In this document: positions 1 through 64,000 of the stretch, in pieces
How the letters are laid out: each line of letters begins with the position of its first letter
How positions within the stretch are numbered: the first letter of the stretch is position 1
Assembly: GCA_025698895.1 (NCBI GenBank)
Contig: JAILWO010000001.1
Span: forward strand, 1,771,001 to 1,835,000
Reading direction: 5' to 3'
Source: Rhizobiaceae bacterium
GTDB taxonomy: Bacteria; Pseudomonadota; Alphaproteobacteria; Rhizobiales; Rhizobiaceae
Length of the DNA: 64,000 nucleotides
The notes under the pieces: model-generated
The model's database searches: none
What the model saw: only the letters and a program-made list of their open reading frames with translations
What the model was told of the DNA's origin: nothing
Translations under genes and position numbers: made by a program

Positions 1-1
1 T

Positions 2-325
2 TCGGTCGAGGACGTTCGCTACCTCCTTTCGCCCGACCTCGAGCCTTTCGAGGACGCCGGCGGCGCCAAGGGCAGCATGGTTTCGACGGGCGGCACCTCC
101 GCCGACGTCTATCCCATCCTGTATTTCGGCAAGGAAGCCTGGGGCATCGTTCCGCTTCGCGGGCAGGGATCGATCGAACCGACCATCATCCCGGTCTCGC
201 AGAAGACGAAGGACGACCCGCTCGGGCAGCGCGGCTATGCCGGCTGGAAGATGTGGCATGTCAGCCTCATCCTCAACCAGCTCTGGATGGCCAGGCTCGA
301 GGTCGCGACCACCGACCTGTCGTGA
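2..325 (+). CDS. Phage major capsid protein, N4-gp56 family (C-terminal part)
   Basis: The frame is open from the left edge, so only the last 107 codons are present and the start lies outside the window. The visible part runs from SVEDVRYLL through GTSADVYPIL, GIVPLRGQG and a closing segment with WKMWHVSLILNQLWMARLEV. This ending is what I know from N4-gp56-type HK97-fold capsid proteins of podoviruses. It forms the icosahedral shell of the head. Its position at the head of a run of plus-strand virion genes fits. The family name rests on remembered similarity of the tail end, so the capsid role is firmer than the exact family. Confidence 0.75.
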   Translation, partial: SVEDVRYLLSPDLEPFEDAGGAKGSMVSTGGTSADVYPILYFGKEAWGIVPLRGQGSIEPTIIPVSQKTKDDPLGQRGYAGWKMWHVSLILNQLWMARLEVATTDLS

Positions 326-388
326 TCGTGACGGCGGGTCCGCCCGCCGTCTCCCCTCCACATCTCCTGACAACGGAAGGATCGTCCC

Positions 389-928
389 ATGAAGGGCATG
401 ATCAAGATTGGCGTCACCGTCGGCAACGGCGCGGCGCTCAACGTGGAATGCGGGTTCGTCCCCGACGTCGTGATGCTGTTCAACGTCACCGATGGCGACC
501 TGATCACCTGCGGCCTGCTCGGGCCGTACATCGTCCCGTTCTCCTCGGGCGGCACGACGGAAATCGTCGCCGGCGACAAGATCGTCGGCGCGACGTCCGG
601 CGCCCAGGCGTGGGTGCGCGAGGTGCTCGAATATTCCGGCACCTGGGCAGGCGGCGACGCTGCCGGCTTCTTCGTCGTCGACATGATCTCCGGCACGTTC
701 CAGTCGGAAAACGTCGATGTCGGCTCCGACACCAACCTGGCGACGGTCACCGCCAACGTCGTCCACAACGTCGCCATCGCGGCGGCGGCGGCTAGCGCGA
801 CCGGAACCTCCGCGATCTCCCGATACGAAGGCTCGACCGGCTCCGGCAAGAAGGGCTTCACGATCGGATCGGTCATCGCCGAGGAGGCCAAGGCCCTGCG
901 GTACATCGCGTTCCGCGGCGACGAGTAA
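389..928 (+). CDS. Phage head-associated hypothetical protein with GD-AAG repeat module
   Basis: A 179-residue protein starting 63 bp after the capsid gene behind a good ribosome site (GGAAGG). No family is recognised. It is rich in Gly, Ala, Ser and Val and predicted mostly beta. Residues about 52-107 hold a module (GDKIVGATSGAQAWV, then GDAAGFFVV, then FQSE) that recurs in the 637-residue protein encoded at 2856. Position just after the capsid gene suggests a head decoration or head-completion protein; this is inference from gene order only. Confidence 0.6.
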   Translation: MKGMIKIGVTVGNGAALNVECGFVPDVVMLFNVTDGDLITCGLLGPYIVPFSSGGTTEIVAGDKIVGATSGAQAWVREVLEYSGTWAGGDAAGFFVVDMISGTFQSENVDVGSDTNLATVTANVVHNVAIAAAAASATGTSAISRYEGSTGSGKKGFTIGSVIAEEAKALRYIAFRGDE

Positions 929-940
929 GGGGAGGGGCGA

Positions 941-1459
941 ATGACGACCCTTCCCAACGCGGACATCCAGCGCCACATCGACCAGGCCCAGCGCGGATCG
1001 CTCGACGACATGGCCAAGGCTCTGCGCGCCATGTCGAACGCCAGCGTCATCGTTGTTCCGGATGAAGCGACCTACACGATGCTTCCCGAAAACAGCGGCA
1101 AGACGCACATCCTGCCGGACCTGACCGCCGATATCACGATCTCGCTGCCGGATGCGGCGGAGGGTCTCGAATATCGGTTCCTCTATGGCGGCGTGGCGGC
1201 CGACGCGCAGGACTGGATCATCGACACCGGTTCGGACACGAACTTCTTCCTTGGTGGACTGATCCATGCCGACACGGATGCCGGTTCGGCCGGAGATGAG
1301 ATCGTGCCGATCGCCGGCGACGGCAACTCCAACTCGATCCTGACGGTCCTGGTACCGGGCCCCGGAACGGAGATCCATCTGATCTGCGACGGGACCAACT
1401 GGTACCTGAGTGGCACCGTGGCCGGCGCCACGGTCCCGACCTTCGCCGACCAGGCCTGA
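941..1459 (+). CDS. Phage structural hypothetical protein
   Basis: A 172-residue protein 12 bp downstream of the previous gene with a GGGGAGGGGC ribosome site. It has a short helical N-terminus (about residues 1-40) and then a Gly/Asp-rich probable beta domain with THILPDLTADITISLP and GTNWYLSGTV. That pattern is common in small appendage or head-fibre proteins of podoviruses. No enzyme motif, signal peptide or membrane segment is visible. Role in the virion is inferred from context. Confidence 0.6.
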   Translation: MTTLPNADIQRHIDQAQRGSLDDMAKALRAMSNASVIVVPDEATYTMLPENSGKTHILPDLTADITISLPDAAEGLEYRFLYGGVAADAQDWIIDTGSDTNFFLGGLIHADTDAGSAGDEIVPIAGDGNSNSILTVLVPGPGTEIHLICDGTNWYLSGTVAGATVPTFADQA

Positions 1460-1517
1460 TCGACGACGGGCGCGGCCTTCGCGGTCGCGCCCGTTCCATC
1501 CCCTCGGGAGTTCCCAC

Positions 1518-1691
1518 ATGACAAAGACCGCAACGACGAAGGTCGCCGTCAAGATCAAGGGCGGCGGCACCGTCCCAATCCATGTCGACGGGCAGATGCG
1601 CCGTATCCGGCGCGGCCGGCGCATTGTTCTGACCCAGGCGGAATACGCCGAGGTCCAGCGCGCCAGGATCGAACACACCAAGGAGAAGTGA
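1518..1691 (+). CDS. Small basic phage protein
   Basis: A 57-residue lysine/arginine-rich protein. The ATG at 1518 sits behind CCCTCGGGAG, which is the best ribosome site in the interval; a longer in-frame start at 1410 would run into the previous gene. The sequence carries KIKGGGTVPIHVDGQMRRIRRGRRI followed by a short helix. Function is not recognised. It lies tightly between two virion genes and is probably a minor structural or morphogenesis factor. Confidence 0.55.
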   Translation: MTKTATTKVAVKIKGGGTVPIHVDGQMRRIRRGRRIVLTQAEYAEVQRARIEHTKEK

Positions 1692-1695
1692 CCCC

Positions 1696-2154
1696 ATGAA
1701 GGTCAAGATCGACAAGGCCTCGGCCGCGCAGCTCGCCGCCTACGCCAACACCTATCACGGCCTCGACGTGAACTATCGCATGGGCGCGGCCGCCATCGTC
1801 GCCAAGCTGGAAGCGGCCGGAGTGACCGTCGACGAAATCGAGGTCGAGGATGCTTCCGTCCAGTCGCGACCGCCTGTTGCCGAGCCCGTCACGGCCGATG
1901 CCCCGCGCAAGAAGATGGTGATCATGATCCCCAACCAGAACGAGCCGGGTGGCAAGGACCCTGTTCCCGTCGGCGTCAACGGCAAGGTCTACCTGATCAA
2001 GCGTGGCGTCGAGGTGACCGTGCCGGAGGAGGTCGTCGAGGTGCTCCGCAACGCCAACAAGATCCAGTACGACAAGGGGCCGAACGGCGAGCCGATCAAC
2101 CCGACGCCGGTGCCGACGCACAACTTCTCCATTCTCGGCACGGTCGCGGCCTAG
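1696..2154 (+). CDS. Phage hypothetical protein with SAP/HeH-like N-terminus
   Basis: A 152-residue protein starting 4 bp after the previous stop. Residues about 1-45 form a two-helix pattern ending in AAAIVAKLEAAGVTVDEI, resembling the short SAP/HeH-type motif found in phage head proteins. A middle linker is followed by a C-terminal part with PVGVNGKVYLIKRGVEVTVP, a phrase frequent in small tail or head-tail proteins of podoviruses. A virion role is likely from position; the precise function is unknown. Confidence 0.55.
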   Translation: MKVKIDKASAAQLAAYANTYHGLDVNYRMGAAAIVAKLEAAGVTVDEIEVEDASVQSRPPVAEPVTADAPRKKMVIMIPNQNEPGGKDPVPVGVNGKVYLIKRGVEVTVPEEVVEVLRNANKIQYDKGPNGEPINPTPVPTHNFSILGTVAA

Positions 2155-2157
2155 CCC

Positions 2158-2856
2158 ATGAACTTCCTCGCGCTCTGCCAGCGTGTGGCGTCTGATTCCG
2201 GCACGGTCAGCGGGGAACTCCCGTCGACCGTTGCCGGTCAGACCGGGCGCCTGGGCAAGATCGTCCGCTGGACGAACGACGCCTGGCGCTCGATCCAGCT
2301 CGCCCATTCGCAATGGCTGTGGATGCGGTCCGACTTCTCCGGCCAGACCGTGGCCGGAACCCGGACCTATACCGGCGTCGACATGGGCGTGGCATCCCGG
2401 TTCGGCGACTTCCTGTGCCGCAACGACGCGCGCGAGAACCGCTATTCGATCTACCTCACCGCCACCGGCGTCGCGGACGAGGGGCAGTTGCAGTACCGCG
2501 ATTACGACCATTTCTACACGGTCTTCCAGCGCGGCGTGCAGACACAGAACCCGCCGTCGTACTTCACGATCACGCCCGACGGAAAGCTGGCGCTGCATCC
2601 GATCCCTGACGATGCCTACACGGTCAAGGGTCCCTATCGGAAGGACGTCCAGGACCTGACGGCCGATGGCGACATCCCCGAAATGCCGACGCGCTTCCAC
2701 GACCTGATCGTCGACATCGCGCTCCAGAACTATCTCGACGTCCATGACGAGGCGACGGTCATGGTGCCCCTGCATCGGCTGCGGACGATACCGCGCTTCG
2801 CCGAACTGGAGCGCGACCAGTTGCCCACGATCCGCCTTCCGGGACCGCTCGCCTGA
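2158..2856 (+). CDS. Putative phage head-tail adaptor protein
   Basis: A 232-residue protein starting three bases after the previous stop and overlapping the next gene by one base. The N-terminal helix (NFLALCQRVASDSG), the tract RLGKIVRWTNDAWRSIQLAHSQWLWMRSDF and a C-terminal FHDLIVDIALQNYLDVHDE resemble adaptor or tail-tube proteins that sit between portal and nozzle in podoviruses. I base this on recollection of the family layout and on gene order (capsid, small proteins, adaptor, nozzle). No catalytic residues are expected or seen. Confidence 0.5.
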   Translation: MNFLALCQRVASDSGTVSGELPSTVAGQTGRLGKIVRWTNDAWRSIQLAHSQWLWMRSDFSGQTVAGTRTYTGVDMGVASRFGDFLCRNDARENRYSIYLTATGVADEGQLQYRDYDHFYTVFQRGVQTQNPPSYFTITPDGKLALHPIPDDAYTVKGPYRKDVQDLTADGDIPEMPTRFHDLIVDIALQNYLDVHDEATVMVPLHRLRTIPRFAELERDQLPTIRLPGPLA

Positions 2857-4769
2857 TGCCACAATCGACGTCGACAGTTTTGTTGCGCGGCGGTCTGGAC
2901 CTGGTGACGCCACCCGTGGCGATGGACCCGGGCAAGTGCATCGCCGCGCTCAACTATGAGCCCGAGGCCGACGGCTACCGGCGCATCGGCGGCTATGAGC
3001 GATTCGATGGCCGGCCGAGGCCTTCGGAGGCGGCAACTGATCTTGAAGCCGAGCAGCGTCGCCTTGAAATCGACGAGGTCGACGGCATCGGCGAGGTCCG
3101 CGGCGTCGCGATCTTCAAGGGCGATGTCTACGCCTTCCGCGACCACGAAACGCGCGGCGGCGCCATGTGGAAGGCCAGCGCGGTCGGCTGGCAAGGGCAG
3201 ACGTTCGGAAGCTACATCACGTTCTCGTCCGGCACGGCCGAATATGTGGAGGGCGACGTGCTGGTCGGCGGCACGTCGGGCGCGACCGCGACGATCAACC
3301 GCGTGGTACTGCGCTCCGGCAGCTACAGCGCCGGCGACGCGGCGGGCTACGTGGTCATCAACGACCCTGTCGCGGCCTTCCAGTCGGGCGAGACGGCGAC
3401 CAGCACATCATCGGGTAGCGCCACGCTTTCAGCCGAACCACAACGGGTGAACCTCCATCCGGGCGGGCGCTACAGCTTCGTCGAGCATAATTTTTACGGG
3501 GCGCGAAAGTCCCGCCGCCTCTACTTCGCCAATGGCGCCGGAACCGCTTTCGAGTACAGCGGCGAGTGGCTCGCGCCGATCCTGACCGGCGGCGTCGAGG
3601 GCGACCTGGACGTCGTGACGTTCATCCTCAACCGCGCCGGCGACAACGTTGTGACCCGCGCCGGCGATTTCGTCATCGCGCGCGGCGAATATGATCGGCC
3701 GCGCTTCGTGACCGAGTTCCGCAATCATCTGTTCCTGTCCTTCGACGCGGGATCGGTGCTCCATTCCGGCGTCGCCGAGCCGCTCGATTACCGGGCCATC
3801 GCGGGCGCGGCCGAGATCGCTTTCGGATCGAAGGTGACGGGCATGCTGCCGGGCGTGTCGACGGCGCTGTTCATCCTGGGCGAAAGCCGCGTCGACTTCC
3901 TGGCCGGCAACGATTCATCGGATTTCCAGTTGCTGCCGCTGTCCTCGTCGGCGGGGGCGCTCGCCTACACCCCCCAGATCATGAACCAGACGCCGATCTA
4001 TCTCGACGACGCGGGCCTGCGCAGCGTGTCTTCGACGTCCGCCTTCGGCGATTTCCGCATGGGATCGATATCGCAGATGGTCGAACCCCTTCTGCGGCGC
4101 AAGAGGCGCGAAGGCATCCTTCCGACCGCGTCCATCGTGATGAAGCGCAAGGACCAGTACCGGCTGTTCTTCAACGACGGGACGGGGCTGATCGTCTATT
4201 TCGGACGCAAGAACCCGGAGATCCTCCCGTTCAAACTGCCGATCGTGGTGACCTGCGCCTGCGCCGGTGAACTGACGAAAGGCGGCGGCGAGCGCTACTT
4301 CGTCGGGGCGACCGACGGCTTCGTCTATGAACTGCAGGCCGGCAACTCGTTCGACGGCGCCGAGGTGCCTGCCTTCCTGCGGCTTGCCTGGAATACGATC
4401 GGGGCGCCGCGCCAGCAGAAGCGGTTCCACAAGGCGACCGTCGAGGTCGACGCCGAGGAAGACGTCGAGATCGGCATTGCCTTCGACGTCGACTATCGCA
4501 GGAACGCCAATGCGCATGGCGCGCGCGCCGATGTCGATGTCGATGCAGGAAGCCCTTCCCTTGTCGATACCGATGGCGGCGGCGCCGGGACCGTCCAGGG
4601 CTATGACGATATCGACTGGACGCCGTCGATGCAGGGCCTCGTCGAGGCCTATCTGGACGGCATCGGGACCAACCTGGCCCTGACCCTGATCAGCGAGCAC
4701 ACCACGGAGGCACCGCACACCTTCTCGTCGATGACGATCAACTTCATGCCGCGCAAGATCGTCCGCTAA
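2856..4769 (+). CDS. Putative phage tail nozzle / stabilisation-type structural protein
   Basis: A 637-residue protein. The N-terminus (LLRGGLDLVTPP, NYEPEADGYRRIGGYERFDGRP) is typical of long beta-rich virion proteins that follow the adaptor gene in podoviruses and may correspond to a tail nozzle or DNA-stabilisation protein. Residues about 123-179 repeat the GD-AAG module also present in the protein encoded at 389. The remaining chain has many short beta-strand-like segments, with no signal peptide, membrane segment or enzyme motif. It overlaps both neighbours by one base, as expected in a late operon. The nozzle assignment is inference. Confidence 0.5.
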   Translation: MPQSTSTVLLRGGLDLVTPPVAMDPGKCIAALNYEPEADGYRRIGGYERFDGRPRPSEAATDLEAEQRRLEIDEVDGIGEVRGVAIFKGDVYAFRDHETRGGAMWKASAVGWQGQTFGSYITFSSGTAEYVEGDVLVGGTSGATATINRVVLRSGSYSAGDAAGYVVINDPVAAFQSGETATSTSSGSATLSAEPQRVNLHPGGRYSFVEHNFYGARKSRRLYFANGAGTAFEYSGEWLAPILTGGVEGDLDVVTFILNRAGDNVVTRAGDFVIARGEYDRPRFVTEFRNHLFLSFDAGSVLHSGVAEPLDYRAIAGAAEIAFGSKVTGMLPGVSTALFILGESRVDFLAGNDSSDFQLLPLSSSAGALAYTPQIMNQTPIYLDDAGLRSVSSTSAFGDFRMGSISQMVEPLLRRKRREGILPTASIVMKRKDQYRLFFNDGTGLIVYFGRKNPEILPFKLPIVVTCACAGELTKGGGERYFVGATDGFVYELQAGNSFDGAEVPAFLRLAWNTIGAPRQQKRFHKATVEVDAEEDVEIGIAFDVDYRRNANAHGARADVDVDAGSPSLVDTDGGGAGTVQGYDDIDWTPSMQGLVEAYLDGIGTNLALTLISEHTTEAPHTFSSMTINFMPRKIVR

Positions 4770-5356
4770 TGGCCGTTCTGCAGAACACGGTCCAGCGCCT
4801 CGTGGCGCGGATGGGGGAAATCTACGGCCGCGTGAACACGGACGCCGCGCTGGCGGCCTCGATGGCGACGGCGATCGGATCGGTGGACGAGAAGACCTCG
4901 CTGGACAGCGACGACCTGTTCATGCTGGTCGACAGCGACGATAACGAAGCCAAGAAGGCCAAACTGTCGAGCCTTGTCGCCTCGGTCTATTCGGCGGCGA
5001 GCTACACGCCGGTGATCTCAAACACGACCAACGTCGCCGCCTCGGCCAACATCGCGGCAAGGCGGCTGCGCTTCGGAACCTCGGTGCTCGTCTTCGGCAC
5101 CATCGATCTCGAGGAAACCGACCAGGGCGCGGCGACGGCCTTCAATCTCTCGATCCCGGTGGCGTCGAACTTCGGGGCGGTGACCGACCTTCATGGCTTC
5201 ATCGCGTCGGCCTTCGACAACGGCTTCATCGAGGCAGACACGGCGAACGACAATGCGCGGGTCGCCTTCGGCGGAATGAGCCGCGTCCTGGCGCGCGGCG
5301 GCACGGTGAGCGGGGCGCAGACCCGCCGCTTCTTCTTCGAATATCAGGTCATCTGA
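4769..5356 (+). CDS. Phage tail appendage hypothetical protein
   Basis: A 195-residue protein overlapping the previous gene by one base. It starts with an alpha-helical segment (about 1-45), then an acidic tract LDSDDLFMLVDSDDNEAKK that resembles the attachment region seen in some tail-fibre proteins. A beta-rich C-terminal half ends RRFFFEYQVI. It lies immediately upstream of a tail fibre gene, so a baseplate or fibre-attachment role is plausible. No known family is recognised with confidence. Confidence 0.5.
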   Translation: MAVLQNTVQRLVARMGEIYGRVNTDAALAASMATAIGSVDEKTSLDSDDLFMLVDSDDNEAKKAKLSSLVASVYSAASYTPVISNTTNVAASANIAARRLRFGTSVLVFGTIDLEETDQGAATAFNLSIPVASNFGAVTDLHGFIASAFDNGFIEADTANDNARVAFGGMSRVLARGGTVSGAQTRRFFFEYQVI

Positions 5357-5369
5357 CCGGAGCGACATC

Positions 5370-6596
5370 ATGGCCAATCAGGGCATCTACGAACTCGAAG
5401 ACACATGGAACGACGGCGGCACGACCTGGCACGGGATCAGGCTGACCGTGACCAACAGTGCGTCGGCGTCCGATTCCAAGCTGATCGAACTGCGCATCGG
5501 GACAGCGCCGAAGTTCAGCGTCGACAAGGCCGGCGATCTCACGATTACCAGCGACGACGCGGGTGCGGCGGCGGGGCCGAACCTGACCCTTTATCGCGAC
5601 AGCGCCTCTCCGGCTGCGTCGGATGTCATGGGCAGGATCCGCTTCAGGGGCGAGGACAGCGACGGCAACATCGAGAGCTATTCGGAGATCTATTCCCGCC
5701 TCGACGATCCGACATCGGGATCGGAGGACGCCAGCGTCCTGATCCGCACAGCGGTCGCCGGTACGATGACGACGATGGCGACCTTCGCCCCCGGCGGCAT
5801 CACGCTCAACAGCGTCGTGATCTCGAACTCCAACTCGATCACCGGGGTCAACAACCTGACGGCGAGCGGAACCGTCACGGCCGCCCAAAACTTCGTCAGT
5901 TCGACCACGACTGCTGTCGTGGCGCCAACCGGAGCGGGTGACGTTCGCCTTCGGCCGAACGGCAGTGGATCGACCACCGGGCAGGCGGTCCTCGATTCAA
6001 GCGGCAACCTGTCGCTCAGCGGGGCGCTGACGGCGGGATCGATCACGTCCGGTTTCGGATCGATCGATATCGGATCGTCGACGCTGACGGCGGGCGCCGG
6101 CACGCTTGCCAGCCTGACCATCGGCACCTATTCCGAGACCGGCGCGGGCAACGGCAAGCAGGTCACCGGCAATAGCTACGACTCGTCGCGCAACTCCACC
6201 GGCACGACGTCGCACCTGCGGTTCTTCAACCCGAACAACCAGGTCGGTTCGATCACGACCAATGGCAGCGCGACGGCCTACAACACATCATCCGACGAGC
6301 GGCTCAAGGACAAGACCGGCCACCTGGCCGGCGAGGACGCCCTTGCCATCATCCTTGCCGATCCGGTCTGGACCTTCGACTGGAAGAAGTCCGGGGAGAG
6401 CGCGGTCGGCTGGGGCGCGCAGACATCCTACGGCATATCGCGGGACCTCGCCTCGCCGGGAGAAGGCGAGCCGGGCAACGAGGATTTCATGCCATGGGGC
6501 GTCGATCAGGCCAAGCGCACGCCGTATCTGTGGGCGGCCACGGCCCATCTGGCCGGCAGGCTGGCCGACCTGGAGGCACGCGTCGATGCCCTCTGA
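5370..6596 (+). CDS. Tail fibre protein with C-terminal intramolecular chaperone (peptidase S74-type)
   Basis: A 408-residue fibre protein. Residues about 1-300 are Ser/Thr/Gly-rich with repetitive short beta elements, as in a trimeric shaft. The C-terminus from about residue 308 carries SDERLKDKTG, the hallmark serine-aspartate start of the endosialidase-type S74 chaperone, which folds the trimer and cleaves itself off before the Ser-Asp. WAATAHLAGRLADLEARV supplies the closing coiled-coil helix. The gene follows the late operon order and overlaps the next start by 11 bp. The host-range role is inferred; the S74 domain is recognised directly. Confidence 0.8.
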   Translation: MANQGIYELEDTWNDGGTTWHGIRLTVTNSASASDSKLIELRIGTAPKFSVDKAGDLTITSDDAGAAAGPNLTLYRDSASPAASDVMGRIRFRGEDSDGNIESYSEIYSRLDDPTSGSEDASVLIRTAVAGTMTTMATFAPGGITLNSVVISNSNSITGVNNLTASGTVTAAQNFVSSTTTAVVAPTGAGDVRLRPNGSGSTTGQAVLDSSGNLSLSGALTAGSITSGFGSIDIGSSTLTAGAGTLASLTIGTYSETGAGNGKQVTGNSYDSSRNSTGTTSHLRFFNPNNQVGSITTNGSATAYNTSSDERLKDKTGHLAGEDALAIILADPVWTFDWKKSGESAVGWGAQTSYGISRDLASPGEGEPGNEDFMPWGVDQAKRTPYLWAATAHLAGRLADLEARVDAL

Positions 6597-7422
6597 AATG
6601 GTGGTCGAGCGGGGCGGGAACGAGTTCTTCGTTTCCGTCCCCAGCCTCAAGGAGGGGTCGGACAAGCATGTCCGCTGGCGCTTCCATCGCGACAACTATG
6701 CGCCGATCAATTCCGATACATGGCGCATCAATACCGTGTTCGAGGCTGCCCGCAGCGGCATGACCATGACGCCGGGCCAGCAGATATGCTCGAGCGGCGA
6801 GTTTGAGCTGGCAGTGTTCGAAAGCACCTATGGCTACTCCGGCGGGCGCAATCACGGCAACGAGGTCGCGACCTTCACCAGCTTTCAGATTGACGGGCAG
6901 GATCACAGCCTTGCTGGCAGCACCAAGACCGCAGGCCGCGTCGACCTGATCTGCAATTCCGATGTCTTCCGCGTCGGCACGTCGACCGTGATCGCCAGAT
7001 GCACAAAGCGCTGGACGATGGAGAACGGGATGCTTCGCCTGTCGAACCGCCTGGAGTGGCTGGAGGCAGTCGATATCATAGAATGTCAGATGCTCATGTG
7101 CCCGATCCTGCGCAAGGACGGTGCAGGTCCGCAGATCACGACCAAGGCATCACGTGAGCCGACATGGGGCAACGAGGACGTCTCGCTTCCCGGCTTCACG
7201 CACAAGCTCACCAAGGCCGGCAACGTGAAGGTATGGGGATCGACCGGCTACTCGTGCGAAACCCGCGTCCTGTCCGGCTGGACCATGCCGGGGCGCCGGA
7301 CATGGGTGAAAAACGAGGTTCCGGTCAACAAGGTCTATCACGACTATTGCGGGCCGTACCTGACGACACCGGGCGAGGTCTTCGCGCTGGAAGGTACGAT
7401 TCGCATCGACACCGCGAACTAG
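6586..7422 (+). CDS. Probable tail tip / receptor-binding protein
   Basis: A 278-residue protein. The ATG at 6586 gives MPSEMVVERGG and overlaps the fibre gene; an ATG at 6598 is the alternative. The chain is beta-rich with many Cys, Trp and His residues (for example GYSGGRNHGNE and SGWTMPGRRTWVKNEV). I recognise no family. Its place right after an S74-type fibre gene suggests a second receptor-binding or sugar-binding subunit. Third codon positions look less G/C-rich than in the neighbours, which is often seen in exchanged host-range genes. The function remains inference. Confidence 0.55.
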   Translation: MPSEMVVERGGNEFFVSVPSLKEGSDKHVRWRFHRDNYAPINSDTWRINTVFEAARSGMTMTPGQQICSSGEFELAVFESTYGYSGGRNHGNEVATFTSFQIDGQDHSLAGSTKTAGRVDLICNSDVFRVGTSTVIARCTKRWTMENGMLRLSNRLEWLEAVDIIECQMLMCPILRKDGAGPQITTKASREPTWGNEDVSLPGFTHKLTKAGNVKVWGSTGYSCETRVLSGWTMPGRRTWVKNEVPVNKVYHDYCGPYLTTPGEVFALEGTIRIDTAN

Positions 7423-7789
7423 CGGATCGACTTCCACCAGATATCTTCCTCGTCGTCGTCATCGTCGCGACGGGGTGGGAAAAGCCAGTTCCAGATCCTG
7501 CACAGCATCGGGACACTCCCCGGTTTCAGTCGGGGAGTTTAGAAGTCCTCAGGTGGAAGACCGCCGCAGCCTTTAGGCTTTCGCCCTGGACATGCGCTAC
7601 AGCCTCCCCGACCGAAATCGGGAAAAGAACGCCCTCGGCCAAGCCGAGGACGCCAAGCGTGGACCGCGATCCACTTCACCTGAGGGGTTCTAACGCCCCT
7701 GTCCCTTCGGGACGCCGCGAAGACTACTCCTTATGCGGCGTTCCGGCAAATCCGACATCCGGCAGATCGCCGCAGACACGGAGACCCGC
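7423..7789 (+). other. 367-bp gene-free interval dominated by palindromes
   Basis: This is the only gap of more than 300 bases without a convincing gene. Its first ~90 bases show nothing I can assign. From 7515 to 7740 it is almost entirely inverted repeats (see the ncRNA candidate). The last ~50 bases lead into a GGAG ribosome site for the small gene at 7790. Short ORFs here are not supported by codon usage. Confidence 0.7.
7515..7740 (+). ncRNA. Candidate structured RNA or palindromic mobile-element remnant
   Basis: Eight short inverted repeats lie almost head to tail. They are an 8-bp stem 7515-7522/7531-7538, a 4-bp stem 7568-7571/7576-7579, a 5-bp stem 7607-7611/7618-7622, a 7-bp stem 7633-7639/7643-7649, a 5-bp stem 7659-7663/7670-7674, a 4-bp stem 7684-7687/7696-7699 (an alternative to the closing helix), a 5-bp stem 7701-7705/7709-7713 and a 6-bp stem 7713-7718/7735-7740. 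A long-range helix pairs 7547-7559 with 7674-7685 (nine pairs, one bulged base, three pairs), closing a multibranch domain. This is typical of a folded non-coding RNA or of IS200/IS605-type palindromic ends; HEARO/omega-RNA-like RNAs are one family to test. No transposase or nuclease gene is adjacent. Strand is assumed from the operon. Confidence 0.45.
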
Positions 7790-8062
7790 ATGAAAATCGA
7801 CTTCTCACAGCCCATCGTCCTGCCGCTTGGCGAGGAATCGGGCCTGACGCTGGGCAAGGTGGCGCTGGCCGCCCTCAACGCGCCCAGCCGGGAGCCTCTG
7901 TCCATCGTCGAGGCCATGAAGCGCGGCAATCTGGCGATCAGGGTCGCCGAAGGCGGCGATCACGAGATCACGCCGGAGGAAGCAACGCTCATTCGCGGCC
8001 AGCTTCCCCACGCATGGGCGCCTGTCGTGGTCGCGATCGCGGCGAAGATGCTCGAAGGCTGA
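7790..8062 (+). CDS. Small phage hypothetical protein
   Basis: A 90-residue protein. The ATG at 7790 follows ACGGAGACC, a good ribosome site; an in-frame upstream start at 7733 would lie inside the palindromic block. The sequence has a short beta start (MKIDFSQPIVLPLG) then helices with LTLGKVALAALNAP and ITPEEATLIRGQL, ending WAPVVVAIAAKMLEG. Similar small proteins sit beside tail genes in many phages and could be chaperone-like, but no family is certain. Confidence 0.6.
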   Translation: MKIDFSQPIVLPLGEESGLTLGKVALAALNAPSREPLSIVEAMKRGNLAIRVAEGGDHEITPEEATLIRGQLPHAWAPVVVAIAAKMLEG

Positions 8063-8078
8063 ACCAGGAAACGCACCG

Positions 8079-9260
8079 ATGGCCCTTCCGCAGATCAACA
8101 AGCCGATCCAGACCCGCGGGCTCTTCAATCCCAGCGGCGCGGCCGGCCGGACCTATGACGAGTGGATGAAGTCCGGCATCGGCGGGCAGATGCCGTCGAT
8201 CGCGCCGAAGCAGGCGGACGACAGTGTCGTCACGGCCCTCAACAAGGTCACGGCGACCGACAATCCGCTCATGCAGGCCGCCAAGACAGAAGGCCTGAAG
8301 ATCGCCAACCGGCGCGGGCTGGGCAATTCCTCGATCGCGGCAGGCGCGGTTCAGGATGCGACCTTGAGGGCAGCGCTTCCGATCGCGCAGCAGGAGGCGC
8401 AGCAGGCCTTCGGCAAGAACCAGGCGGCGCGGGCTTTCGAATACGGGATGGCGATGCAGGATCGCCAGATCGAATCGGCCGAATTCATGCAGTTGCGCGA
8501 TATCGAATCGCGCGAAGGACTTGCGGCCGCACAGCGCGCGCTCGACTTCCGGATGCAGCAGGCGGCCCTTTCGGCGGCCGAACAGCAGCAGTTGAGGGAC
8601 ATCGCCAGCCGGGAAGGCATGGCGGCGGCGGAACGCGAGCTTCAGTTGACCATGCAGGTCAACAGCCTCGACAACGCCACACAGCAGCAGATCAGGGATA
8701 TACGCTCCAGGGAAGGTCTTGCCGCAGCCGAACGTGCTCTCAACCGCGAGATGCAGATCAGGAGCCTGGACGCGGCGGACCAACAGCAGATCAGGGACAT
8801 CGAGTTCCGCGAGGGTGTGGCGGCGGCCGAGCGTGCTTTGCAGGAACTCATGCAGCAGCGCGAGATCAACTACCAGAGCACACAACGCCGGCTGGATCGC
8901 GCGCTTCAGGAGCGGTTGGCGTCCTGGAACCTGAACGCGGCGGACAGGAACGCAGCGGCCCAGCTTCTCTACAACATGGAGACGCTCTACCAGAGCTCGT
9001 TCAACGCCATCATGTCGAACCCGAACATGTCGGCGGAGGACCGGACCGCGCAACTGGCGTCGGCGCGCAACCTGCGCGATCGTCAGATCGACTTCGTCCA
9101 GCAGCTCTACGACGTGCAACTCGAATGGGGCCAGGCTCGGCCGGGCGACGAGGATGATGAGGATGGCGGAACAGGCGGGACCGGGGGAACGCAGACGCCG
9201 GCGCCGACTTCCGGCGAAACCGCGCTTGAGCGGCTTTTGCGCGAATTCCGGGGCGGATGA
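8079..9260 (+). CDS. Internal virion-type protein with four 33-residue coiled-coil repeats
   Basis: A 393-residue, helix-rich, Gln/Ala/Glu-rich protein. Residues 134-265 are four exact-length 33-residue repeats (consensus QQQIRDI-SREGLAAAERAL---MQ--SLD), three hendecads each, predicting a long coiled coil. The C-terminus ends in a Gly/Thr-rich linker (GGTGGTGGTQ) and a short helix. Length, composition and position upstream of other large virion proteins suggest an ejected internal or tail-core protein. It overlaps the next gene by four bases (ATGA). No enzyme motif is seen. Confidence 0.6.
   Translation: MALPQINKPIQTRGLFNPSGAAGRTYDEWMKSGIGGQMPSIAPKQADDSVVTALNKVTATDNPLMQAAKTEGLKIANRRGLGNSSIAAGAVQDATLRAALPIAQQEAQQAFGKNQAARAFEYGMAMQDRQIESAEFMQLRDIESREGLAAAQRALDFRMQQAALSAAEQQQLRDIASREGMAAAERELQLTMQVNSLDNATQQQIRDIRSREGLAAAERALNREMQIRSLDAADQQQIRDIEFREGVAAAERALQELMQQREINYQSTQRRLDRALQERLASWNLNAADRNAAAQLLYNMETLYQSSFNAIMSNPNMSAEDRTAQLASARNLRDRQIDFVQQLYDVQLEWGQARPGDEDDEDGGTGGTGGTQTPAPTSGETALERLLREFRGG
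8478..8873 (+). repeat. Four tandem 99-bp coding repeats
   Basis: Four in-frame 99-bp units encode the 33-residue repeats of the coiled-coil protein. Units begin at residues 134, 167, 200 and 233. Protein identity between units is high (REG-AAAERAL in nearly all) while the DNA has diverged at many third positions. That points to old duplications kept by selection rather than recent slippage. Confidence 0.8.
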
Positions 9261-9754
9261 TCGTGGCGGTTCGAGACGTCAGGTTCGCCGACATACCGGC
9301 GATCGTCGCGCTTTTGCAGGACGGCCATCGACGGTCGATCTACGCGCTCGATCCTCGCGTCGCGGTCGATGTCCGCGAGGTCAAGCGGCTGCTTGTCCAG
9401 GCGATCCAGCGTCACGGCCACACCACGGGCGGCGGCTGCTGGATACAGGTCGCGGAGACGGACGGCAGGGTGACGGGCGTCATCCTGGGCACGCTGGTCA
9501 GGCTCTATGCGATCTTCACGCCGCTGATGGCGACGGACGTGTTCTGGCTGGCGTCCGAGGACGTCCATCCAGCCGATCCGATGAAGCTGATGGCGGGCAT
9601 GATCAAGTGGGCGAAGGCCAGTCCTGACGTGGCGGAAATCCGGTGCGCCACGACCGGGGCGATCGCGTCGGAGAAGAAGACCGGAGTGTTGCTCGAAAGG
9701 CTCGGCATGGAGCCGTTCGGGGAGGTCTGGAAGATGAAGGTGGAAGCGCAATGA
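9257..9754 (+). CDS. GNAT-like phage protein
   Basis: A 165-residue protein beginning VRDVRFADIPAIVALLQDGHRRS, the usual opening of a GNAT N-acetyltransferase fold. A central strand block (GGGCWIQVAETDGRVTGVILGTLVRL) and a C-terminal LLERLGMEPFGEVWKMKVE follow. The acetyl-CoA loop (Q/RxxGxG/A) is not clear, so catalytic activity is doubtful. GNAT-like proteins are known near internal virion genes of T7-like podoviruses (the gp13 position), which fits its place here. It overlaps both neighbours by four bases. Confidence 0.6.
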   Translation: MIVAVRDVRFADIPAIVALLQDGHRRSIYALDPRVAVDVREVKRLLVQAIQRHGHTTGGGCWIQVAETDGRVTGVILGTLVRLYAIFTPLMATDVFWLASEDVHPADPMKLMAGMIKWAKASPDVAEIRCATTGAIASEKKTGVLLERLGMEPFGEVWKMKVEAQ

Positions 9755-10599
9755 GCGGTCTTGTTTCGGGCATCGGCAAGATTTTTCAGACGGTCACCTC
9801 GGGCATTGCCCGCGTCGGCAAGGCTGTCATGGGGGTCGGAAGCACGCTCTTCACCGCGGGCGCCGCTTCGGGCGCGGCTCCGATGGCGTCGGGCGGGCTT
9901 TCGGGCTTCATCCAGAACTTTACCGGCGGCGGGGTGCTGGGCAACGTCCTGACCGGCGCGATCACGCAGGCGGGCTATGGCGCGCTCATCGGAGGCGCGG
10001 TCGGGGCGCTGACGGGTCAGGGTTTCGGCAAGGGCGCGCTGATGGGAGGTCTTGGCGGCGCGCTCATGGGCGGCATAGCCGGGTCGCAGGGCATCAATCT
10101 CGATCCCTTCGCGGGAGGGCAGCAGGCGACCGATTCAGGCATCACGTCATCGATCTCGCCAACCGGGGCGGCGCCCACGGGCCAGACCAAGGCGATCCCC
10201 GCCATGCCGCCCGCGACCGACATGCCCAGCGCCCGGGTCGCGCAGGCCTTCGGTGAGCCGACGATCTACACGCCGGCGGAAGGGTTCGGCGCTCCGGTCA
10301 GGCAGGGAGGTGGCGGTCTGGGCCAGTTCCTGTCGAGCGAAACCGGAGGCAGTCTGATCCAAGGCCTCGGCAAGGGCCTGGGCGACTACATGGCGGCCAA
10401 GGAGCGCAAGGATGCCGCGGAGGCCGATCGCCAGTTCCTCCGCGAGAAAGAGGACCGGTTGCGGGCTTCCTACAGCGTCGATCCGTCGGTGCTTCACGGC
10501 CCGGTGACACCAAGCACGGGCAGGCCTACCCCTGACCAGAAATACGCCCGTCCGCGCTACAGGTACGACCGCGCGAGCGGTTCGGTCGTGTTCGGGTAA
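9751..10599 (+). CDS. Gly/Ala-rich virion protein with hydrophobic N-terminal half
   Basis: A 282-residue protein starting at an ATGA overlap with the previous stop. Residues about 20-125 are a Gly/Ala-rich hydrophobic region with glycine-zipper-like tracts (LIGGAVGALTGQGFGKGALMGGLGGALMGGIAG). The C-terminal third is polar and helical (GLGDYMAAKERKDAAEADRQFLREKEDR). Such proteins are ejected with podovirus DNA and can enter membranes. No exact family is recognised, and the membrane role is inference from composition. Confidence 0.55.
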   Translation: MSGLVSGIGKIFQTVTSGIARVGKAVMGVGSTLFTAGAASGAAPMASGGLSGFIQNFTGGGVLGNVLTGAITQAGYGALIGGAVGALTGQGFGKGALMGGLGGALMGGIAGSQGINLDPFAGGQQATDSGITSSISPTGAAPTGQTKAIPAMPPATDMPSARVAQAFGEPTIYTPAEGFGAPVRQGGGGLGQFLSSETGGSLIQGLGKGLGDYMAAKERKDAAEADRQFLREKEDRLRASYSVDPSVLHGPVTPSTGRPTPDQKYARPRYRYDRASGSVVFG

Positions 10600-10607
10600 T
10601 CCGTCCG

Positions 10608-12914
10608 ATGTGGCGGCTTTACGATGACGCGCCGTTCTCGCTCGGCGCGATGGTCTGCCGCGAGAGCGGCGGCTTCGACAGCCAGGGCGGTCACGGTGCG
10701 GGTACGCCGGGTGGCGGGCCCGGATCAGGCGGAGGCGCCGGCGGCGGCTCGTCCGGTGGCGGCGGAGGTCTCGGCGGCTTCGGCGGTTTCGGAGGCCAGG
10801 GAGGGCTGAGCGGCCGCGGCGGCGGCAAAGGCGATACAGGCTTCGATGCCGCGTCGACGGCGGGATCCTCGGGTGTCAGTAACGATGCGGGTCCGAACGC
10901 AGGCCTCGGCGGTCAGGGTTTCGGCCCGTCCGGAGGTGGTTTCGGCCTCGGCGTCGGCTTCGCGGCCACGCCGGCAACGGCTCCCGTTCCGACCTCGCGA
11001 CCGGCAACCACCGTGGCCCCGAAAACGACGATCGCGCCCAAGACCACGGTGGCGGTTCCGACACTGGCGCCAGTCCCGACCACGACCAAGGCGCCCGTTG
11101 CGCCGACGACCACGGTTGCGCAGCCCGTCGCCCATACGACGACCGTCGCACCGGTCGCCCCGACCACGACGACGCTGTCTCCGGTGGCGCAGACCTCGAC
11201 GACGGTTTCGCCGACCGCGCAGGCCCCAACGTCCCTTTCCCCTGTTGCCCAGGAGGCGACGACGGTCAGCCCGGTCGATCATGCCGGAACCTCTATGGCG
11301 GCGGCCTACGGGCAGGCCGCGGCAACCATGGGGCAGGCTGGCATCGGCTCGGTCGGCGGCAAGTCGACGGCGTCGCAGGGGCCGTCCTCGTCGTCTCCGG
11401 CAGGAGGATCGCGCGGAGCTTCCGGCACGAGCCCGGGCACGTCGGCGCCTTCCGGTTATGGCCAGGCGGCCGCATCCATGGGAGCGGCCGATGTCGGCAG
11501 TGTCGGAGGCAAATCGGCGGCAGGCGGTCCCTCGGCCTCGTCGCCTGCCGGCGGAGCCCAGGCGGCGGGCGGTTTCGATACGGGCGGCAGGGGGCTTGGC
11601 ATCGGCGGCGGTCGCGGCCCCGACGCTTCCTCGCCAGCGGGAGGCGCGCAGGCGGCCGGAGGCTTCACGGACGGCTCGCGCGGCCCTGGACCCGGAGCAT
11701 CCCCTTCACCTGCGGCGGGCGCACAGGCGGCGGCCGGATATGCGGACGGCAGCCGTTCGAACACGACGAGCATGGGGCTTGGGCGCGGCTTCGCCGGTCC
11801 CGCATCGCAGCGGTCGGCCGAAGATCAATCGATGGCGACGCACAATGCCATCCAGTCATTCCTGGGTAAGGTGAGGGCGGCGGAAGCCAGGAAGGACGAT
11901 CCGTACAATTCGCTGGTCTATGGCCGACCGGGCTTCAATACGCCGACGCACGCCAACCTGACCGACATGACGATCGCCGAGGTCATGAGCCTGCAAAAGA
12001 GCATGGTCAGGAACGGCCATGCATCGACGGCCGTCGGCGCCTACCAGACGATTTCCTCAACCCTGTCAAAGGCGGTTGAGGATCTCGGCATCGATCCGGA
12101 GACGACGACGTTTTCGCCGCATGTGCAGGACCAGATCGCCCTGTCGCTCGCCGATAGCCGATACGCGCAGGCATCGAGGAATTCGGCGACAGGAGTGCCA
12201 AGCGCGGCCGAGTTCGCGGACGCGCTTTCGCAGGAATGGGCCGGCTTTGCCAACGAGACCGGAGTGAGCTCCTATGCGGGGATAGCCGGCAACCAAGCCA
12301 ACACGTCTTTCTCGGATGTCTCATCGATCGCGCAGGGCCTCATGGACACCGGCGCTGTCGGGAGGGGAACGACGACGGGGACGCCGGCTGGAACGGCATC
12401 GACGCCGACAAACGCACCAACCCCGACCGGGAGACCCGACACGACGCCGGCAACGGCCCCGACCCCGACGTCGCGGCCGGACATGACGACGACGCAGTCG
12501 TTCACGCACACTTTCGCGGCGAACTATCTGTCTCCACGCGGCATCGCGTCGACGGCGATCGACATCGGTCTAAGCAGCCTGCCGGGCCCGATCGGTATCG
12601 GCGTCGGGCTGGCGAACGCGGGGCTTTCCATTGCCGGTCGGAACACGATCGGACAGTCGATGGTCGACAGTTTCATGTCCGGCCAGACGCCGGACGTCGA
12701 CAACGACGCGAGCAATTACGGCGGCGGGGCATCGGAAGAAGACCGACTGGCGGCGGGCAAGCCGAACACGGACGCGACTTACAGGCAGCCGTCCGAACGG
12801 TTTATCGAGACCTATATCGCGCCGCGATGGACCGATGAATCGAACCGTCGCCTGCCGACGGAAATATGGGGAGACCCGTCGCGATATGCGCGGCGGGAGT
12901 ATGCAGCGGCCTAG
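10608..12914 (+). CDS. Large low-complexity virion protein with embedded muramidase domain
   Basis: A 768-residue protein. Residues 1-120 are Gly-rich. About 122-226 are a Thr/Pro/Val mucin-like tract of TTVAP-type repeats. About 227-400 hold repeats of YGQAAA-MG, GSVGGKS and SSPAGGAQAAGGF. Residues about 417-565 look like a lysozyme/lytic transglycosylase domain: KVRAAEA with Glu426 as candidate catalytic acid, YNSLVYG, LTDMTIAEVMSLQ and AVGAYQ (Gln480). A Gly-rich hydrophobic segment (about 640-690) follows. The probable role is local opening of peptidoglycan during DNA ejection. The domain call is by motif only. It meets the opposing gene tail to tail with a 4-bp overlap. Confidence 0.65.
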   Translation: MWRLYDDAPFSLGAMVCRESGGFDSQGGHGAGTPGGGPGSGGGAGGGSSGGGGGLGGFGGFGGQGGLSGRGGGKGDTGFDAASTAGSSGVSNDAGPNAGLGGQGFGPSGGGFGLGVGFAATPATAPVPTSRPATTVAPKTTIAPKTTVAVPTLAPVPTTTKAPVAPTTTVAQPVAHTTTVAPVAPTTTTLSPVAQTSTTVSPTAQAPTSLSPVAQEATTVSPVDHAGTSMAAAYGQAAATMGQAGIGSVGGKSTASQGPSSSSPAGGSRGASGTSPGTSAPSGYGQAAASMGAADVGSVGGKSAAGGPSASSPAGGAQAAGGFDTGGRGLGIGGGRGPDASSPAGGAQAAGGFTDGSRGPGPGASPSPAAGAQAAAGYADGSRSNTTSMGLGRGFAGPASQRSAEDQSMATHNAIQSFLGKVRAAEARKDDPYNSLVYGRPGFNTPTHANLTDMTIAEVMSLQKSMVRNGHASTAVGAYQTISSTLSKAVEDLGIDPETTTFSPHVQDQIALSLADSRYAQASRNSATGVPSAAEFADALSQEWAGFANETGVSSYAGIAGNQANTSFSDVSSIAQGLMDTGAVGRGTTTGTPAGTASTPTNAPTPTGRPDTTPATAPTPTSRPDMTTTQSFTHTFAANYLSPRGIASTAIDIGLSSLPGPIGIGVGLANAGLSIAGRNTIGQSMVDSFMSGQTPDVDNDASNYGGGASEEDRLAAGKPNTDATYRQPSERFIETYIAPRWTDESNRRLPTEIWGDPSRYARREYAAA

Positions 12915-13240
12915 AACCGGCAGACCGGCTCACCGCCTGACAGTTCTTCGCCTTCTATGATCCGGCAGGTAATCTCGGAGGAATCGACCAGTCGCCCCGT
13001 CGGAGTGGATGCATAGCCTCTCTGCGGGCCGGCGTCATACCGGACGCTCCATCCGTTTTCGTAGTCCGCATTGGTGAACCGCACATTGGCGCAGGTCCGC
13101 AGAACCCTGGTCCGGTCGCATTCGCCGAGGTGGCATATCTCGACGACAGGCGCTTGCTCGGCGTGCGGGTCAAATGTCAGGCAGCCGGCCCATGCCGGGC
13201 CGGTCGACATCATGCCGATGATTGCAAGGAATCTGATCAT
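12911..13240 (-). CDS. Secreted Cys-rich hypothetical protein (moron gene 2)
   Basis: A 109-residue protein on the strand opposite to the virion operon. MIRFLAIIGMMSTGPAWAGC is a signal peptide, with either signal peptidase I cleavage after AWA or a lipobox-like ending. The mature part has six more Cys and the phrase NGWSVRYDAGPQRGYAS. The start overlaps the stop of the membrane gene upstream (ATGA), so the two form one operon. No family is recognised. Opposite orientation in a late operon is typical of morons expressed from the prophage, so a lysogenic-conversion role is possible. Confidence 0.55.
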   Translation of the reverse strand: MIRFLAIIGMMSTGPAWAGCLTFDPHAEQAPVVEICHLGECDRTRVLRTCANVRFTNADYENGWSVRYDAGPQRGYASTPTGRLVDSSEITCRIIEGEELSGGEPVCRF

Positions 13241-13479
13241 TGGCCGCCTCCATCGCGGCTTTGACTGTAGTCGTTCCACCTGCGGCGCGCCTCGTTTCGC
13301 CCGTCGATAGCGAAAAACAGACTGAATGCCGCCCATACGACCAAGCCGGCAGTAGCCGAGAAAAATGTGGCGAAACTGTCGTCGCCGAACATGGCAGCGA
13401 TCGCAAAGAGCACGACGGCAACCGCCATCGCCCGGCCGAAGCCTGCCCAGAAACCAAGACTGACGACGTATCTCTCCAT
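13237..13479 (-). CDS. Small membrane protein (moron gene 1)
   Basis: An 80-residue protein with two predicted membrane segments (about residues 14-31, FGRAMAVAVVLFAIAAMF, and 38-57, FFSATAGLVVWAAFSLFFAI) and a basic, polar C-terminus. It is the first gene of a minus-strand pair inside the plus-strand virion operon and starts only 25 bp from the divergent gene at 13505. Its promoter must therefore overlap that gene or be very compact. Superinfection exclusion is one known job of such small phage membrane proteins, but nothing in the sequence proves it. Confidence 0.55.
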   Translation of the reverse strand: MERYVVSLGFWAGFGRAMAVAVVLFAIAAMFGDDSFATFFSATAGLVVWAAFSLFFAIDGRNEARRRWNDYSQSRDGGGQ

Positions 13480-13504
13480 CGTCGCAAGCCTACAGGAGAA
13501 GTCG

Positions 13505-14128
13505 ATGGAACGTGAAGCCCCCGCGTCAACGCCGCCGCAGCCTGCCAGCCAGGCTCAGACGGAACAACCTTCCTTCGGCGAGCCCCAGCAGGCCAGCCCG
13601 GAGGAGCAGAAGGCGTATGACACCTTCGTCGGCCAGGCGCTCAACCTGATTTACGACAAGCGCACGCTGCCGCAGTTGCTCGCCATGATGAAGGAAGACC
13701 CGATCGAGGGTCTGGCCAGCGCGACCGCCGCGGTCGTTTCTCGCATCGGCATGGCGGGCGAGGAAGCCGGCGAGCAATTCTCGTCCGAGGTCGTGCTGCA
13801 CGCGGCGACGGAGATATTCGAGGACCTGGCCAATCTCGCCACGGAGGCCGGCATCAAGGATTTCGCGGCCGATCCAGACGCGATGGAGGGCGCCTATTTC
13901 CGGGCCCTGGACGAGTTCAGGGTACAACTTCAGGAAGCCGGACGCATCGACCCGGAGAAGGCGAAGCAGGAAATGGCTTCCATCCAGGAAGCCGACGAGC
14001 GCGGCGAGCTGGAGGCAATGCTGCGATCCTTCGCCGAGCGCGACGACAAGGAGGGCGTGCGCGCTCCGAAACCCGGTGGAGACAAGCCGAAGCCTCGCGG
14101 CCTCGGCGTGGCGATGGAGGCGGCGTGA
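13505..14128 (+). CDS. Acidic helical phage hypothetical protein
   Basis: A 207-residue protein. The ATG at 13505 follows ACAGGAGAAG, a strong ribosome site; the longer frame from 13367 overlaps the opposing membrane gene and lacks support. The N-terminus is a Pro/Gln-rich linker. Residues about 35-170 are alpha-helical and acidic (EEQKAYDTFVGQALNLIYDK, EEAGEQFSSEVVLHAATEIFEDLANLA), followed by a charged tail. It overlaps the next gene by one base. Probably a virion component ejected with, or a chaperone of, the polyvalent protein; no family is recognised. Confidence 0.55.
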   Translation: MEREAPASTPPQPASQAQTEQPSFGEPQQASPEEQKAYDTFVGQALNLIYDKRTLPQLLAMMKEDPIEGLASATAAVVSRIGMAGEEAGEQFSSEVVLHAATEIFEDLANLATEAGIKDFAADPDAMEGAYFRALDEFRVQLQEAGRIDPEKAKQEMASIQEADERGELEAMLRSFAERDDKEGVRAPKPGGDKPKPRGLGVAMEAA

Positions 14129-14853
14129 TGGCCGGGCTTCTGGGATACCTCGCAGCGGGCGCGGCCGAAGGCGCGGGCAAGTCGATAGTCGAACAGGCCA
14201 AGGCCAAGCGCGAAGCGGCGCTGGAGGAACTGCGCACGCAGCGCGAAATGGAGTTCCGGCGCGGCGAAAGGGAGGCTTCGCAGGCCTTCACGGCCTCGGA
14301 GAACGACAGGACCCGCGCCCATTCTACCGAGCAAAAGAGGCTCGACCGCGAAGCCAGTGGAGAGGTCGTGCGCGACGAAGAGGGCCGCTCCCTTTACCGC
14401 GTCGGCGACAAGGTGTCGCCGCTGACCGATACGGAAGGCAACGAGGTCAAGGTCGCAGGCGGCAGCAAATTCGAGATAGACCGCCGTCATGACATGCTCG
14501 TCGCGGCCGGCGTGGACCCGAAGCGGGCCGCTCGCATCGCGGCCGGAGACAAGCCGCCCACGGATGTCGAGATCGAAAAGATGGTCGAGACCGCCGTCAA
14601 GACCGAGTTCGCCGGCAGCTTTTCCAAGCCAAAGCCAGAAGAGGTCGACGAGCGCCGCAATCATCATCGCGAGCGCATGCGGCGCACCTTCGGCCTGGAC
14701 GAGGCGCCCGACGACACCACGCGCAAGGGCGTTCCCGACGAGGCCTCCGTGATCCAGCAGGCGAAGGATGCCGTCGAGCGCGGCGCGCCGGCGAGCGCCG
14801 TACGGCAGAGACTTCAGGACATGGGCATCGATCCAGCGAAGGCCGGACTGTAG
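14128..14853 (+). CDS. Charged coiled-coil phage hypothetical protein
   Basis: A 241-residue protein (ATG at 14128 in a TGATG stop-start overlap; a GTG one codon upstream is also in frame). A short hydrophobic start (AGLLGYLAAGAAEGAGKSI) leads into a charged helix (EQAKAKREAALEELRTQREMEFRRGEREASQ), a small beta region (EVVRDEEGRSLYRVGDKVSPL) and further helices. It ends one base before the giant polyvalent gene. Probably an internal virion protein; function unknown. Confidence 0.55.
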   Translation: MAGLLGYLAAGAAEGAGKSIVEQAKAKREAALEELRTQREMEFRRGEREASQAFTASENDRTRAHSTEQKRLDREASGEVVRDEEGRSLYRVGDKVSPLTDTEGNEVKVAGGSKFEIDRRHDMLVAAGVDPKRAARIAAGDKPPTDVEIEKMVETAVKTEFAGSFSKPKPEEVDERRNHHRERMRRTFGLDEAPDDTTRKGVPDEASVIQQAKDAVERGAPASAVRQRLQDMGIDPAKAGL

Positions 14854-17800
14854 ATGGCTCTTTTCGACGACCTGATACCGTCCGCGTCGGGCAAGGCCGA
14901 CCGGCTGGGCGCCGGTCCGCGCCCGGCCGTGACGACAGGGATGTTCGACGACCTGATCCCGGCCGATGATGGCTCGGGCCTGGTCGATTCGATCCCCGGC
15001 GGACGGACCGTGGTCGAGACGATGAAGGGCGTGCCGGAAGGGGCCGTCACGATGGGCGGCACGATCCTGAAGGGCGCGGCCGCGCAGCAGAAGGGCGCGC
15101 AGCACAGCGCGGCCGAGCTCGGACGCCAGCAGCTTGCCGTGATGGACAGGATCGATCGGGGCGAACCGGTCCCGGAGACCGAAGACGTCATCGGCTACCA
15201 GCACATGACGCCCGAACAGCGCCGCGAGGCGCGGGCCGAACTGGAACAGGCGCAGGCCGCGTTCGATCCAGGCACAGTCGAGGACTCGTCGCTCTACCGC
15301 AGCGGCCAGGCGGTGCAGGACTATGGCGAAACAATCCTGCCGGCCGAACCGGGTTACGAGGACAGCATCAGCCGCAATATCGGGCGAGGCCTCGGATCGG
15401 TGGCGACCGGCGTTGCCGCTTCGGCCCTGGGCGGACCGGTAGCGGCCGGCACAGCCTTTTCGCTGGCCGGCGCCAGCGAGGCCGTCGACAGGGCGGTGCA
15501 GGCCGGGGCTACCGAAGAACAGATCATCGCGGCGGCCAAGTCCGGCCAGTTCGCCGGCATGACCGATTCCCTGCCCGTGGAGGTCTTGCTCGGCCGCGTG
15601 CCTCTCCCCGGCGGGCAGTTGATCAAGGTGCCGGTCGGCATGATCGGCGACGCATTGCGGGTCGGCCAGAGGATCGGCTTTCAGGCGCTTGTCGAGGGCA
15701 TTCAGGAAGGCGGGCAGGAGTTCATCCAGAACGCCATCCAGCAGACCTATGACGAGGATCAGCCGCTCGTCGAGGGGGTTGCGGAAGGGGCGGGACTTGG
15801 TGCTGCCGTCGGCGGCATTACCGAGGCCCTGTTGACGCCGGCCAGGAGGCGCGGCGGCCGGCCCGCCAGCCAGCAGCAGGCGCCGGGGACCTTCGACGAC
15901 CTCATTCCAGAAGGCGCGCAGCCCGCCGAGGACATCATCGGTGCAGAGACGGAGAAGGGAGACCGGCTTCAGCCTGTTACACCAGAACAGCCGATTGCGC
16001 CGGAGGCCGTTCCAGGCGATACCGAGCGCGCTTCCTCGCCGCGCCTGACGCCGGAAGACCGCGCTTCCCCGATCCCGAACGACCTGATCGACGACGGCAA
16101 GGCGCTGATCGGGCAGACGACGGGGACTGAAGCCGCTCCGGTTCCCGAAAATATCGCCGCTTTGCCACCCGTTGCGCCCGAGGGCGGGCCTTTGCCGGCT
16201 TCCGGTATCCAGCCGGAAATCGCAAACGCCGCTCCTGCGGCTCCTGTGGCCGAAACAGGGGCAATCTCGCCTGATCCGGAATCGGACACTCGCATCGATG
16301 CCGTGCTTCAGAAGGCGCGCCAGTTCAGTGACCCCATTGATGTCGCGATGCGAGCGTCACAGGACGAGGGCCGCACCTATGATGATCTTTCCTCGCTCCG
16401 GGCGGAGGTGAGGCAGGCGGAACGAACCCTGATGCGAAAGTATGGGGTTCGTCGGGTCGACGAACTGGACGACGCACCACTCACCGACGCCGAGCGGAAC
16501 TTCCTGTTTCACGACCCTGCGCCCGTCTCTCGCGAGGAAATTGATTCCCTTATCGCGATCCGCGAGCCGGTCGAGGACTTGAATGAGGCCTCTATCGAGA
16601 TCAGTCGGACGGCCAATCGACTGCCGGATACCGCCGACATCGACGCGATGACCGGGGCAGAACGCAATGCGGTCGCGCGCCTCATCTTCCTCGGCTCTGA
16701 GGTCGAGCGGCTTGGCGGAAATCGCGATGCCGTGCTGATGGATGCGCTCAAGGCGCAGGCTTCCCGCTTCAGCGATCCGCAGGATGCGGAGTTCATGGCG
16801 CGCTCCATCGGTGAGCGCCTGGCGCGATTTGTCGGCACCCGCCCGCCGGCAAGCCCCGAGGCCGCTGCCCTGCCAGCGCCGAGCGCCACCGGCGAAAACG
16901 GGAAGCCGACGCGCAAATCGATCGAGCGCCGCGACATCGACACCGATACCGCCGTCACGGCTTCCGGCCGGTCGGTTCCGGTCCAGTACGCGGTGGTCGA
17001 GGCTTCGTCGCTGGTTCCCTCCCAGAAGGACGAGGGCGGCGCCAATCCGGCCTATCCCGCCGAGATGCAGCCGCGCGACCGCTCCCGCGCGGTCTCCGAA
17101 AGCCAGATCCAGTCGATCGCCAAGAACCTCAATCCGCGCCTGCTCGACAAGAGCCCGCGCGCGTCCGACGGTGCGCCGATCATTTCGGCCGACGGCGTCG
17201 TCGAATCGGGCAACGGCCGCGTCCTGGCAATTCGCCGCGCCTATCAGGCGGGCAATGCCGAGGCCTACCGCCAGCACCTCGCCGATCAGGGCTATCCCGT
17301 CGACGGCATGGATCGCCCCGTGCTCGTCCGCGTCAGGCAGGGCGAACTGTCGCCGGACGAGCGGCAGGCCTTCACCCGCGAGGCCAATGAGCGCGACACG
17401 CTCGCCATGTCGGCGACAGAACAGGCGATGGCGGATGCCGCGGCGATGTCGGACGATCTGGTCTCGCTCTATCGCGGCGGCGATGTCGACCAGGCCGGCA
17501 ACCGCGACTTCGTGCGCGCCTTCATCCGCGACGTGGTCAATCCCAACGACCAGGCCCGTATGATCGGCTCGGATGGGGCTCTTTCGCAGGAAGCCGTCCG
17601 GCGCGTGCAGGCCGGCCTTCTCGGTAAGGCCTACGGCGATCCCGACCTTGTCGCCTCGCTCGTCGAATCGACCGACACCAACATCAAGGCGATCGGCGGG
17701 GCGCTGACCGACGTCGCGGCCGAATGGGCGCAAATGCGAGCGGAGGCCGCGTCGGGCGCGATCAATCCGGAAGTCGACCAGACCAATCGTCTGCTTGAAG

Positions 17801-20800
17801 CGGTCCGGCTCGTGGATCGCGCGCGCCGGGAAGGCCAGAAGCTCGTCGACCTCGTCGGCCAGCGCGACATCTTCTCCGGCCAGGCGATCGATCCGGTCGC
17901 CGAAGCCTTCCTGCGACTGATGTTCCGCAACCAGGTCAGTTGGACCATGCCGGTCGGTCGTGATAAGCTTGCCGACAAGCTGAGGTTCTACGTGACCGAA
18001 GCGAGGAAGACGACGCCGGGCGTCGATCTTCTGGGCCAGGCGCCGGCGTCATCCGGCCAGATACTCGAGGCGATCGGAGACCGTGACCGTGGACAAGAAC
18101 AGCAACAGGAAGGTCTCGCCCTCCGACCGCCTGCCGCTGCAGCTGTTGGCGAAGACGTTCGACCGGATGGCGGCCGAGGAGCCCAGCAAGATCAACGCGG
18201 CCGGGCAGCGCAAGGTGGCGCAGAAGGCGCGCGAGCTGGCGATCAGCCTGCCGGCGAAGTAAGCCAAGCCGGCACAAAGGCTCGCGACAAGGTCGTCGCG
18301 GCTGGTCGGAAGGATGGTATCGAGCATCTGTCCGTCGTCGGTGCCGACGGCAAGGTGGTTTCCGAGGGGGCCGGCAAGGCCAATTTCGTGTCCTTCCCGC
18401 CCGGTCTGGTCGAGAAGTTCCTGACCGAGGGCGCCGATCTTGTCGCTCACCACAATCATCCGGCTGGCACGTCGCTGTCCCGGCCCGACATCAGCTTCCT
18501 GGCCTATCCCGGCCTGACGGCGGTCTGGGCACATGGCCACGAGGGAACCTCCGCCCGCGCGTCGCTTACCAAGGCGGCGCGCGAGAAGGTTTCTCCGGAC
18601 GACAATGGAGTGCGCGCCATCGCCCGCATGACCTCGGCTCGCGCCGGTGCGATCAGGGGCGTTTTGCAGGCGGCCGTCTCCGATCGCGAGATCACGCCGG
18701 CCGAAGCGTCTCTTGCCGATTCGATCGCCAGAAACGTCGCCGCGCACCGCGCCGGCATCATCGACTATGTTGACAACATCCCATGGCACCCCATTCTGAC
18801 GTCTCGAGGTGTCCAGAATGCCATCGAGGACGAGGCCACCAATGCAGCGAAACTCTTCTTCGGCCGAAAAGCCCGAATCCGTGACTATGATCGACCCTCC
18901 GTCCCCGTTCGACACGCGGGAGACGTGGGAATCATATCGGAAGACGCTGCGCGGCCTGCCGGACAGCGACCCGCTCAAGACGACGCTGCTGGCCGAAGCC
19001 AACAAGACGCTGATGGGGATGGCCAGGACCTCCTGACGGCCCTGCGCGAGGAGCCGTTCAGGCTCGACGATCGCCAGGATGCGATGCAAGGCTTCATCGC
19101 TCGAGGCCAGCCGCTCGATCGCGCCATTCGCCTGCCCTTCGCCATCTTCGGCGGCATCGACCGGGAAGGGCAGTGGAAGCCCGGCAAGTATCTCACCGAC
19201 AGCGCGGCCAGGGTCATCACGTCGGCGAAATTCTCGCCCGAAGGTCGATTCTCGTGGATGAACGGCGCGCTGGAAACCGCGCGCGCCGGCCTGATCGACC
19301 GCTACGGGCTCGATCCCGCCTATGTCGACCGTGAGCGCAAGCGCGCGCTCGACGAGCGCCGCACCATGCTCAAGGGCGCCGAAATCCTCAAAACCCTCCA
19401 GGACGGCAAGGTCGGGCCGGAGGAGGCCCGCGTGCTGCAGGCGGTCCTGACCGGCGAGAATGTGGCCGACGCCGACATGAAGCGGCTGGCCGTCCCGATC
19501 CGGCAGGCGATCGACGAGCTGGGCCAGGAAGCGGTTTCGCTGGGGCTCCTGTCACCGGAGGCCTATGAGCGCAACCGCGGCGCCTATCTGCATCGCGTCT
19601 ATGCCCGCCACGAAGCCGAGCAGAACGCCCTGTCGAAGATGGTCGGCAAGATGATGGGACGGTCGCGCAAGAAGATCATCGGCGACCAGTTCAAGGGGCG
19701 CGGCATCTTCCTCGACGTCGGCTTCGATCGCCTGACGAAGGACGATCCGGAGTGGAAGGAAGGCCGTCGAGGCAAGCCCGGCAAGGGCGAGAAGTTCCGC
19801 ATCCTCGATCGCGTCCAGGATGACATGCAGGGCGGCAAGGCCAAGGTCACCGACCGCGTCTTCTGGCCGGCCGACCGCAAGGTGCCGAAGGACTTTGAAG
19901 CCTATCGCGACAGCGGGACGTGGGAAATCCGGGGCGAGCGCGGCGGCAAGGCGGTGCTGTGGCGCGATTACACCAAGGCCGAGCGCGAGAAGATGGGCGA
20001 GATCATGGACGCCCGCTACACGATCGGCAAGACGTTCATGCTGATGGCGCACGACCTCGCGACGGGCCGCTTCTACAAGGACATCGCCGAGAACGAGGAA
20101 TGGGCGCGATCGACCGAACCGGCTACGGCATGGAAGGATGCCGGCGAGGTCAATCGCTACGCGATCGATCCTGCGCTCGAATGGGTCCGGGTGCCCGAGA
20201 CAGCCATTCCCGATTCGGGCGGCAAGAAGCGCTGGGGTGGGCTCGCCGGCAAATGGGTGCGGGCCGAGATATGGCGCGACCTCAACGAGATCGACATCAT
20301 GTCGCGCCCGACGACCTGGCGCACGCTGCTGACGCAGTGGAAGTTGAACAAGACCGCCAGAAGCCCCGTCGTCCACATGAACAACGTCATGTCGAACATG
20401 GTGTTCATGGATCTGGCCGACATCCGCGCGCAGGACCTGGTCGCCGGCATGCGCTCCTACATCAAGGGCGACCGGCATTACGAGGAAGCGGCCGCGAACG
20501 GTGCCTTCGGCTCCGACATGATGAGCCAGGAAATCCGCGACAACGTCCTGAAGCCGATCCTCGACGAGATCACGCGCGACATGCAGGCCGGGACCGCCAA
20601 TTCGTTCCTCGCGCGGGCGAAGATGATGGGCAAGTTCGCCGATCGCCTGTGGACCTGGGCCAAGACGGCCGACCGCAAGATGATCGACGCCTACCGGGCG
20701 GAGGACGAGGTCTTCCGCATGGCGACCTATATGCGCCGCCGGCAGATCGGAGACAGCCCGAAGGATGCAGCCGACTTCGCCCGCCAGCAGTTCCTCGATT

Positions 20801-21672
20801 ACGACATCAGGGCGCCATGGGTGAACGCGGCCCGCAATTCGGTCCTGCCGTTCCTGTCCTACACCTATCGGGCGGCGCCCCTGGTGGCCAAGGCGATCGT
20901 GACCCGGCCGTGGAAGCTCGGCAAGTATTTCGCCGTGGCCTACGCGCTCAACGCGCTGGCCTATGCCTGGGACGACGAGGGCGACGAGGAGAAGGAGCGG
21001 GCCAGCCTTCGCGACGAGGAGCAGGGCTTCACCTGGATCGGTGTGCCGCGCATGATGCGCATGCCGTTCCGCAACGAGGACGGCCTGCCCGTCTTCCTCG
21101 ACATCAGGCGCTGGATACCGGCCGGCGACATTTTCGACACGGGGCAGGGTTCGTCGGCCATTCCCATTCCAGCACCGCTGCAGTTCGGCGGACCCTTGAT
21201 GATCGGGGCGGAGATCGCGCTCAACAAGCAGGGCTTCACCGGCGAAGAGATCACCAACGACCTGACCGATACGTGGTTCGAGAAGGCCGGCAAGATCGGC
21301 GACTATCTCTGGAAGGCATGGCTTCCGTCGGCGGCGTGGGTGCCCGGATCCTGGTATTGGGAGAAGATCGGCAACGCGGCCAAGGGCGCCACGGATGCAT
21401 CGGGCCGGCCCTATGACCTGCCATCGGCCGCAGCGTCGTCGGTCGGCATCAAGCTCAAGCCGCAGGACGTGGAGCAGGGCCTGCACTGGCAGGGCTACGG
21501 CATCCAGAAGGTCGAGCAGGAGTTGAAGGCACAGGCCCGCCGGCTTGCCCGCCAGCGAGAGCGCAACCTGATTTCGAAGGACGAGTTCGAGAAGGGCATG
21601 CGCTCGATCACGACCAAGTTCGAGCGGCTGGAAGATCGTGCCCGAAAGCTACAGGACGCAGCCAGTCGCTAG
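14854..21672 (+). CDS. Giant phage polyvalent protein (DdrB/ParB-like, JAB-like and LPD38-like domains)
   Basis: A 2272-residue protein. Three copies of FDDLIP lie at residues 4-9, 31-36 and 347-352. A Pro/Ala linker covers about 350-480. A DdrB-like ParB-superfamily domain starts near residue 704 (SGRSVPVQY, MQPRDRSR, LLDKSPRASDGAPII, ESGNGRVLAIRRAY). A JAB-like metalloprotease motif HNHP-x5-S-x2-D has His1200, His1202, Ser1209 and Asp1212. The C-terminus resembles large polyvalent domain 38 (SPVVHMNNVMSN, then a hydrophobic helix near 2025). Such proteins are packaged in podovirus heads and injected with the DNA. Two internal stretches (18089-18262, 18842-19036) have stronger coding signal in another frame. 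The frame is open throughout, so I keep one CDS. Confidence 0.75.
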   Translation: MALFDDLIPSASGKADRLGAGPRPAVTTGMFDDLIPADDGSGLVDSIPGGRTVVETMKGVPEGAVTMGGTILKGAAAQQKGAQHSAAELGRQQLAVMDRIDRGEPVPETEDVIGYQHMTPEQRREARAELEQAQAAFDPGTVEDSSLYRSGQAVQDYGETILPAEPGYEDSISRNIGRGLGSVATGVAASALGGPVAAGTAFSLAGASEAVDRAVQAGATEEQIIAAAKSGQFAGMTDSLPVEVLLGRVPLPGGQLIKVPVGMIGDALRVGQRIGFQALVEGIQEGGQEFIQNAIQQTYDEDQPLVEGVAEGAGLGAAVGGITEALLTPARRRGGRPASQQQAPGTFDDLIPEGAQPAEDIIGAETEKGDRLQPVTPEQPIAPEAVPGDTERASSPRLTPEDRASPIPNDLIDDGKALIGQTTGTEAAPVPENIAALPPVAPEGGPLPASGIQPEIANAAPAAPVAETGAISPDPESDTRIDAVLQKARQFSDPIDVAMRASQDEGRTYDDLSSLRAEVRQAERTLMRKYGVRRVDELDDAPLTDAERNFLFHDPAPVSREEIDSLIAIREPVEDLNEASIEISRTANRLPDTADIDAMTGAERNAVARLIFLGSEVERLGGNRDAVLMDALKAQASRFSDPQDAEFMARSIGERLARFVGTRPPASPEAAALPAPSATGENGKPTRKSIERRDIDTDTAVTASGRSVPVQYAVVEASSLVPSQKDEGGANPAYPAEMQPRDRSRAVSESQIQSIAKNLNPRLLDKSPRASDGAPIISADGVVESGNGRVLAIRRAYQAGNAEAYRQHLADQGYPVDGMDRPVLVRVRQGELSPDERQAFTREANERDTLAMSATEQAMADAAAMSDDLVSLYRGGDVDQAGNRDFVRAFIRDVVNPNDQARMIGSDGALSQEAVRRVQAGLLGKAYGDPDLVASLVESTDTNIKAIGGALTDVAAEWAQMRAEAASGAINPEVDQTNRLLEAVRLVDRARREGQKLVDLVGQRDIFSGQAIDPVAEAFLRLMFRNQVSWTMPVGRDKLADKLRFYVTEARKTTPGVDLLGQAPASSGQILEAIGDRDRGQEQQQEGLALRPPAAAAVGEDVRPDGGRGAQQDQRGRAAQGGAEGARAGDQPAGEVSQAGTKARDKVVAAGRKDGIEHLSVVGADGKVVSEGAGKANFVSFPPGLVEKFLTEGADLVAHHNHPAGTSLSRPDISFLAYPGLTAVWAHGHEGTSARASLTKAAREKVSPDDNGVRAIARMTSARAGAIRGVLQAAVSDREITPAEASLADSIARNVAAHRAGIIDYVDNIPWHPILTSRGVQNAIEDEATNAAKLFFGRKARIRDYDRPSVPVRHAGDVGIISEDAARPAGQRPAQDDAAGRSQQDADGDGQDLLTALREEPFRLDDRQDAMQGFIARGQPLDRAIRLPFAIFGGIDREGQWKPGKYLTDSAARVITSAKFSPEGRFSWMNGALETARAGLIDRYGLDPAYVDRERKRALDERRTMLKGAEILKTLQDGKVGPEEARVLQAVLTGENVADADMKRLAVPIRQAIDELGQEAVSLGLLSPEAYERNRGAYLHRVYARHEAEQNALSKMVGKMMGRSRKKIIGDQFKGRGIFLDVGFDRLTKDDPEWKEGRRGKPGKGEKFRILDRVQDDMQGGKAKVTDRVFWPADRKVPKDFEAYRDSGTWEIRGERGGKAVLWRDYTKAEREKMGEIMDARYTIGKTFMLMAHDLATGRFYKDIAENEEWARSTEPATAWKDAGEVNRYAIDPALEWVRVPETAIPDSGGKKRWGGLAGKWVRAEIWRDLNEIDIMSRPTTWRTLLTQWKLNKTARSPVVHMNNVMSNMVFMDLADIRAQDLVAGMRSYIKGDRHYEEAAANGAFGSDMMSQEIRDNVLKPILDEITRDMQAGTANSFLARAKMMGKFADRLWTWAKTADRKMIDAYRAEDEVFRMATYMRRRQIGDSPKDAADFARQQFLDYDIRAPWVNAARNSVLPFLSYTYRAAPLVAKAIVTRPWKLGKYFAVAYALNALAYAWDDEGDEEKERASLRDEEQGFTWIGVPRMMRMPFRNEDGLPVFLDIRRWIPAGDIFDTGQGSSAIPIPAPLQFGGPLMIGAEIALNKQGFTGEEITNDLTDTWFEKAGKIGDYLWKAWLPSAAWVPGSWYWEKIGNAAKGATDASGRPYDLPSAAASSVGIKLKPQDVEQGLHWQGYGIQKVEQELKAQARRLARQRERNLISKDEFEKGMRSITTKFERLEDRARKLQDAASR
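18089..18262 (+). CDS. Candidate nested small gene 1 inside the polyvalent gene
   Basis: A 57-codon ORF in a different frame from the polyvalent gene. It starts at GTG 18089 with GGAG at 18076-18079 and stops at TAA 18260. By hand count all 57 sense codons end in G or C, while the polyvalent frame over the same bases has about 26 of 58. The product starts VDKNSNRKVSPSDRLPLQLL, has FDRMAAEEPSKINAAGQR and ends ELAISLPAK; it is basic and helical. The polyvalent frame here reads as low-complexity Gln/Gly/Ala/Arg, like a shadow. Either this is a true nested gene or the long protein crosses a once separate gene. Function unknown. Confidence 0.5.
   Translation: MDKNSNRKVSPSDRLPLQLLAKTFDRMAAEEPSKINAAGQRKVAQKARELAISLPAK
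18842..19036 (+). CDS. Candidate nested small gene 2 inside the polyvalent gene
   Basis: A 64-codon ORF in the same alternative frame as nested gene 1. ATG 18842 follows GAGG (18832-18835) by six bases; ATG 18887 is a second candidate start. From 18887 to the stop 44 of 49 codons end in G or C, against roughly 27 of 50 in the polyvalent frame. The product contains PFDTRETWESYRKTLRGLP and DPLKTTLLAEANKTLMGMA, a plausible small helical protein. The overlapping polyvalent frame looks like a shadow here too. Function unknown. Confidence 0.45.
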   Translation: MQRNSSSAEKPESVTMIDPPSPFDTRETWESYRKTLRGLPDSDPLKTTLLAEANKTLMGMARTS

Positions 21673-21861
21673 CATGGCGGCCGAAACCGCCAGACCGATC
21701 CAGGCCCCGGCGTCGGCCGGAAGGCTTCGCCCGATATGGGGTGCGTGAAGGAAAAGCCATTGGTGCAGCCGGTGCCCTGACACGGCGCCGCCGGCCAGGG
21801 TTAGGGCAACCGCGATCGCGGCGACCCACAGATTGAAATCCGCGAAGTGAAGCGCTGCCAT
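21649..21861 (-). CDS. Possible small membrane protein between polyvalent gene and endolysin
   Basis: A 70-residue minus-strand ORF with two hydrophobic segments (LWVAAIAVALTLAGGAV and GAWIGLAVSAAMLATGCVL). About three quarters of its third positions are G or C, and it fills a 250-bp space otherwise without a gene, overlapping the end of the polyvalent gene tail to tail. The ribosome site is poor; an in-frame start at 21897 gives 12 more residues. It could be another moron or chance. No family is recognised. Confidence 0.4.
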   Translation of the reverse strand: MAALHFADFNLWVAAIAVALTLAGGAVSGHRLHQWLFLHAPHIGRSLPADAGAWIGLAVSAAMLATGCVL

Positions 21862-21919
21862 TGATAGCGGTGTGGCCGAGCGCGGCGGCGACGTCAACAG
21901 ACATCATCGGAGAGAAGAC

Positions 21920-22636
21920 ATGACCCTGAAGGACCAGGCCTTCGAGGCTATCCAGACGCGCCTGAAGGAACTCGGCTGGTATGCCGGCAAGGTGGACGGG
22001 TTGACCGGTCCTCTGACCGAGACGGCCGTGACGGACTTCAAGCGGGCGAGCGGTCTCAATCCGCGTGTCTTCATCGGCCCGATCACGCTGACGCGGCTGT
22101 TCGATGCCGGCGCGGAGACGCGCCCGAAGCCAAAGGCCGTGGCGGGATCGCTGCCGTGGATCGTCGAGGCCGAGCGCCTGAAGGGCACCAGGGAGGCCGC
22201 CGGCGCCGCCAACAATCCGGTCATCATGAAATGGGCCGATGATCTCGACCAGTGGTATTCCGGCGACGACGTGCCCTGGTGCGGGCTTTACGTGGCGCAC
22301 TGCATGGCCGTCGGCGCTCCGCTCGACCCGCAGGACTTCAACCGGCTCGGTGCCCGTGAGTGGCTGAAATACGGCCGAGCCGTCGATCCGCAGAAGGGGG
22401 CAATCCTCGTCTTCTGGCGCGGCTCCAAGGCCGGCTGGCAGGGTCATGTCGGCTTCTATGTCGGCGAGGACGCCGGCGCCTACCACGTTCTCGGCGGCAA
22501 CCAGTCCAACGCGGTCACCGTGGCGCGCATCGCGCGCAACCGGCTGCTGGGCGCGCGTTGGCCGAAATCCTTCTCCGCATCCGGCGAGCGCGTGAGCCTC
22601 GACGCGGCCGGCGCTCTTTCGACCAACGAGGCATAA
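21920..22636 (+). CDS. Phage endolysin: peptidoglycan-binding domain plus CHAP-like peptidase (TIGR02594 type)
   Basis: A 238-residue protein; ATG 21920 follows CGGAGAGAAG. Residues about 1-62 are a PG_binding_1-type domain (AIQTRLKELGWYAGKVDGL, TETAVTDFKRASGL). Residues about 75-225 match the TIGR02594-type papain-like amidase/peptidase fold, with DDVPWCGLYVA giving catalytic Cys121 and GHVGFYVG giving His176. There is no signal peptide, so export needs the holin encoded next. It cleaves the host cell wall at lysis. The order endolysin, holin, spanins is a classic lysis cassette. Confidence 0.85.
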   Translation: MTLKDQAFEAIQTRLKELGWYAGKVDGLTGPLTETAVTDFKRASGLNPRVFIGPITLTRLFDAGAETRPKPKAVAGSLPWIVEAERLKGTREAAGAANNPVIMKWADDLDQWYSGDDVPWCGLYVAHCMAVGAPLDPQDFNRLGAREWLKYGRAVDPQKGAILVFWRGSKAGWQGHVGFYVGEDAGAYHVLGGNQSNAVTVARIARNRLLGARWPKSFSASGERVSLDAAGALSTNEA

Positions 22637-22653
22637 TCCCGAAAGGAAAGACC

Positions 22654-22827
22654 ATGAACCTGGATTCAATCCAGCAGGTGATCCGCATCCTGCTTTACGC
22701 CATCGGCGGCTACGTTCTCGGCGACGGTGTCGCGGAAGGCGAGATGTTCCAGCAGGCCGTAGGCGGCGCCATGGCGATCGTCAGTTTCGGCTGGTGGATG
22801 CTGTGGGAGCGCAACCGGTCGACGTGA
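22654..22827 (+). CDS. Putative phage holin (Pam3-gp28-like)
   Basis: A 57-residue protein with ribosome site GAAAGGAAAG and ATG at 22654. It has an N-terminal hydrophobic segment (IRILLYAIGGYVLGDGV) and a second one (AVGGAMAIVSFGWWMLW) joined by a short polar loop, ending in a basic tail. This two-segment layout and wording resembles Pam3-gp28-type holins. It sits between endolysin and spanin genes and overlaps the i-spanin start by one base. It would form the inner-membrane hole that releases the endolysin. Confidence 0.7.
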   Translation: MNLDSIQQVIRILLYAIGGYVLGDGVAEGEMFQQAVGGAMAIVSFGWWMLWERNRST

Positions 22828-23036
22828 TGCTGACCTGGGCGATCATCTTCAAGCTTCTGCTCGAGCTCGCCGTGTTCGCAGCACGGCGGGCCGAGAAGCG
22901 CGACATCGAAAAGGCCGTGCTCGATGAACTCCAGATCCTCAATCGGGAGCGTGTCGATCGCGCTCAGCGTGCTCGCGACGACGTTCTTGCTGGCCGGGTG
23001 CCCGTCGATCCACACGATCCCAATCGGCGGGACTGA
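22827..23036 (+). CDS. Putative inner-membrane spanin (Rz-like)
   Basis: A 69-residue protein with an N-terminal membrane anchor (LTWAIIFKLLLELAVFAA) followed by a charged coiled-coil helix (RRAEKRDIEKAVLDELQILNRE and on). The start codon shares bases with the holin stop (TGATG). A second ORF encoding a lipoprotein starts inside it in another frame, the well-known Rz/Rz1 arrangement. It would connect the inner membrane to the outer-membrane lipoprotein subunit and complete lysis. Confidence 0.65.
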   Translation: MLTWAIIFKLLLELAVFAARRAEKRDIEKAVLDELQILNRERVDRAQRARDDVLAGRVPVDPHDPNRRD

Positions 23037-23187
23037 CGCGGACGAGACGGAACGGGCGATCGTGGCGGACATCTGCGCCCGGGCATGGCGGCCGCAGAGC
23101 TATTCCAGCCGGGACACGGCCGAAACACAGACCGAGGCGCGCGCCAACAATGCGGCGCGGGCCGGGTTCTGCCGAGACGCTGAATAG
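22924..23187 (+). CDS. Putative outer-membrane spanin lipoprotein (Rz1-like)
   Basis: An 87-residue protein whose first 38 codons overlap the i-spanin gene in a different frame. Residues 1-26 are a lipoprotein signal (SIALSVLATTFLLAGC) with lipobox LAGC and Cys26 as lipidation site. The mature chain is Thr/Ala/Arg-rich with two further Cys. The embedded start, lipobox and position after holin and i-spanin make an Rz1-type o-spanin the best reading. Confidence 0.7.
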   Translation: MNSRSSIGSVSIALSVLATTFLLAGCPSIHTIPIGGTDADETERAIVADICARAWRPQSYSSRDTAETQTEARANNAARAGFCRDAE

Positions 23188-23197
23188 GACCGGACCG

Positions 23198-23494
23198 ATG
23201 ATCTTCGGGCACGACATCGCATTTTGGATTGCGGTCGCGGGGGCGACAGTGGTGAAGCTCATGACCTCCCCATTCCACTCCCTGTTTCGCGCCGTGGCGA
23301 CGGTCTTCGCTGCGGTCTTCTCGGCTTATGTATTCACCGATCCCGTGGTGCACTGGCTCGAGCTCAATTCAGAGACCTACACCGCGCCGATGGCCGCGCT
23401 GCTGGCGCTCACCGGCGAGGGGATCATCCGGTCGCTGATGGCGGCCTCGTTCGATCCGGCCAAGATCCTCGAATGGTGGAGGGGCGGCCGATGA
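23198..23494 (+). CDS. Phage membrane protein, possible second holin
   Basis: A 98-residue protein from ATG 23198 with ribosome site TAGGACCGG. Three hydrophobic segments are visible (about residues 5-20 IAFWIAVAGATVVKLM, 28-45 AVATVFAAVFSAYVFTD and 60-80 APMAALLALTGEGII), ending in a polar EWWRGGR tail. Size and location in the lysis cassette fit a class I-type holin or antiholin. Topology and role are inferred. Confidence 0.55.
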   Translation: MIFGHDIAFWIAVAGATVVKLMTSPFHSLFRAVATVFAAVFSAYVFTDPVVHWLELNSETYTAPMAALLALTGEGIIRSLMAASFDPAKILEWWRGGR

Positions 23495-23934
23495 TCCGCA
23501 CCAGCCGATCGGGATGGAACTGGCTCTACATCGTCATCGCTGGATGGGCGACCGTCATTGCCATGGCGGCCGTGCCTGCATCCTGGTGGTTCGAGGTTCA
23601 CCGGGTCCATGTCCATGACGGTGTCGCGCTGATGCCTCCCGTCATGGAGGTCGAGCGGACCATTCATTATCCGTTCCGGGGCCGCTGGATCGTCACCGTG
23701 CTTCGCCAGCGCAAGGATGGCCGCTTCTACACCTACTGCACGGCTCGCGGCGTGAATGACTATCAGCCCGACAACGACCTGCCCGAGGTGGTCGATCTCG
23801 ACTGGTGGACAGGCTGGAGGAAGTGCCCGCTTCCAGAGGGCCGCTACGTCGTCAAGACGCTGTGGACCATCCATCCGCAGGTTCTGCCCGACAAGGAGGT
23901 GCGGGTCACGTCGAACGTGTTCGAGGTGCGCTGA
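23491..23934 (+). CDS. Phage membrane-anchored hypothetical protein
   Basis: A 147-residue protein starting at an ATGA overlap with the previous stop. One N-terminal membrane segment (WLYIVIAGWATVIAMAAVPASWW) anchors a soluble domain with ERTIHYPFRGRWIVTVLRQRKDGRFYTYC, two Trp-rich strands (VDLDWWTGWRKCPLPEGRYVVKTLWTI) and a beta-like ending. It is the last gene before the strong terminator at 23971. No family is recognised; it closes the late operon in a place often held by accessory lysis or tail genes. Confidence 0.55.
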   Translation: MIRTSRSGWNWLYIVIAGWATVIAMAAVPASWWFEVHRVHVHDGVALMPPVMEVERTIHYPFRGRWIVTVLRQRKDGRFYTYCTARGVNDYQPDNDLPEVVDLDWWTGWRKCPLPEGRYVVKTLWTIHPQVLPDKEVRVTSNVFEVR

Positions 23935-23970
23935 CCGCCCTGATCAATCCCCCCGTGCAGGAGAGCCGCT

Positions 23971-24004
23971 GCCCCGTCGCCGAAAGGTGGCGGGGCTTTT
24001 GTCG
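23971..24004 (+). terminator. Rho-independent terminator of the phage late operon
   Basis: An 11-pair stem (23971-23981 with 23986-23996, including G-U pairs) closed by a GAAA tetraloop and followed directly by TTTT. It lies 36 bp after the last phage gene on the same strand and marks the right limit of the late transcription unit. The following 170 bp to the next gene contain no convincing ORF. Confidence 0.85.
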
Positions 24005-24171
24005 TTCAGGGCCTTTGGGGTTTCCATGGCAAGCCGGAACAGCGCGGAAACATTCTTGGAACCCGGACCCTCTAAGCTGCTGTAATCCCTACAGAGGCGA
24101 GGAACCATCCGTTAACCCTGTTTCGCTCATCATTCCGCTCGCACGCAAGATCCAGGGCGGGGAATCGCGCA

Positions 24172-24600
24172 TTGCGGCACGAAGCGCAAGCGACAGCATC
24201 CTCTCGATCATTGCGCCTGGCGGCGATTGCCGCGCTGGCGTTCGCCGCCGGCTGCGCGTCCGGCAATGTGCTGGAGCAGGCCGCGATCGACCGCTCGATC
24301 GTGACCGGCACCGTTGCGACCTCCTCGGTGACATATCCAGACGAGGCCCTGCGCCGGGACGCCGAGGCCATGCGCGATGCCGCCGGCGCGGCCGAGCTTC
24401 CGCTTGCCTCGCCGCTGTCCTGGTCGAATGTCGAGACCGGCTCCGACGGCGTCATCACCGATGTCTTCGAAACCAGCGTGAACGGCCGCACGTGCCGTCG
24501 CTTCATGGCCACACGCGCCGCCTATGACGGCGTCAGCGTCGTTTCGGGCGAGGCCTGCCCCTTCTCCGGCGGTCGCTGGACCTTGCGATCCTTCGAATAG
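24172..24600 (+). CDS. Surface-antigen-type lipoprotein (RT0821/Lpp0805-like)
   Basis: A 142-residue protein if the TTG at 24172 is used; an internal TTG giving a shorter signal peptide is possible, so the start is uncertain. The signal region LRLAAIAALAFAAGC ends in lipobox AAGC. The mature part has a C-terminal beta domain with SNGRTC-type and GEACPFSGGRWTLRSF phrases, as in the 17-kDa surface antigen family of alphaproteobacteria. It is placed in the outer membrane. It follows the phage terminator and is probably the first host gene at this border. Confidence 0.6.
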   Translation: MRHEAQATASSRSLRLAAIAALAFAAGCASGNVLEQAAIDRSIVTGTVATSSVTYPDEALRRDAEAMRDAAGAAELPLASPLSWSNVETGSDGVITDVFETSVNGRTCRRFMATRAAYDGVSVVSGEACPFSGGRWTLRSFE

Positions 24601-24674
24601 ACGAAGCGGCGCGAATACTGGAATTTCTTCCTATTCGTACCGATATGGACTCCGAACCCCGTATTCTTAAATGT

Positions 24675-24707
24675 CAGGGCGCGCGCGTCGTCATGGTGCG
24701 CGCCCTG
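24675..24707 (+). promoter_or_regulatory. GC-rich hairpin in the leader of the J-protein gene
   Basis: A perfect 10-bp inverted repeat (24675-24684 with 24698-24707, CAGGGCGCGC arms) encloses a 13-base loop and ends 14 bases before the ATG of the DnaJ-like gene, just upstream of its weak CAGGA ribosome site. It could act as an attenuator or influence ribosome access. It has no T-run, so a simple terminator is unlikely. Confidence 0.4.
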
Positions 24708-24721
24708 CGACAGGACCGAAA

Positions 24722-25699
24722 ATGCGCGATCCATATGACGTTCTGGGCGTGAAGAAGACCGCCTCCGACAAGGAGATCAAGTCGGCCTTCCGAAAGCTCG
24801 CCAAGAAGCACCACCCGGACCAGAATCCGGACGATCCGGCGGCGAAGGAGAAATTCAACGCCGCCAACCAGGCCTACGAGATTGTCGGCGACGCCGAGAA
24901 GCGCAAGCAGTTCGACCGCGGCGAGATCGACGCCGAGGGCAAGCCGCGCTTCCATCCCGGCATGGGTGGTGGCGCGGGCTTCGGCGGTGAGGATCCCTTC
25001 GCCGGCTTCCGGCGCGGGGCAGGCGGACGCGGCCAGCGCTTTGAATTCCGCTCCGGTCCCGGCGGACCGGACATGCAGTTCGGTGACGCCTCGGACATCT
25101 TTTCAGAGATATTCGGCCAGGCCTTCGGCGGCGCCGGGCCGCAGCCGGGCGCCCGCGCGGGTTCGCCCTTCGGTGCGCATCCGGGAGGCGGCGCGGCCGT
25201 GAAGGGCGCCGACCTCAAGGCCACCATCGAAGTGAGTGTCCAGGAGATAGCGACGGGCGCGAAGGTCGCCGCTGTCTTTCCATCCGGCCGCAAGCTGTCG
25301 ATCAAGCTGCCCGACCATGTCGAGGACGGCCAGGTCATCCGGCTCAAGGGCCAGGGCGAACCTGGCCCGACCGGCCAGGCGGGTGATGCCCTGGTCACGA
25401 TAAAGGTCAGGAAGGACGATCGCTGGACGGTCGACGGCCGCGACCTCCATGTCGACCTGCCCGTGCCCCTGCGCGACGCCGTGCTCGGCGGCAAGGTCCC
25501 GCTGGAAACGCTGACGGGCAGGATCGCCGTGACAGTGCCCGCCTGGTCGAGTTCCGACAAGGTGCTGAGACTCAAGGGCCGCGGCCTGCCCATCAAGGGC
25601 GGAGGCCATGGCGACCTCTATGTCCATTTGCGCGTCATGCTGCCCGAGGGCGGCGACACGGAACTGGAAAAGCTGATGCGCGGGGAGGTCGACGGATGA
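24722..25699 (+). CDS. DnaJ/CbpA-like J-domain co-chaperone
   Basis: A 325-residue protein; ATG 24722 gives the standard opening [19 protein letters not shown]. The J domain spans about 1-65 with His31-Pro32-Asp33. A Gly/Phe-rich region (about 80-160) follows, then a C-terminal substrate-binding domain (about 165-320; [38 protein letters not shown]). The four CxxCxGxG zinc repeats of true DnaJ are absent, so this is a type II (CbpA-like) J-protein. It stimulates DnaK ATPase and hands over unfolded clients in the cytoplasm. It is monocistronic here. Confidence 0.85.
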
Positions 25700-25732
25700 T
25701 CGCCGGGGCGTTTTTGGCCCCGGCAGATATCG

Positions 25733-26068
25733 TCATTCGGCTTCCGTGTCGTCGTTGCGGTCGAGCATCCGGCCGATCGCGGACGTGATGGAATCGGTCG
25801 CCTGCGATGCGGCCGTCGTCGTGCCCACCACGGCGAGCGCCTTTTCAAGCCCGCGCGTAGCCGGATCCCTGGCCGCCGTAGACGTCTCCAGCCCGTGACC
25901 TCCTGACGGCGCCCCGACACCCCCGGACCCTCCTGCGTTGGCGGAATTGCCGCCATTGCCGTTGGAGGCACCATTGCCATTGCCGTTCCCATTTCCGCCT
26001 GGACCGGCATGGACTGGTCCGGCAAGCACCAGCGCTGCAAGCGCGGCGAGAATTGTGGTTCGTATCAT
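25733..26068 (-). CDS. Secreted Gly/Asn-rich hypothetical protein
   Basis: A 111-residue protein; the start at 26068 follows a GAGGAG ribosome site on the minus strand. Residues 1-21 are a signal peptide (TTILAALAALVLAGPVHA). The mature chain begins with a low-complexity Gly/Asn tract (about 22-55), then a Ser/Thr/Ala-rich helix with ITSAIGRMLDRND. No family is recognised. It converges with the J-protein gene and is divergent from fabI. Periplasmic or surface location is predicted; function unknown. Confidence 0.6.
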   Translation of the reverse strand: MIRTTILAALAALVLAGPVHAGPGGNGNGNGNGASNGNGGNSANAGGSGGVGAPSGGHGLETSTAARDPATRGLEKALAVVGTTTAASQATDSITSAIGRMLDRNDDTEAE

Positions 26069-26268
26069 CCCTATGGTCTCCTCGTGGACATCGTTCCCGC
26101 ATAGCAACGCGACAAGGTCATCATGTCGGAAATGGGACACGGCCGGTCACGGATCGCGACCACCTGTATTGCTGCTCGATCGGAACCGGATATCTTCCCA
26201 AGCTTGAAGCCCCGCCGCCCCTGTGCGATAGCCGTCGCAAGAACCACAACCGGGGCTGGAGACGAGGC

Positions 26269-27087
26269 ATGGCTGCGACCGATGGGCTGCTCAAGGGCAA
26301 GCGCGGCTTGATACTCGGCGTCGCCAACAATCGCTCCATCGCCTGGGGTATCGCCCGCGCTTGCGCCGACCACGGCGCGGAACTGGCGCTGACCTATCAG
26401 GGCGAGGCCTTCCGCAAGCGCGTCGAGCCGCTGGCCGCCGAACTCGGCGCCACCGTGGTCGGCCATTGCGATGTGACCGAGCCAGACACGCTCGACGCCG
26501 TCTTCGACAAGGTGAAGGCCGATTGGGGCGGCATCGATTTCCTTGTCCATGCCATCGCCTTTTCAGACAAGGACGAGCTCGACGGCCGCTATGTCGAGAC
26601 CACGCGCGACAATTTCCTGCGCACGATGGACATCTCCGTCTATTCCTTCACCGCCGTCGCCAAGCGCGCCGAGCCGCTGATGGCCGAAGGCGGCTCCATG
26701 CTGACGCTGACCTATTACGGCGCCGAGAAGGTGATGCCCCACTACAACGTCATGGGCGTGGCCAAGGCCGCGCTTGAGGCTTCGGTGCGCTATCTCGCGG
26801 TGGATCTGGGCAATTCAAACATCCGCGTCAACGCGCTCTCGGCCGGCCCGATCAAGACGCTGGCCGCGTCCGGCATCGGCGATTTCCGCTACATCCTCAA
26901 GTGGAACGAGTACAACTCGCCGCTCAAGCGTTCGGTCACCATAGAGGAGGTCGGCGACTCCGCGCTCTATCTGCTCTCGCCGCTGTCGCGCGGCGTGACC
27001 GGTGAAGTGCTGCATGTCGACTCCGGCTATCACGTGGTCGGCATGAAAGCGGTCGACGCGCCGGACATCTCCGTCGTCAAGGACTGA
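26269..27087 (+). CDS. fabI: Enoyl-[acyl-carrier-protein] reductase (NADH) FabI
   Basis: A 272-residue short-chain dehydrogenase-like enzyme; ATG 26269 gives the normal FabI length. The N-terminus KGKRGLILGVANNRSIAWGIA is the FabI NADH site (the GVANNRSIAWG variant of the Rossmann loop). Tyr149 and Tyr159 with Lys166 form the catalytic set (Y-x6-K, YNVMGVAK). C-terminal SGYHVVGM matches the family. It reduces trans-2-enoyl-ACP in the last step of fatty-acid elongation. It is followed 54 bp later by tdh. Rhizobia often carry more than one FabI; which paralogue this is cannot be told here. Confidence 0.93.
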   Translation: MAATDGLLKGKRGLILGVANNRSIAWGIARACADHGAELALTYQGEAFRKRVEPLAAELGATVVGHCDVTEPDTLDAVFDKVKADWGGIDFLVHAIAFSDKDELDGRYVETTRDNFLRTMDISVYSFTAVAKRAEPLMAEGGSMLTLTYYGAEKVMPHYNVMGVAKAALEASVRYLAVDLGNSNIRVNALSAGPIKTLAASGIGDFRYILKWNEYNSPLKRSVTIEEVGDSALYLLSPLSRGVTGEVLHVDSGYHVVGMKAVDAPDISVVKD

Positions 27088-27141
27088 GCTCCTTTCCTCG
27101 CTGAGAAGCGAGGGCCACGCGGCGTCGACAGGAGGTCACCC

Positions 27142-28176
27142 ATGTCCAACATGATGCGCGCTCTGGTGAAGGCCCGTGCCGAACCCGGCATCTGGATGGA
27201 GCGCGTGCCGGTGCCGGAGGTCGGTCCCAACGATGTGCTGATCAAGGTCAGGAAGTCCGCCATCTGCGGCACCGACGTCCACATCTTCAACTGGGACCGC
27301 TGGGCGCAGCAGACCGTGCCGGTGCCGATGATCACCGGCCATGAATTCGTCGGCGAGGTGGTGGATTTCGGCTCCGGCGTTACCGGCTACCGGACCAGTC
27401 AGCGCGTCTCGGGCGAGGGCCACATCGTCTGCGGCCAGTGCCGCAACTGCCGTGCCGGACGCGGCCATCTGTGCCGCAACACGCTTGGCGTCGGGGTCAA
27501 CCGACCAGGCTCCTTCGCCGAATATGTCGCGATACCCGCCCACAATGTGGTGCCGATCCCCGACGACATCCCCGACGAGATCGCCGCCATCTTCGATCCG
27601 CTCGGCAACGCCGTCCACACCGCTCTGTCCTTCGATCTGGTCGGCGAGGACGTGCTGGTCACCGGCGCCGGGCCGATCGGCATCATGGGCGCGCTGGTGG
27701 CCCAATGCGTCGGCGCGCGCAAAGTCGTCATCACCGACATCAACCCCGCCCGCCTGGAGCTTGCCCGGAAAATGGGCGTCCATCACGTGGTCGACGCCTC
27801 GAAGGAGGATCTGCGCGATGTCATGCGTCAGGAGGGCATGACCGAGGGCTTCGACGTGGGGCTCGAAATGTCGGGGTCGGCCGCCGCCTTCCGCGACATG
27901 ATCGACGCCATGAACAATGGCGGCAGGATCGCCATCCTCGGCATCGCGCCGACCGGCTTCGAGATCGACTGGAACAAGGTCATCTTCAAGATGCTGCATC
28001 TGAAGGGCATCTATGGCCGCGAAATGTTCGAGACCTGGTACAAGATGATCGCGCTGGTGCAGGGGCCGCTCGACGTGACCGGCCTGATCACCCATCGTAT
28101 CGGCATCGACGACTATGAAGCGGGCTTCGAGGCGATGCGCTCCGGCGCGTCAGGCAAGGTGGTAATGGACTGGTGA
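27142..28176 (+). CDS. tdh: L-threonine 3-dehydrogenase
   Basis: A 344-residue zinc-dependent alcohol dehydrogenase-type enzyme with AGGAGG ribosome site. Catalytic zinc ligands are Cys42 and His67-Glu68 (GHEF); the structural zinc knot is Cys97, Cys100, Cys103 and Cys111. The Rossmann site is [16 protein letters not shown]. The phrases [14 protein letters not shown] and [15 protein letters not shown] are specific to threonine dehydrogenases. It oxidises L-threonine to 2-amino-3-oxobutanoate with NAD. The usual partner kbl is not in the window. Confidence 0.93.
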
Positions 28177-28177
28177 C

Positions 28178-28690
28178 GTGCGCCTGCTTCTGAAGGATAT
28201 TGCCACACGTCACGAACCGCCCGTCGCGATGTCGTCCAATATTCGCGCCGGCCTGGCCGCCACGCTCGGCGTCGCCCTCGTCGGCGCGCTTTCGGCGTGG
28301 AGCGACCTGCCCCTGCTGCTCGCGCCGCTCGGCGCCACCGCCGGTCTGCTCTTCGGCCAGCCGTCAAGCCCGTTGTCGCAGCCCATCAACGTCGTGGGCG
28401 GCTATCTCGTCGGCACGATCGCGTGCGAGGCCGCCTTCCTTGCTTTTCCCGACGCATGGCTCGCGGCCGCGCTGGCCGTCGGCGTGACGATCATCGTCAT
28501 GCGTGCGCTGCGCGTTACCCATCCGCCAGCCGCCGCCTTGCCGATCCTGGGATTCGGGGAAGGCGTTCACGGTCTGGAACTGTTCATCGTCGTGCTGTGC
28601 TCCAGCGCGCTCCTGATTTCTCTGGCGTTCCTCGTCCACGCGATACCGCCCCGGCGGCAATATCCGCTTCGAGCCGGGGCGAAGGACTGA
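28178..28690 (+). CDS. HPP family integral membrane protein
   Basis: A 170-residue protein with about four membrane segments. The HPP-family hallmarks APLGATAGLLFG-PSSPLSQP-NVVGGY and VTHPPAAALP are both present. The GTG start at 28178 is one base after the tdh stop; ATG 28229 would skip the first 17 residues. HPP proteins are inner-membrane proteins, some linked to nitrite or anion transport, but the role of this one is unknown. Tight spacing suggests co-transcription with tdh. Confidence 0.8.
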   Translation: MRLLLKDIATRHEPPVAMSSNIRAGLAATLGVALVGALSAWSDLPLLLAPLGATAGLLFGQPSSPLSQPINVVGGYLVGTIACEAAFLAFPDAWLAAALAVGVTIIVMRALRVTHPPAAALPILGFGEGVHGLELFIVVLCSSALLISLAFLVHAIPPRRQYPLRAGAKD

Positions 28691-28735
28691 TACCACCGGC
28701 GGCGGTGATTGACCGTCCGCCGCGCGGTCGGTGCT

Positions 28736-29167
28736 TCATGAGGTGTCGTTCGGCCCGGCGGTGAGACCGTCGGGGGTGAGGGCAAGCCGGCCCGGGCGCG
28801 GCGTCGCTCCCCTCTGTCTCTGGCTTCGCCCTCGCCACCTCCACCCGCTCTGCGGGGGGAGGATGAGCGCGCAGCGCAGCAGGACGCCAAGGGCCTCGGC
28901 CAGCGCGTGCAAGCGCGCCGCAAGCAGCAGCGCGTCCTCGGGTTCGTTTCCGGTCGTGCCGATGCCGGCGAAGGCCGGCTGCGGCATGCCCGTCGCCTCG
29001 GCGACGAAGTCCGCCACCACGGCCTCGGCCCGCCGCAACAGCCACAGAACGAAACAGCGGACCGGATAGGACCGGTCAGCGGCGCGCTCCGCCAGCACGG
29101 CAAGCGCGACGAGGACGGCGATGATGCGCCGCAACCTCCCGTCCCATCTTGCCGTATCACCGTCCAT
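28736..29167 (-). CDS. Hypothetical membrane-associated protein with repeat-derived C-terminus
   Basis: A 143-residue protein; the ATG at 29167 follows GGAGG by seven bases, a better start than 29185. Residues about 12-60 include a hydrophobic segment (IIAVLVALAVLAERAA) and RCFVLWLLRRAEAVVADFV. Residues about 65-105 are helical and Ala/Leu-rich. From about residue 105 the sequence turns Arg/Gly/Pro-rich and coincides with DNA that resembles a rhizobial interspersed repeat. Family unknown. Confidence 0.55.
   Translation of the reverse strand: MDGDTARWDGRLRRIIAVLVALAVLAERAADRSYPVRCFVLWLLRRAEAVVADFVAEATGMPQPAFAGIGTTGNEPEDALLLAARLHALAEALGVLLRCALILPPQSGWRWRGRSQRQRGATPRPGRLALTPDGLTAGPNDTS
28745..28868 (-). 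repeat. Probable rhizobial interspersed palindromic repeat
   Basis: Read on the minus strand this stretch starts with TCATCCTCCCCCCGCAGAGC and continues with GGTGGCGAGGGCGAAGCC. Both match the style of the short intergenic repeats common in Mesorhizobium-type genomes (a CCCC-hairpin followed by GGTGGCGAGG and GAAGCC). It covers the last third of the overlapping minus-strand gene. Identification rests on memory of such elements. Confidence 0.4.
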
Positions 29168-29323
29168 CTCGCGACCTCCGTTCACCGGCGGGCATTGTCA
29201 GGCCGGTCGCGGGAGGCGTGGATAAAGTCGGACCAAGATTCGTTGAAAAGGCCGGTTCTGCTGGGGCCGGCGCCGGAATCTGTTCACACCCCGCCACACC
29301 GGGGGCTGGCGCATATGGATTTT

Positions 29324-29383
29324 CCCCGCCCCTGACCTGCCGGGACGGGTCGGGCGGCTCGCCCCGGCAGCCCAGGGGCGGGG
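29324..29383. repeat. 60-bp nested palindrome
   Basis: Outer arms of 11 bp (29324-29334 with 29373-29383, CCCCGCCCCTG type) and inner arms of 8 bp (29337-29344 with 29363-29370, CTGCCGGG type) form a long cruciform or RNA hairpin with an 18-base loop. It lies between the ends of the two minus-strand genes, 57 bp downstream of the MarR gene stop. No T-run follows on either strand, so it may be a repeat element or a rho-assisted 3' end. Confidence 0.55.
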
Positions 29384-29440
29384 GGTTATGGCCCTGCTTC
29401 ACGACGACGGGCGGACGGCCGGAGCCGTAGGTATAATTGG

Positions 29441-29890
29441 TCACGACCTGTCGATAAGCGCCGCCTCCAGCCGCTTCAGCCCGGTCTCGAAATCCTTCCT
29501 GCACGGCGGTTCTATGCCAGCCCATAGCCTCTCCTCGAAGGCGCGGGCAAAAGGAACCATGTCGCCATAGGCGTCTGCACCAGCCTGGGTAAGTTGCAGA
29601 TGTTCCAGCCGCCGGTCGGCCTCGTCCGCCTGCCGCGTCAGCCAGCGCCGCTTCTCCAACGCGGCGACCGCCCGGCTGACCTTGGTCTTGTGCATGGCCG
29701 AATGCCTGCCGATCTCCGTCGCCGTCATGCGCCCGTACTGGCCGAGCGTCGCCAGAAGCCGCCATTCCGGCCGGGTCAGCCCGTACCGTTCGCGATAGAT
29801 CCGGGCGAAGTCGCGGCTCACCGCATCGGCTAGCCGGTTCAGCCGGTAAGGCAGGAAGCTTTCCAGCCGCAGGGGTTCGTCGATCGCCAT
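29441..29890 (-). CDS. MarR-family transcriptional regulator
   Basis: A 149-residue winged-helix regulator. The core [59 protein letters not shown] is the MarR helix-turn-helix and the start of the wing (about residues 28-88), followed by [16 protein letters not shown]. It is divergent from hmgA with only 77 bp between starts, and an inverted repeat lies in that space. It most likely senses a homogentisate-pathway compound and represses hmgA and itself. Confidence 0.85.
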
Positions 29891-29903
29891 GCCCTCGCTC
29901 GCC

Positions 29904-29924
29904 GTTGATGGTTACAAAATCAAC
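29904..29924. promoter_or_regulatory. Candidate MarR operator between regulator and hmgA
   Basis: Inverted repeat GTTGAT (29904-29909) and ATCAAC (29919-29924) with a 9-base AT-rich spacer sits between the divergent MarR and hmgA genes. TTGAT/ATCAA half-sites are typical for MarR proteins. A GGTTAC/CGTTAC pair at 29910-29915 and 29925-29930 overlaps it. The site is close enough to both starts to control both. Confidence 0.5.
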
Positions 29925-29967
29925 CGTTACGGATGAAACGGATCGCTTTCAACGGGAGGAGGCTTCC

Positions 29968-31281
29968 ATGGCCGTTTCCTATATGCCGGGCTTCGGCAAC
30001 GACTTCGAGACCGAGGCCCTGCCGGGCGCGCTGCCACAAGGCATGAATTCGCCGCAGCGCCCCGCCTACGGGCTTTACGCCGAACAGTTGTCGGGCTCGC
30101 CCTTCACCGCGCCACGCGGCACCAATGAGCGCTCCTGGCTCTACCGTATCCGTCCCAGCGTGAAGCATCACGGTCGCTTCAAGGCGACCGCCTTGCCGAT
30201 GTGGAAGACCGCGCCGGCCCAGAACGAACACGACCTCGCCATCGGCCAGCTCCGCTGGGACCCGACGCCGATCCCGAACGAGAAGACCGATTTCCTCGCC
30301 GGCATACGCACCATGACGACGGCCGGCGACGCCGTTGGCCAGTCCGGCATGGCGGCCCATGTCTATGTCGCCAATACCGACATGGTGGACGACCACTTCT
30401 TCAACGCCGACGGCGAGCTTCTCGTCGTGCCGCAAGAGGGCGGTTTGCGCTTCCTCACCGAAATGGGGATCATCGAGGTCCGGCCCGGAGAAATCTGCAT
30501 CCTGCCGCGCGGGCTGACCTTCAGGGTCGAGCTGATCGATGGACCCGTCCGCGGCTATGTCTGCGAAAATTACGGCGCCAAGTTCACCCTGCCCGACCGC
30601 GGCCCGATCGGCGCCAACTGTCTGGCCAATCCGCGCGACTTCAAGACACCCGTCGCGTGGTACGAGGACAGTGACCGCCCATGCCGGCTGGTCGTCAAAT
30701 GGTGCGGAAAATTCTACGTCACCGAGATCGGCGCCTGCCCGCTCGACGTCGTCGCCTGGCACGGCAATTACGCGCCCTACAAATACGACCTCGCGACCTT
30801 TTCGCCGGTCGGCGCAATCCTGTTCGACCATCCCGATCCGTCGATCTTCACCGTGCTGACGGCGCCTTCCGGCGAGGAGGGCACGGCCAATGTCGATTTC
30901 GTTATTTTTCCGCCGCGCTGGCTGGTGGCGGAAAACACCTTCCGCCCGCCCTGGTATCATCGCAACATCATGTCGGAGTTCATGGGTCTCATCAAAGGCC
31001 AGTACGATGCCAAGGAGAAGGGCTTCGTGCCTGGCGGCATGTCGCTTCATAACATGATGCTGGCGCACGGCCCGGACGCCTTCGGCTTCGACAAGGCGAC
31101 CAGGGCCGACTTGAAGCCGGTCAAGCTGGAGGACACCATGGCCTTCATGTTCGAGACGCGCTTTCCCCAGATGCTGACGCAATACGCCGCCGGCACCGAG
31201 ACTTTGCAGGACGACTATGTCGACTGCTGGGACGGCCTGAAGAAGCGCTTCGACGGGACGAAGGAAGGCGACTGGAGTTGA
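29968..31281 (+). CDS. hmgA: Homogentisate 1,2-dioxygenase
   Basis: A 437-residue protein; ATG 29968 follows GGGAGGAGG. The opening [26 protein letters not shown] is diagnostic. Iron ligands by alignment to the human enzyme are His331, Glu337 ([10 protein letters not shown]) and His367 (MMLAHGPD). It opens homogentisate to maleylacetoacetate with O2 in the cytoplasm. It heads a plus-strand cluster with the fumarylacetoacetate hydrolase; the divergent MarR protein is its probable regulator. Confidence 0.96.
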
Positions 31282-31293
31282 GAAGTTTTCCTT

Positions 31294-31444
31294 CCCCTCA
31301 AGGGGGTCCGAAGGACGGACAAGCGCCGCGGGCGATTGGACGAGTGGGGCCGCAGCGGCCATAGTGGATACAAATAAGATGCCGGGCATGGCATGGGCTA
31401 TCCAACCCGCCCAGCTTTGCTCGGCGCCCTCCCTCCAGGGGAGG
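31294..31444. repeat. Hairpin-bounded intergenic element between hmgA and the FAH gene
   Basis: The spacer between the two genes begins with small hairpins (CCCC-TCAA-GGGG at 31294-31305 and GTCC-GAA-GGAC at 31306-31316). It ends with CCTCCC/GGGAGG-type arms (31428-31433 with 31439-31444) just before the ribosome site. The composition resembles mosaic repeats of rhizobial genomes. No ORF in it looks coding. Confidence 0.35.
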
Positions 31445-31460
31445 AATGATGGGAGACCGA

Positions 31461-32492
31461 ATGAAACTCGCCACCCTCAGGAACGGCACCCGCGACGGCC
31501 GTCTTGTTCTCGTCAGCCGCGACCTGACCCGCTGCACCGACGCTTCCTTTCTCGTCCCGACGCTGCAGGCGGCGCTCGACGGCTGGTCCCGCATCGCCCC
31601 GCATCTGGAGGCGCTGGCCGAGAGCCTCGATCACGGCTCCGTCCCTGTCGAGCGCTTCCATGAGCATGACGCCATGTCACCTTTGCCGCGTGCCTATCAG
31701 TGGGCGGATGGCTCGGCCTACGTCAATCACGTCGAACTCGTGCGCAAGGCACGCAATGCCGAGATGCCGGAAAGCTTCTGGACCGATCCGCTGATCTATC
31801 AGGGCGGCTCCGATTCCTTCCTAGGTCCGCGCGACCCGATCCTGATGCAGGACGAGGCCTGGGGCATCGATATGGAGGGCGAGGTCGCCGTCATCGTCGA
31901 CGACGTGCCGATGGGCGCCTCGGCCGGTCATGCGCGCGAGGCCATCCGCCTCGTCATGCTGGTCAACGACGTGTCGCTCAGAAACCTCGTTCCGGCCGAG
32001 CTCGGCAAGGGGTTCGGCTTCTTTCAGTCCAAACCCTCCTCGGCCTTCTCGCCGGTCGCCGTCACGCCGGACGAACTCGGCGATGCGTGGGACGGCGGCA
32101 AGGTCCACCTGCCGCTGATGGTCGACCTGAACGGCCAGCCTTTCGGCCGCGCCGATGCCGGCGTCGACATGACCTTCGATTTCCCGACGCTGATCGCTCA
32201 TGCCGCCAAGACGCGGCCCCTGTCGGCGGGCGCGATCATCGGCTCGGGCACCGTCTCCAACAAGCTCGACGGCGGCCCCGGCAAGCCTGTCGGGGCGGGC
32301 GGCGTGGGCTATTCCTGCATCGCCGAGATCCGCACCATCGAGACCATCGAATCCGGCAAGCCTTCGACGCCCTTCATGCGCTTCGGCGACACGGTGCGCA
32401 TCGAGATGAAGGACCAGGCCGGCCACTCCATCTTCGGCGCGATTGAGCAGACGGTGGAGAAATACGAGAAGGACACCCGCGCCGATGGCTAA
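31461..32492 (+). CDS. Fumarylacetoacetate hydrolase family protein
   Basis: A 343-residue protein; ATG 31461 follows GGGAGACC. The FAH fold is recognised from DEAWGIDMEGEVAVIVDDVPMG, VMLVNDVSLRNLVPAELGKGFGFFQSKPSSAFSP, GSGTVSNKL and FGDTVRIEM. Glu and Asp ligands for the divalent metal are in the first of these. Next to hmgA it should be the final hydrolase, splitting fumarylacetoacetate into fumarate and acetoacetate. The shorter FAH-like form, rather than the eukaryotic-length enzyme, is usual in Rhizobiales. Confidence 0.85.
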   Translation: MKLATLRNGTRDGRLVLVSRDLTRCTDASFLVPTLQAALDGWSRIAPHLEALAESLDHGSVPVERFHEHDAMSPLPRAYQWADGSAYVNHVELVRKARNAEMPESFWTDPLIYQGGSDSFLGPRDPILMQDEAWGIDMEGEVAVIVDDVPMGASAGHAREAIRLVMLVNDVSLRNLVPAELGKGFGFFQSKPSSAFSPVAVTPDELGDAWDGGKVHLPLMVDLNGQPFGRADAGVDMTFDFPTLIAHAAKTRPLSAGAIIGSGTVSNKLDGGPGKPVGAGGVGYSCIAEIRTIETIESGKPSTPFMRFGDTVRIEMKDQAGHSIFGAIEQTVEKYEKDTRADG

Positions 32493-33435
32493 ACAATTCG
32501 CCTCCGCCGGCGACCTCGCCGAAAAGACCGTTTCCTTCACCGAAATCGGCCGCGATCTGTGGGCCTTCACCGCCGAAGGTGATCCCAATACCGGCGTCGT
32601 CATCGGCGACGATTCGGTCATGATCGTCGATGCGCAGGCCACGCCGCGACTTGCGGGCAAGGTCATCGAAAAGATCAGGACCGTCACCGACAAGCCGATC
32701 AAGTACGTCGTCCTGACCCACTATCACGCCGTGCGCGTGCTCGGCGCCTCGGCCTACCAGGCCGACCAGATCATCATGTCGGACACGGCGCGCGCCATGG
32801 TTGTCGAGCGCGGTCAGGAGGATTGGGATTCGGAGCTCGGCCGTTTCCCGCGCCTGTTCCAGGGCCATGAATCCATCCCCGGCCTGACCTGGCCGAGCAT
32901 CACCTTCTCCGACACGATGACGCTCTATCTTGGCCGGCGCCGGGTCGATCTCGCCTTCCTCGGCCGGGCTCATACCGCCGGCGACATCGTGGCCCATGTG
33001 CCGGACGCCAATGTGATGTTTACCGGCGACATCGTGGAGTATCACTCGGCCTGCTATTGCGGGGACGGCCATTTCGCCGACTGGCCGGCCACCCTCGCGG
33101 CAATCGACGCCTATGATCTCGACGCCATCGCGCCGGGCCGTGGCGACGCGCTCGTCGGGCCGGAAAAGGTAGCGGAGGCGCTCGCCAATACCGCCGATTT
33201 CGTCACCTCGACCTATCGGCCGGTGGCGCGTGTCGCGCAGGGCGGTGGCTCGCTCAAGGAGGCGTGGGATGCCTGCCGCGCCGCCTGCGATCCGAAGTTC
33301 TCCTCCTATGCCATCTACGAGCACTGCCTGCCCTTCAACGTCGCGCGCGCCTATGACGAGGCGCTCGGCATCGACACGCCGCGCATCTGGACGGCCGAGC
33401 GCGACCGGCAGATGTGGGAGGCCCTTCAGGGATAG
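32485..33435 (+). CDS. MBL-fold metallo-hydrolase-like protein with altered metal motif
   Basis: A 316-residue protein overlapping the FAH gene by 8 bp. The metallo-beta-lactamase fold is visible (TGVVIGDDSVMIVDAQATP, YVVLTHYHAVRVLGAS, FLGRAHTAGDIVAHVPDANVMFTGDIVEYH). The usual HxHxDH reads His79-Tyr-His81-Ala-Val-Arg, so the Asp and third His are missing. His in GRAHTAGD and Asp in FTGD are kept. It may bind one metal or work differently. MBL proteins of this kind accompany homogentisate genes in rhizobia, so a thioesterase or lactonase role in the pathway is a guess. Confidence 0.75.
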   Translation: MAKQFASAGDLAEKTVSFTEIGRDLWAFTAEGDPNTGVVIGDDSVMIVDAQATPRLAGKVIEKIRTVTDKPIKYVVLTHYHAVRVLGASAYQADQIIMSDTARAMVVERGQEDWDSELGRFPRLFQGHESIPGLTWPSITFSDTMTLYLGRRRVDLAFLGRAHTAGDIVAHVPDANVMFTGDIVEYHSACYCGDGHFADWPATLAAIDAYDLDAIAPGRGDALVGPEKVAEALANTADFVTSTYRPVARVAQGGGSLKEAWDACRAACDPKFSSYAIYEHCLPFNVARAYDEALGIDTPRIWTAERDRQMWEALQG

Positions 33436-33438
33436 GAC

Positions 33439-33729
33439 ATGGACCACCGGCTCATATTCTTCGCGATCTCGGCCTTCTGGGGCATGGCCATGATCCTCAA
33501 CCTGCTCACCGCCACCCGTATCTGCCATGCCATCGAGCATCGCTCGGGGCGAACCGGCGGTGCGCCCGGCCTGTCCCGCCTCATCCCCGTCGCGATGAAC
33601 CGTGACGTCGCGCAGGACGCGGAGACGCAGGAACTGCGCAGCCAGATGAACAAGCGGCTCCTGATCGTGGTGATCGGCGTTATCGCTTACGGAATATTCC
33701 TGCAGGTCTGGCCCGCGGCCGAAGGCTGA
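33439..33729 (+). CDS. Small inner-membrane hypothetical protein
   Basis: A 96-residue protein starting 3 bp after the MBL gene. Two membrane segments flank a basic polar loop (about residues 4-24 LIFFAISAFWGMAMILNLLTA; about 73-92 LLIVVIGVIAYGIFLQVWP). No family is recognised. Its tight position within the tyrosine-catabolic operon suggests co-expression, perhaps with a membrane-linked accessory role. Confidence 0.6.
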   Translation: MDHRLIFFAISAFWGMAMILNLLTATRICHAIEHRSGRTGGAPGLSRLIPVAMNRDVAQDAETQELRSQMNKRLLIVVIGVIAYGIFLQVWPAAEG

Positions 33730-33754
33730 GCGCGAGCCTGGTCGGGAGGATACG

Positions 33755-34309
33755 ATGGGGCTGGTTGCTCATTTCGCCAAGATGGCGCGCAACAACCGCT
33801 GGTCCAACGACCGGCTCTACCGCGCCGTACTGGCGCTTGCTCCCGGCGAGTTCCATGCGGATCGCGTGAGCTTCTTTCCCTCCATCGCCGCCACGCTCAA
33901 TCACATTCTTGCGGTCGACCGCTACTATCTTGATGCGCTGGAGCAAGGCGGCCTCGGTCCTGCCGCCTTCCACACTTTCGTGGCTTTTGACGATCCGGCC
34001 GCGCTGGCCGCCGCCCAGACCGAATGGGACATGCGCATGATCGCCTTTTGCGACGGCTTGGCGGAGAGCGACATGGATCGCCGTGTCGTCACCGATCGCG
34101 GCCAGGCCGGCAAGTTTCCGGAGCGTGTCGCCGACCTGCTGGCGCATATCTTCCTGCACGACGTCCATCATCGCGGGCAGGTCCACGCCATGCTGTCCGG
34201 CTCGAGCATCAAGCCGCCGCAACTCGACGAGTTCTTCCTCGACTTCGACGAACCGCTGAGACGCGAGGAACTGGCGCGGCTGGGGGATCGCCCTGATGCC
34301 CCGCTATAG
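33755..34309 (+). CDS. DinB-family protein
   Basis: A 184-residue four-helix protein. NHILAVDRYYLDAL (His50) and HIFLHDVHHRGQVHAML (His135-x3-His139) form the DinB metal-binding His triad. DinB-superfamily members include thiol-dependent maleylpyruvate isomerases. In a homogentisate operon without a clear maiA this protein could isomerise maleylacetoacetate or act in thiol-dependent detoxification. It overlaps the next gene by 14 bp. The family call is firm, the substrate is inference. Confidence 0.85.
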   Translation: MGLVAHFAKMARNNRWSNDRLYRAVLALAPGEFHADRVSFFPSIAATLNHILAVDRYYLDALEQGGLGPAAFHTFVAFDDPAALAAAQTEWDMRMIAFCDGLAESDMDRRVVTDRGQAGKFPERVADLLAHIFLHDVHHRGQVHAMLSGSSIKPPQLDEFFLDFDEPLRREELARLGDRPDAPL

Positions 34310-35903
34310 CTACGCCCGCTTCCCCTATCGTACCCCGCCCGAACTCTCCGGCGGGAAAGCGTTCAACGCGCCGGTCGCCATCGTCGGTGCGGGCCCCGTC
34401 GGGCTGGCGGCGGCGCTCGACCTGGCGTTGCACGGCATTCGCTGCGTGGTGCTGGACGACAATGACGTGGTCTCGCTGGGCAGCCGCGCCATCTGCTGGT
34501 CCAAGCGCACGCTGGAGATCTTCGATCGCCTTGGCGTGGCCGATCCGATGCTGGAAAAGGGGGTGACCTGGAAGGTCGGGCGCCTCTTCCATCGCGACCG
34601 CGAGGTCTGGAGCTTCGATCTCCTGCCCGAAGCCGGCCACAAGATGCCGGCCTTCATCAATCTTCAGCAATACTGGGTCGAACAATATCTGGTCGAGCGC
34701 GCGCGGGCCTTTCCCGACCTGATCGACCTGCGCTGGAAAAACCGCGTCACGGGCGTGTCCCCACGCGCCGACGGTGTCCGCGTGACGGTCGACACGCCCG
34801 ACGGCTCATATGACCTCGACGCCGAATGGCTGATCGCCTGCGACGGCGCCCGCTCCCCGGTCCGCTCCATGCTCGGGCTCGATTTCGAGGGACGCGTCTT
34901 TGAGGAGCGCTTCCTCATCGCCGATGTCGAGATGAAGGCCGACTTCCCGTCCGAGCGCTGGTTCTGGTTCGAGCCGCCGTTTCACTCCGGTCAGTCGGCG
35001 CTGCTCCACAAGCAGCCCGACGACATCTGGCGCATCGACCTCCAACTCGGCTGGGACGCCGACCCCGAGGAGGAGAAGAAGCCGGAAAATGTGATTCCGC
35101 GCATCGAGAAGATCGTCGGCGATCGTCCATTCGAACTCGACTGGGTCTCGGTCTACACCTTCCAGTGCCGGCGGCTGGCGAAGTTCGTCCATGGTCGCAT
35201 CGTGTTCGCGGGCGACTCGGCCCACATCGTCTCGCCCTTCGGCGCGCGCGGCGGCAATGGCGGCATCCAGGATGTCGACAATCTCGTCTGGAAGCTGGCC
35301 ATGGTGCTGCGCGGCGATGCGCCCGAGGGGCTGGTTGCCACCTATGACGAGGAACGCGTCCATGGCGCCGACGAGAACATTCTGAACTCGTCCCGCGCCA
35401 CCTCCTTCATGACGCCGAAGACTGAGATGGAGCGCGTCTTCCGCGATTCCGTGCTCGATCTCGCCGGCGAGCACGAATTCGCCCGTCGCCTCGTCAATTC
35501 CGGACGGCTGTCCAGGCCCTGCTCTTTGGCCGGCCTATCGCTCCAGACACCGGCCGCGGATGGCAGCGGCGTGGAGCCCGGCCAGGCAATGCCCGACGCG
35601 CCGGTCGGCGATGGCGACTGGCTGCTGAACCATTTCGGCGGCCGCTTCGCGGTGATGGCGGTGGAGGCGGACATTCCCGATGGCGTGCCGCCGGGCCTTG
35701 ACCGCATCCTCGTCACCGCCGACCGCTCCCGCGGCATCGACGGCGTGACCGTGCTGTTCGACGCAGAGGGATTGGTCGCGGCGCGCTACGGCGCGGGCAA
35801 CGTCTATCTCGTGCGGCCTGACCAGCATGTCGCCGCGCGCTTGGAGGCCGCGACCCGCGAAAGGGTGAAGGCAGCGCTGGCGCGCGCGACGGGGAGGGTA
35901 TGA
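34296..35903 (+). CDS. FAD-dependent aromatic-ring hydroxylase (MhpA/PheA type)
   Basis: A 535-residue flavoprotein monooxygenase. The FAD site GAGPVGLAAALDLALHG is at about residues 31-47. The DG motif ECDGARSPVR-like (ACDGARSPVRSMLG) and the GD motif (FAGDSAHIVSPFGARGGNGGIQD) are both present. A thioredoxin-like C-terminal domain follows about residue 430. Such enzymes hydroxylate phenolic acids using NAD(P)H and O2. In this cluster it may make homogentisate or a related diphenol from another aromatic acid. It overlaps the DinB gene upstream and the DUF2783 gene downstream. Confidence 0.85.
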   Translation: MPRYSYARFPYRTPPELSGGKAFNAPVAIVGAGPVGLAAALDLALHGIRCVVLDDNDVVSLGSRAICWSKRTLEIFDRLGVADPMLEKGVTWKVGRLFHRDREVWSFDLLPEAGHKMPAFINLQQYWVEQYLVERARAFPDLIDLRWKNRVTGVSPRADGVRVTVDTPDGSYDLDAEWLIACDGARSPVRSMLGLDFEGRVFEERFLIADVEMKADFPSERWFWFEPPFHSGQSALLHKQPDDIWRIDLQLGWDADPEEEKKPENVIPRIEKIVGDRPFELDWVSVYTFQCRRLAKFVHGRIVFAGDSAHIVSPFGARGGNGGIQDVDNLVWKLAMVLRGDAPEGLVATYDEERVHGADENILNSSRATSFMTPKTEMERVFRDSVLDLAGEHEFARRLVNSGRLSRPCSLAGLSLQTPAADGSGVEPGQAMPDAPVGDGDWLLNHFGGRFAVMAVEADIPDGVPPGLDRILVTADRSRGIDGVTVLFDAEGLVAARYGAGNVYLVRPDQHVAARLEAATRERVKAALARATGRV

Positions 35904-36148
35904 TGGTGGAAGACGTGGGTCGCGACCTGCTGGGTGCTGCGGGCGATGATTTCTACGCCGCGCTGATGGCGGCGCATGAAGGGCTTTCCTTCGAGGAGAG
36001 CGCACGCCTCAACGCGCGGCTGGTGCTGCTGCTTGCCAACCGGGTGGGTGATCTGGAGACGCTGCGGGCGGTCTTGAAGGCGGCGGGGATTGATGGGACC
36101 TTTCGGTCGTCAGCGGCATCATTGACCGGAAGTCGCTACGGCGCATAA
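35900..36148 (+). CDS. DUF2783 domain protein
   Basis: An 82-residue helical protein starting at an ATGATG that overlaps the hydroxylase stop. GDDFYAALMAAHEGLSFEESARLNARLVLLLANRVGD is the DUF2783 core. Members are regularly encoded right after this type of FAD hydroxylase and may be a small partner subunit. No enzyme residues are visible. Confidence 0.8.
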   Translation: MMVEDVGRDLLGAAGDDFYAALMAAHEGLSFEESARLNARLVLLLANRVGDLETLRAVLKAAGIDGTFRSSAASLTGSRYGA

Positions 36149-36205
36149 TCGGCATGAAAGGCTGCGGGGGCGGCAGAGGCCGCGGACCTGCGACGGTGCC
36201 TCGCC

Positions 36206-36874
36206 GTGCAACCGCCGATTAAGCTGTTCGACTGGCCTGCCTCGCCCTTCTCGCTGAAGGTACGGGCCATCCTGGAATACAAGCGCCTCGACTACGCTAG
36301 GGTGCCGATACTTGCGCCCGCCAATTTCCGCGAAATCCGCCGGCGCGGCAAGATCGGCAAGGCGCCGGCGCTGGAGATAGACGGCCGCCTGTTCGTGGAT
36401 TCGACCGACATTGCCTATGAGCTGGAAAGCCGTTTTCCAGACCCTGCGATCATTCCGTCCAGCCCCCGGGAGCGTGGGGTTTGCCATGCCATCGAGGAAT
36501 GGTCCGACGAGTCGCTCTACTTCGTGAACCTATATTACCAGTGGTCTGATCCGGAAGGCCGCAGGATGGTGCCGAAGGTGTTCGGCAGCGGGCTGTTTGG
36601 ATACGCCGCCTATCGCTTCTATCTGCGGCGTGTGCTCAACCAGACACGTGGCCAGGGGACGGCGCGAAAACCGCCGGCGCATGTTCTGTCCGACCTGCAG
36701 CGGCACCTCGCCGCCATCGAGGCGTTGATCGAGCCGGGGCCATTCCTTCTCGGCGACCGGCCCTTCCTGTGTGATTTTGCGCTGATCGGCCAACTTGTCT
36801 ATCTGCGGCGCACGCCGCTCGGCGCGCGCCAACTGGAGGAGCATTCCGCCATCAAAGCCTTTGTGGGCGCATGA
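36206..36874 (+). CDS. Glutathione S-transferase family protein
   Basis: A 222-residue protein (GTG start at 36206). The N-terminal thioredoxin-like domain (KLFDWPASPFSLKVRAILEYKRLDY, then KAPALEIDGRLFVDSTDIAYELE) binds glutathione through APALE and DST. The all-helical domain follows from about residue 90 (PGPFLLGDRPFLCDFALIGQLVYL). It ends the catabolic run and is a candidate for the maleylacetoacetate isomerase step, though typical MaiA motifs (SSCSWRVR) are absent, so a general GST is equally possible. Confidence 0.8.
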   Translation: MQPPIKLFDWPASPFSLKVRAILEYKRLDYARVPILAPANFREIRRRGKIGKAPALEIDGRLFVDSTDIAYELESRFPDPAIIPSSPRERGVCHAIEEWSDESLYFVNLYYQWSDPEGRRMVPKVFGSGLFGYAAYRFYLRRVLNQTRGQGTARKPPAHVLSDLQRHLAAIEALIEPGPFLLGDRPFLCDFALIGQLVYLRRTPLGARQLEEHSAIKAFVGA

Positions 36875-36892
36875 AGGACCTTCGCGCCAGCG

Positions 36893-38005
36893 CTACTCCG
36901 CTGCTTCCACGTTGATGATCCCACGCCGGATCTGATCTTCCTCGATCGACTCGAACAGCGCCCGGAAATTGCCCTCGCCGAATCCCTCGTCGCCCTTCCT
37001 CTGGATGAACTCGAAGAAGATCGGCCCGATCACGGTCCTGGAGAAAATCTGCAACAGGATCTTGGTCATGCCGCCATCGACCACGCCCTCGCCGTCGATC
37101 AGAATGCCGTGCTTCTTCATCCGCTCGACCGGCTCGTCATGGCCGTTCACGCGATCATACGACATCTCGTAATAGGTTTCGGGTGGGCCCGGCATGAATT
37201 TCAGGCCGTTCTCGGCAAGCCTGTCCGTCGCATCGTAGATGCCATCGGTGCCGACGGCGATATGCTGTATGCCTTCGCCGTTGTATTTCTTCAGATATTC
37301 GGCGATCTGGCTCGTATCGTCCTTGGACTCGTTGAGCGGTATCCTGATCTTGCCGCAGGGGGAAGTAATCGCGCGGCTGACAAGACCCGTAATCTTGCCG
37401 TCGATGTCGAAGAAGTGAATCTGCTTGAATCCGAACAGGTCGCGATAGAAATCCCACCACTTGTCCATGTTGCCGCGATAGACATTGTGGGTCAGGTGGT
37501 CGAGATAATAGAAGCCCACGCCTTCCGGCTTCGGGTCGCGCTCTCCCAGCCAATCGAACTCGGCGTCATAGGCCGAACCTTTTTCACCGTAGGCGTCGAC
37601 GAAATAGAGCAGCGATCCGCCGATGCCGATGATCGCCGGAACGTCGAGCGTCTTGTCGTTTCCCTCATAGGGCGTCGCGCCCTTTGAAACGGCGTGGTCG
37701 AAGGCGTGCTTCGCGTCGACCACGCGCCACGCCATGGACGGCGCGCAGGGACCGTGCTCTTCGACAAAGCGCATGGCGTGCGAGCGGGGCTCGGCGTTGA
37801 CGACATAGTTGATGTCGCCCTGCCTCCAGACCGTGACGGCCTTCGTCTTGTGGCAGGCGACGGGCGTGTAGCCCATCCTGGTGAAGAGCGTTTCGAGCTT
37901 CTCGGGCTCCGGATGCGCGAATTCGACGAACTCGAATCCGTCCGTGCCGGCCGGATTGTCCCTGGTGATCCTGGCGGGCGGCGCGTCGTGCGGGAAGGGC
38001 CCCAT
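36893..38005 (-). CDS. hpd: 4-hydroxyphenylpyruvate dioxygenase
   Basis: A 370-residue protein on the minus strand with GAGGAG ribosome site. Two vicinal-oxygen-chelate domains are visible. The iron ligands are probably His170 (YLDHLTHNVYRG), His247 (EGIQHIAVGTD) and Glu331 (FFEFIQRKGDEGFGEGNF). It converts 4-hydroxyphenylpyruvate to homogentisate, feeding hmgA. It is convergent with the GST gene and divergent from the Lrp-type regulator, which is its likely controller. Confidence 0.96.
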   Translation of the reverse strand: MGPFPHDAPPARITRDNPAGTDGFEFVEFAHPEPEKLETLFTRMGYTPVACHKTKAVTVWRQGDINYVVNAEPRSHAMRFVEEHGPCAPSMAWRVVDAKHAFDHAVSKGATPYEGNDKTLDVPAIIGIGGSLLYFVDAYGEKGSAYDAEFDWLGERDPKPEGVGFYYLDHLTHNVYRGNMDKWWDFYRDLFGFKQIHFFDIDGKITGLVSRAITSPCGKIRIPLNESKDDTSQIAEYLKKYNGEGIQHIAVGTDGIYDATDRLAENGLKFMPGPPETYYEMSYDRVNGHDEPVERMKKHGILIDGEGVVDGGMTKILLQIFSRTVIGPIFFEFIQRKGDEGFGEGNFRALFESIEEDQIRRGIINVEAAE

Positions 38006-38053
38006 GGTGGTTCTCCTCGATCCTCGGGTAACTTGCCATGATCATAACGCCGA

Positions 38054-38063
38054 TCGCATGCGA
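38054..38063. promoter_or_regulatory. Palindrome in the hpd / Lrp-regulator intergenic region
   Basis: A perfect 10-bp palindrome TCGCATGCGA lies 49 bp from the hpd start in the 120-bp divergent spacer. A second GATGCATG-type element occurs at about 38097-38104. Both could belong to Lrp-type binding sites. No promoter could be assigned with confidence. Confidence 0.35.
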
Positions 38064-38125
38064 GATGGTTGTATTCGTGGCGCGTGATGCCTTTATGGAT
38101 GCATGAAACGCGCATAGGAGGCGTC

Positions 38126-38599
38126 ATGAGTGCGCAGTTCGATCGTATCGACGGTTTTGACCGCAAGATCCTCGCCCTGCTCCAGGAGGATGCCCGGCTC
38201 ACCAACGCCGAACTTGCCGAGCGCGTTCACCTGTCCGCCTCGCAGTGTTCGCGCCGGCGCCAGAGGCTGGAGGAAGAGGGGCTGATTCGCGGCTACGGCG
38301 CGATCCTGGACCGGGAGCGGCTCGGCTGGTCGCTGGTCAATGTCGTTACCGTAACGCTCGCCACGCACAATCGCGACAATGCCCGCCGCTTCGCCGAACT
38401 GGTTGAGCGCCTGCCGGAAGTGCAGGAGGCTCACGCGCTGACGGGCGAGATGGACTACATTCTCAAGGTGGTGACACGCGACCTGCGGTCGCTGTCGGAC
38501 TTCGTCAACGACGTGCTCCTCCCGCACGAGTCGGTACAGCATGTGAAAACGGCGATCGTCCTGCAGACGCTGAAGGAGACTGGCGCCCTGCCACTTTGA
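38126..38599 (+). CDS. Lrp/AsnC-family transcriptional regulator
   Basis: A 157-residue protein; ATG 38126 follows AGGAGG. The N-terminal helix-turn-helix (DRKILALLQEDARLTNAELAERVHLSASQCSRRRQRLEEEGLI) occupies about residues 11-55. The C-terminal RAM effector domain has EVQEAHALTGEMDYILKV. It is divergent from hpd and probably senses tyrosine, phenylalanine or the keto acid to tune hpd. Confidence 0.88.
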   Translation: MSAQFDRIDGFDRKILALLQEDARLTNAELAERVHLSASQCSRRRQRLEEEGLIRGYGAILDRERLGWSLVNVVTVTLATHNRDNARRFAELVERLPEVQEAHALTGEMDYILKVVTRDLRSLSDFVNDVLLPHESVQHVKTAIVLQTLKETGALPL

Positions 38600-38614
38600 T
38601 ATGTTACAAAAAAT
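38597..38614 (-). promoter_or_regulatory. Candidate operator upstream of the TRAP substrate-binding protein gene
   Basis: Read on the minus strand the element is ATTTTTTGTAACATATCA. It matches 15 of 18 bases of the element at 39900 (plus strand), giving an inverted pair flanking the dctP-like gene. The core TGTxAxA resembles GntR/FadR-type half-sites. It overlaps the end of the Lrp gene and is 144 bp upstream of the transporter start. Confidence 0.4.
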
Positions 38615-38757
38615 TCCGGGAGGGGCGGCTTTATGTAATATATTGCCGAATCCATCCGCTGACTGGAAATCGAGGGACTGTTGCGGAATAGTCCCGTCGG
38701 GAGCAACGCGAACCGGCCAGCGCAATGCCGCCGGACGCATCTCGGGAGGAGAACCCA

Positions 38758-39807
38758 ATGAAACTGCACGCATTCAGATCGCTCGCGCTCGCGGGTGCAA
38801 TCGCCGCCGCCGGGTGGCTTTCGACGACCGCAAGCTTCGCTCAGGAAGTCACCTTGCGTCTGCATCAGTTCCTGCCCGCCCAGGCCAATGTGCCGAAGCT
38901 GGTGCTCGATGTCTGGGCAGACGACGTCGAGGAGGCGTCCGGCGGCAAGATCAAGGTCGAGCGCTATCCTTCCATGCAGCTCGGCGGCACGCCACCTCAA
39001 CTGATCGACCAGGCGATCGACGGCACGGCCGACGTGGTCTGGACCGTCGTCGGCTACACGCCCGGCCGCTTTCCGCGCCCTGAGGTGTTCGAGCTTCCGT
39101 TCATGATGACCAATGCCGACGCGACCTCGCGCGCCTATTGGGACCTCTTCGAGAAGCATATGAAGGACGCCGACTTCAAGGACGTCCATGTGATCGGCGT
39201 GTGGGTGCACGGCCCGGGCATGATTCATTCCAATCGCCCGGTCGAGAAGCTGGAGGACATGAAGGGTCTCAAGCTGCGCGCGCCGACCCGGGTCATCACC
39301 GGGCTTCTCGGCGAACTCGGCTCGACCGCGGTCGGCATGCCGGTTCCGGCCGTCACCGAGGCTCTGTCCAAGGGCGTCATCGACGGGGCGGTCATTCCCT
39401 GGGAAGTGACGGCGGCCCTCAAGGTGCCTGAACTTGTCGAGAACCATACGGAATTTGGCGAGGGGAAGTCGCTCTACACCACCGCCTTCGTGCTGGCGAT
39501 GAACAAGGCCAAGTATGAAAGCCTGTCGCCGGAACTGAAGAAGGTGATCGACGACCACTCCGGCCAGGACTTCTCGGCCTTCGCCGGCAGCACCCAGGCT
39601 GGTGCGGACGTGCCGTCGCGCAAGATCGCGGTTGATCGCGGCAACAACATCATCACGCTCTCGCCCGAGGAAGTGGCGCGCTGGGAAGCAGCCGCCGAAC
39701 CGGTCTACGAGAACTGGGTGAAGGAAATGGAAGGAAAGGGCATCGACGGCCAGGCGCTGATCGATGAAGCCCGGGAACTGATCGCGAAGTACACCGATCA
39801 GCAGTAA
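38758..39807 (+). CDS. TRAP transporter periplasmic substrate-binding protein (DctP family)
   Basis: A 349-residue protein with GGGAGGAG ribosome site. A signal peptide ends about residue 28 (GWLSTTASFA-QEV). The mature protein shows the TRAP DctP fold (QEVTLRLHQFLP, ADVVWTVVGYTPGRFPRPEVFELPFM, GMIHSNRPVEKLEDMKGLKLRAP). The Arg in LKLRAPT usually binds the substrate carboxylate, so an organic acid is likely. It delivers substrate to the membrane subunits encoded next. Position near aromatic and acyl-CoA catabolism suggests an aromatic or fatty acid-like carboxylate. Confidence 0.88.
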   Translation: MKLHAFRSLALAGAIAAAGWLSTTASFAQEVTLRLHQFLPAQANVPKLVLDVWADDVEEASGGKIKVERYPSMQLGGTPPQLIDQAIDGTADVVWTVVGYTPGRFPRPEVFELPFMMTNADATSRAYWDLFEKHMKDADFKDVHVIGVWVHGPGMIHSNRPVEKLEDMKGLKLRAPTRVITGLLGELGSTAVGMPVPAVTEALSKGVIDGAVIPWEVTAALKVPELVENHTEFGEGKSLYTTAFVLAMNKAKYESLSPELKKVIDDHSGQDFSAFAGSTQAGADVPSRKIAVDRGNNIITLSPEEVARWEAAAEPVYENWVKEMEGKGIDGQALIDEARELIAKYTDQQ

Positions 39808-39817
39808 CGGATGAACG

Positions 39818-39844
39818 ACCGGAGCGGGCTCGACCCGCTCCGGT
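39818..39844 (+). terminator. Stem-loop between TRAP P and Q genes
   Basis: A perfect 11-bp stem (39818-39828 with 39834-39844, ACCGGAGCGGG arms) and a 5-base loop lie 10 bp after the binding-protein stop. No T-run follows. Such intercistronic hairpins usually protect or partly terminate the message so that the binding protein is made in excess over the permeases. Confidence 0.55.
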
Positions 39845-39899
39845 AGCGGGTCATGCCGGCTCTTCACGGCCTGATTGCGCCGCGGCTTCCGTCGTCCCG

Positions 39900-39917
39900 A
39901 TTTTTTGTTATACATCA
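39900..39917 (+). promoter_or_regulatory. Candidate operator upstream of the TRAP membrane genes
   Basis: ATTTTTTGTTATACATCA is an AT-rich island in GC-rich DNA and the inverted near-copy of the element at 38597. TTATACATC has the look of a GntR/FadR-family site. It lies about 106 bp before the small permease start, so a second promoter inside the TRAP locus is possible. Confidence 0.4.
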
Positions 39918-40022
39918 TACCGATTATCGCGCCCCCGTGTTGCCCTCCCGCGGCTCCGAGGCTAGCGTGATGCCGGGAACACGGAACGCCGCGCACTCGT
40001 CGACGCGGGGAGGAACGCTCGG

Positions 40023-40553
40023 GTGACACTGTCGCCAGTCATTGTTTGGCTTGCGCGCGGGCTGGCTCTTGCCGGCGGCCTCGTGCTCGTCGCCATCACG
40101 CTCATCACGGTCGTATCGATAACCGGGCGATCGCTGAACACGTTCGGGATGGGGCCAGTTCCCGGCGATTTCGAGCTGGTCGAGGCCGGCACCGGCTTTG
40201 CCGTGTTCGCCTTTCTCCCCTGGTGCCAGCTCATGCGCGGCCACGCCGCCGTCGACCTCTTCACCGGCTTGTTTCCGTCAGTGGTGAACCGTGTCATCGA
40301 TCTGGTCAGCGAGGCTCTGATGACCTTCGTGATCGTCATCATCGCCTGGCGCCTTTGGGCGGGCACGATCGACAAGCTGAACTATGGCGAAACGACCTTC
40401 ATCCTGCAGTTTCCGGTGTGGTGGGCCTATGCGGCCTCGCTGGTCGCGGCCATCGGCGCGGTGATCGTGTCGTTCTACATGCTGTTCGTGCGTTTCCGTG
40501 AAGTCGCGTCCGGACAGACGATCGTCGAGCCCGGGCAGGGGGGAATGCATTGA
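40023..40553 (+). CDS. TRAP transporter small permease (DctQ family)
   Basis: A 176-residue protein with a GTG start behind GGGGAGGAAC. Four membrane segments are visible (LALAGGLVLVAITLITVVSI, FAVFAFLPWCQLM, LMTFVIVIIAWRLW, AASLVAAIGAVIVSFYMLF) and the DctQ phrases GDFELVEAGTGFAVF and LPWCQLMRGHAAVDLF are present. It pairs with the large permease in the inner membrane. Confidence 0.88.
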   Translation: MTLSPVIVWLARGLALAGGLVLVAITLITVVSITGRSLNTFGMGPVPGDFELVEAGTGFAVFAFLPWCQLMRGHAAVDLFTGLFPSVVNRVIDLVSEALMTFVIVIIAWRLWAGTIDKLNYGETTFILQFPVWWAYAASLVAAIGAVIVSFYMLFVRFREVASGQTIVEPGQGGMH

Positions 40554-41872
40554 GCAATCTCGAAGCCGGGATCTGGTCGTTTCCACTTCTGATGATCCTC
40601 ATCTTCCTGCGTATCCCGATCGGGCTGTCCATGCTTCTGGTCGGGCTTGCCGGATCATGGTTCGTGTTCGGCAGCGTCAATCCGATCCTGGCTAAGCTCA
40701 AGAACGAGACCTACTCGACCTTCTCCAGCTATTCGCTGTCGATCATTCCGCTGTTCCTCTTGATGGGGCAGTTCGCGGGCCTGGGCGGCATGTCGACGTC
40801 GCTGTTCAAGGCGGCTGAAAAGTGGCTCGGCCATCGCAAGGGCGGCGTGGCGATGGCCGCGATCGGCGCCTGCGCGGGCTTCGGCGCGATCTGCGGGTCC
40901 TCGCTGGCGACGGCCGCCACGATGGCGCAGGTGGCGCTGCCCGAACTCAAGCGCTACGGCTATTCGGCCGGACTGGCGACGGGCACGCTGGCGGCGGGCG
41001 GCACGTTGGGCATCCTCATACCACCTTCGGTGGTTCTGGTGATCTACGCCATCCTCGCCGAGCAGAATATCGCCAAGCTGTTCCTTGCCGCCTTCGTGCC
41101 GGGCGTGCTCGCCGCTCTCGGCTACATGATCGCGATTGCCGTCTATGTGCGTCTGTTTCCGGGACAGGCCGGCCACAGCGAGCGCGCGCCCTATTCCGAG
41201 CGCTTCAGGGCGCTGCTCGATGTCTGGCCGGTCATGCTGGTCTTCTTCGCGGTGGTCGGCGGCATCTATTTCGGCTGGTTCACGCCGACCGAGGCGGCGG
41301 CCATCGGCGCGGCCGGCACCGGCCTCATTGCGCTCGTCAATGGCGGGTTGACGCGCAGGACCCTGGTGGAATCGATCCTCGGAACGGCGAGCGCGACGGC
41401 GATGATCTTCTTCATCGTCTTTGGTGCCGCGATGTACAATTCCTTCCTCGCCGTCTCCCAGCTTCCGCAGGAAGCCGCGAGATGGATCGCCGGCCAGGGC
41501 TTCAATCCATGGCTGGTCATGGTTGTCGTGCTGATCATCTACCTGCTGCTCGGCTGCGTGATGGACTCGCTGTCCATGATCCTGCTGACCGTGCCGATCT
41601 TCTTCCCGATCGTAACGGCGCTCGACTATGGTCTCGGCCCGGAGGAGTTCGCCATCTGGTTCGGGATCATCGTTCTGGTGGTCGTCGAGGTCGGCCTGAT
41701 CACGCCACCCGTGGGCATGAATCTCTTCGTGATCAACTCCATGTCGAAAGGCACGCCGATCATGGCGACCTATCGCGGCGTCTCGCCCTTCGTCATCACC
41801 GACATGGTCCGGATCACGATACTGACCGCCTTCCCGGTCATCTCGCTCTTCATGCTGCGGCTGCTCTATTGA
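40550..41872 (+). CDS. TRAP transporter large permease (DctM family)
   Basis: A 440-residue protein whose TTG start overlaps the small-permease stop. About twelve hydrophobic segments are present with DctM hallmarks IPLFLLMGQFAGLGGMS, GFGAICGSSLATAATM, GGTLGILIPPSVVLVIYA, GWFTPTEAAAIGA and TPPVGMNLFVI. It is the ion-coupled transport subunit. The TTG start may lower its translation relative to the small permease. Confidence 0.92.
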   Translation: MSNLEAGIWSFPLLMILIFLRIPIGLSMLLVGLAGSWFVFGSVNPILAKLKNETYSTFSSYSLSIIPLFLLMGQFAGLGGMSTSLFKAAEKWLGHRKGGVAMAAIGACAGFGAICGSSLATAATMAQVALPELKRYGYSAGLATGTLAAGGTLGILIPPSVVLVIYAILAEQNIAKLFLAAFVPGVLAALGYMIAIAVYVRLFPGQAGHSERAPYSERFRALLDVWPVMLVFFAVVGGIYFGWFTPTEAAAIGAAGTGLIALVNGGLTRRTLVESILGTASATAMIFFIVFGAAMYNSFLAVSQLPQEAARWIAGQGFNPWLVMVVVLIIYLLLGCVMDSLSMILLTVPIFFPIVTALDYGLGPEEFAIWFGIIVLVVVEVGLITPPVGMNLFVINSMSKGTPIMATYRGVSPFVITDMVRITILTAFPVISLFMLRLLY

Positions 41873-41881
41873 GCAGCGCCG

Positions 41882-42220
41882 TCAACGCCCCTGGCGCGCG
41901 GCCATGAAGATGTTGGTCGAGCGCGCGCCCGAGCGGCAATAGCCGAAGACCGGGCCTTCGACAGCATCCAGGACGGCGGCCATGTCGGCCACGTTGTCGG
42001 CGGTCATCTGTCCGCTGACGACGGGAATGTAGCGGAAGTCCAGTCCGGCGGCACGCGCGGCCGCCTCGATCTCGGCGTGCGACGGCTGGTCTGGCACCTC
42101 GCCGTCGGGACGATGACAGACGATCGTTCTGTATCCGGCCCTGGCGATCTCGGCGACGTCGGCCGGCTCGATCTGGCCGGACACCGCGTAGTCGTCGGTA
42201 ATCCGCCGCATTTCCATCAT
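41882..42220 (-). CDS. TIGR01244-type sulfur transferase / DUF442 phosphatase-like protein
   Basis: A 112-residue protein; ATG 42220 follows GGGAGA. The fold resembles small dual-specificity phosphatase/rhodanese-like DUF442 proteins (TDDYAVSGQIEPADVAEIARAGYRTIVCHRPDGE). GYCRSGARS gives the Cys-x5-Arg catalytic loop. Relatives (Blh-type) act in sulfide handling. It is the last gene on the minus strand after two acyl-CoA dehydrogenases, but the gap of 59 bp leaves co-transcription open. Confidence 0.78.
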   Translation of the reverse strand: MMEMRRITDDYAVSGQIEPADVAEIARAGYRTIVCHRPDGEVPDQPSHAEIEAAARAAGLDFRYIPVVSGQMTADNVADMAAVLDAVEGPVFGYCRSGARSTNIFMAARQGR

Positions 42221-42279
42221 GCAATTCTCCCGAGCGCTGATCACCGGCAACGAATAGTCCGCTCGCCGATGAAATCAAG

Positions 42280-43428
42280 CTAGTCCTGAAACAGGCCGCC
42301 TTCCGCCGCCAGCGCGCGCAGATGATGGTCGTGGTCTCCGAACGTCAGGTCGATCATCGTCATGCGTTTGAAATAGTGCCCGACGGCATATTCCATCGTC
42401 ATGCCGACGCCGCCGTGAAGCTGGATCGCGTTCTCGCCGACCAGACGCCCGTCCCGGCCGACCTCGGCCTTGGCCGCGTGTATGGCGCGGCGGCGTTCGG
42501 TGGCGTCCTCGCTGGCCGCCATCATCGTTGCATAGTGCACGATGGAACGCGCCTGCTCATGCGCCACGAACATGTCGACTGCCATGTGCTGAAGCGACTG
42601 GAACTGGCCGATGGCCACGCCGAATTGCTTGCGGACCTTGAGGTAGTCGACCGTCTGCGCGTGCATCTCGCCCATCACACCGACGGCTTCCGCGCAGAGT
42701 GCGGCGATCGCGCGGTCGACGACGGCGCGCACGAGCGGCAGTCCGCCCTCGGGATCGCCAAGCACGGCGTCGGCCGGAACGTTGACATTCTCGAAGGTGA
42801 TTTCGGCCGCCCGCTGACCATCCTGCATGGCGTAGCCGCGGCGCGATACGCCTTCGGCCTTGGCATCGACGACGAACACGCCGATGCCGGCCTCGTCCCG
42901 TGTATCACCCGCCGTGCGGGCCGTGACGATCAGCCGGTCGGCGCTGTCGCCGCCGATGACCACGCCCTTGGCACCCGACAGAACGTAGCCCGAGCCGTTT
43001 CTTCTGGCGGTCGTCTCCACATGGTGGAGATCGTAGCGCGAATTCTTCTCGACCTGCGCGAAGGCGAGCTTGAGCGAGCCCTCGGCGACCAGCGGGATGA
43101 TCTCGGCCTTCTGCTCGGTGCTGCCGCCGGCGGCCACGAAGCCGCCGCCCACCACGACCGTCGGCCAATAGGGCTCGAGCGCGAGCGACTTGCCGAGCGC
43201 CTCCATGACGATCATGGTTTCGACCGGACCGCCGCCGAGCCCGCCGTCCTCCTCCGCGAAGGGCAGGGCCATCAGGCCCATCTCGGCATATTGTCCCCAC
43301 ATGTCGGCACTCCAGCCCTCGGGTGATGCGAGGTGCCTGTTGCGCTGCTCGAAGCCGTAGCGGTCGGCCAGGAGCCGCTCCAGCGAGTCCTTGAGCATCG
43401 TCTGTTCTTCGCTCAGGTCGAAATCCAT
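42280..43428 (-). CDS. Acyl-CoA dehydrogenase family protein (second subunit type)
   Basis: A 382-residue flavoprotein. N-terminal helices (DFDLSEEQTMLKDSLERLLADRYGFEQR), a central beta domain (LAFAQVEKNSRYDLHHVETTARRNGSGYVLSGAKGVVIGG) and a C-terminal four-helix domain (VRKQFGVAIGQFQSLQHMAVDM, IQLHGGVGMTMEYAVGHYFKRM) give the ACAD fold. The usual IGGTxxI end is replaced by TFGDHDHHLRAL, typical of partner subunits of heteromeric acyl-CoA dehydrogenases. It follows the sister gene by 44 bp. Confidence 0.88.
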   Translation of the reverse strand: MDFDLSEEQTMLKDSLERLLADRYGFEQRNRHLASPEGWSADMWGQYAEMGLMALPFAEEDGGLGGGPVETMIVMEALGKSLALEPYWPTVVVGGGFVAAGGSTEQKAEIIPLVAEGSLKLAFAQVEKNSRYDLHHVETTARRNGSGYVLSGAKGVVIGGDSADRLIVTARTAGDTRDEAGIGVFVVDAKAEGVSRRGYAMQDGQRAAEITFENVNVPADAVLGDPEGGLPLVRAVVDRAIAALCAEAVGVMGEMHAQTVDYLKVRKQFGVAIGQFQSLQHMAVDMFVAHEQARSIVHYATMMAASEDATERRRAIHAAKAEVGRDGRLVGENAIQLHGGVGMTMEYAVGHYFKRMTMIDLTFGDHDHHLRALAAEGGLFQD

Positions 43429-43472
43429 GCCTGCGTCCCGCTTTCCATCATGATTGTGCTGGCCGGCCGGGA

Positions 43473-44675
43473 TCAGAGTCCCAGCACGGCCTTGGCGATG
43501 ATATTCTTCTGGATCTCGTTCGAGCCGCCATAGATCGAGACCTTGCGATTGTTGAAATAGGCGGGTGCGGCGTGCGCGCCGTAGCCTGGACCGATCGGCG
43601 GCTCGTTCCAGCCCTCGTCGGTCTCGCCCTGATAGGGCATGGCCCAGGGACCCATGACCTGCATGAGCAGATGCGTGGTCTCCTGCTGTATCTGCGATCC
43701 CTTGATCTTGAGTATCGATGAGGCGGGATCGGGCTTGCCGGTGTTGCCGCGCTTGGCATCGGCGGCCACAACCCGAAGCTGCGTCATCTCCAGCGCTTTC
43801 AGATCGATCTCGATCGAAACCAGCTTCTCGCGGAACCGCTCATCCTCCCAGAGCGGCCGTCCCCCGGACATTTCCAGCTTCGAAAGCTCGCGGATGCGCG
43901 CCACGCGCTGCTTGGACAGGCCGATGCGGGCGATGTTGGTGCGCTCGTTGCCGAGCAGGAACTTGGCATAGTCCCAGCCCTTGTTTTCTTCGCCGACCAG
44001 GTTTTCCACCGGCACCTTCACGTCGATCAGGAACACCTCGTTGATCTCGCGCCCGCCATCCATAGTCACGATCGGCCGCACCTCGATGCCGGGCGTGGTC
44101 ATGTCGATCAGCAGGAAGGAGATGCCCTCCTGTTTCTTGCCTTCGGTGCTGGTGCGCACGAGGCAGAAGATCCAGTCGGCATGCTGCGCCAGCGTCGTCC
44201 AGGTCTTCTGGCCGTTGACGACATAGTGATCGCCCTCGCGCACCGCCTTCGTCTTGAGCGAAGCGAGGTCCGAACCGGCTCCGGGTTCGGAAAAGCCCTG
44301 GCACCACCAGTCGTCCAGATTGGCGATCCTCGGCAGGAAGCGCTCCTTCTGCGCCTCGTTTCCAAATGTGTAGATGACGGGACCGACCATGTTGACGCCG
44401 AAGGCGAGCGGCTGCGGGGCCGGCCATTTCTGTGTCTCTTCCAGAAAGATATACTGCTTCATGGGGTCCCAGCCCGTGCCGCCATACTCGACCGGCCAGT
44501 GCGGTACCGCCCAACCCTTCTCGTTGAGGATGCGCGACCATTTTACGAGATCCTCCTTGCGGCCGTGCTCGCCGTCGATCATGCGCTGCCGGATGTCCTC
44601 GGGCAGCTTTTCTTCCAGGAAGGCCCGCACCTCGTCGCGGAACGCCAGTTCCTCGTCCGTGTAGCGAAGGTCCAT
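43473..44675 (-). CDS. Acyl-CoA dehydrogenase family protein
   Basis: A 400-residue flavoprotein with the full ACAD layout: DLRYTDEELAFRDEVRAFLEEKLPEDI, FSEPGAGSDLASLKTKAVREGDHYVVNGQKTWTTLAQHADW (FAD/substrate loop) and the closing YGGSNEIQKNIIAKAVLGL. It forms trans-2-enoyl-CoA from acyl-CoA and passes electrons to ETF. It is adjacent to a second ACAD gene, so the two probably make an alpha2beta2 enzyme acting on bulky acyl-CoAs. Confidence 0.9.
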   Translation of the reverse strand: MDLRYTDEELAFRDEVRAFLEEKLPEDIRQRMIDGEHGRKEDLVKWSRILNEKGWAVPHWPVEYGGTGWDPMKQYIFLEETQKWPAPQPLAFGVNMVGPVIYTFGNEAQKERFLPRIANLDDWWCQGFSEPGAGSDLASLKTKAVREGDHYVVNGQKTWTTLAQHADWIFCLVRTSTEGKKQEGISFLLIDMTTPGIEVRPIVTMDGGREINEVFLIDVKVPVENLVGEENKGWDYAKFLLGNERTNIARIGLSKQRVARIRELSKLEMSGGRPLWEDERFREKLVSIEIDLKALEMTQLRVVAADAKRGNTGKPDPASSILKIKGSQIQQETTHLLMQVMGPWAMPYQGETDEGWNEPPIGPGYGAHAAPAYFNNRKVSIYGGSNEIQKNIIAKAVLGL

Positions 44676-44764
44676 GATCGTATCCTCCTTTGGCTAGCGC
44701 GGTCGTCGGTCGTGGGTCGCCGCTCGGAAGGCGGTCGACCGACGACTTACGAAAAGCGACCGAC

Positions 44765-45946
44765 TCAATTGATCTCGAACAGCCCGGCCGCGCCCATCCC
44801 GCCACCCACGCACATCGTCACGACAGCGTATTTCACGCCGCGGCGCTTGCCCTCTATCAGCGCATGCCCCGCCAGACGCGAACCGGACATGCCATAGGGA
44901 TGGCCGAGCGCGATCGCGCCGCCGTTGACGTTAAGTTTCTCGGGGTCGATGCCGAGCCGGTCGCGACAATAGATGACCTGCACTGCGAAGGCCTCGTTCA
45001 GTTCCCAAAGCCCGATGTCGTCCACCTTGAGCCCGTGTCGCTGCAAGAGGCGCGGCACCGCGAAGACGGGGCCAATGCCCATCTCGTCCGGCTCGCAGCC
45101 GGCGACATTGAAGCCGCGGAAGATGCCGAGCGGCTCCAGCCCGCGCCGTTCCGCTTCCTTCGCTTCCAGGATGACATTGGCCGAAGCGCCGTCCGACAAC
45201 TGGCTGGCGTTGCCGGCCGTGATCGTGCCGTTCTCGCGGACGGGCTTCAGGCCCGCGAGGCCCTCGGCGGTCGTGTCGGGGCGCGGCCCCTCGTCATGCG
45301 AAAGCGTCACGTCCTTGTGGCTGACCTCCTTTGTCTCCTTGTCGACCACGGCCATGCGCACCTTGATCGGCGCGATCTCGGCGTCGAAACGCCCAAACTC
45401 GCGCGCGGCCGCGACCCGGCGCTGCGATTCCAGCCCGTACTCGTCCTGCCTGTCGCGGCCGATGCCGTAGCGCTTTGACACCACTTCGGCCGTGTCGATC
45501 ATCGGCATGTAGATTTCGGGCTTCACCGCCATGAGGTTATCGTCCTTCAGGCGGAACGTGTTGCGATGGTCGTTCTGGACGAGGCTGATAGATTCCAGCC
45601 CCCCGGCTATTCCCGCCGTCACGCCGTCGTTGCGGATCGCATTGGCGAGCACCGCCATCGCCTGCAGGCCGGACGAGCACTGCCGGTCGATCGTGGTGCC
45701 GGCGGTCGTCACCGGCAGGCCCGCCGTCACCAGCGCGCGCCGCGCGACGTTGAGGCCGGTCGCGCCCTCCTGCATGGCGCAGCCCATCACCACGTCCTCG
45801 ATTTCGGCGCCGTCGACGCCGGAGCGTTTCAGCGCTTCGGCGATGGCGTGGCCGCCGAGCGTGGCGCCGGGCGTGTCATTGAGCGCGCCGCGATAGGCCT
45901 TGCCGACGGGCGTGCGGGCTGTCGAGACGATGACGGCTTCTCTCAT
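44765..45946 (-). CDS. Acetyl-CoA C-acyltransferase (thiolase)
   Basis: A 393-residue thiolase. Nucleophile Cys90 ([11 protein letters not shown]), His349 ([14 protein letters not shown]) and Cys379 ([11 protein letters not shown]) are all in place. It cleaves 3-ketoacyl-CoA with CoA. Its start overlaps the FadD-like gene stop by four bases, so it is cotranslated with it; the acyl-CoA dehydrogenases follow after 89 bp. Confidence 0.92.
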
Positions 45947-47646
45947 GCGGCGTCTCCCTTGGATGCCAGGCGGACGGCTTTCGCCCGCTCTTCCTGCTTG
46001 AGTTCGAGTTTGGAAAGCTTGCCAACCGGCGTGCGCGGCAAGGCAGGCCGGATCTCCAGTTCGGCGGGCATTTCATGCGGCCCGACACGCCCCTTTAGGA
46101 AGGCTCGAAGCTGGTCGAGGCTGAGTTCAGGCGCGCCTGCGCGCAGCTTCACGAAGGCCTTCGCCGCTTCGCCGCGATAGGCGTCGGCGACGCCGATGAC
46201 CAGCACTTCCTCCACGTCGGGATGCTCATAGATCGCCTGTTCGATCATCTGCGGATAGACGTTGAAGCCGCCGGAGATGATCATGTCCTTCTTGCGGTCG
46301 ACGATGAAGAAGAAACCGTCCTGGTCCATATGGCCGATGTCGCCGGTAAGGAACCAGCCATCGACGAACGAGGCGCGGTTCTCGTCCGGCCGGTTGTGAT
46401 AACTGCGCGTCACGTTCGGCCCGCGGACCGCCAGTTCTCCCGTCTCGCCAGGCTTCAGTTCGACCGTCGGATTGGCAACCGACACGATGCGCAGGTCGAC
46501 GCCCGGCAGCGGAATGCCGATCGTGCCCGGCTTGTCGGGGCGATTGGGCGGCATGTTGGTTCCGGCCGGCGAGGTTTCGCTCATGCCCCAGCCGCCGCGC
46601 AGCTCCAGCCCTGTCTTGTCGGCAAAGCGTTTCGCCACTTCGACGGGCATCGGCGCACCGCCGGAGGCCGACAGCTTCAGGGAAGACAGGTTGCGCTTCT
46701 CGAAGCCTTCCGTGGCGCAGATCGCGATCCACATGGTCGGCACACCGGGCAGGGCGGTCGCGCCGGCCTCGATCTCGTCGAGCGCCGTGTTCGGATCGAA
46801 CCGTTCGCGCAGCAGAACCGTGTGGCCGCTGTTGAGGCAGCGCAGCATCACGGCCGTCAGGCCGTAGATATGGAAGAGCGGCAGATAGAGGAGCACCCGC
46901 TCCTCGCCGGGCCGGGACAGTTCATATCCCTCGAACCATAGATCATAGGCCGAAACCGCGGAGGACAGGTTGCGGTGGGTCAGCATCGCCGCCTTGGGCA
47001 TGCCGGTGGTGCCGCCGGTATATTGCAGCAGCGCCAGGTCATCGAGAGCGTACTCGTGCGTCGGCAATGCGTCGACGGCGGTACCGAGGAAGTCGGTCCA
47101 GGACAGCACCGCGTCCCGTCCGGTGACCTCCTGGACAAGCGGCGTCGCGTAGCCACCGGCCCAGCGCGCATCCTCGCCGACGATCACGCGGTCGACCAGC
47201 GGCTCTTCGGCAAGCCCAAGCACCCGGTCGACCAGCCCCCCGGCATCGGTCGTCACAACGATCCGCGCGCCGCTGTCGGCGATCTTGTGCTTCAGGACGG
47301 GTGGCGCGTCGAGCGGCGACAGGTGGACCACGACCGCGCCCGCCGCCAGCGCACCGAAAAAGGCGAACGGATGATAGGGCGTGTTGGGCAGGAGCAGCGC
47401 CACACGATCGCCCGGCTTCACGCCGAGGCCGGCGAATGCGCGCGCGGCTTTCTCGCTTGCGGCCTTCAGGTCGCGATAGGTGATCGCATGGCCGCGGAAC
47501 TCGAACGCGGTCTTGTCGCCCCATCGCTTGGCCGACCGGTCGAGGATCGTCGGCACCGGAAAGGCGGCGATCGGCGCGGCCGGCGACAGGCCTGGCGGAT
47601 AGGCCCGGGTCCAGGGCCGAGCTTCAAGGCCGGCCGTCCCCGTCAT
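45943..47646 (-). CDS. Long-chain acyl-CoA synthetase (FadD-like, AMP-forming)
   Basis: A 567-residue adenylate-forming enzyme; ATG 47646 was chosen because upstream codons overlap the FadJ-like gene and look non-coding. The AMP signature [18 protein letters not shown], the GWGMSE motif, the [30 protein letters not shown] hinge and the C-terminal Lys in [10 protein letters not shown] are present. It activates fatty or aryl-alkanoic acids to CoA esters at the membrane for the pathway encoded around it. Confidence 0.9.
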
Positions 47647-47647
47647 T

Positions 47648-49747
47648 TCAGGCCTTGCCCGCCTGCAGCGCGGCGAAGCTCTTGCCCTCGGCCGCCAGCC
47701 GCTTGAGTAGCGGCGATGGCTTGAAGACATCGTGACCCGTCTTGCCATGCCAGTGCTCGAGCCGTTCGACCAGATGCGCCAGACCGATCGCGTCGGCATG
47801 GTGCATCGGTCCGCCCTTGCCGATCGGATAGCCATAGCCATTGACCCATACGATATCGATGTCGGATGGGCGCGCCGCGATCTTCTCGTCGACGATCTTC
47901 GCGCCTTCGTTAATCATCGGATAGTAGGTGCGCTCTGTGATTTCCTGGTCGGAAATGTCGCGGCGGTTGATGCCGCGCTCGCGGGCCTTCTCCTCGATCA
48001 GCTTCTCGACCTCGGGGTCGGGCGTAGGTGTGCGGGAGCCCTTCTCGTAGAGGTAGTAGCCCTTGCCGGTCTTCTGGCCGAAGCGGCCCGCCTCGCACAG
48101 CGCGTCGGCGACGGCGGCCGTCTTGCCGAGCGACTTGCGCGTGCGCCAGCCGATGTCGAGGCCGGCAAGATCGCCCATGGCGAAAGGCCCCATCGGCCAG
48201 CCGAAATCGGTGAACACCTTGTCGATCTGGGCCGGCGTGGCGCCTTCCAGAAGAAGCGATTCCAGCTCGGTAGAGCGTGCCGCCAGCATGCGGTTGCCGA
48301 CGAAACCGTGGCAGACGCCGACGACGACCGGCACCTTGCCGATCCTCTTGGCCAGTCCGATCACCGTGGCCAGCACGTCGGGCCGTGTCTTGTCGCCTCG
48401 CACGATCTCGAGAAGCTTCATCACGTTGGCGGGCGAGAAGAAGTGCATGCCCAGCACGTCCTCGGGCCGGCTGGTCGCGGCGGCGATCTCGTTGACGTCC
48501 AGATAGGAGGTGTTGGTGGCCAGGATCGCGCCCGGCCGGCAGATGTGGTCGAGCTTGCCGAACACCTCCTTCTTGACCGCCATCTCCTCGAATACCGCCT
48601 CGATGACGAGATCGCAGCCGGCGAGGTCGCCATAGTCGGTCGTGCCGGTGAACATCGCCATGCGCCTGGCTTTGGCGTCCTCGGTCAGCGAGCCGCGCGA
48701 GACCGAGATGTCGTAGTTCCTGCCGATGACGCCGAGGCCCCTCTGCAGGGCCTCGTCGTTCATTTCGAGGATGGTGACGGGAATGCCGCCATTGACGAAG
48801 GACATGGCGATGCCGCCACCCATCGTGCCCGCGCCGATCACGCCGACCCGGCTGATCTGGCGCGGCCTGACGTCCGCATCGACGCCTTCAACCCGTGCCG
48901 CCTCGCGCTGGGCGAAGAAAAGATGCCGCTGCGCCTTCGACTGGTCGCCCGAGACCAGTTCTACGAAATATTCGCGCTCGGTCGTCAGCGCCTGGTCGAA
49001 AGGCATGGTCAGTGCATTGCGCACGGCCTCGGCGCAGCGCTTCGGGGCGTCGAGCCCGCGCGCCTTCTTCGTTACCTCCGCGATCTCCGCGTCGAACCCG
49101 GCCAGATCGGCCCGGGCGTCGGCGAGCCTGTCATCGCGGTCGCGCACCGCCACCAGGGGCGCTCCGGCCTTTACCTTCTCGCGTGCGAAGGCGATCGCAT
49201 TGGCGACCAGATCCTCGTCGAAGACCGCATCGGCGAGCCCACTTTCGAGCGCGTCCTTCGCCCCGATCGGATTGCCGGTCACGATCATCCCGAGCGCCTT
49301 GGACGGTCCGACCAGCCGGGGCAGGCGCACCGTGCCGCCCGCGCCGGGAAGAAGGCCCAGCTTGACCTCCGGCAGTCCGAATTTCGCCGTCGCGACGGCA
49401 ACGCGGAAATGACATCCCATCGCCAGTTCCAGACCGCCCCCGAACGCGGTGCCGTGGATCGCGGCCACGGTCGGCTTGCCGAAGCTTTCCAGTCGCACGA
49501 TCAGTTCGCGCAGATTGGGACTGGCCGTCGCCTCGGGCTTGCCGAACTCGGTGATGTCGGCCCCCGAAATGAAGGTCCGCCCCGCACAGGCGATGACGAC
49601 CGCTTCGACCGTTTCATCGTCTTTGAGTTCGGCGAGCGCTGCGTCGAGCGGCTGTCTCAGCCTGAGCGAGAGCGCGTTCACGGGTGGATTGTCCAGTGTG
49701 ACGACGGCGACCCCACCGTCTCTCGTGACCGTGACGATGTCGCTCAT
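47648..49747 (-). CDS. Bifunctional enoyl-CoA hydratase / 3-hydroxyacyl-CoA dehydrogenase (FadJ-like)
   Basis: A 699-residue fusion; ATG 49747 gives MSDIVTVTRDGGVAVVTLD. Residues about 1-190 are the crotonase domain (oxyanion glycines in IACAGRTFISGAD and HGTAFGGGLELAM; Glu in GLPEVKLGLLPGAGG). From about 295 the Rossmann domain (VGVIGAGTMGGGIAMSFVNGG) and the dehydrogenase C-terminal domains follow (MHFFSPANVMKLLEIV with catalytic His). It hydrates enoyl-CoA and oxidises the 3-hydroxy product. It overlaps the hydrolase gene by four bases. Confidence 0.92.
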   Translation of the reverse strand: MSDIVTVTRDGGVAVVTLDNPPVNALSLRLRQPLDAALAELKDDETVEAVVIACAGRTFISGADITEFGKPEATASPNLRELIVRLESFGKPTVAAIHGTAFGGGLELAMGCHFRVAVATAKFGLPEVKLGLLPGAGGTVRLPRLVGPSKALGMIVTGNPIGAKDALESGLADAVFDEDLVANAIAFAREKVKAGAPLVAVRDRDDRLADARADLAGFDAEIAEVTKKARGLDAPKRCAEAVRNALTMPFDQALTTEREYFVELVSGDQSKAQRHLFFAQREAARVEGVDADVRPRQISRVGVIGAGTMGGGIAMSFVNGGIPVTILEMNDEALQRGLGVIGRNYDISVSRGSLTEDAKARRMAMFTGTTDYGDLAGCDLVIEAVFEEMAVKKEVFGKLDHICRPGAILATNTSYLDVNEIAAATSRPEDVLGMHFFSPANVMKLLEIVRGDKTRPDVLATVIGLAKRIGKVPVVVGVCHGFVGNRMLAARSTELESLLLEGATPAQIDKVFTDFGWPMGPFAMGDLAGLDIGWRTRKSLGKTAAVADALCEAGRFGQKTGKGYYLYEKGSRTPTPDPEVEKLIEEKARERGINRRDISDQEITERTYYPMINEGAKIVDEKIAARPSDIDIVWVNGYGYPIGKGGPMHHADAIGLAHLVERLEHWHGKTGHDVFKPSPLLKRLAAEGKSFAALQAGKA

Positions 49748-50553
49748 GCGGTGCTGTCCTGTGCGGGATGGTTGGCGGAAAGGAACCGGCCGATCAGGCC
49801 GGCAACCTCCCCTGGCTGGTCGATGCAGGGAAGGTGCCCCGCATTTTCGATGACATGGTATTCGGCCCCGTCGATCAGGTCGGCCAGGGAGCGGACGAGG
49901 TCCGGCGGAGTAGCGCCGTCCTGATCGCCGACGAGGCACAGTGTCGGCAGTTTCAGCGCTTTTGTCTGTTCGGTCAGGTCGGCATCGCGCAGCGCGGCGC
50001 TTGTGCCTGCATAGCCGTCAACCGTGGTGCGCGTCAGCATCGCCTCGTAGCCAACGACGGCCGGGTTGTCATGTGTGCGGTAGGAGGGGGGAAACCAGCG
50101 CTGCATGATCGCGTCAGCCATCGACGCGATGCCCTTCTCGGTGGTCGTGCGGATGCGGTCGTTCCACAATTCGTCCGTGCCGATCTTGTGGGCGGTATCG
50201 CAAAGGACGAGCGCCGAAACCAGGTCGGGCCGCTTCGAGGCGAGACCTTGCGCGATCATGCCGCCGACAGAGACGCCGACGATCGCGGCCTTCCTGACGT
50301 CCAGATGGTCCAGGAGCGCGGCCAGGTCGTCGATATGATCGTCGAGCCGGTAGGGAGCCGGCGTCGCTTCCGACAGGCCATGGCCGCGCTTGTCGTAGCG
50401 GATGTGGCGCCAGCCGTCGCCCAGCAGGTCCACCACCTCGTTCCAGATACGGAAATCCGAGCCGAGCGAGTTGGAATAGACGATCGCCGGCCGGTCCTTG
50501 CGTCCACGGTCCTCATGATGCAGGACGATACCGTTGGCGCGTGCGAATGCCAT
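49744..50553 (-). CDS. 3-oxoadipate enol-lactonase-like alpha/beta hydrolase
   Basis: A 269-residue alpha/beta hydrolase; ATG 50553 is ten bases after GGAGG, a better spacing than the GTG at 50562. The nucleophile elbow GVSVGGMIAQ supplies Ser; Asp in GDQDGATPP and His in IENAGHLPCIDQP complete the triad. YSNSLGSDFRIW and RYDKRGHGLS are PcaD-type. It leads the acyl-CoA operon, which is unusual for a protocatechuate gene, so its substrate may be another enol-lactone or a CoA-related ester. Confidence 0.82.
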   Translation of the reverse strand: MAFARANGIVLHHEDRGRKDRPAIVYSNSLGSDFRIWNEVVDLLGDGWRHIRYDKRGHGLSEATPAPYRLDDHIDDLAALLDHLDVRKAAIVGVSVGGMIAQGLASKRPDLVSALVLCDTAHKIGTDELWNDRIRTTTEKGIASMADAIMQRWFPPSYRTHDNPAVVGYEAMLTRTTVDGYAGTSAALRDADLTEQTKALKLPTLCLVGDQDGATPPDLVRSLADLIDGAEYHVIENAGHLPCIDQPGEVAGLIGRFLSANHPAQDSTA

Positions 50554-50574
50554 GCCGGTCACTCCTCCCTTCCG

Positions 50575-50592
50575 ACATACTACCCGGTATGT
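50575..50592. promoter_or_regulatory. Candidate TetR-type operator upstream of the acyl-CoA operon
   Basis: Inverted repeat ACATAC (50575-50580) and GTATGT (50587-50592) with a near-palindromic TACCCG spacer is located 22-39 bp upstream of the operon start. Palindromes of this size and form are typical for TetR-family repressors of beta-oxidation. The regulator itself is not in the window. The remaining spacer to the aminotransferase at 50781 shows no gene. Confidence 0.5.
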
Positions 50593-50780
50593 TGTATAGT
50601 GATCCGGGGACGGCTCCGCAACCGGGTGGCGGCGCCACGGCCAATCATAAATTTGTCGCAGCCAAAAACATCAATCGTTTTCATGGTTCGCGGGCATTGG
50701 CGGGGTGGCGAAGGACGCGCGGCCGGTATAGGAAGACCGCCGCGCGCGCCGCGATTTTGTCTTTGGTGGGGACGACCGAA

Positions 50781-51962
50781 ATGTTCGAAGACCTGAAGCA
50801 GGCCCAGCCGGACAAGATCCTGGCTCTGATGGCGCAGTTCAGGGAGGATCCGCGCCCGGCCAAGATCGACCTGGGCGTCGGGGTCTACAAGGATGAGAAC
50901 GGTCGCACGCCGGTGATGCGTGCGGTGCGCGAAGCCGAAAAGCGCCTCTACGACGCCCAGACCACGAAGGCTTATGTGGGCATGGCTGGTGACCTGGCCT
51001 TCGACGCTGGCATGGTCGAACTTGTTCTCGGCGCCGACGCGCCGAAGGATCGCGTGCGCTGCGCCCAGGCGCCCGGCGGTTCGGGCGCCTTGCGCATCAT
51101 CGCCGAACTTCTGAAGCTGGCGCGGCCCGACGCCACGGTCTGGATGTCCGATCCGACCTGGCCGAACCATCTGCCGATGATGAAGGGCGCCGGTCTCAAG
51201 ATCGCGGAATATCCCTATTTCGATGCCGCCACCGGCACCGTGCGGTTCGATGCGATGCTGGACGGGCTCGGGCAGGCGAAGGCCGGCGACGTCGTGCTGC
51301 TGCATGGCTGCTGCCACAACCCCACCGGCGCCAATCTGGACATGGGCCAGTGGGAGAAGCTGACGGGTCTTCTCATCGAGCGCGACCTGTTTCCCTTCGT
51401 CGATCTCGCCTATCAGGGCTTCGGTGAAGGGCTGGAGGCGGATGCGGCTGCCACGCGCCATGTCGCCTCGCGCGTGCCGGAAATGGCGATCGCGGCAAGC
51501 TGCTCTAAGAACTTCTCCGTGTACCGCGACCGTGTCGGGGCAGCGATCCTGATCGGACGCGACAAGGCAGGGGCCGATGCCGCCTTCAGTCAGTTGCTGG
51601 GCGTGGCGCGCGGGATGTATTCCATGCCGCCGGACCATTCGGCCGCGGCGATCGCGATCGTCATGCAGGACCCGGACCTCTATGGCGACTGGAAGGTCGA
51701 ACTGGAGGAGGTGCGGCTCAGGATGCTCCGGCTGCGCAAGGGGCTGGCCGACGCGCTCCGCCGCAAGTCCAATTCCGACCGGTTCGACTTCGTCGCCGAG
51801 CATCGCGGCATGTTCTCGCGGCTCGGCCTGACGCCAGAGCAGGTCGAGCGCCTGCGCGACGAGCACGGCGTCTACATGGTGTCGGACAGCCGCATCAATG
51901 TCGCCGGCCTGCCCGAGGACCGTCTGGACGATCTCGCGGCGGCCATCGTCTCGGTGCTTTGA
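50781..51962 (+). CDS. Aromatic/aspartate-type amino-acid aminotransferase
   Basis: A 393-residue class I aminotransferase of the TyrB/AspC subgroup: IDLGVGVYKDENGRTPVMRAVREAEK, QAPGGSGALRI, HGCCHNPTGANL and Lys243 (ASCSKNFSVYRDRVG) binding pyridoxal phosphate. The Arg in SRINVAGL binds the substrate carboxylate. With hpd and hmgA on the same chromosome segment it could transaminate tyrosine or phenylalanine, though an aspartate preference cannot be excluded from sequence. Confidence 0.88.
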   Translation: MFEDLKQAQPDKILALMAQFREDPRPAKIDLGVGVYKDENGRTPVMRAVREAEKRLYDAQTTKAYVGMAGDLAFDAGMVELVLGADAPKDRVRCAQAPGGSGALRIIAELLKLARPDATVWMSDPTWPNHLPMMKGAGLKIAEYPYFDAATGTVRFDAMLDGLGQAKAGDVVLLHGCCHNPTGANLDMGQWEKLTGLLIERDLFPFVDLAYQGFGEGLEADAAATRHVASRVPEMAIAASCSKNFSVYRDRVGAAILIGRDKAGADAAFSQLLGVARGMYSMPPDHSAAAIAIVMQDPDLYGDWKVELEEVRLRMLRLRKGLADALRRKSNSDRFDFVAEHRGMFSRLGLTPEQVERLRDEHGVYMVSDSRINVAGLPEDRLDDLAAAIVSVL

Positions 51963-52072
51963 CGCTCCGATGACGCATTTGTCGTGTCGGCTGCGCAATC
52001 CTCGACAGCGCGGACGGCGCGACATCGGCCAATGAGGGGCATGATGTCCCTGACTGCCAGGTGGGGCGGCGC

Positions 52073-53326
52073 GTGAGCGGCCGCTATTCGGCTTTCGCGC
52101 TCTTGCGTGAGGGGTTGCGCGGCCATACCGGCTGGAAGCCGGCATGGCGCATGGCCGAGCCGAAGAAGGAATATGACGTCGTCATCGTCGGCGGCGGCGG
52201 ACACGGTCTCGCCACGGCCTATTACCTGGCGAAGAACCACGGCATCCGCAATGTCGCGGTGATCGAGAAGAGCTGGCTCGGCGGCGGCAACACCGGCCGC
52301 AACACCACCACCATCCGCTCCAACTACTTCTACCCCGAAAGCGTGGCACTCTACGATTTCGCGCTGAAGCTCTACGAGGGGCTGGGCCGCGAACTCAATT
52401 ACAACATCATGTTCTCGCAGCGCGGCGTGGTGACAGTCGCCCATTCCGATGCCGAGATGGAGATTGCCGCGCGCATCGTGAACGCCATGCAGATCAACGG
52501 CGCGGATGCCGAACTCCTGGGTCCGGGCGAGGTCTTCGAGCGCATCCCGCTCGCCAATGCCGGGCCGAAGGCGCGCTATCCGGTATTCGGCGGCGTGTGG
52601 CAGGGCAGGGCGGGCGTGGCCCGTCACGACGCCGTTGCCTGGGGTTACGCGCGCGCGGCCGACGGCTTCGGCGTCGACATCGTGCAGGATTGCGAGGTTG
52701 AAGGTTTTCTGGTCGAGAACGGGCGCTGCGCCGGCGTCGAGACCTCGAAGGGAACCATCCGCGCGGGCGCGATGGCGCTGGCGGTGGCGGGCCATTCGAG
52801 CGTCCTGGCGGCGAAGGCCGGCTTCGACCTGCCGATCCGTTCCTACTCTCTCCAGGCGATGGTCTCGGAGCCGGTCAAGCCTTGCCTCGACACGGTCGTG
52901 CTCTACCTCGGTACCGGTACCTATCTGTTCCAGTCCGACAAGGGCGAGATCGTGGTCGGCGGCGGCATCGACCGCGTGCCGTCCTATGCCCAGCGCGGCA
53001 ATCCGCCGGCCCAGCAGACGATCATTTCCGGCATGCTGGAGATGTTCCCGTCCTTCGGCCAGTTGAAGATGCTGCGCCAATGGGCCGGCAATGTCGACGT
53101 GGTGCCGGATTCCTCGCCAATCATCGGGCCGTCGCCGCTGCCAGGCCTGTACCTGAATTGCGGCTGGGGCACGGGCGGCTTCAAGTCGATCCCCGCCGGC
53201 GGCTGGCTCACCGCCCATCTCATCGCGAAGGGCGACCATCACGAGATCAGCCGCCCCTTCGATCTTGACCGCTTCGCCACCGGCCGCCTCATCGACGAGG
53301 CGGCTGGCTCCGGCATCGCGCACTAG
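52073..53326 (+). CDS. soxB: Sarcosine oxidase subunit beta
   Basis: A 417-residue flavoprotein. I take the GTG at 52073 because it gives the family N-terminus SGRYSAFALLREGLRGHTGWKPAW; a GTG at 52061 adds four residues. The FAD motif VIVGGGGHGLATAYYLAKNHG starts near residue 40. His185 in ARHDAV corresponds to the residue that binds FMN covalently in heterotetrameric enzymes. It demethylates sarcosine to glycine with transfer of formaldehyde to tetrahydrofolate. First of soxBDAG. Confidence 0.94.
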   Translation: MSGRYSAFALLREGLRGHTGWKPAWRMAEPKKEYDVVIVGGGGHGLATAYYLAKNHGIRNVAVIEKSWLGGGNTGRNTTTIRSNYFYPESVALYDFALKLYEGLGRELNYNIMFSQRGVVTVAHSDAEMEIAARIVNAMQINGADAELLGPGEVFERIPLANAGPKARYPVFGGVWQGRAGVARHDAVAWGYARAADGFGVDIVQDCEVEGFLVENGRCAGVETSKGTIRAGAMALAVAGHSSVLAAKAGFDLPIRSYSLQAMVSEPVKPCLDTVVLYLGTGTYLFQSDKGEIVVGGGIDRVPSYAQRGNPPAQQTIISGMLEMFPSFGQLKMLRQWAGNVDVVPDSSPIIGPSPLPGLYLNCGWGTGGFKSIPAGGWLTAHLIAKGDHHEISRPFDLDRFATGRLIDEAAGSGIAH

Positions 53327-53339
53327 GAGGGATGGCGAG

Positions 53340-53606
53340 ATGCAACTCTTTCCCTGCCCCTTCTGCGGTCCGCGCGACGAGACCGAGTTCCATTTCGGCG
53401 GAGAGGCCGGCAAGGTCCGGCCGGAGCCCGCCGGCGAGGTGAGCCCGGCCGCCTGGTCGCGCTACCTGCACCGCAACGCCAACCCCCGCGGCGCCACGCG
53501 CGAGATCTGGGTCCATCTCACCTGCGGCGAGTTCTTCCTGATGGAGCGCGATACGGTCACGCATGCGGTGGCGGCGTCATGGTCGCTGCGGAAGGAAGAG
53601 CCATGA
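53340..53606 (+). CDS. soxD: Sarcosine oxidase subunit delta
   Basis: An 88-residue protein with AGGAGG ribosome site, 13 bp after soxB. The zinc-binding N-terminus CPFCGPRDETEFHFGGE and SRYLHRNANPRGATREIWVHLTCGEFF with further His and Cys are characteristic. It is the small zinc subunit that stabilises the complex. Its stop overlaps the soxA start (ATGA). Confidence 0.94.
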   Translation: MQLFPCPFCGPRDETEFHFGGEAGKVRPEPAGEVSPAAWSRYLHRNANPRGATREIWVHLTCGEFFLMERDTVTHAVAASWSLRKEEP

Positions 53607-56404
53607 CCGCCCGCCGCATCTCCGGCTCCGGCGCGTCGCTATCCTTCAGCTTCGACGGTCGTCCGCTGCAGGGGCGGGCGGGCGACACGATCGCCTCGGC
53701 GCTGCTTGCCAGTGGCGTGCGCATCGTCGGCCGCGGCTTCAAATATCATCGTCCGCGCGGCATCTACGGTCACTGGACCGAGGAGCCGAACGCGCTGGTC
53801 GATGTGACGCGCGATGGTCGCACCACGCCGAACCTGCGCGCCACGACCGAGTGGCTGACCGAAGGCATGATCGTGCGTTCGGTCAACGCCGCCCCGACCG
53901 CCGAGACTGATCGAAGCCGCTACCTCGACCGTTTCGCGCGCTTCATTCCGGCCGGCTTCTATTACAAGACCTTCCTGTGGCCGGACTGGCACCGGTTCGA
54001 GCCCTCCATACGGGCCATGGCTGGCCTCGGCCGGCTCGACCCGGATCACGAACCGCCCGCCGACGCCGCCCCTGTCAACGCGCGCTGCGACATCCTTGTG
54101 GTTGGAGCAGGGCCGGCGGGTCTGGCGGCCGCGCTGGCCGCGTCGCGGGCCGGCCGATCGGTCATGCTCGTCGACGACCGTCCCGAGCCGGGCGGGTCGT
54201 TGTTGTGGAACGAGACGGAAGTCGACGGGGTGGGAGGCGCCGAATGGGCCGGCGCCGTCGCCAGGGAGTTGCGCGATCGCGGGCAACGGGTCCTGCCCGA
54301 CACCACCGCCTTCGGCGTCTTCGACCACAACCTCGTCGCGCTGTGGGAACGGCGCCACGATCAGCCGGATCGCCAGTGGCGGGTGCGCGCGAAGACCGTT
54401 GTCGTCGCTGCCGGGTCGATCGAGCGGCCGCTGGTGTTTCCGGACAATGACCGTCCGGGCGTCATGTCGGCCGAGGCCGCGCTGGTCTATCTGAAGCTCC
54501 ATGGCGTCCTGGTCGGCGAGCGCATCGTTCTTGCCGCCAACAATGACAGGGCGCTTGCCGCCGCCGAGCCGCTGCGCGCTGCCGGAGCGGCCGTCACTGT
54601 CGCGGACCTGCGCGAAGGCCCCGTGATCGACGGCGTGCACGGCGCCAGCGGCGTCGAGGCCGTCACCATCTCGGGCCGGCGCATGGAGGCCGACTGCCTG
54701 CTCGTCTCGGGCGGGTTCACGCCGACCGTGCATCTGTTCTGCCAGGCGAAGGGCCGCCTGCGCTATGACGATCGCATCGCCGCCTTCGTGCCCGGCGAGC
54801 CGCTCCCTGGCATGGCGGTCGCCGGTGCGGCCAATGGCGCTTTCAGTTTGCAGGAGGCACTCGATCAGGGCCATGCGGCCGGCGGCGGGAACGGTGTCGC
54901 GCCGCGCGCGGCCGCGTCCGGCGCGCCGTTGTCGATAAAACCGGCCTGGCCGCGTCCCGGCTCCAAGGGTCGGCAGTGGATCGACTTCCAGAACGACGTG
55001 ACGGTCAAGGACGTTGAACTGGCCGCGCGCGAGAATTTCCGCTCCGTCGAACATCTCAAGCGCTACACGACGCTCGGCATGGCGACCGACCAGGGCAAGA
55101 CGTCGAACATGAACGGTCTGGCCGCGATGGCCGCCATCACCGGCCGCACCATCGAGGCGACCGGCACGACCACCTACCGTCCGCCCTTCGTGCCCGTGCC
55201 CTTCACCGTGATTGCCGGGCGTCGGCGCGGCGAATTGTTCAATCCTGTCAGGCGGCTCGTCCTGGAAGCGGAGCATCGCGCCGCAGGAGCCGTTTTCCGT
55301 GAATATGGAGGCTGGCTCAGACCCGCCTGGTACGGGCCGGGCAGCGCGTTCGAGGCCACGCTGCGCGAGGCGAAGCAGGCGCGGGAGACGGTCGCCATCT
55401 TCGACGGTTCGCCGCTGGGCAAGATCGAGGTGATGGGCCCGCAGGCGACGGACCTCGTCGATTACAATTCCTACAACACGCTTTCCACGCTGAAGCCGGG
55501 TCGGTTCCGCTATGGCTTCATGCTGACCGAAAGCGGCGTCGTCTATGACGACGGCGTCACCGCGCGCATCGCCGACGACCATTATCTGGTCTCCTGTTCC
55601 TCTGGTCACGTGCCGGGGGTGATGGCGAGGCTGGAGGAATGGCGGCAGGACCGGTTCGATCCGGCCAAGATCGCGATCCACAATTCGACCGCCGGCCTGG
55701 CGACGCTGACAGCGACCGGGCCGCGGTCTCGTCGCCTCCTCGAAGCGCTGGCGCTCGGCGTGGACCTCTCCGACGAAGCGCTGCCGCACATGGCTTTCGC
55801 GGATGGTGTTTTCGACGGAGCCACCGCCCGCATTGCCCGTGTCTCCTTCACCGGCGACCGTTCCTACGAAATCACAGTCCCCGCCTCGAAGGCGCCGGCG
55901 CTGTTCGCGGCGATGGTCGAGGCAGGACGGCCGCTCGATGCCTTCCCCATGGGGTCCGAGGCGCTTCTGCTGCTGCGCGCGGAGAAAGGCTTTCTGATCG
56001 CCGGCAAGGACACAGACGGCACCACCATGCCACATGATCTCGGCGTCAGGGGTCCGCGCGACCGGCGCGCCGGCGAATATGTGGGCAAGCGTTCGCTCTT
56101 CACCGACGACGCGATGCGGGACGATCGTCAGCAGCTTGTGGGCCTGTCGGTCGAGGGCGAAACGCCGCTGCCGACCGGCGCGCACGCAGTCGACAGGATC
56201 GAAGGCCGTCGTCGCTCCATCGGCTTCGTCACATCGAGCTACTGGTCGCCAACGCTGGGGCGGCCGATCGCGCTGGCGCTGATCAGGCGCGGACTGGGCC
56301 GCATCGGCGAGACGATCGAACTCGTTCATCTCGGCCGGCCGCTGAAGGCGAGCGTCACCCCGCCCTGCGCCCTCGACCCGGAAGGAGCGCGTCTCAATGC
56401 CTGA
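53603..56404 (+). CDS. soxA: Sarcosine oxidase subunit alpha
   Basis: A 933-residue subunit. The N-terminal part (about 1-100) is a ferredoxin-like domain without cluster cysteines (LSFSFDGRPLQGRAGDTIASALLASG). A pyridine-nucleotide/NAD domain follows from about 165 (LVVGAGPAGLAAALAASRAG). The C-terminal half from about 560 is an aminomethyltransferase-like tetrahydrofolate domain (FDGSPLGKIEVMGPQATDLVDYNSYNT). It binds NAD and folate and completes the SoxBDAG complex. Confidence 0.94.
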   Translation: MTARRISGSGASLSFSFDGRPLQGRAGDTIASALLASGVRIVGRGFKYHRPRGIYGHWTEEPNALVDVTRDGRTTPNLRATTEWLTEGMIVRSVNAAPTAETDRSRYLDRFARFIPAGFYYKTFLWPDWHRFEPSIRAMAGLGRLDPDHEPPADAAPVNARCDILVVGAGPAGLAAALAASRAGRSVMLVDDRPEPGGSLLWNETEVDGVGGAEWAGAVARELRDRGQRVLPDTTAFGVFDHNLVALWERRHDQPDRQWRVRAKTVVVAAGSIERPLVFPDNDRPGVMSAEAALVYLKLHGVLVGERIVLAANNDRALAAAEPLRAAGAAVTVADLREGPVIDGVHGASGVEAVTISGRRMEADCLLVSGGFTPTVHLFCQAKGRLRYDDRIAAFVPGEPLPGMAVAGAANGAFSLQEALDQGHAAGGGNGVAPRAAASGAPLSIKPAWPRPGSKGRQWIDFQNDVTVKDVELAARENFRSVEHLKRYTTLGMATDQGKTSNMNGLAAMAAITGRTIEATGTTTYRPPFVPVPFTVIAGRRRGELFNPVRRLVLEAEHRAAGAVFREYGGWLRPAWYGPGSAFEATLREAKQARETVAIFDGSPLGKIEVMGPQATDLVDYNSYNTLSTLKPGRFRYGFMLTESGVVYDDGVTARIADDHYLVSCSSGHVPGVMARLEEWRQDRFDPAKIAIHNSTAGLATLTATGPRSRRLLEALALGVDLSDEALPHMAFADGVFDGATARIARVSFTGDRSYEITVPASKAPALFAAMVEAGRPLDAFPMGSEALLLLRAEKGFLIAGKDTDGTTMPHDLGVRGPRDRRAGEYVGKRSLFTDDAMRDDRQQLVGLSVEGETPLPTGAHAVDRIEGRRRSIGFVTSSYWSPTLGRPIALALIRRGLGRIGETIELVHLGRPLKASVTPPCALDPEGARLNA

Positions 56405-56945
56405 TCTTCGGCAACGTACGGCTCCGCTCGATCATGCGGCTACGCTCTGGTCGCCTCGGCCTGATTTCGCGTCAGTTACGATCGAGCGCGATGGCTGGGC
56501 GGCGCGTTCCGTGACGGGCCTGTCGCAATGTCTCGTCTCTGGAAATCTGGCCGCCGCGCGTAAGGCCTTTGCGCCTGATGCCTTGGAGATGGGCCTGTGG
56601 AGCATCGCCACGTCGATCCCCATCCTGGTGCGCATCGCCCGCGACCGGGCGCTGATCGTCGGCCACGATACCGGCGTCGTCCCCTCCGGCTGGCGGCCGG
56701 AAGGCTTCGCGGCCAGCGACGCGACTGACCTCTATGCGGTCGTCGAGATCGCCGGTCCCGCCATGCGCGACATCGTTGCGCAAGCGACCGCCGCCGATCT
56801 CGACAGTGGCAGTCCGTCGGCCACCGTCGTGTTTGCCGGCCTCCAGGCCTTGCTCTACCGCGTGGACGAGCAAGCCGCCCGCATTCATGTCGAGACCTCG
56901 CAAGCGACCGCGCTGTGGCACTGGCTGGAAAAACTGCCCGGATGA
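56397..56945 (+). CDS. soxG: Sarcosine oxidase subunit gamma
   Basis: A 182-residue protein overlapping soxA by 8 bp. It has the weakly conserved SoxG pattern (APLDHAATLWS, NGLSQCLVSG-like VTGLSQCLVSGN, GPAMRDIVAQ and VETSQATALWHWL near the end). It is the last subunit of the heterotetramer. No folate genes such as glyA or purU are next to it here. Confidence 0.9.
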   Translation: MPDLRQRTAPLDHAATLWSPRPDFASVTIERDGWAARSVTGLSQCLVSGNLAAARKAFAPDALEMGLWSIATSIPILVRIARDRALIVGHDTGVVPSGWRPEGFAASDATDLYAVVEIAGPAMRDIVAQATAADLDSGSPSATVVFAGLQALLYRVDEQAARIHVETSQATALWHWLEKLPG

Positions 56946-57033
56946 GTCGGGGGCGCATCATGTCGCAAGCGCGGGTCGTTCCCCTCGTCGTTCAGCCGTG
57001 CTAGCTGGATACGCCTGCGGAGACCCCTGACCG

Positions 57034-57411
57034 GTGAACGGACCGCGCCGCTTCTCGAACCCGATCGTCGCGCTCGTCGCGGCCTGGATGCTCGTCGTCC
57101 AGTCGATCGTCGGCGCGATGGCGCAGGGCACGGGACCTGTCCCGCTCGACGTGTTCGGCAACGCGTTGTGTATCACCTCTACCCACGCCAGTCCCGGCCA
57201 GGGTGGATTGCCCCGTCATGATCTCATTCCCGACTGTTGCCAGGCGGGCTGCATCTTCGCGGCCGGCGCTCATGCCGTGCCCACCGTGGCAATCGGCATC
57301 CCGGCAGGGCATGCGTCAGCCGGGACGGATACGCCGCGCCTTGCCGCATTCAGCCTGACGACACGTCCTGACCCATCGCCGGGGGCGCCCCGCGCTCCGC
57401 CGCTGATCTGA
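57034..57411 (+). CDS. DUF2946-like Cys/His-containing secreted protein
   Basis: A 125-residue protein with GTG start. An N-terminal hydrophobic segment (IVALVAAWMLVVQSIVGAMA) acts as signal or anchor. The exported part has ALCITSTHASPG and DLIPDCCQAGCIFAAG, a Cys/His arrangement seen in DUF2946 proteins that accompany copper-handling genes. The PCu(A)C chaperone gene 100 bp downstream supports a copper role. The C-terminus is Pro-rich and poorly conserved. Confidence 0.7.
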   Translation: MNGPRRFSNPIVALVAAWMLVVQSIVGAMAQGTGPVPLDVFGNALCITSTHASPGQGGLPRHDLIPDCCQAGCIFAAGAHAVPTVAIGIPAGHASAGTDTPRLAAFSLTTRPDPSPGAPRAPPLI

Positions 57412-57511
57412 TCGCTGGCGCGCGGCGCCCATTCCAGCTTCTCTTTTACAATCGCCGGATGTCCAACCGCGTTGCCGACGCAGCGCGCGCCGTCCGCACA
57501 GGAGACCATCC

Positions 57512-58054
57512 ATGTTCCATACCTCTTCGCATCCCCTTCGCCTGCCGCGATTCCGCAGCTTCGAGGAACGACTCGGCATCGTCGGATTCACACTGATGCT
57601 GCTTTTCGCCGTCAGCCAGGGTGCATTCGCCCACGACTTCAAGGTGGGCTCGCTCGTCATCGACCATCCGTGGTCGCGGGCGGTACCCGAAGGCGGCAAG
57701 GTCGCCGGCGGCTACATGACCATCCGCAACGAGGGGTCAGACGATGACCGTCTCATCGAAATCCGGTCCGGCATCGCCGGCAAGGCCGAAATCCACGAGA
57801 TGAAGGTGGACGACAAGGGCGTCATGACCATGCGACCGCTAGCCGACGGCATCGAGGTGCCCGCTGGCGGCGAGGTCGCGCTCGCGCCGGGCGGCCAGCA
57901 CGTCATGTTCATGCAGCTTTCGGAGCGCCCGGCCGTGGGCGAGAGGTTTGCCGCAACGCTGGTCTTCGAGAAGGCCGGCGAGGTCGAGGTCGAGTTCGCA
58001 GTCGAGGCGATGGGCGGCGGCAAACCCGACCACGGGTCGCATGACGGCCATTGA
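57512..58054 (+). CDS. Periplasmic copper chaperone PCu(A)C
   Basis: A 180-residue protein. A signal/anchor segment (about 22-40, LGIVGFTLMLLFAVSQGAFA) precedes the PCu(A)C domain. His95, Met97, Met105/Met107, His130 and Met132 (EIHEM, GGQHVMFM) form the H-M copper(I) site. The phrases DHPWSRAVPEGGKVAGGYMTIRN and VPAGGEVALAPGG are diagnostic. A His-rich tail (HGSHDGH) may bind extra metal. It delivers copper to cytochrome oxidase CuA in the periplasm. It converges with metH, only 9 bp between ends. Confidence 0.9.
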   Translation: MFHTSSHPLRLPRFRSFEERLGIVGFTLMLLFAVSQGAFAHDFKVGSLVIDHPWSRAVPEGGKVAGGYMTIRNEGSDDDRLIEIRSGIAGKAEIHEMKVDDKGVMTMRPLADGIEVPAGGEVALAPGGQHVMFMQLSERPAVGERFAATLVFEKAGEVEVEFAVEAMGGGKPDHGSHDGH

Positions 58055-58063
58055 AGGGGCGAA

Positions 58064-61879
<3,816 letters not shown>

Positions 61880-61891
61880 GACTTTTGTCTC

Positions 61892-61911
61892 ACATAAAGA
61901 TATCTTTATGT
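61892..61911. promoter_or_regulatory. Perfect 20-bp palindrome in the metH promoter
   Basis: ACATAAAGATATCTTTATGT is fully self-complementary and stands 13-32 bp upstream of the metH start. ArsR-type regulators of the methionine cycle (SahR/SamR class) in Proteobacteria are known to use palindromes with ATAAAGATATCTTTAT-like cores. This suggests SAM- or SAH-dependent control of metH. The regulator gene is not in the window. Confidence 0.65.
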
Positions 61912-61952
61912 CAACATGCCGCCTTGCGCGATTTGATGCCTGCCTTCGCCGT

Positions 61953-62405
61953 TCAGGCCGGGCGCATGCGCATCAGAGCGGCACGATCGCAGGTGCCGCA
62001 CTTCACGCCGTCCTGATTGAAGGCCTCGTGGCGGAAGGTGACGATGCCCTCGCCCGGACGCTTGCGGCTTTCGCGCTTGGACAAGACGGTGGTGCGGATG
62101 CGGATCGTGTCGCCCTCGAACAGGGGATGCGGAAAGACCACGTCGGTCATGCCGAGATTGCCGACGGTGGTGCCTAACGTCGTGTCGTTGACCGACATGC
62201 CCACCATGAGCGCCAGCGTCAGCATCGAGTTGACGAGCGGCTTTCCCCAACTGCTGTTTGCCGCGAAATGATTGTCGATGTGCAGCGGCTGGTTGTTCAT
62301 CGTCAAGAGCGAGAACCACTTGTTGTCGGTCTCGGTGATCGTCCGCGTCCATTCATGGTCGAAGACCATCCCTTCCTCGAACTGCTCGAACCATAGGCCG
62401 GCCAT
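61953..62405 (-). CDS. MaoC-family dehydratase
   Basis: A 150-residue hot-dog-fold protein. The hydratase-2 motif region is [43 protein letters not shown] with conserved Asn/His pair (N-x2-PLHID). The C-terminus [16 protein letters not shown] is typical of rhizobial homologues near mesaconyl-CoA hydratase. It probably hydrates an enoyl-CoA. It is followed by the metH promoter, so it is not in the metH unit unless read-through occurs. Confidence 0.85.
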
Positions 62406-62479
62406 GTGCTTTTTCCTTAGCGAGAGATTGAGTCGGTCGGTCTATCGCGCGCGGCTGGTCCCAACGCAATGGCGCTGCT

Positions 62480-63196
62480 TCACTCGCGGTTGCCGTCGCG
62501 ACCCTTGAAGTCTTTCGCCAGCAGATAGAGTTCGACCGATTCCTCGCGCGAGGCCGGCGGCTTGACGTGATGGACCGAACGGAAGCCCTTCTTCAGCCGC
62601 TCGAGCAGGTCACCTTCAGTGCCGCCCTGGAAGGTTTTTGCCAGGAAGTGTCCACCCGGCTTCAGCACGGCAAGCGCGAAATCGGCCGCGATCTCGACCA
62701 GGTGCATCGTGCGCAGATGATCGGTGCGACGATGGCCGGTGGTTGGCGCGGCCATGTCCGACAGGACCACGTCGGGAGCGCCGCCGAGCGTCTCGATCAG
62801 CTTGTCGGGCGCGTCGTCGTCAAGGAAATCCTTCTTCAGGATGATCGCGCCGGGCACCGGGTCCATGTCCAGATAGTCGATCCCAACGACTGTCGGCCGC
62901 TCGTCGGTCGAGCCCGTGCGGCGGGCCGCGACCTGGCACCAGCCGCCCGGCGCGGCGCCGAGATCGACCACGCGCTGTCCCGGGGCGAGAAGGTGGTGTT
63001 TGTCGTCGATCTCGATCAGCTTGTAAGCGGCCCGCGAGCGGAAACCATCGGCGCGCGCCCGGTGCACATAGGGATCGTTGATCTGGCGTTCGATCCAGCG
63101 CCGCGACGAAGCCTTGAGCCCGCGCTTCTTCTTCACCTTCTCCTTGAGCAGGCGAGGAGCGCTGCCCGGTGCGCGTCGCTTCGGCGGCTTTGTCAC
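62480..63196 (-). CDS. rlmE: 23S rRNA (uridine-2'-O)-methyltransferase RlmE
   Basis: A 238-residue protein with GTG start at 63196 that overlaps the Ppx/GppA stop by four bases. A basic leader ([39 protein letters not shown]) precedes the Rossmann methyltransferase fold ([17 protein letters not shown] as SAM motif [35 protein letters not shown] with catalytic Lys). It methylates U2552 in the ribosomal A loop. It is coupled to the upstream phosphatase gene. Confidence 0.93.
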
Positions 63197-64000
63197 CGCC
63201 GCCTCCAGGCGCCGTCCCGCGCCATCAGGTCGCTGAGAATTCCCTCGCGCAATCCCCGATCCGCGACGCGCAGCCGCCGCGCCGGCCAGACGCGCCGGAT
63301 CGCCTCGAGGATGGCGCAGCCGGCCAGCACGAGGTCGGCCCGGTCGGCGCCGATGCAGGCATTGGCCACCCGCTCCTCGAAGCTCCACGACAAAAGCTTT
63401 TCGGTGATGCGGCCGACATCGGCCTCGTCGAGCCACAATCCGTCCACCTTGCGCCGGTCGTAGCGTTCGAGGCCGAGGTGAACGCCGGCCAGTGTGGTCA
63501 CCGTTCCTGACGTGCCGAGCAGGTGAAAGCCCGGCTGATCCATGATGGCCGCGAGCCGGTCACGCCCCTCGAAGGTTTCCAGCAGGTCGCCGACATGGGC
63601 GGTCATCGCCTCAAAACTCTCGGCCGTGACGACGCGTCCGCCGAAGCGCTCGGCCAGCGAGACCACGCCCACAGGCAGCGAGGTCCAGGCCACGATGTCG
63701 TCGGCCAGCCGCCGTGAGCGCCTTCGCGACAGGTCGACCAGCGCGATCTCGGAAGAACCCCCGCCGATGTCGAACAGGACCACGCCGCGCGCCTCCGGAC
63801 CGACCAGGGAGCCGCAACCCGATACGGCCAGCCGTGCCTCGGTGCCCCGGTCGATCACTTCCAGATCGAGTCCGGTCTCGGTCTTGACCCGCGTCAGGAA
63901 TTCCTCGCCATTGGCGGCGGACCGGCAGGCCTCGGTCGCGATCAGGCGCGCCCCGGCGATCTTGCGGCCGGCCAGCTTACCCGCGCAGACTTCCAGCGCT
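63193..64000 (-). CDS. Ppx/GppA phosphatase family protein (5' end outside window)
   Basis: The frame is open to the right edge, giving 268 codons of the C-terminal part. [15 protein letters not shown] is the phosphate-binding loop of the ASKHA exopolyphosphatase fold. [30 protein letters not shown] (third motif) and [11 protein letters not shown] are also Ppx/GppA-specific. It hydrolyses polyphosphate or pppGpp. It is translationally coupled to rlmE, a frequent pair in Rhizobiales. Confidence 0.9.

Follow-up and report, generated by a model that had tools for sequence, protein, structure and literature searches.

We report that positions 18089 to 18262 of the DNA analysed here, a stretch of 64,000 nucleotides from a Rhizobiaceae bacterium (hereafter the window), very likely constitute a genuine small gene that encodes an independently started, 57-residue helical hairpin and is hidden within a fused, virion-type polyvalent gene, its translation being inferred. 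At the level of sequence, this nested gene A is real, conserved and unannotated, and its conservation, its frame, its position and the openness of both frames could all be established. That it is translated is very probable and remains an inference in the absence of transcript, ribosome-profiling or peptide data. Since the window belongs to a 1.94-Mb contig of a 4.76-Mb genome, the phage concerned is a prophage. The features on which the argument relies are the following.

14854 to 21672, + strand: polyvalent ORF of 2272 codons, with a DdrB-like ParB module, a JAB-like module and further unclassified modules
16963 to 17337, + strand: DdrB-ParB domain (PF18763, E 1.6e-38, residues 704-828)
18076 to 18079, + strand: GGAG, Shine-Dalgarno-like, nine bases before the GTG of nested gene A
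18089 to 18262, + strand: nested gene A, 57 codons and a TAA, +1 relative to the polyvalent frame
18271 to 18753, + strand: JAB-like module in the polyvalent frame, where the matches of relatives begin at residues 1140-1147
18887 to 19036, + strand: nested gene B, 49 codons and a TGA, +1 frame, behind the JAB-like module, without a clear Shine-Dalgarno site

Nested gene A is contained wholly within the polyvalent ORF, on the same strand and in a different frame, which fulfils the criterion for a same-strand nested overlapping gene, and it occupies the linker that joins the DdrB-like module to the JAB-like one. The host gene in turn qualifies as encoding a phage polyvalent protein, as it combines a PF18763 match above the cut-off with a further module common to other genes, its C-terminal modules being unclassified. 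In a query with the whole protein, similarity to single DdrB genes stops at residue 1077 (L028 and L030) or 1095 (L029). The second module, which matched no family in a Pfam search, is presumed to be JAB-like from its HNHP..S..D motif; among 296 further genomes from the same family, 5 contain relatives of it, and a plasmid search with polyvalent residues 1000-1300 returned no match. Among ten neighbouring proteins, four have PHROGs matches, three of them tail- or lysis-like (2158-6593) and one endolysin-like (21872), while none of those encoded between 8079 and 14850 matched PHROGs. In nine of 14 loci checked (L022, L029, L030, L036, L068, L069, L089, L098 and L109), the gene downstream of DdrB has about 800 to 990 codons and overlaps the DdrB gene through an ATGA; DdrB-type modules therefore also occur as coupled separate genes.

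The nested frame first attracts attention by its composition. According to the initial annotation, all 57 sense codons of the alternative frame end in G or C, the polyvalent frame falls to about 45 percent over the same stretch, and its product there is a low-complexity Gln/Gly/Ala/Arg sequence. Our recount agrees in every respect, with 57/57 codons ending in G or C in the nested frame, 25/57 (44%) in the polyvalent frame, which is indeed rich in Gln, Gly, Ala and Arg, and 34/57 in the third frame. By comparison, 1842 of the 2272 codons of the whole polyvalent ORF (81%) end in G or C and, in 57-codon segments elsewhere in the gene, G/C at third positions (GC3) averages 0.82 in the polyvalent frame and 0.69 in the +1 frame. 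The 57/57 count is beyond chance, with a probability of 6e-6 at a GC3 of 0.81 and of 2e-5 at a GC3 of 0.83, and stop avoidance in the giant frame may be part of the reason for it. Third positions in the +1 frame are first positions of the main frame, so that composition alone could mimic a codon bias. Such a fortuitous origin would be compatible with the 131 ORFs in the +1 frame and 4 in the +2 frame (at least 40 codons, GC3 excess of at least 0.2) found by scanning polyvalent ORFs with a minimum length of 1200 codons, no more than 32 of the hits being located at the site of nested gene A. Many of these GC3-excess ORFs come from AT-richer relatives such as L054, L055 and L062, where GC3 alone consequently proves little. 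In the window, on the contrary, the next +1 peak reaches only 0.88 versus 1.00, and it overlaps nested gene B. This low value, together with the amino-acid conservation of the nested frame revealed by the profiles and pairwise z scores described below, leaves compositional chance with almost no credit.

The nested ORF starts with GTG and specifies 57 residues before its stop. Both the GGAG site and the clean stop previously claimed for it are present, the former at 18076-18079 and the latter as a TAA after the 57 codons. As far as sequence evidence alone can tell, nested gene A thus meets the requirement of an own start codon and ribosome-binding site, the exact start being uncertain because a second GTG is found at 18083, three bases past the GGAG. 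No promoter-like site was detected by a promoter scan at this start, and RNA folding gave no unusually stable structure there. Among relatives, a Shine-Dalgarno-like match of at least 4 bases precedes some possible start in 25 of 30 nested ORFs versus 187 of 519 control ORFs from the same genes. An earlier tally gave 24/32 versus 123/785, with starts that had been selected partly on the Shine-Dalgarno signal itself. These start signals bear on whether the nested peptide could instead be an alternative C-terminus of the DdrB module, produced by programmed +1 frameshifting without an independent start. Such a mechanism would fit with the constant +1 position of the nested frame in 38 loci and with the 31 +1 codons that are open upstream of the nested GTG in the window. 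It is nevertheless considered unlikely, as a nested-frame stop lies just one to five codons upstream of the start in 9 of 32 relatives, which leaves little room to shift, and as start codons with Shine-Dalgarno-like sites are enriched (slippery sites being outside this evidence). Most likely, ribosomes would initiate at the GTG behind the GGAG, independently of the translation of the giant ORF.

Relatives of nested gene A could not be recovered by pairwise searches with its 57 residues, which yielded none in viral or genome contigs and none convincing in 150 other genomes. Four weak matches were dismissed as chance, being located out of frame inside a gene that we take to be ObgE-like (L002), antisense to a larger ORF (L003), inside a long repeat protein (L004), or between, and antisense to, larger ORFs (L005). 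Viral and prophage relatives were supplied by searches with the DdrB module, resulting in 93 loci (window included) in which both alternative frames were scanned around the module end. Every ORF listed for a GC3 excess above 0.05 near the module end was in the +1 frame, and a +1 ORF directly behind the DdrB module was hand-picked as nested gene A in 38 of the 93 loci. Repeats (L044, L081, L105 and L115) were left out, as were loci with no or an unconvincing +1 ORF, including L022, L023, L025, L027, L079, L083, L084, L091, L100, L104 and L106-L108. The condition of the giant frame was already visible when the loci were selected, which possibly biases the choice towards open frames, and 30 of the 38 loci were used for the stop-count and for the pairwise z and start-signal analyses. 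No such +1 ORF accompanies single DdrB genes, e.g. L028-L030, L072 and L075-L078. As a separate observation, L023, L025 and L027 carry, at a distance of 112 to 187 bases beyond the DdrB match, +1 ORFs with similar-looking peptides, and a profile built on these three loci only found no convincing further member.

Profiles were then built with the tested group omitted (groups set by hand) and used to score the complete set of six-frame segments from each locus. The nested ORF was top-ranked in 36 of the 38 loci, with an E value below 0.01 in 31 of them; L053 and L098 failed the test. For the window, the E value was 1.3e-7, and still 5.8e-5 when L037-L040 were omitted as well. In line with these values, pairwise comparison with its four closest relatives (L037-L040) gave z scores of 5.6-10.4 for the nested frame versus -1.0 to 1.0 for the polyvalent and -1.6 to 0.8 for the third frame. 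At greater distance the results are mixed. The nested frame scored higher than the polyvalent one against L045 (z 6.0, polyvalent 0.9), L042 (7.3 and 5.6), L041 (2.5 and 1.5) and L054 (1.9 and -1.5). Against L021, the z scores were 2.0 for the nested and 4.7 for the polyvalent frame; this locus, whose module is 57% identical, has a +1 ORF at the same junction with a peptide that is 37.5% identical over 32 residues (E 0.013). No pairwise nested-frame similarity to the window was seen for L049, L070 and L102. In comparisons inside close groups, high scores are obtained for each of the three frames, with the nested one on top (mean z 20.2 in L037-L040, the other frames 7.7 and 7.8), and across twelve divergent loci the mean z was 2.9 for the nested, 0.7 for the polyvalent and 0.8 for the third frame. 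It had been anticipated that a conserved polyvalent protein combined with a broken small ORF in homologs would refute the nested gene. The reverse is seen with the four closest relatives, the polyvalent frame being also similar in L021 and L042. The proposal, namely that a small gene was overprinted here or that the giant protein reads through a once separate gene, is supported by this conservation.

These comparisons also bear on a more trivial origin, in which a pair of mutually compensating indels, whether read errors or recent mutations, would have shifted a stretch of the polyvalent gene to +1. The same local GC3 picture would be expected from such a pair of events, and sequencing indels had been put forward as a possible refutation. 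They are very unlikely, because an identical frame jump, with the same arrangement in the same frame, is found at the identical place in separately assembled contigs, and we regard indels of either kind as hardly conceivable.

The distribution of nested gene A is limited. A viral scan with the nested sequences of the window and L037-L040 returned just two contigs, those of L037 and L038. In a second collection, comprising 63 loci from cellular genomes and searched with a profile built without the window from the other 37 sequences, six loci had their top segment in the +1 frame and at most 50 bases away from where the module should end (L160, L168, L173, L174, L217 and L220), and three of these had an E value below 0.05 (L173, 0.0029; L174, 0.012; L220, 0.00012), L220 being the same sequence as the training locus L098. 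The remaining 57 of the 63 gave no top +1 match at the predicted place, and many of these are single DdrB genes or modules of less than 41% identity. This collection partly repeats the 93 loci (the overlap was not systematised), and a few of its members are truncated near the module end. As judged from these scans, nested gene A is present in part of these genes, not in all.

Protein-level selection on the nested frame is supported by the profiles and the pairwise z scores, the ratio dN/dS being clear in only two of four groups. This ratio was computed by the Nei-Gojobori method for each frame separately, which is not designed for overlapping frames. It was 0.20-0.58 in the nested versus 1.25-2.70 in the polyvalent frame for L037-L040 (six pairs), and 0.02-0.09 versus 1.55-3.05 for L055, L057 and L062 (three pairs). 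The two frames were not clearly different in the L058 group (15 pairs; nested 0.00-0.83, giant 0.35-1.00; one pair showed no synonymous change in the giant frame) nor in the L101 group (six pairs; nested 0.62-0.98, giant 0.42-1.14).

The giant frame itself is kept open. Over the nested ORFs of 30 loci, it contains 0 stops versus 15.8 expected, the minimum being 6 in 2000 shuffles in which synonymous codons were permuted within each nested ORF; with the codon usage of the DdrB module itself, 60.3 stops would be expected. In the window taken by itself, 0.00 giant-frame stops are expected from the shuffle and 1.39 from the module codon usage. The shuffle is uninformative there, since no codon of nested gene A in the window ends in T, the sole third base able to create a giant-frame stop. 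The absence of stops is an obstacle to the idea that the giant ORF does not yield one protein, the small ORF and the flanking modules being translated separately. This idea gains some plausibility from the existence of the modules as separate coupled genes in other phages. Besides the 0 versus 15.8 stops, it is opposed by the available part of a report on the podovirus JC1, in which a 4515-residue DarB-like protein was detected in virions with 51 unique peptides (PMC9144972), indicating that giant proteins of such kind are made. Separate translation is thus quite improbable. The dual use that we favour would have the small frame specify a conserved protein and the giant frame provide merely an open linker. 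A giant frame that needs to be no more than an open linker would account for the low-complexity sequence and the lowered GC3 at this place.

Nested gene B offers a view of how such an arrangement may arise. Its GC3 is 0.90 versus 0.53 in the polyvalent frame, and its family is marked by an IDPP...W motif. Members nested in the +1 frame are found in the window, L012, L015, L021, L041, L042, L043 and L152 (Ruegeria phage 45A6), with weak profile matches in L021 (E 0.012) and L042 (0.063); the profile was trained on four members, that of the window among them. In three prophages (L013, L014 and L016), the family is free-standing and follows a separate gene that encodes the JAB-like module. Its start overlaps, as ATGA, the stop of the separate JAB-like gene in L013 and L014, and lies six bases past the JAB-like module gene in L016. 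The JAB-like gene of L014 encodes a Mu-F-type head morphogenesis protein and adjoins portal and terminase genes. A scan of viral contigs added 12 further loci, some near-identical, with the family B gene nested in eight (L223-L227 and L229-L231), outside long ORFs in three (L222, L228 and L221, the last being the L013 sequence) and unresolved in one.

The occurrence of family B in both states suggests swallowing through gene fusion rather than birth by overprinting. Likely, the small genes would once have been located between separate, translationally coupled virion genes and would have been swallowed upon fusion in a frame that was open across them. As the overlap in L013 and L014 is +2 and the nested state +1, we infer that a change of frame was needed at fusion. 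The suggestion that the giant protein reads through a once separate gene fits nested gene B, which has free-standing homologs in other prophages, and lacks such support for nested gene A, for which no free-standing homolog was found. A fusion origin remains an inference, with direct support for nested gene B only.

A third nested family (C) is located behind nested gene A in eight loci, and 25 viral loci were found by scan. All 21 distinct sequences that were examined have it in +1 position within a stop-free giant frame, with 0 giant-frame stops versus 16.0 expected in 16 loci (minimum of 6 in 1000 shuffles). Eight phage records, corresponding to six phages, carry the family, among them Pseudomonas phage Skulduggery (positions 33577-33963 of its record) and Parlo, where its frame is +1. 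For six of these records of cultured phages (Pseudomonas, Serratia, Klebsiella and Ruegeria phages, and two Vibrio phages), annotation was inspected and the giant gene is the sole feature at this place; the conserved nested ORF measures 120 to 131 codons in these six. Several other +1 ORFs were observed in passing. The giant DarB-like gene of BcepIL02 (L155, 4609-18612) contains one of 124 codons at 9245-9616 (GC3 0.81 versus 0.45) and another of 54 codons at 7502-7663. Both Serratia phage Parlo (L150, 922-1164) and Klebsiella phage ZX1 (L151, 1246-1545) have a further +1 ORF upstream of family C, and the two peptides look similar by eye. Further +1 ORFs with a GC3 above that of the giant frame are located past the end of the DdrB match, by 4156 bases in L045, by 3652 in L046 and by 1141 to 1405 in L037-L039; two of them follow strong Shine-Dalgarno-like sites.

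The predicted products give few clues to function. With a 29-member alignment, AlphaFold2 predicts a two-helix hairpin for nested gene A (mean pLDDT 83), and an all-helical structure is predicted for family C (pLDDT 79). At an E value of 0.01, nothing was matched by the 29 nested A members in PHROGs and Pfam nor by 8 nested C members in PHROGs; Pfam gave DUF2079 for one of the latter (E 0.0079). NCBIfam, searched with ten proteins, returned only OrgB for one nested C protein, at 16.8 bits versus a cut-off of 278. Fold searches of nested A against viral and PDB libraries, and of nested C against the viral library, found no match at an E value of 0.001 or better. One free-standing B protein matched phrog_1173 (E 0.0044). 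An assignment of nested gene B as a tail assembly chaperone (Phage_tail_APC, PF16778) was not retained, as it scored 16.4 bits versus a cut-off of 26.6 (E 0.0085), and can serve as a lead only. From the position of the gene and this sub-threshold chaperone match, we can offer no more than a tentative guess, itself rather doubtful, that the small product is a dedicated partner of the neighbouring modules, i.e. an assembly or folding factor or a temporary inhibitor acting before or during delivery to the host.

Same-strand nested genes are known in phages, and annotation tends to drop them. Nested gene A belongs to this known class of overlapping genes; what is unusual is the recurrent setting and the existence of a sister family that is also found as a separate gene. 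The same-strand out-of-frame nested genes described in the part of PMC8227390 available to us are alike in that a small ORF is wholly contained within a larger one in another frame; the present case differs from them by recurrent linker families within one class of giant genes, one family being both nested and free-standing. The host gene is one of the phage polyvalent proteins of Iyer et al. 2017 (PMC5512222), with the fusion of a DdrB-ParB domain to further modules. As far as that article was accessible, its main text contains neither 'overlap' nor 'translational coupling', uses 'nested' twice, for a hairpin structure, and gives no description of genes hidden in polyvalent linkers. In phage P1, the annotated ORF iddB is also inside the ddrB gene (NC_005856 annotation). 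It is not an equivalent precedent, being antisense and within the DdrB module. Giant ORFs are likewise found in Skulduggery, Parlo and BcepIL02, in the form of DarB-like antirestriction genes (PMC6606913). The giant ORF sits between virion and lysis genes in Skulduggery and BcepIL02, and in all three phages the DarB-like gene is annotated as one gene with nothing inside. Skulduggery and Parlo are absent from the 34 phage records retrieved at an E value of 1e-20 or better with the DdrB module of L058 as query. Among the matches listed in the literature search, no title or beginning of an abstract concerned genes nested in polyvalent or DarB-like genes.

Taken together, our results suggest, with slightly better than even chances in our estimation, that podovirus-like phages systematically conceal, in the linkers of their giant polyvalent virion genes, small +1 genes of no fewer than three families (A, B and C), which were left by the fusion of coupled genes, whose products are dedicated partners of the adjoining modules and which form an unannotated layer of the proteome. 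The coexistence of free-standing and swallowed members in family B makes the fusion origin of overlapping genes directly testable, and the prediction of nested genes can be tested cheaply in laboratory phages. If translated, these nested genes would add proteins at fixed places beside known anti-host modules.
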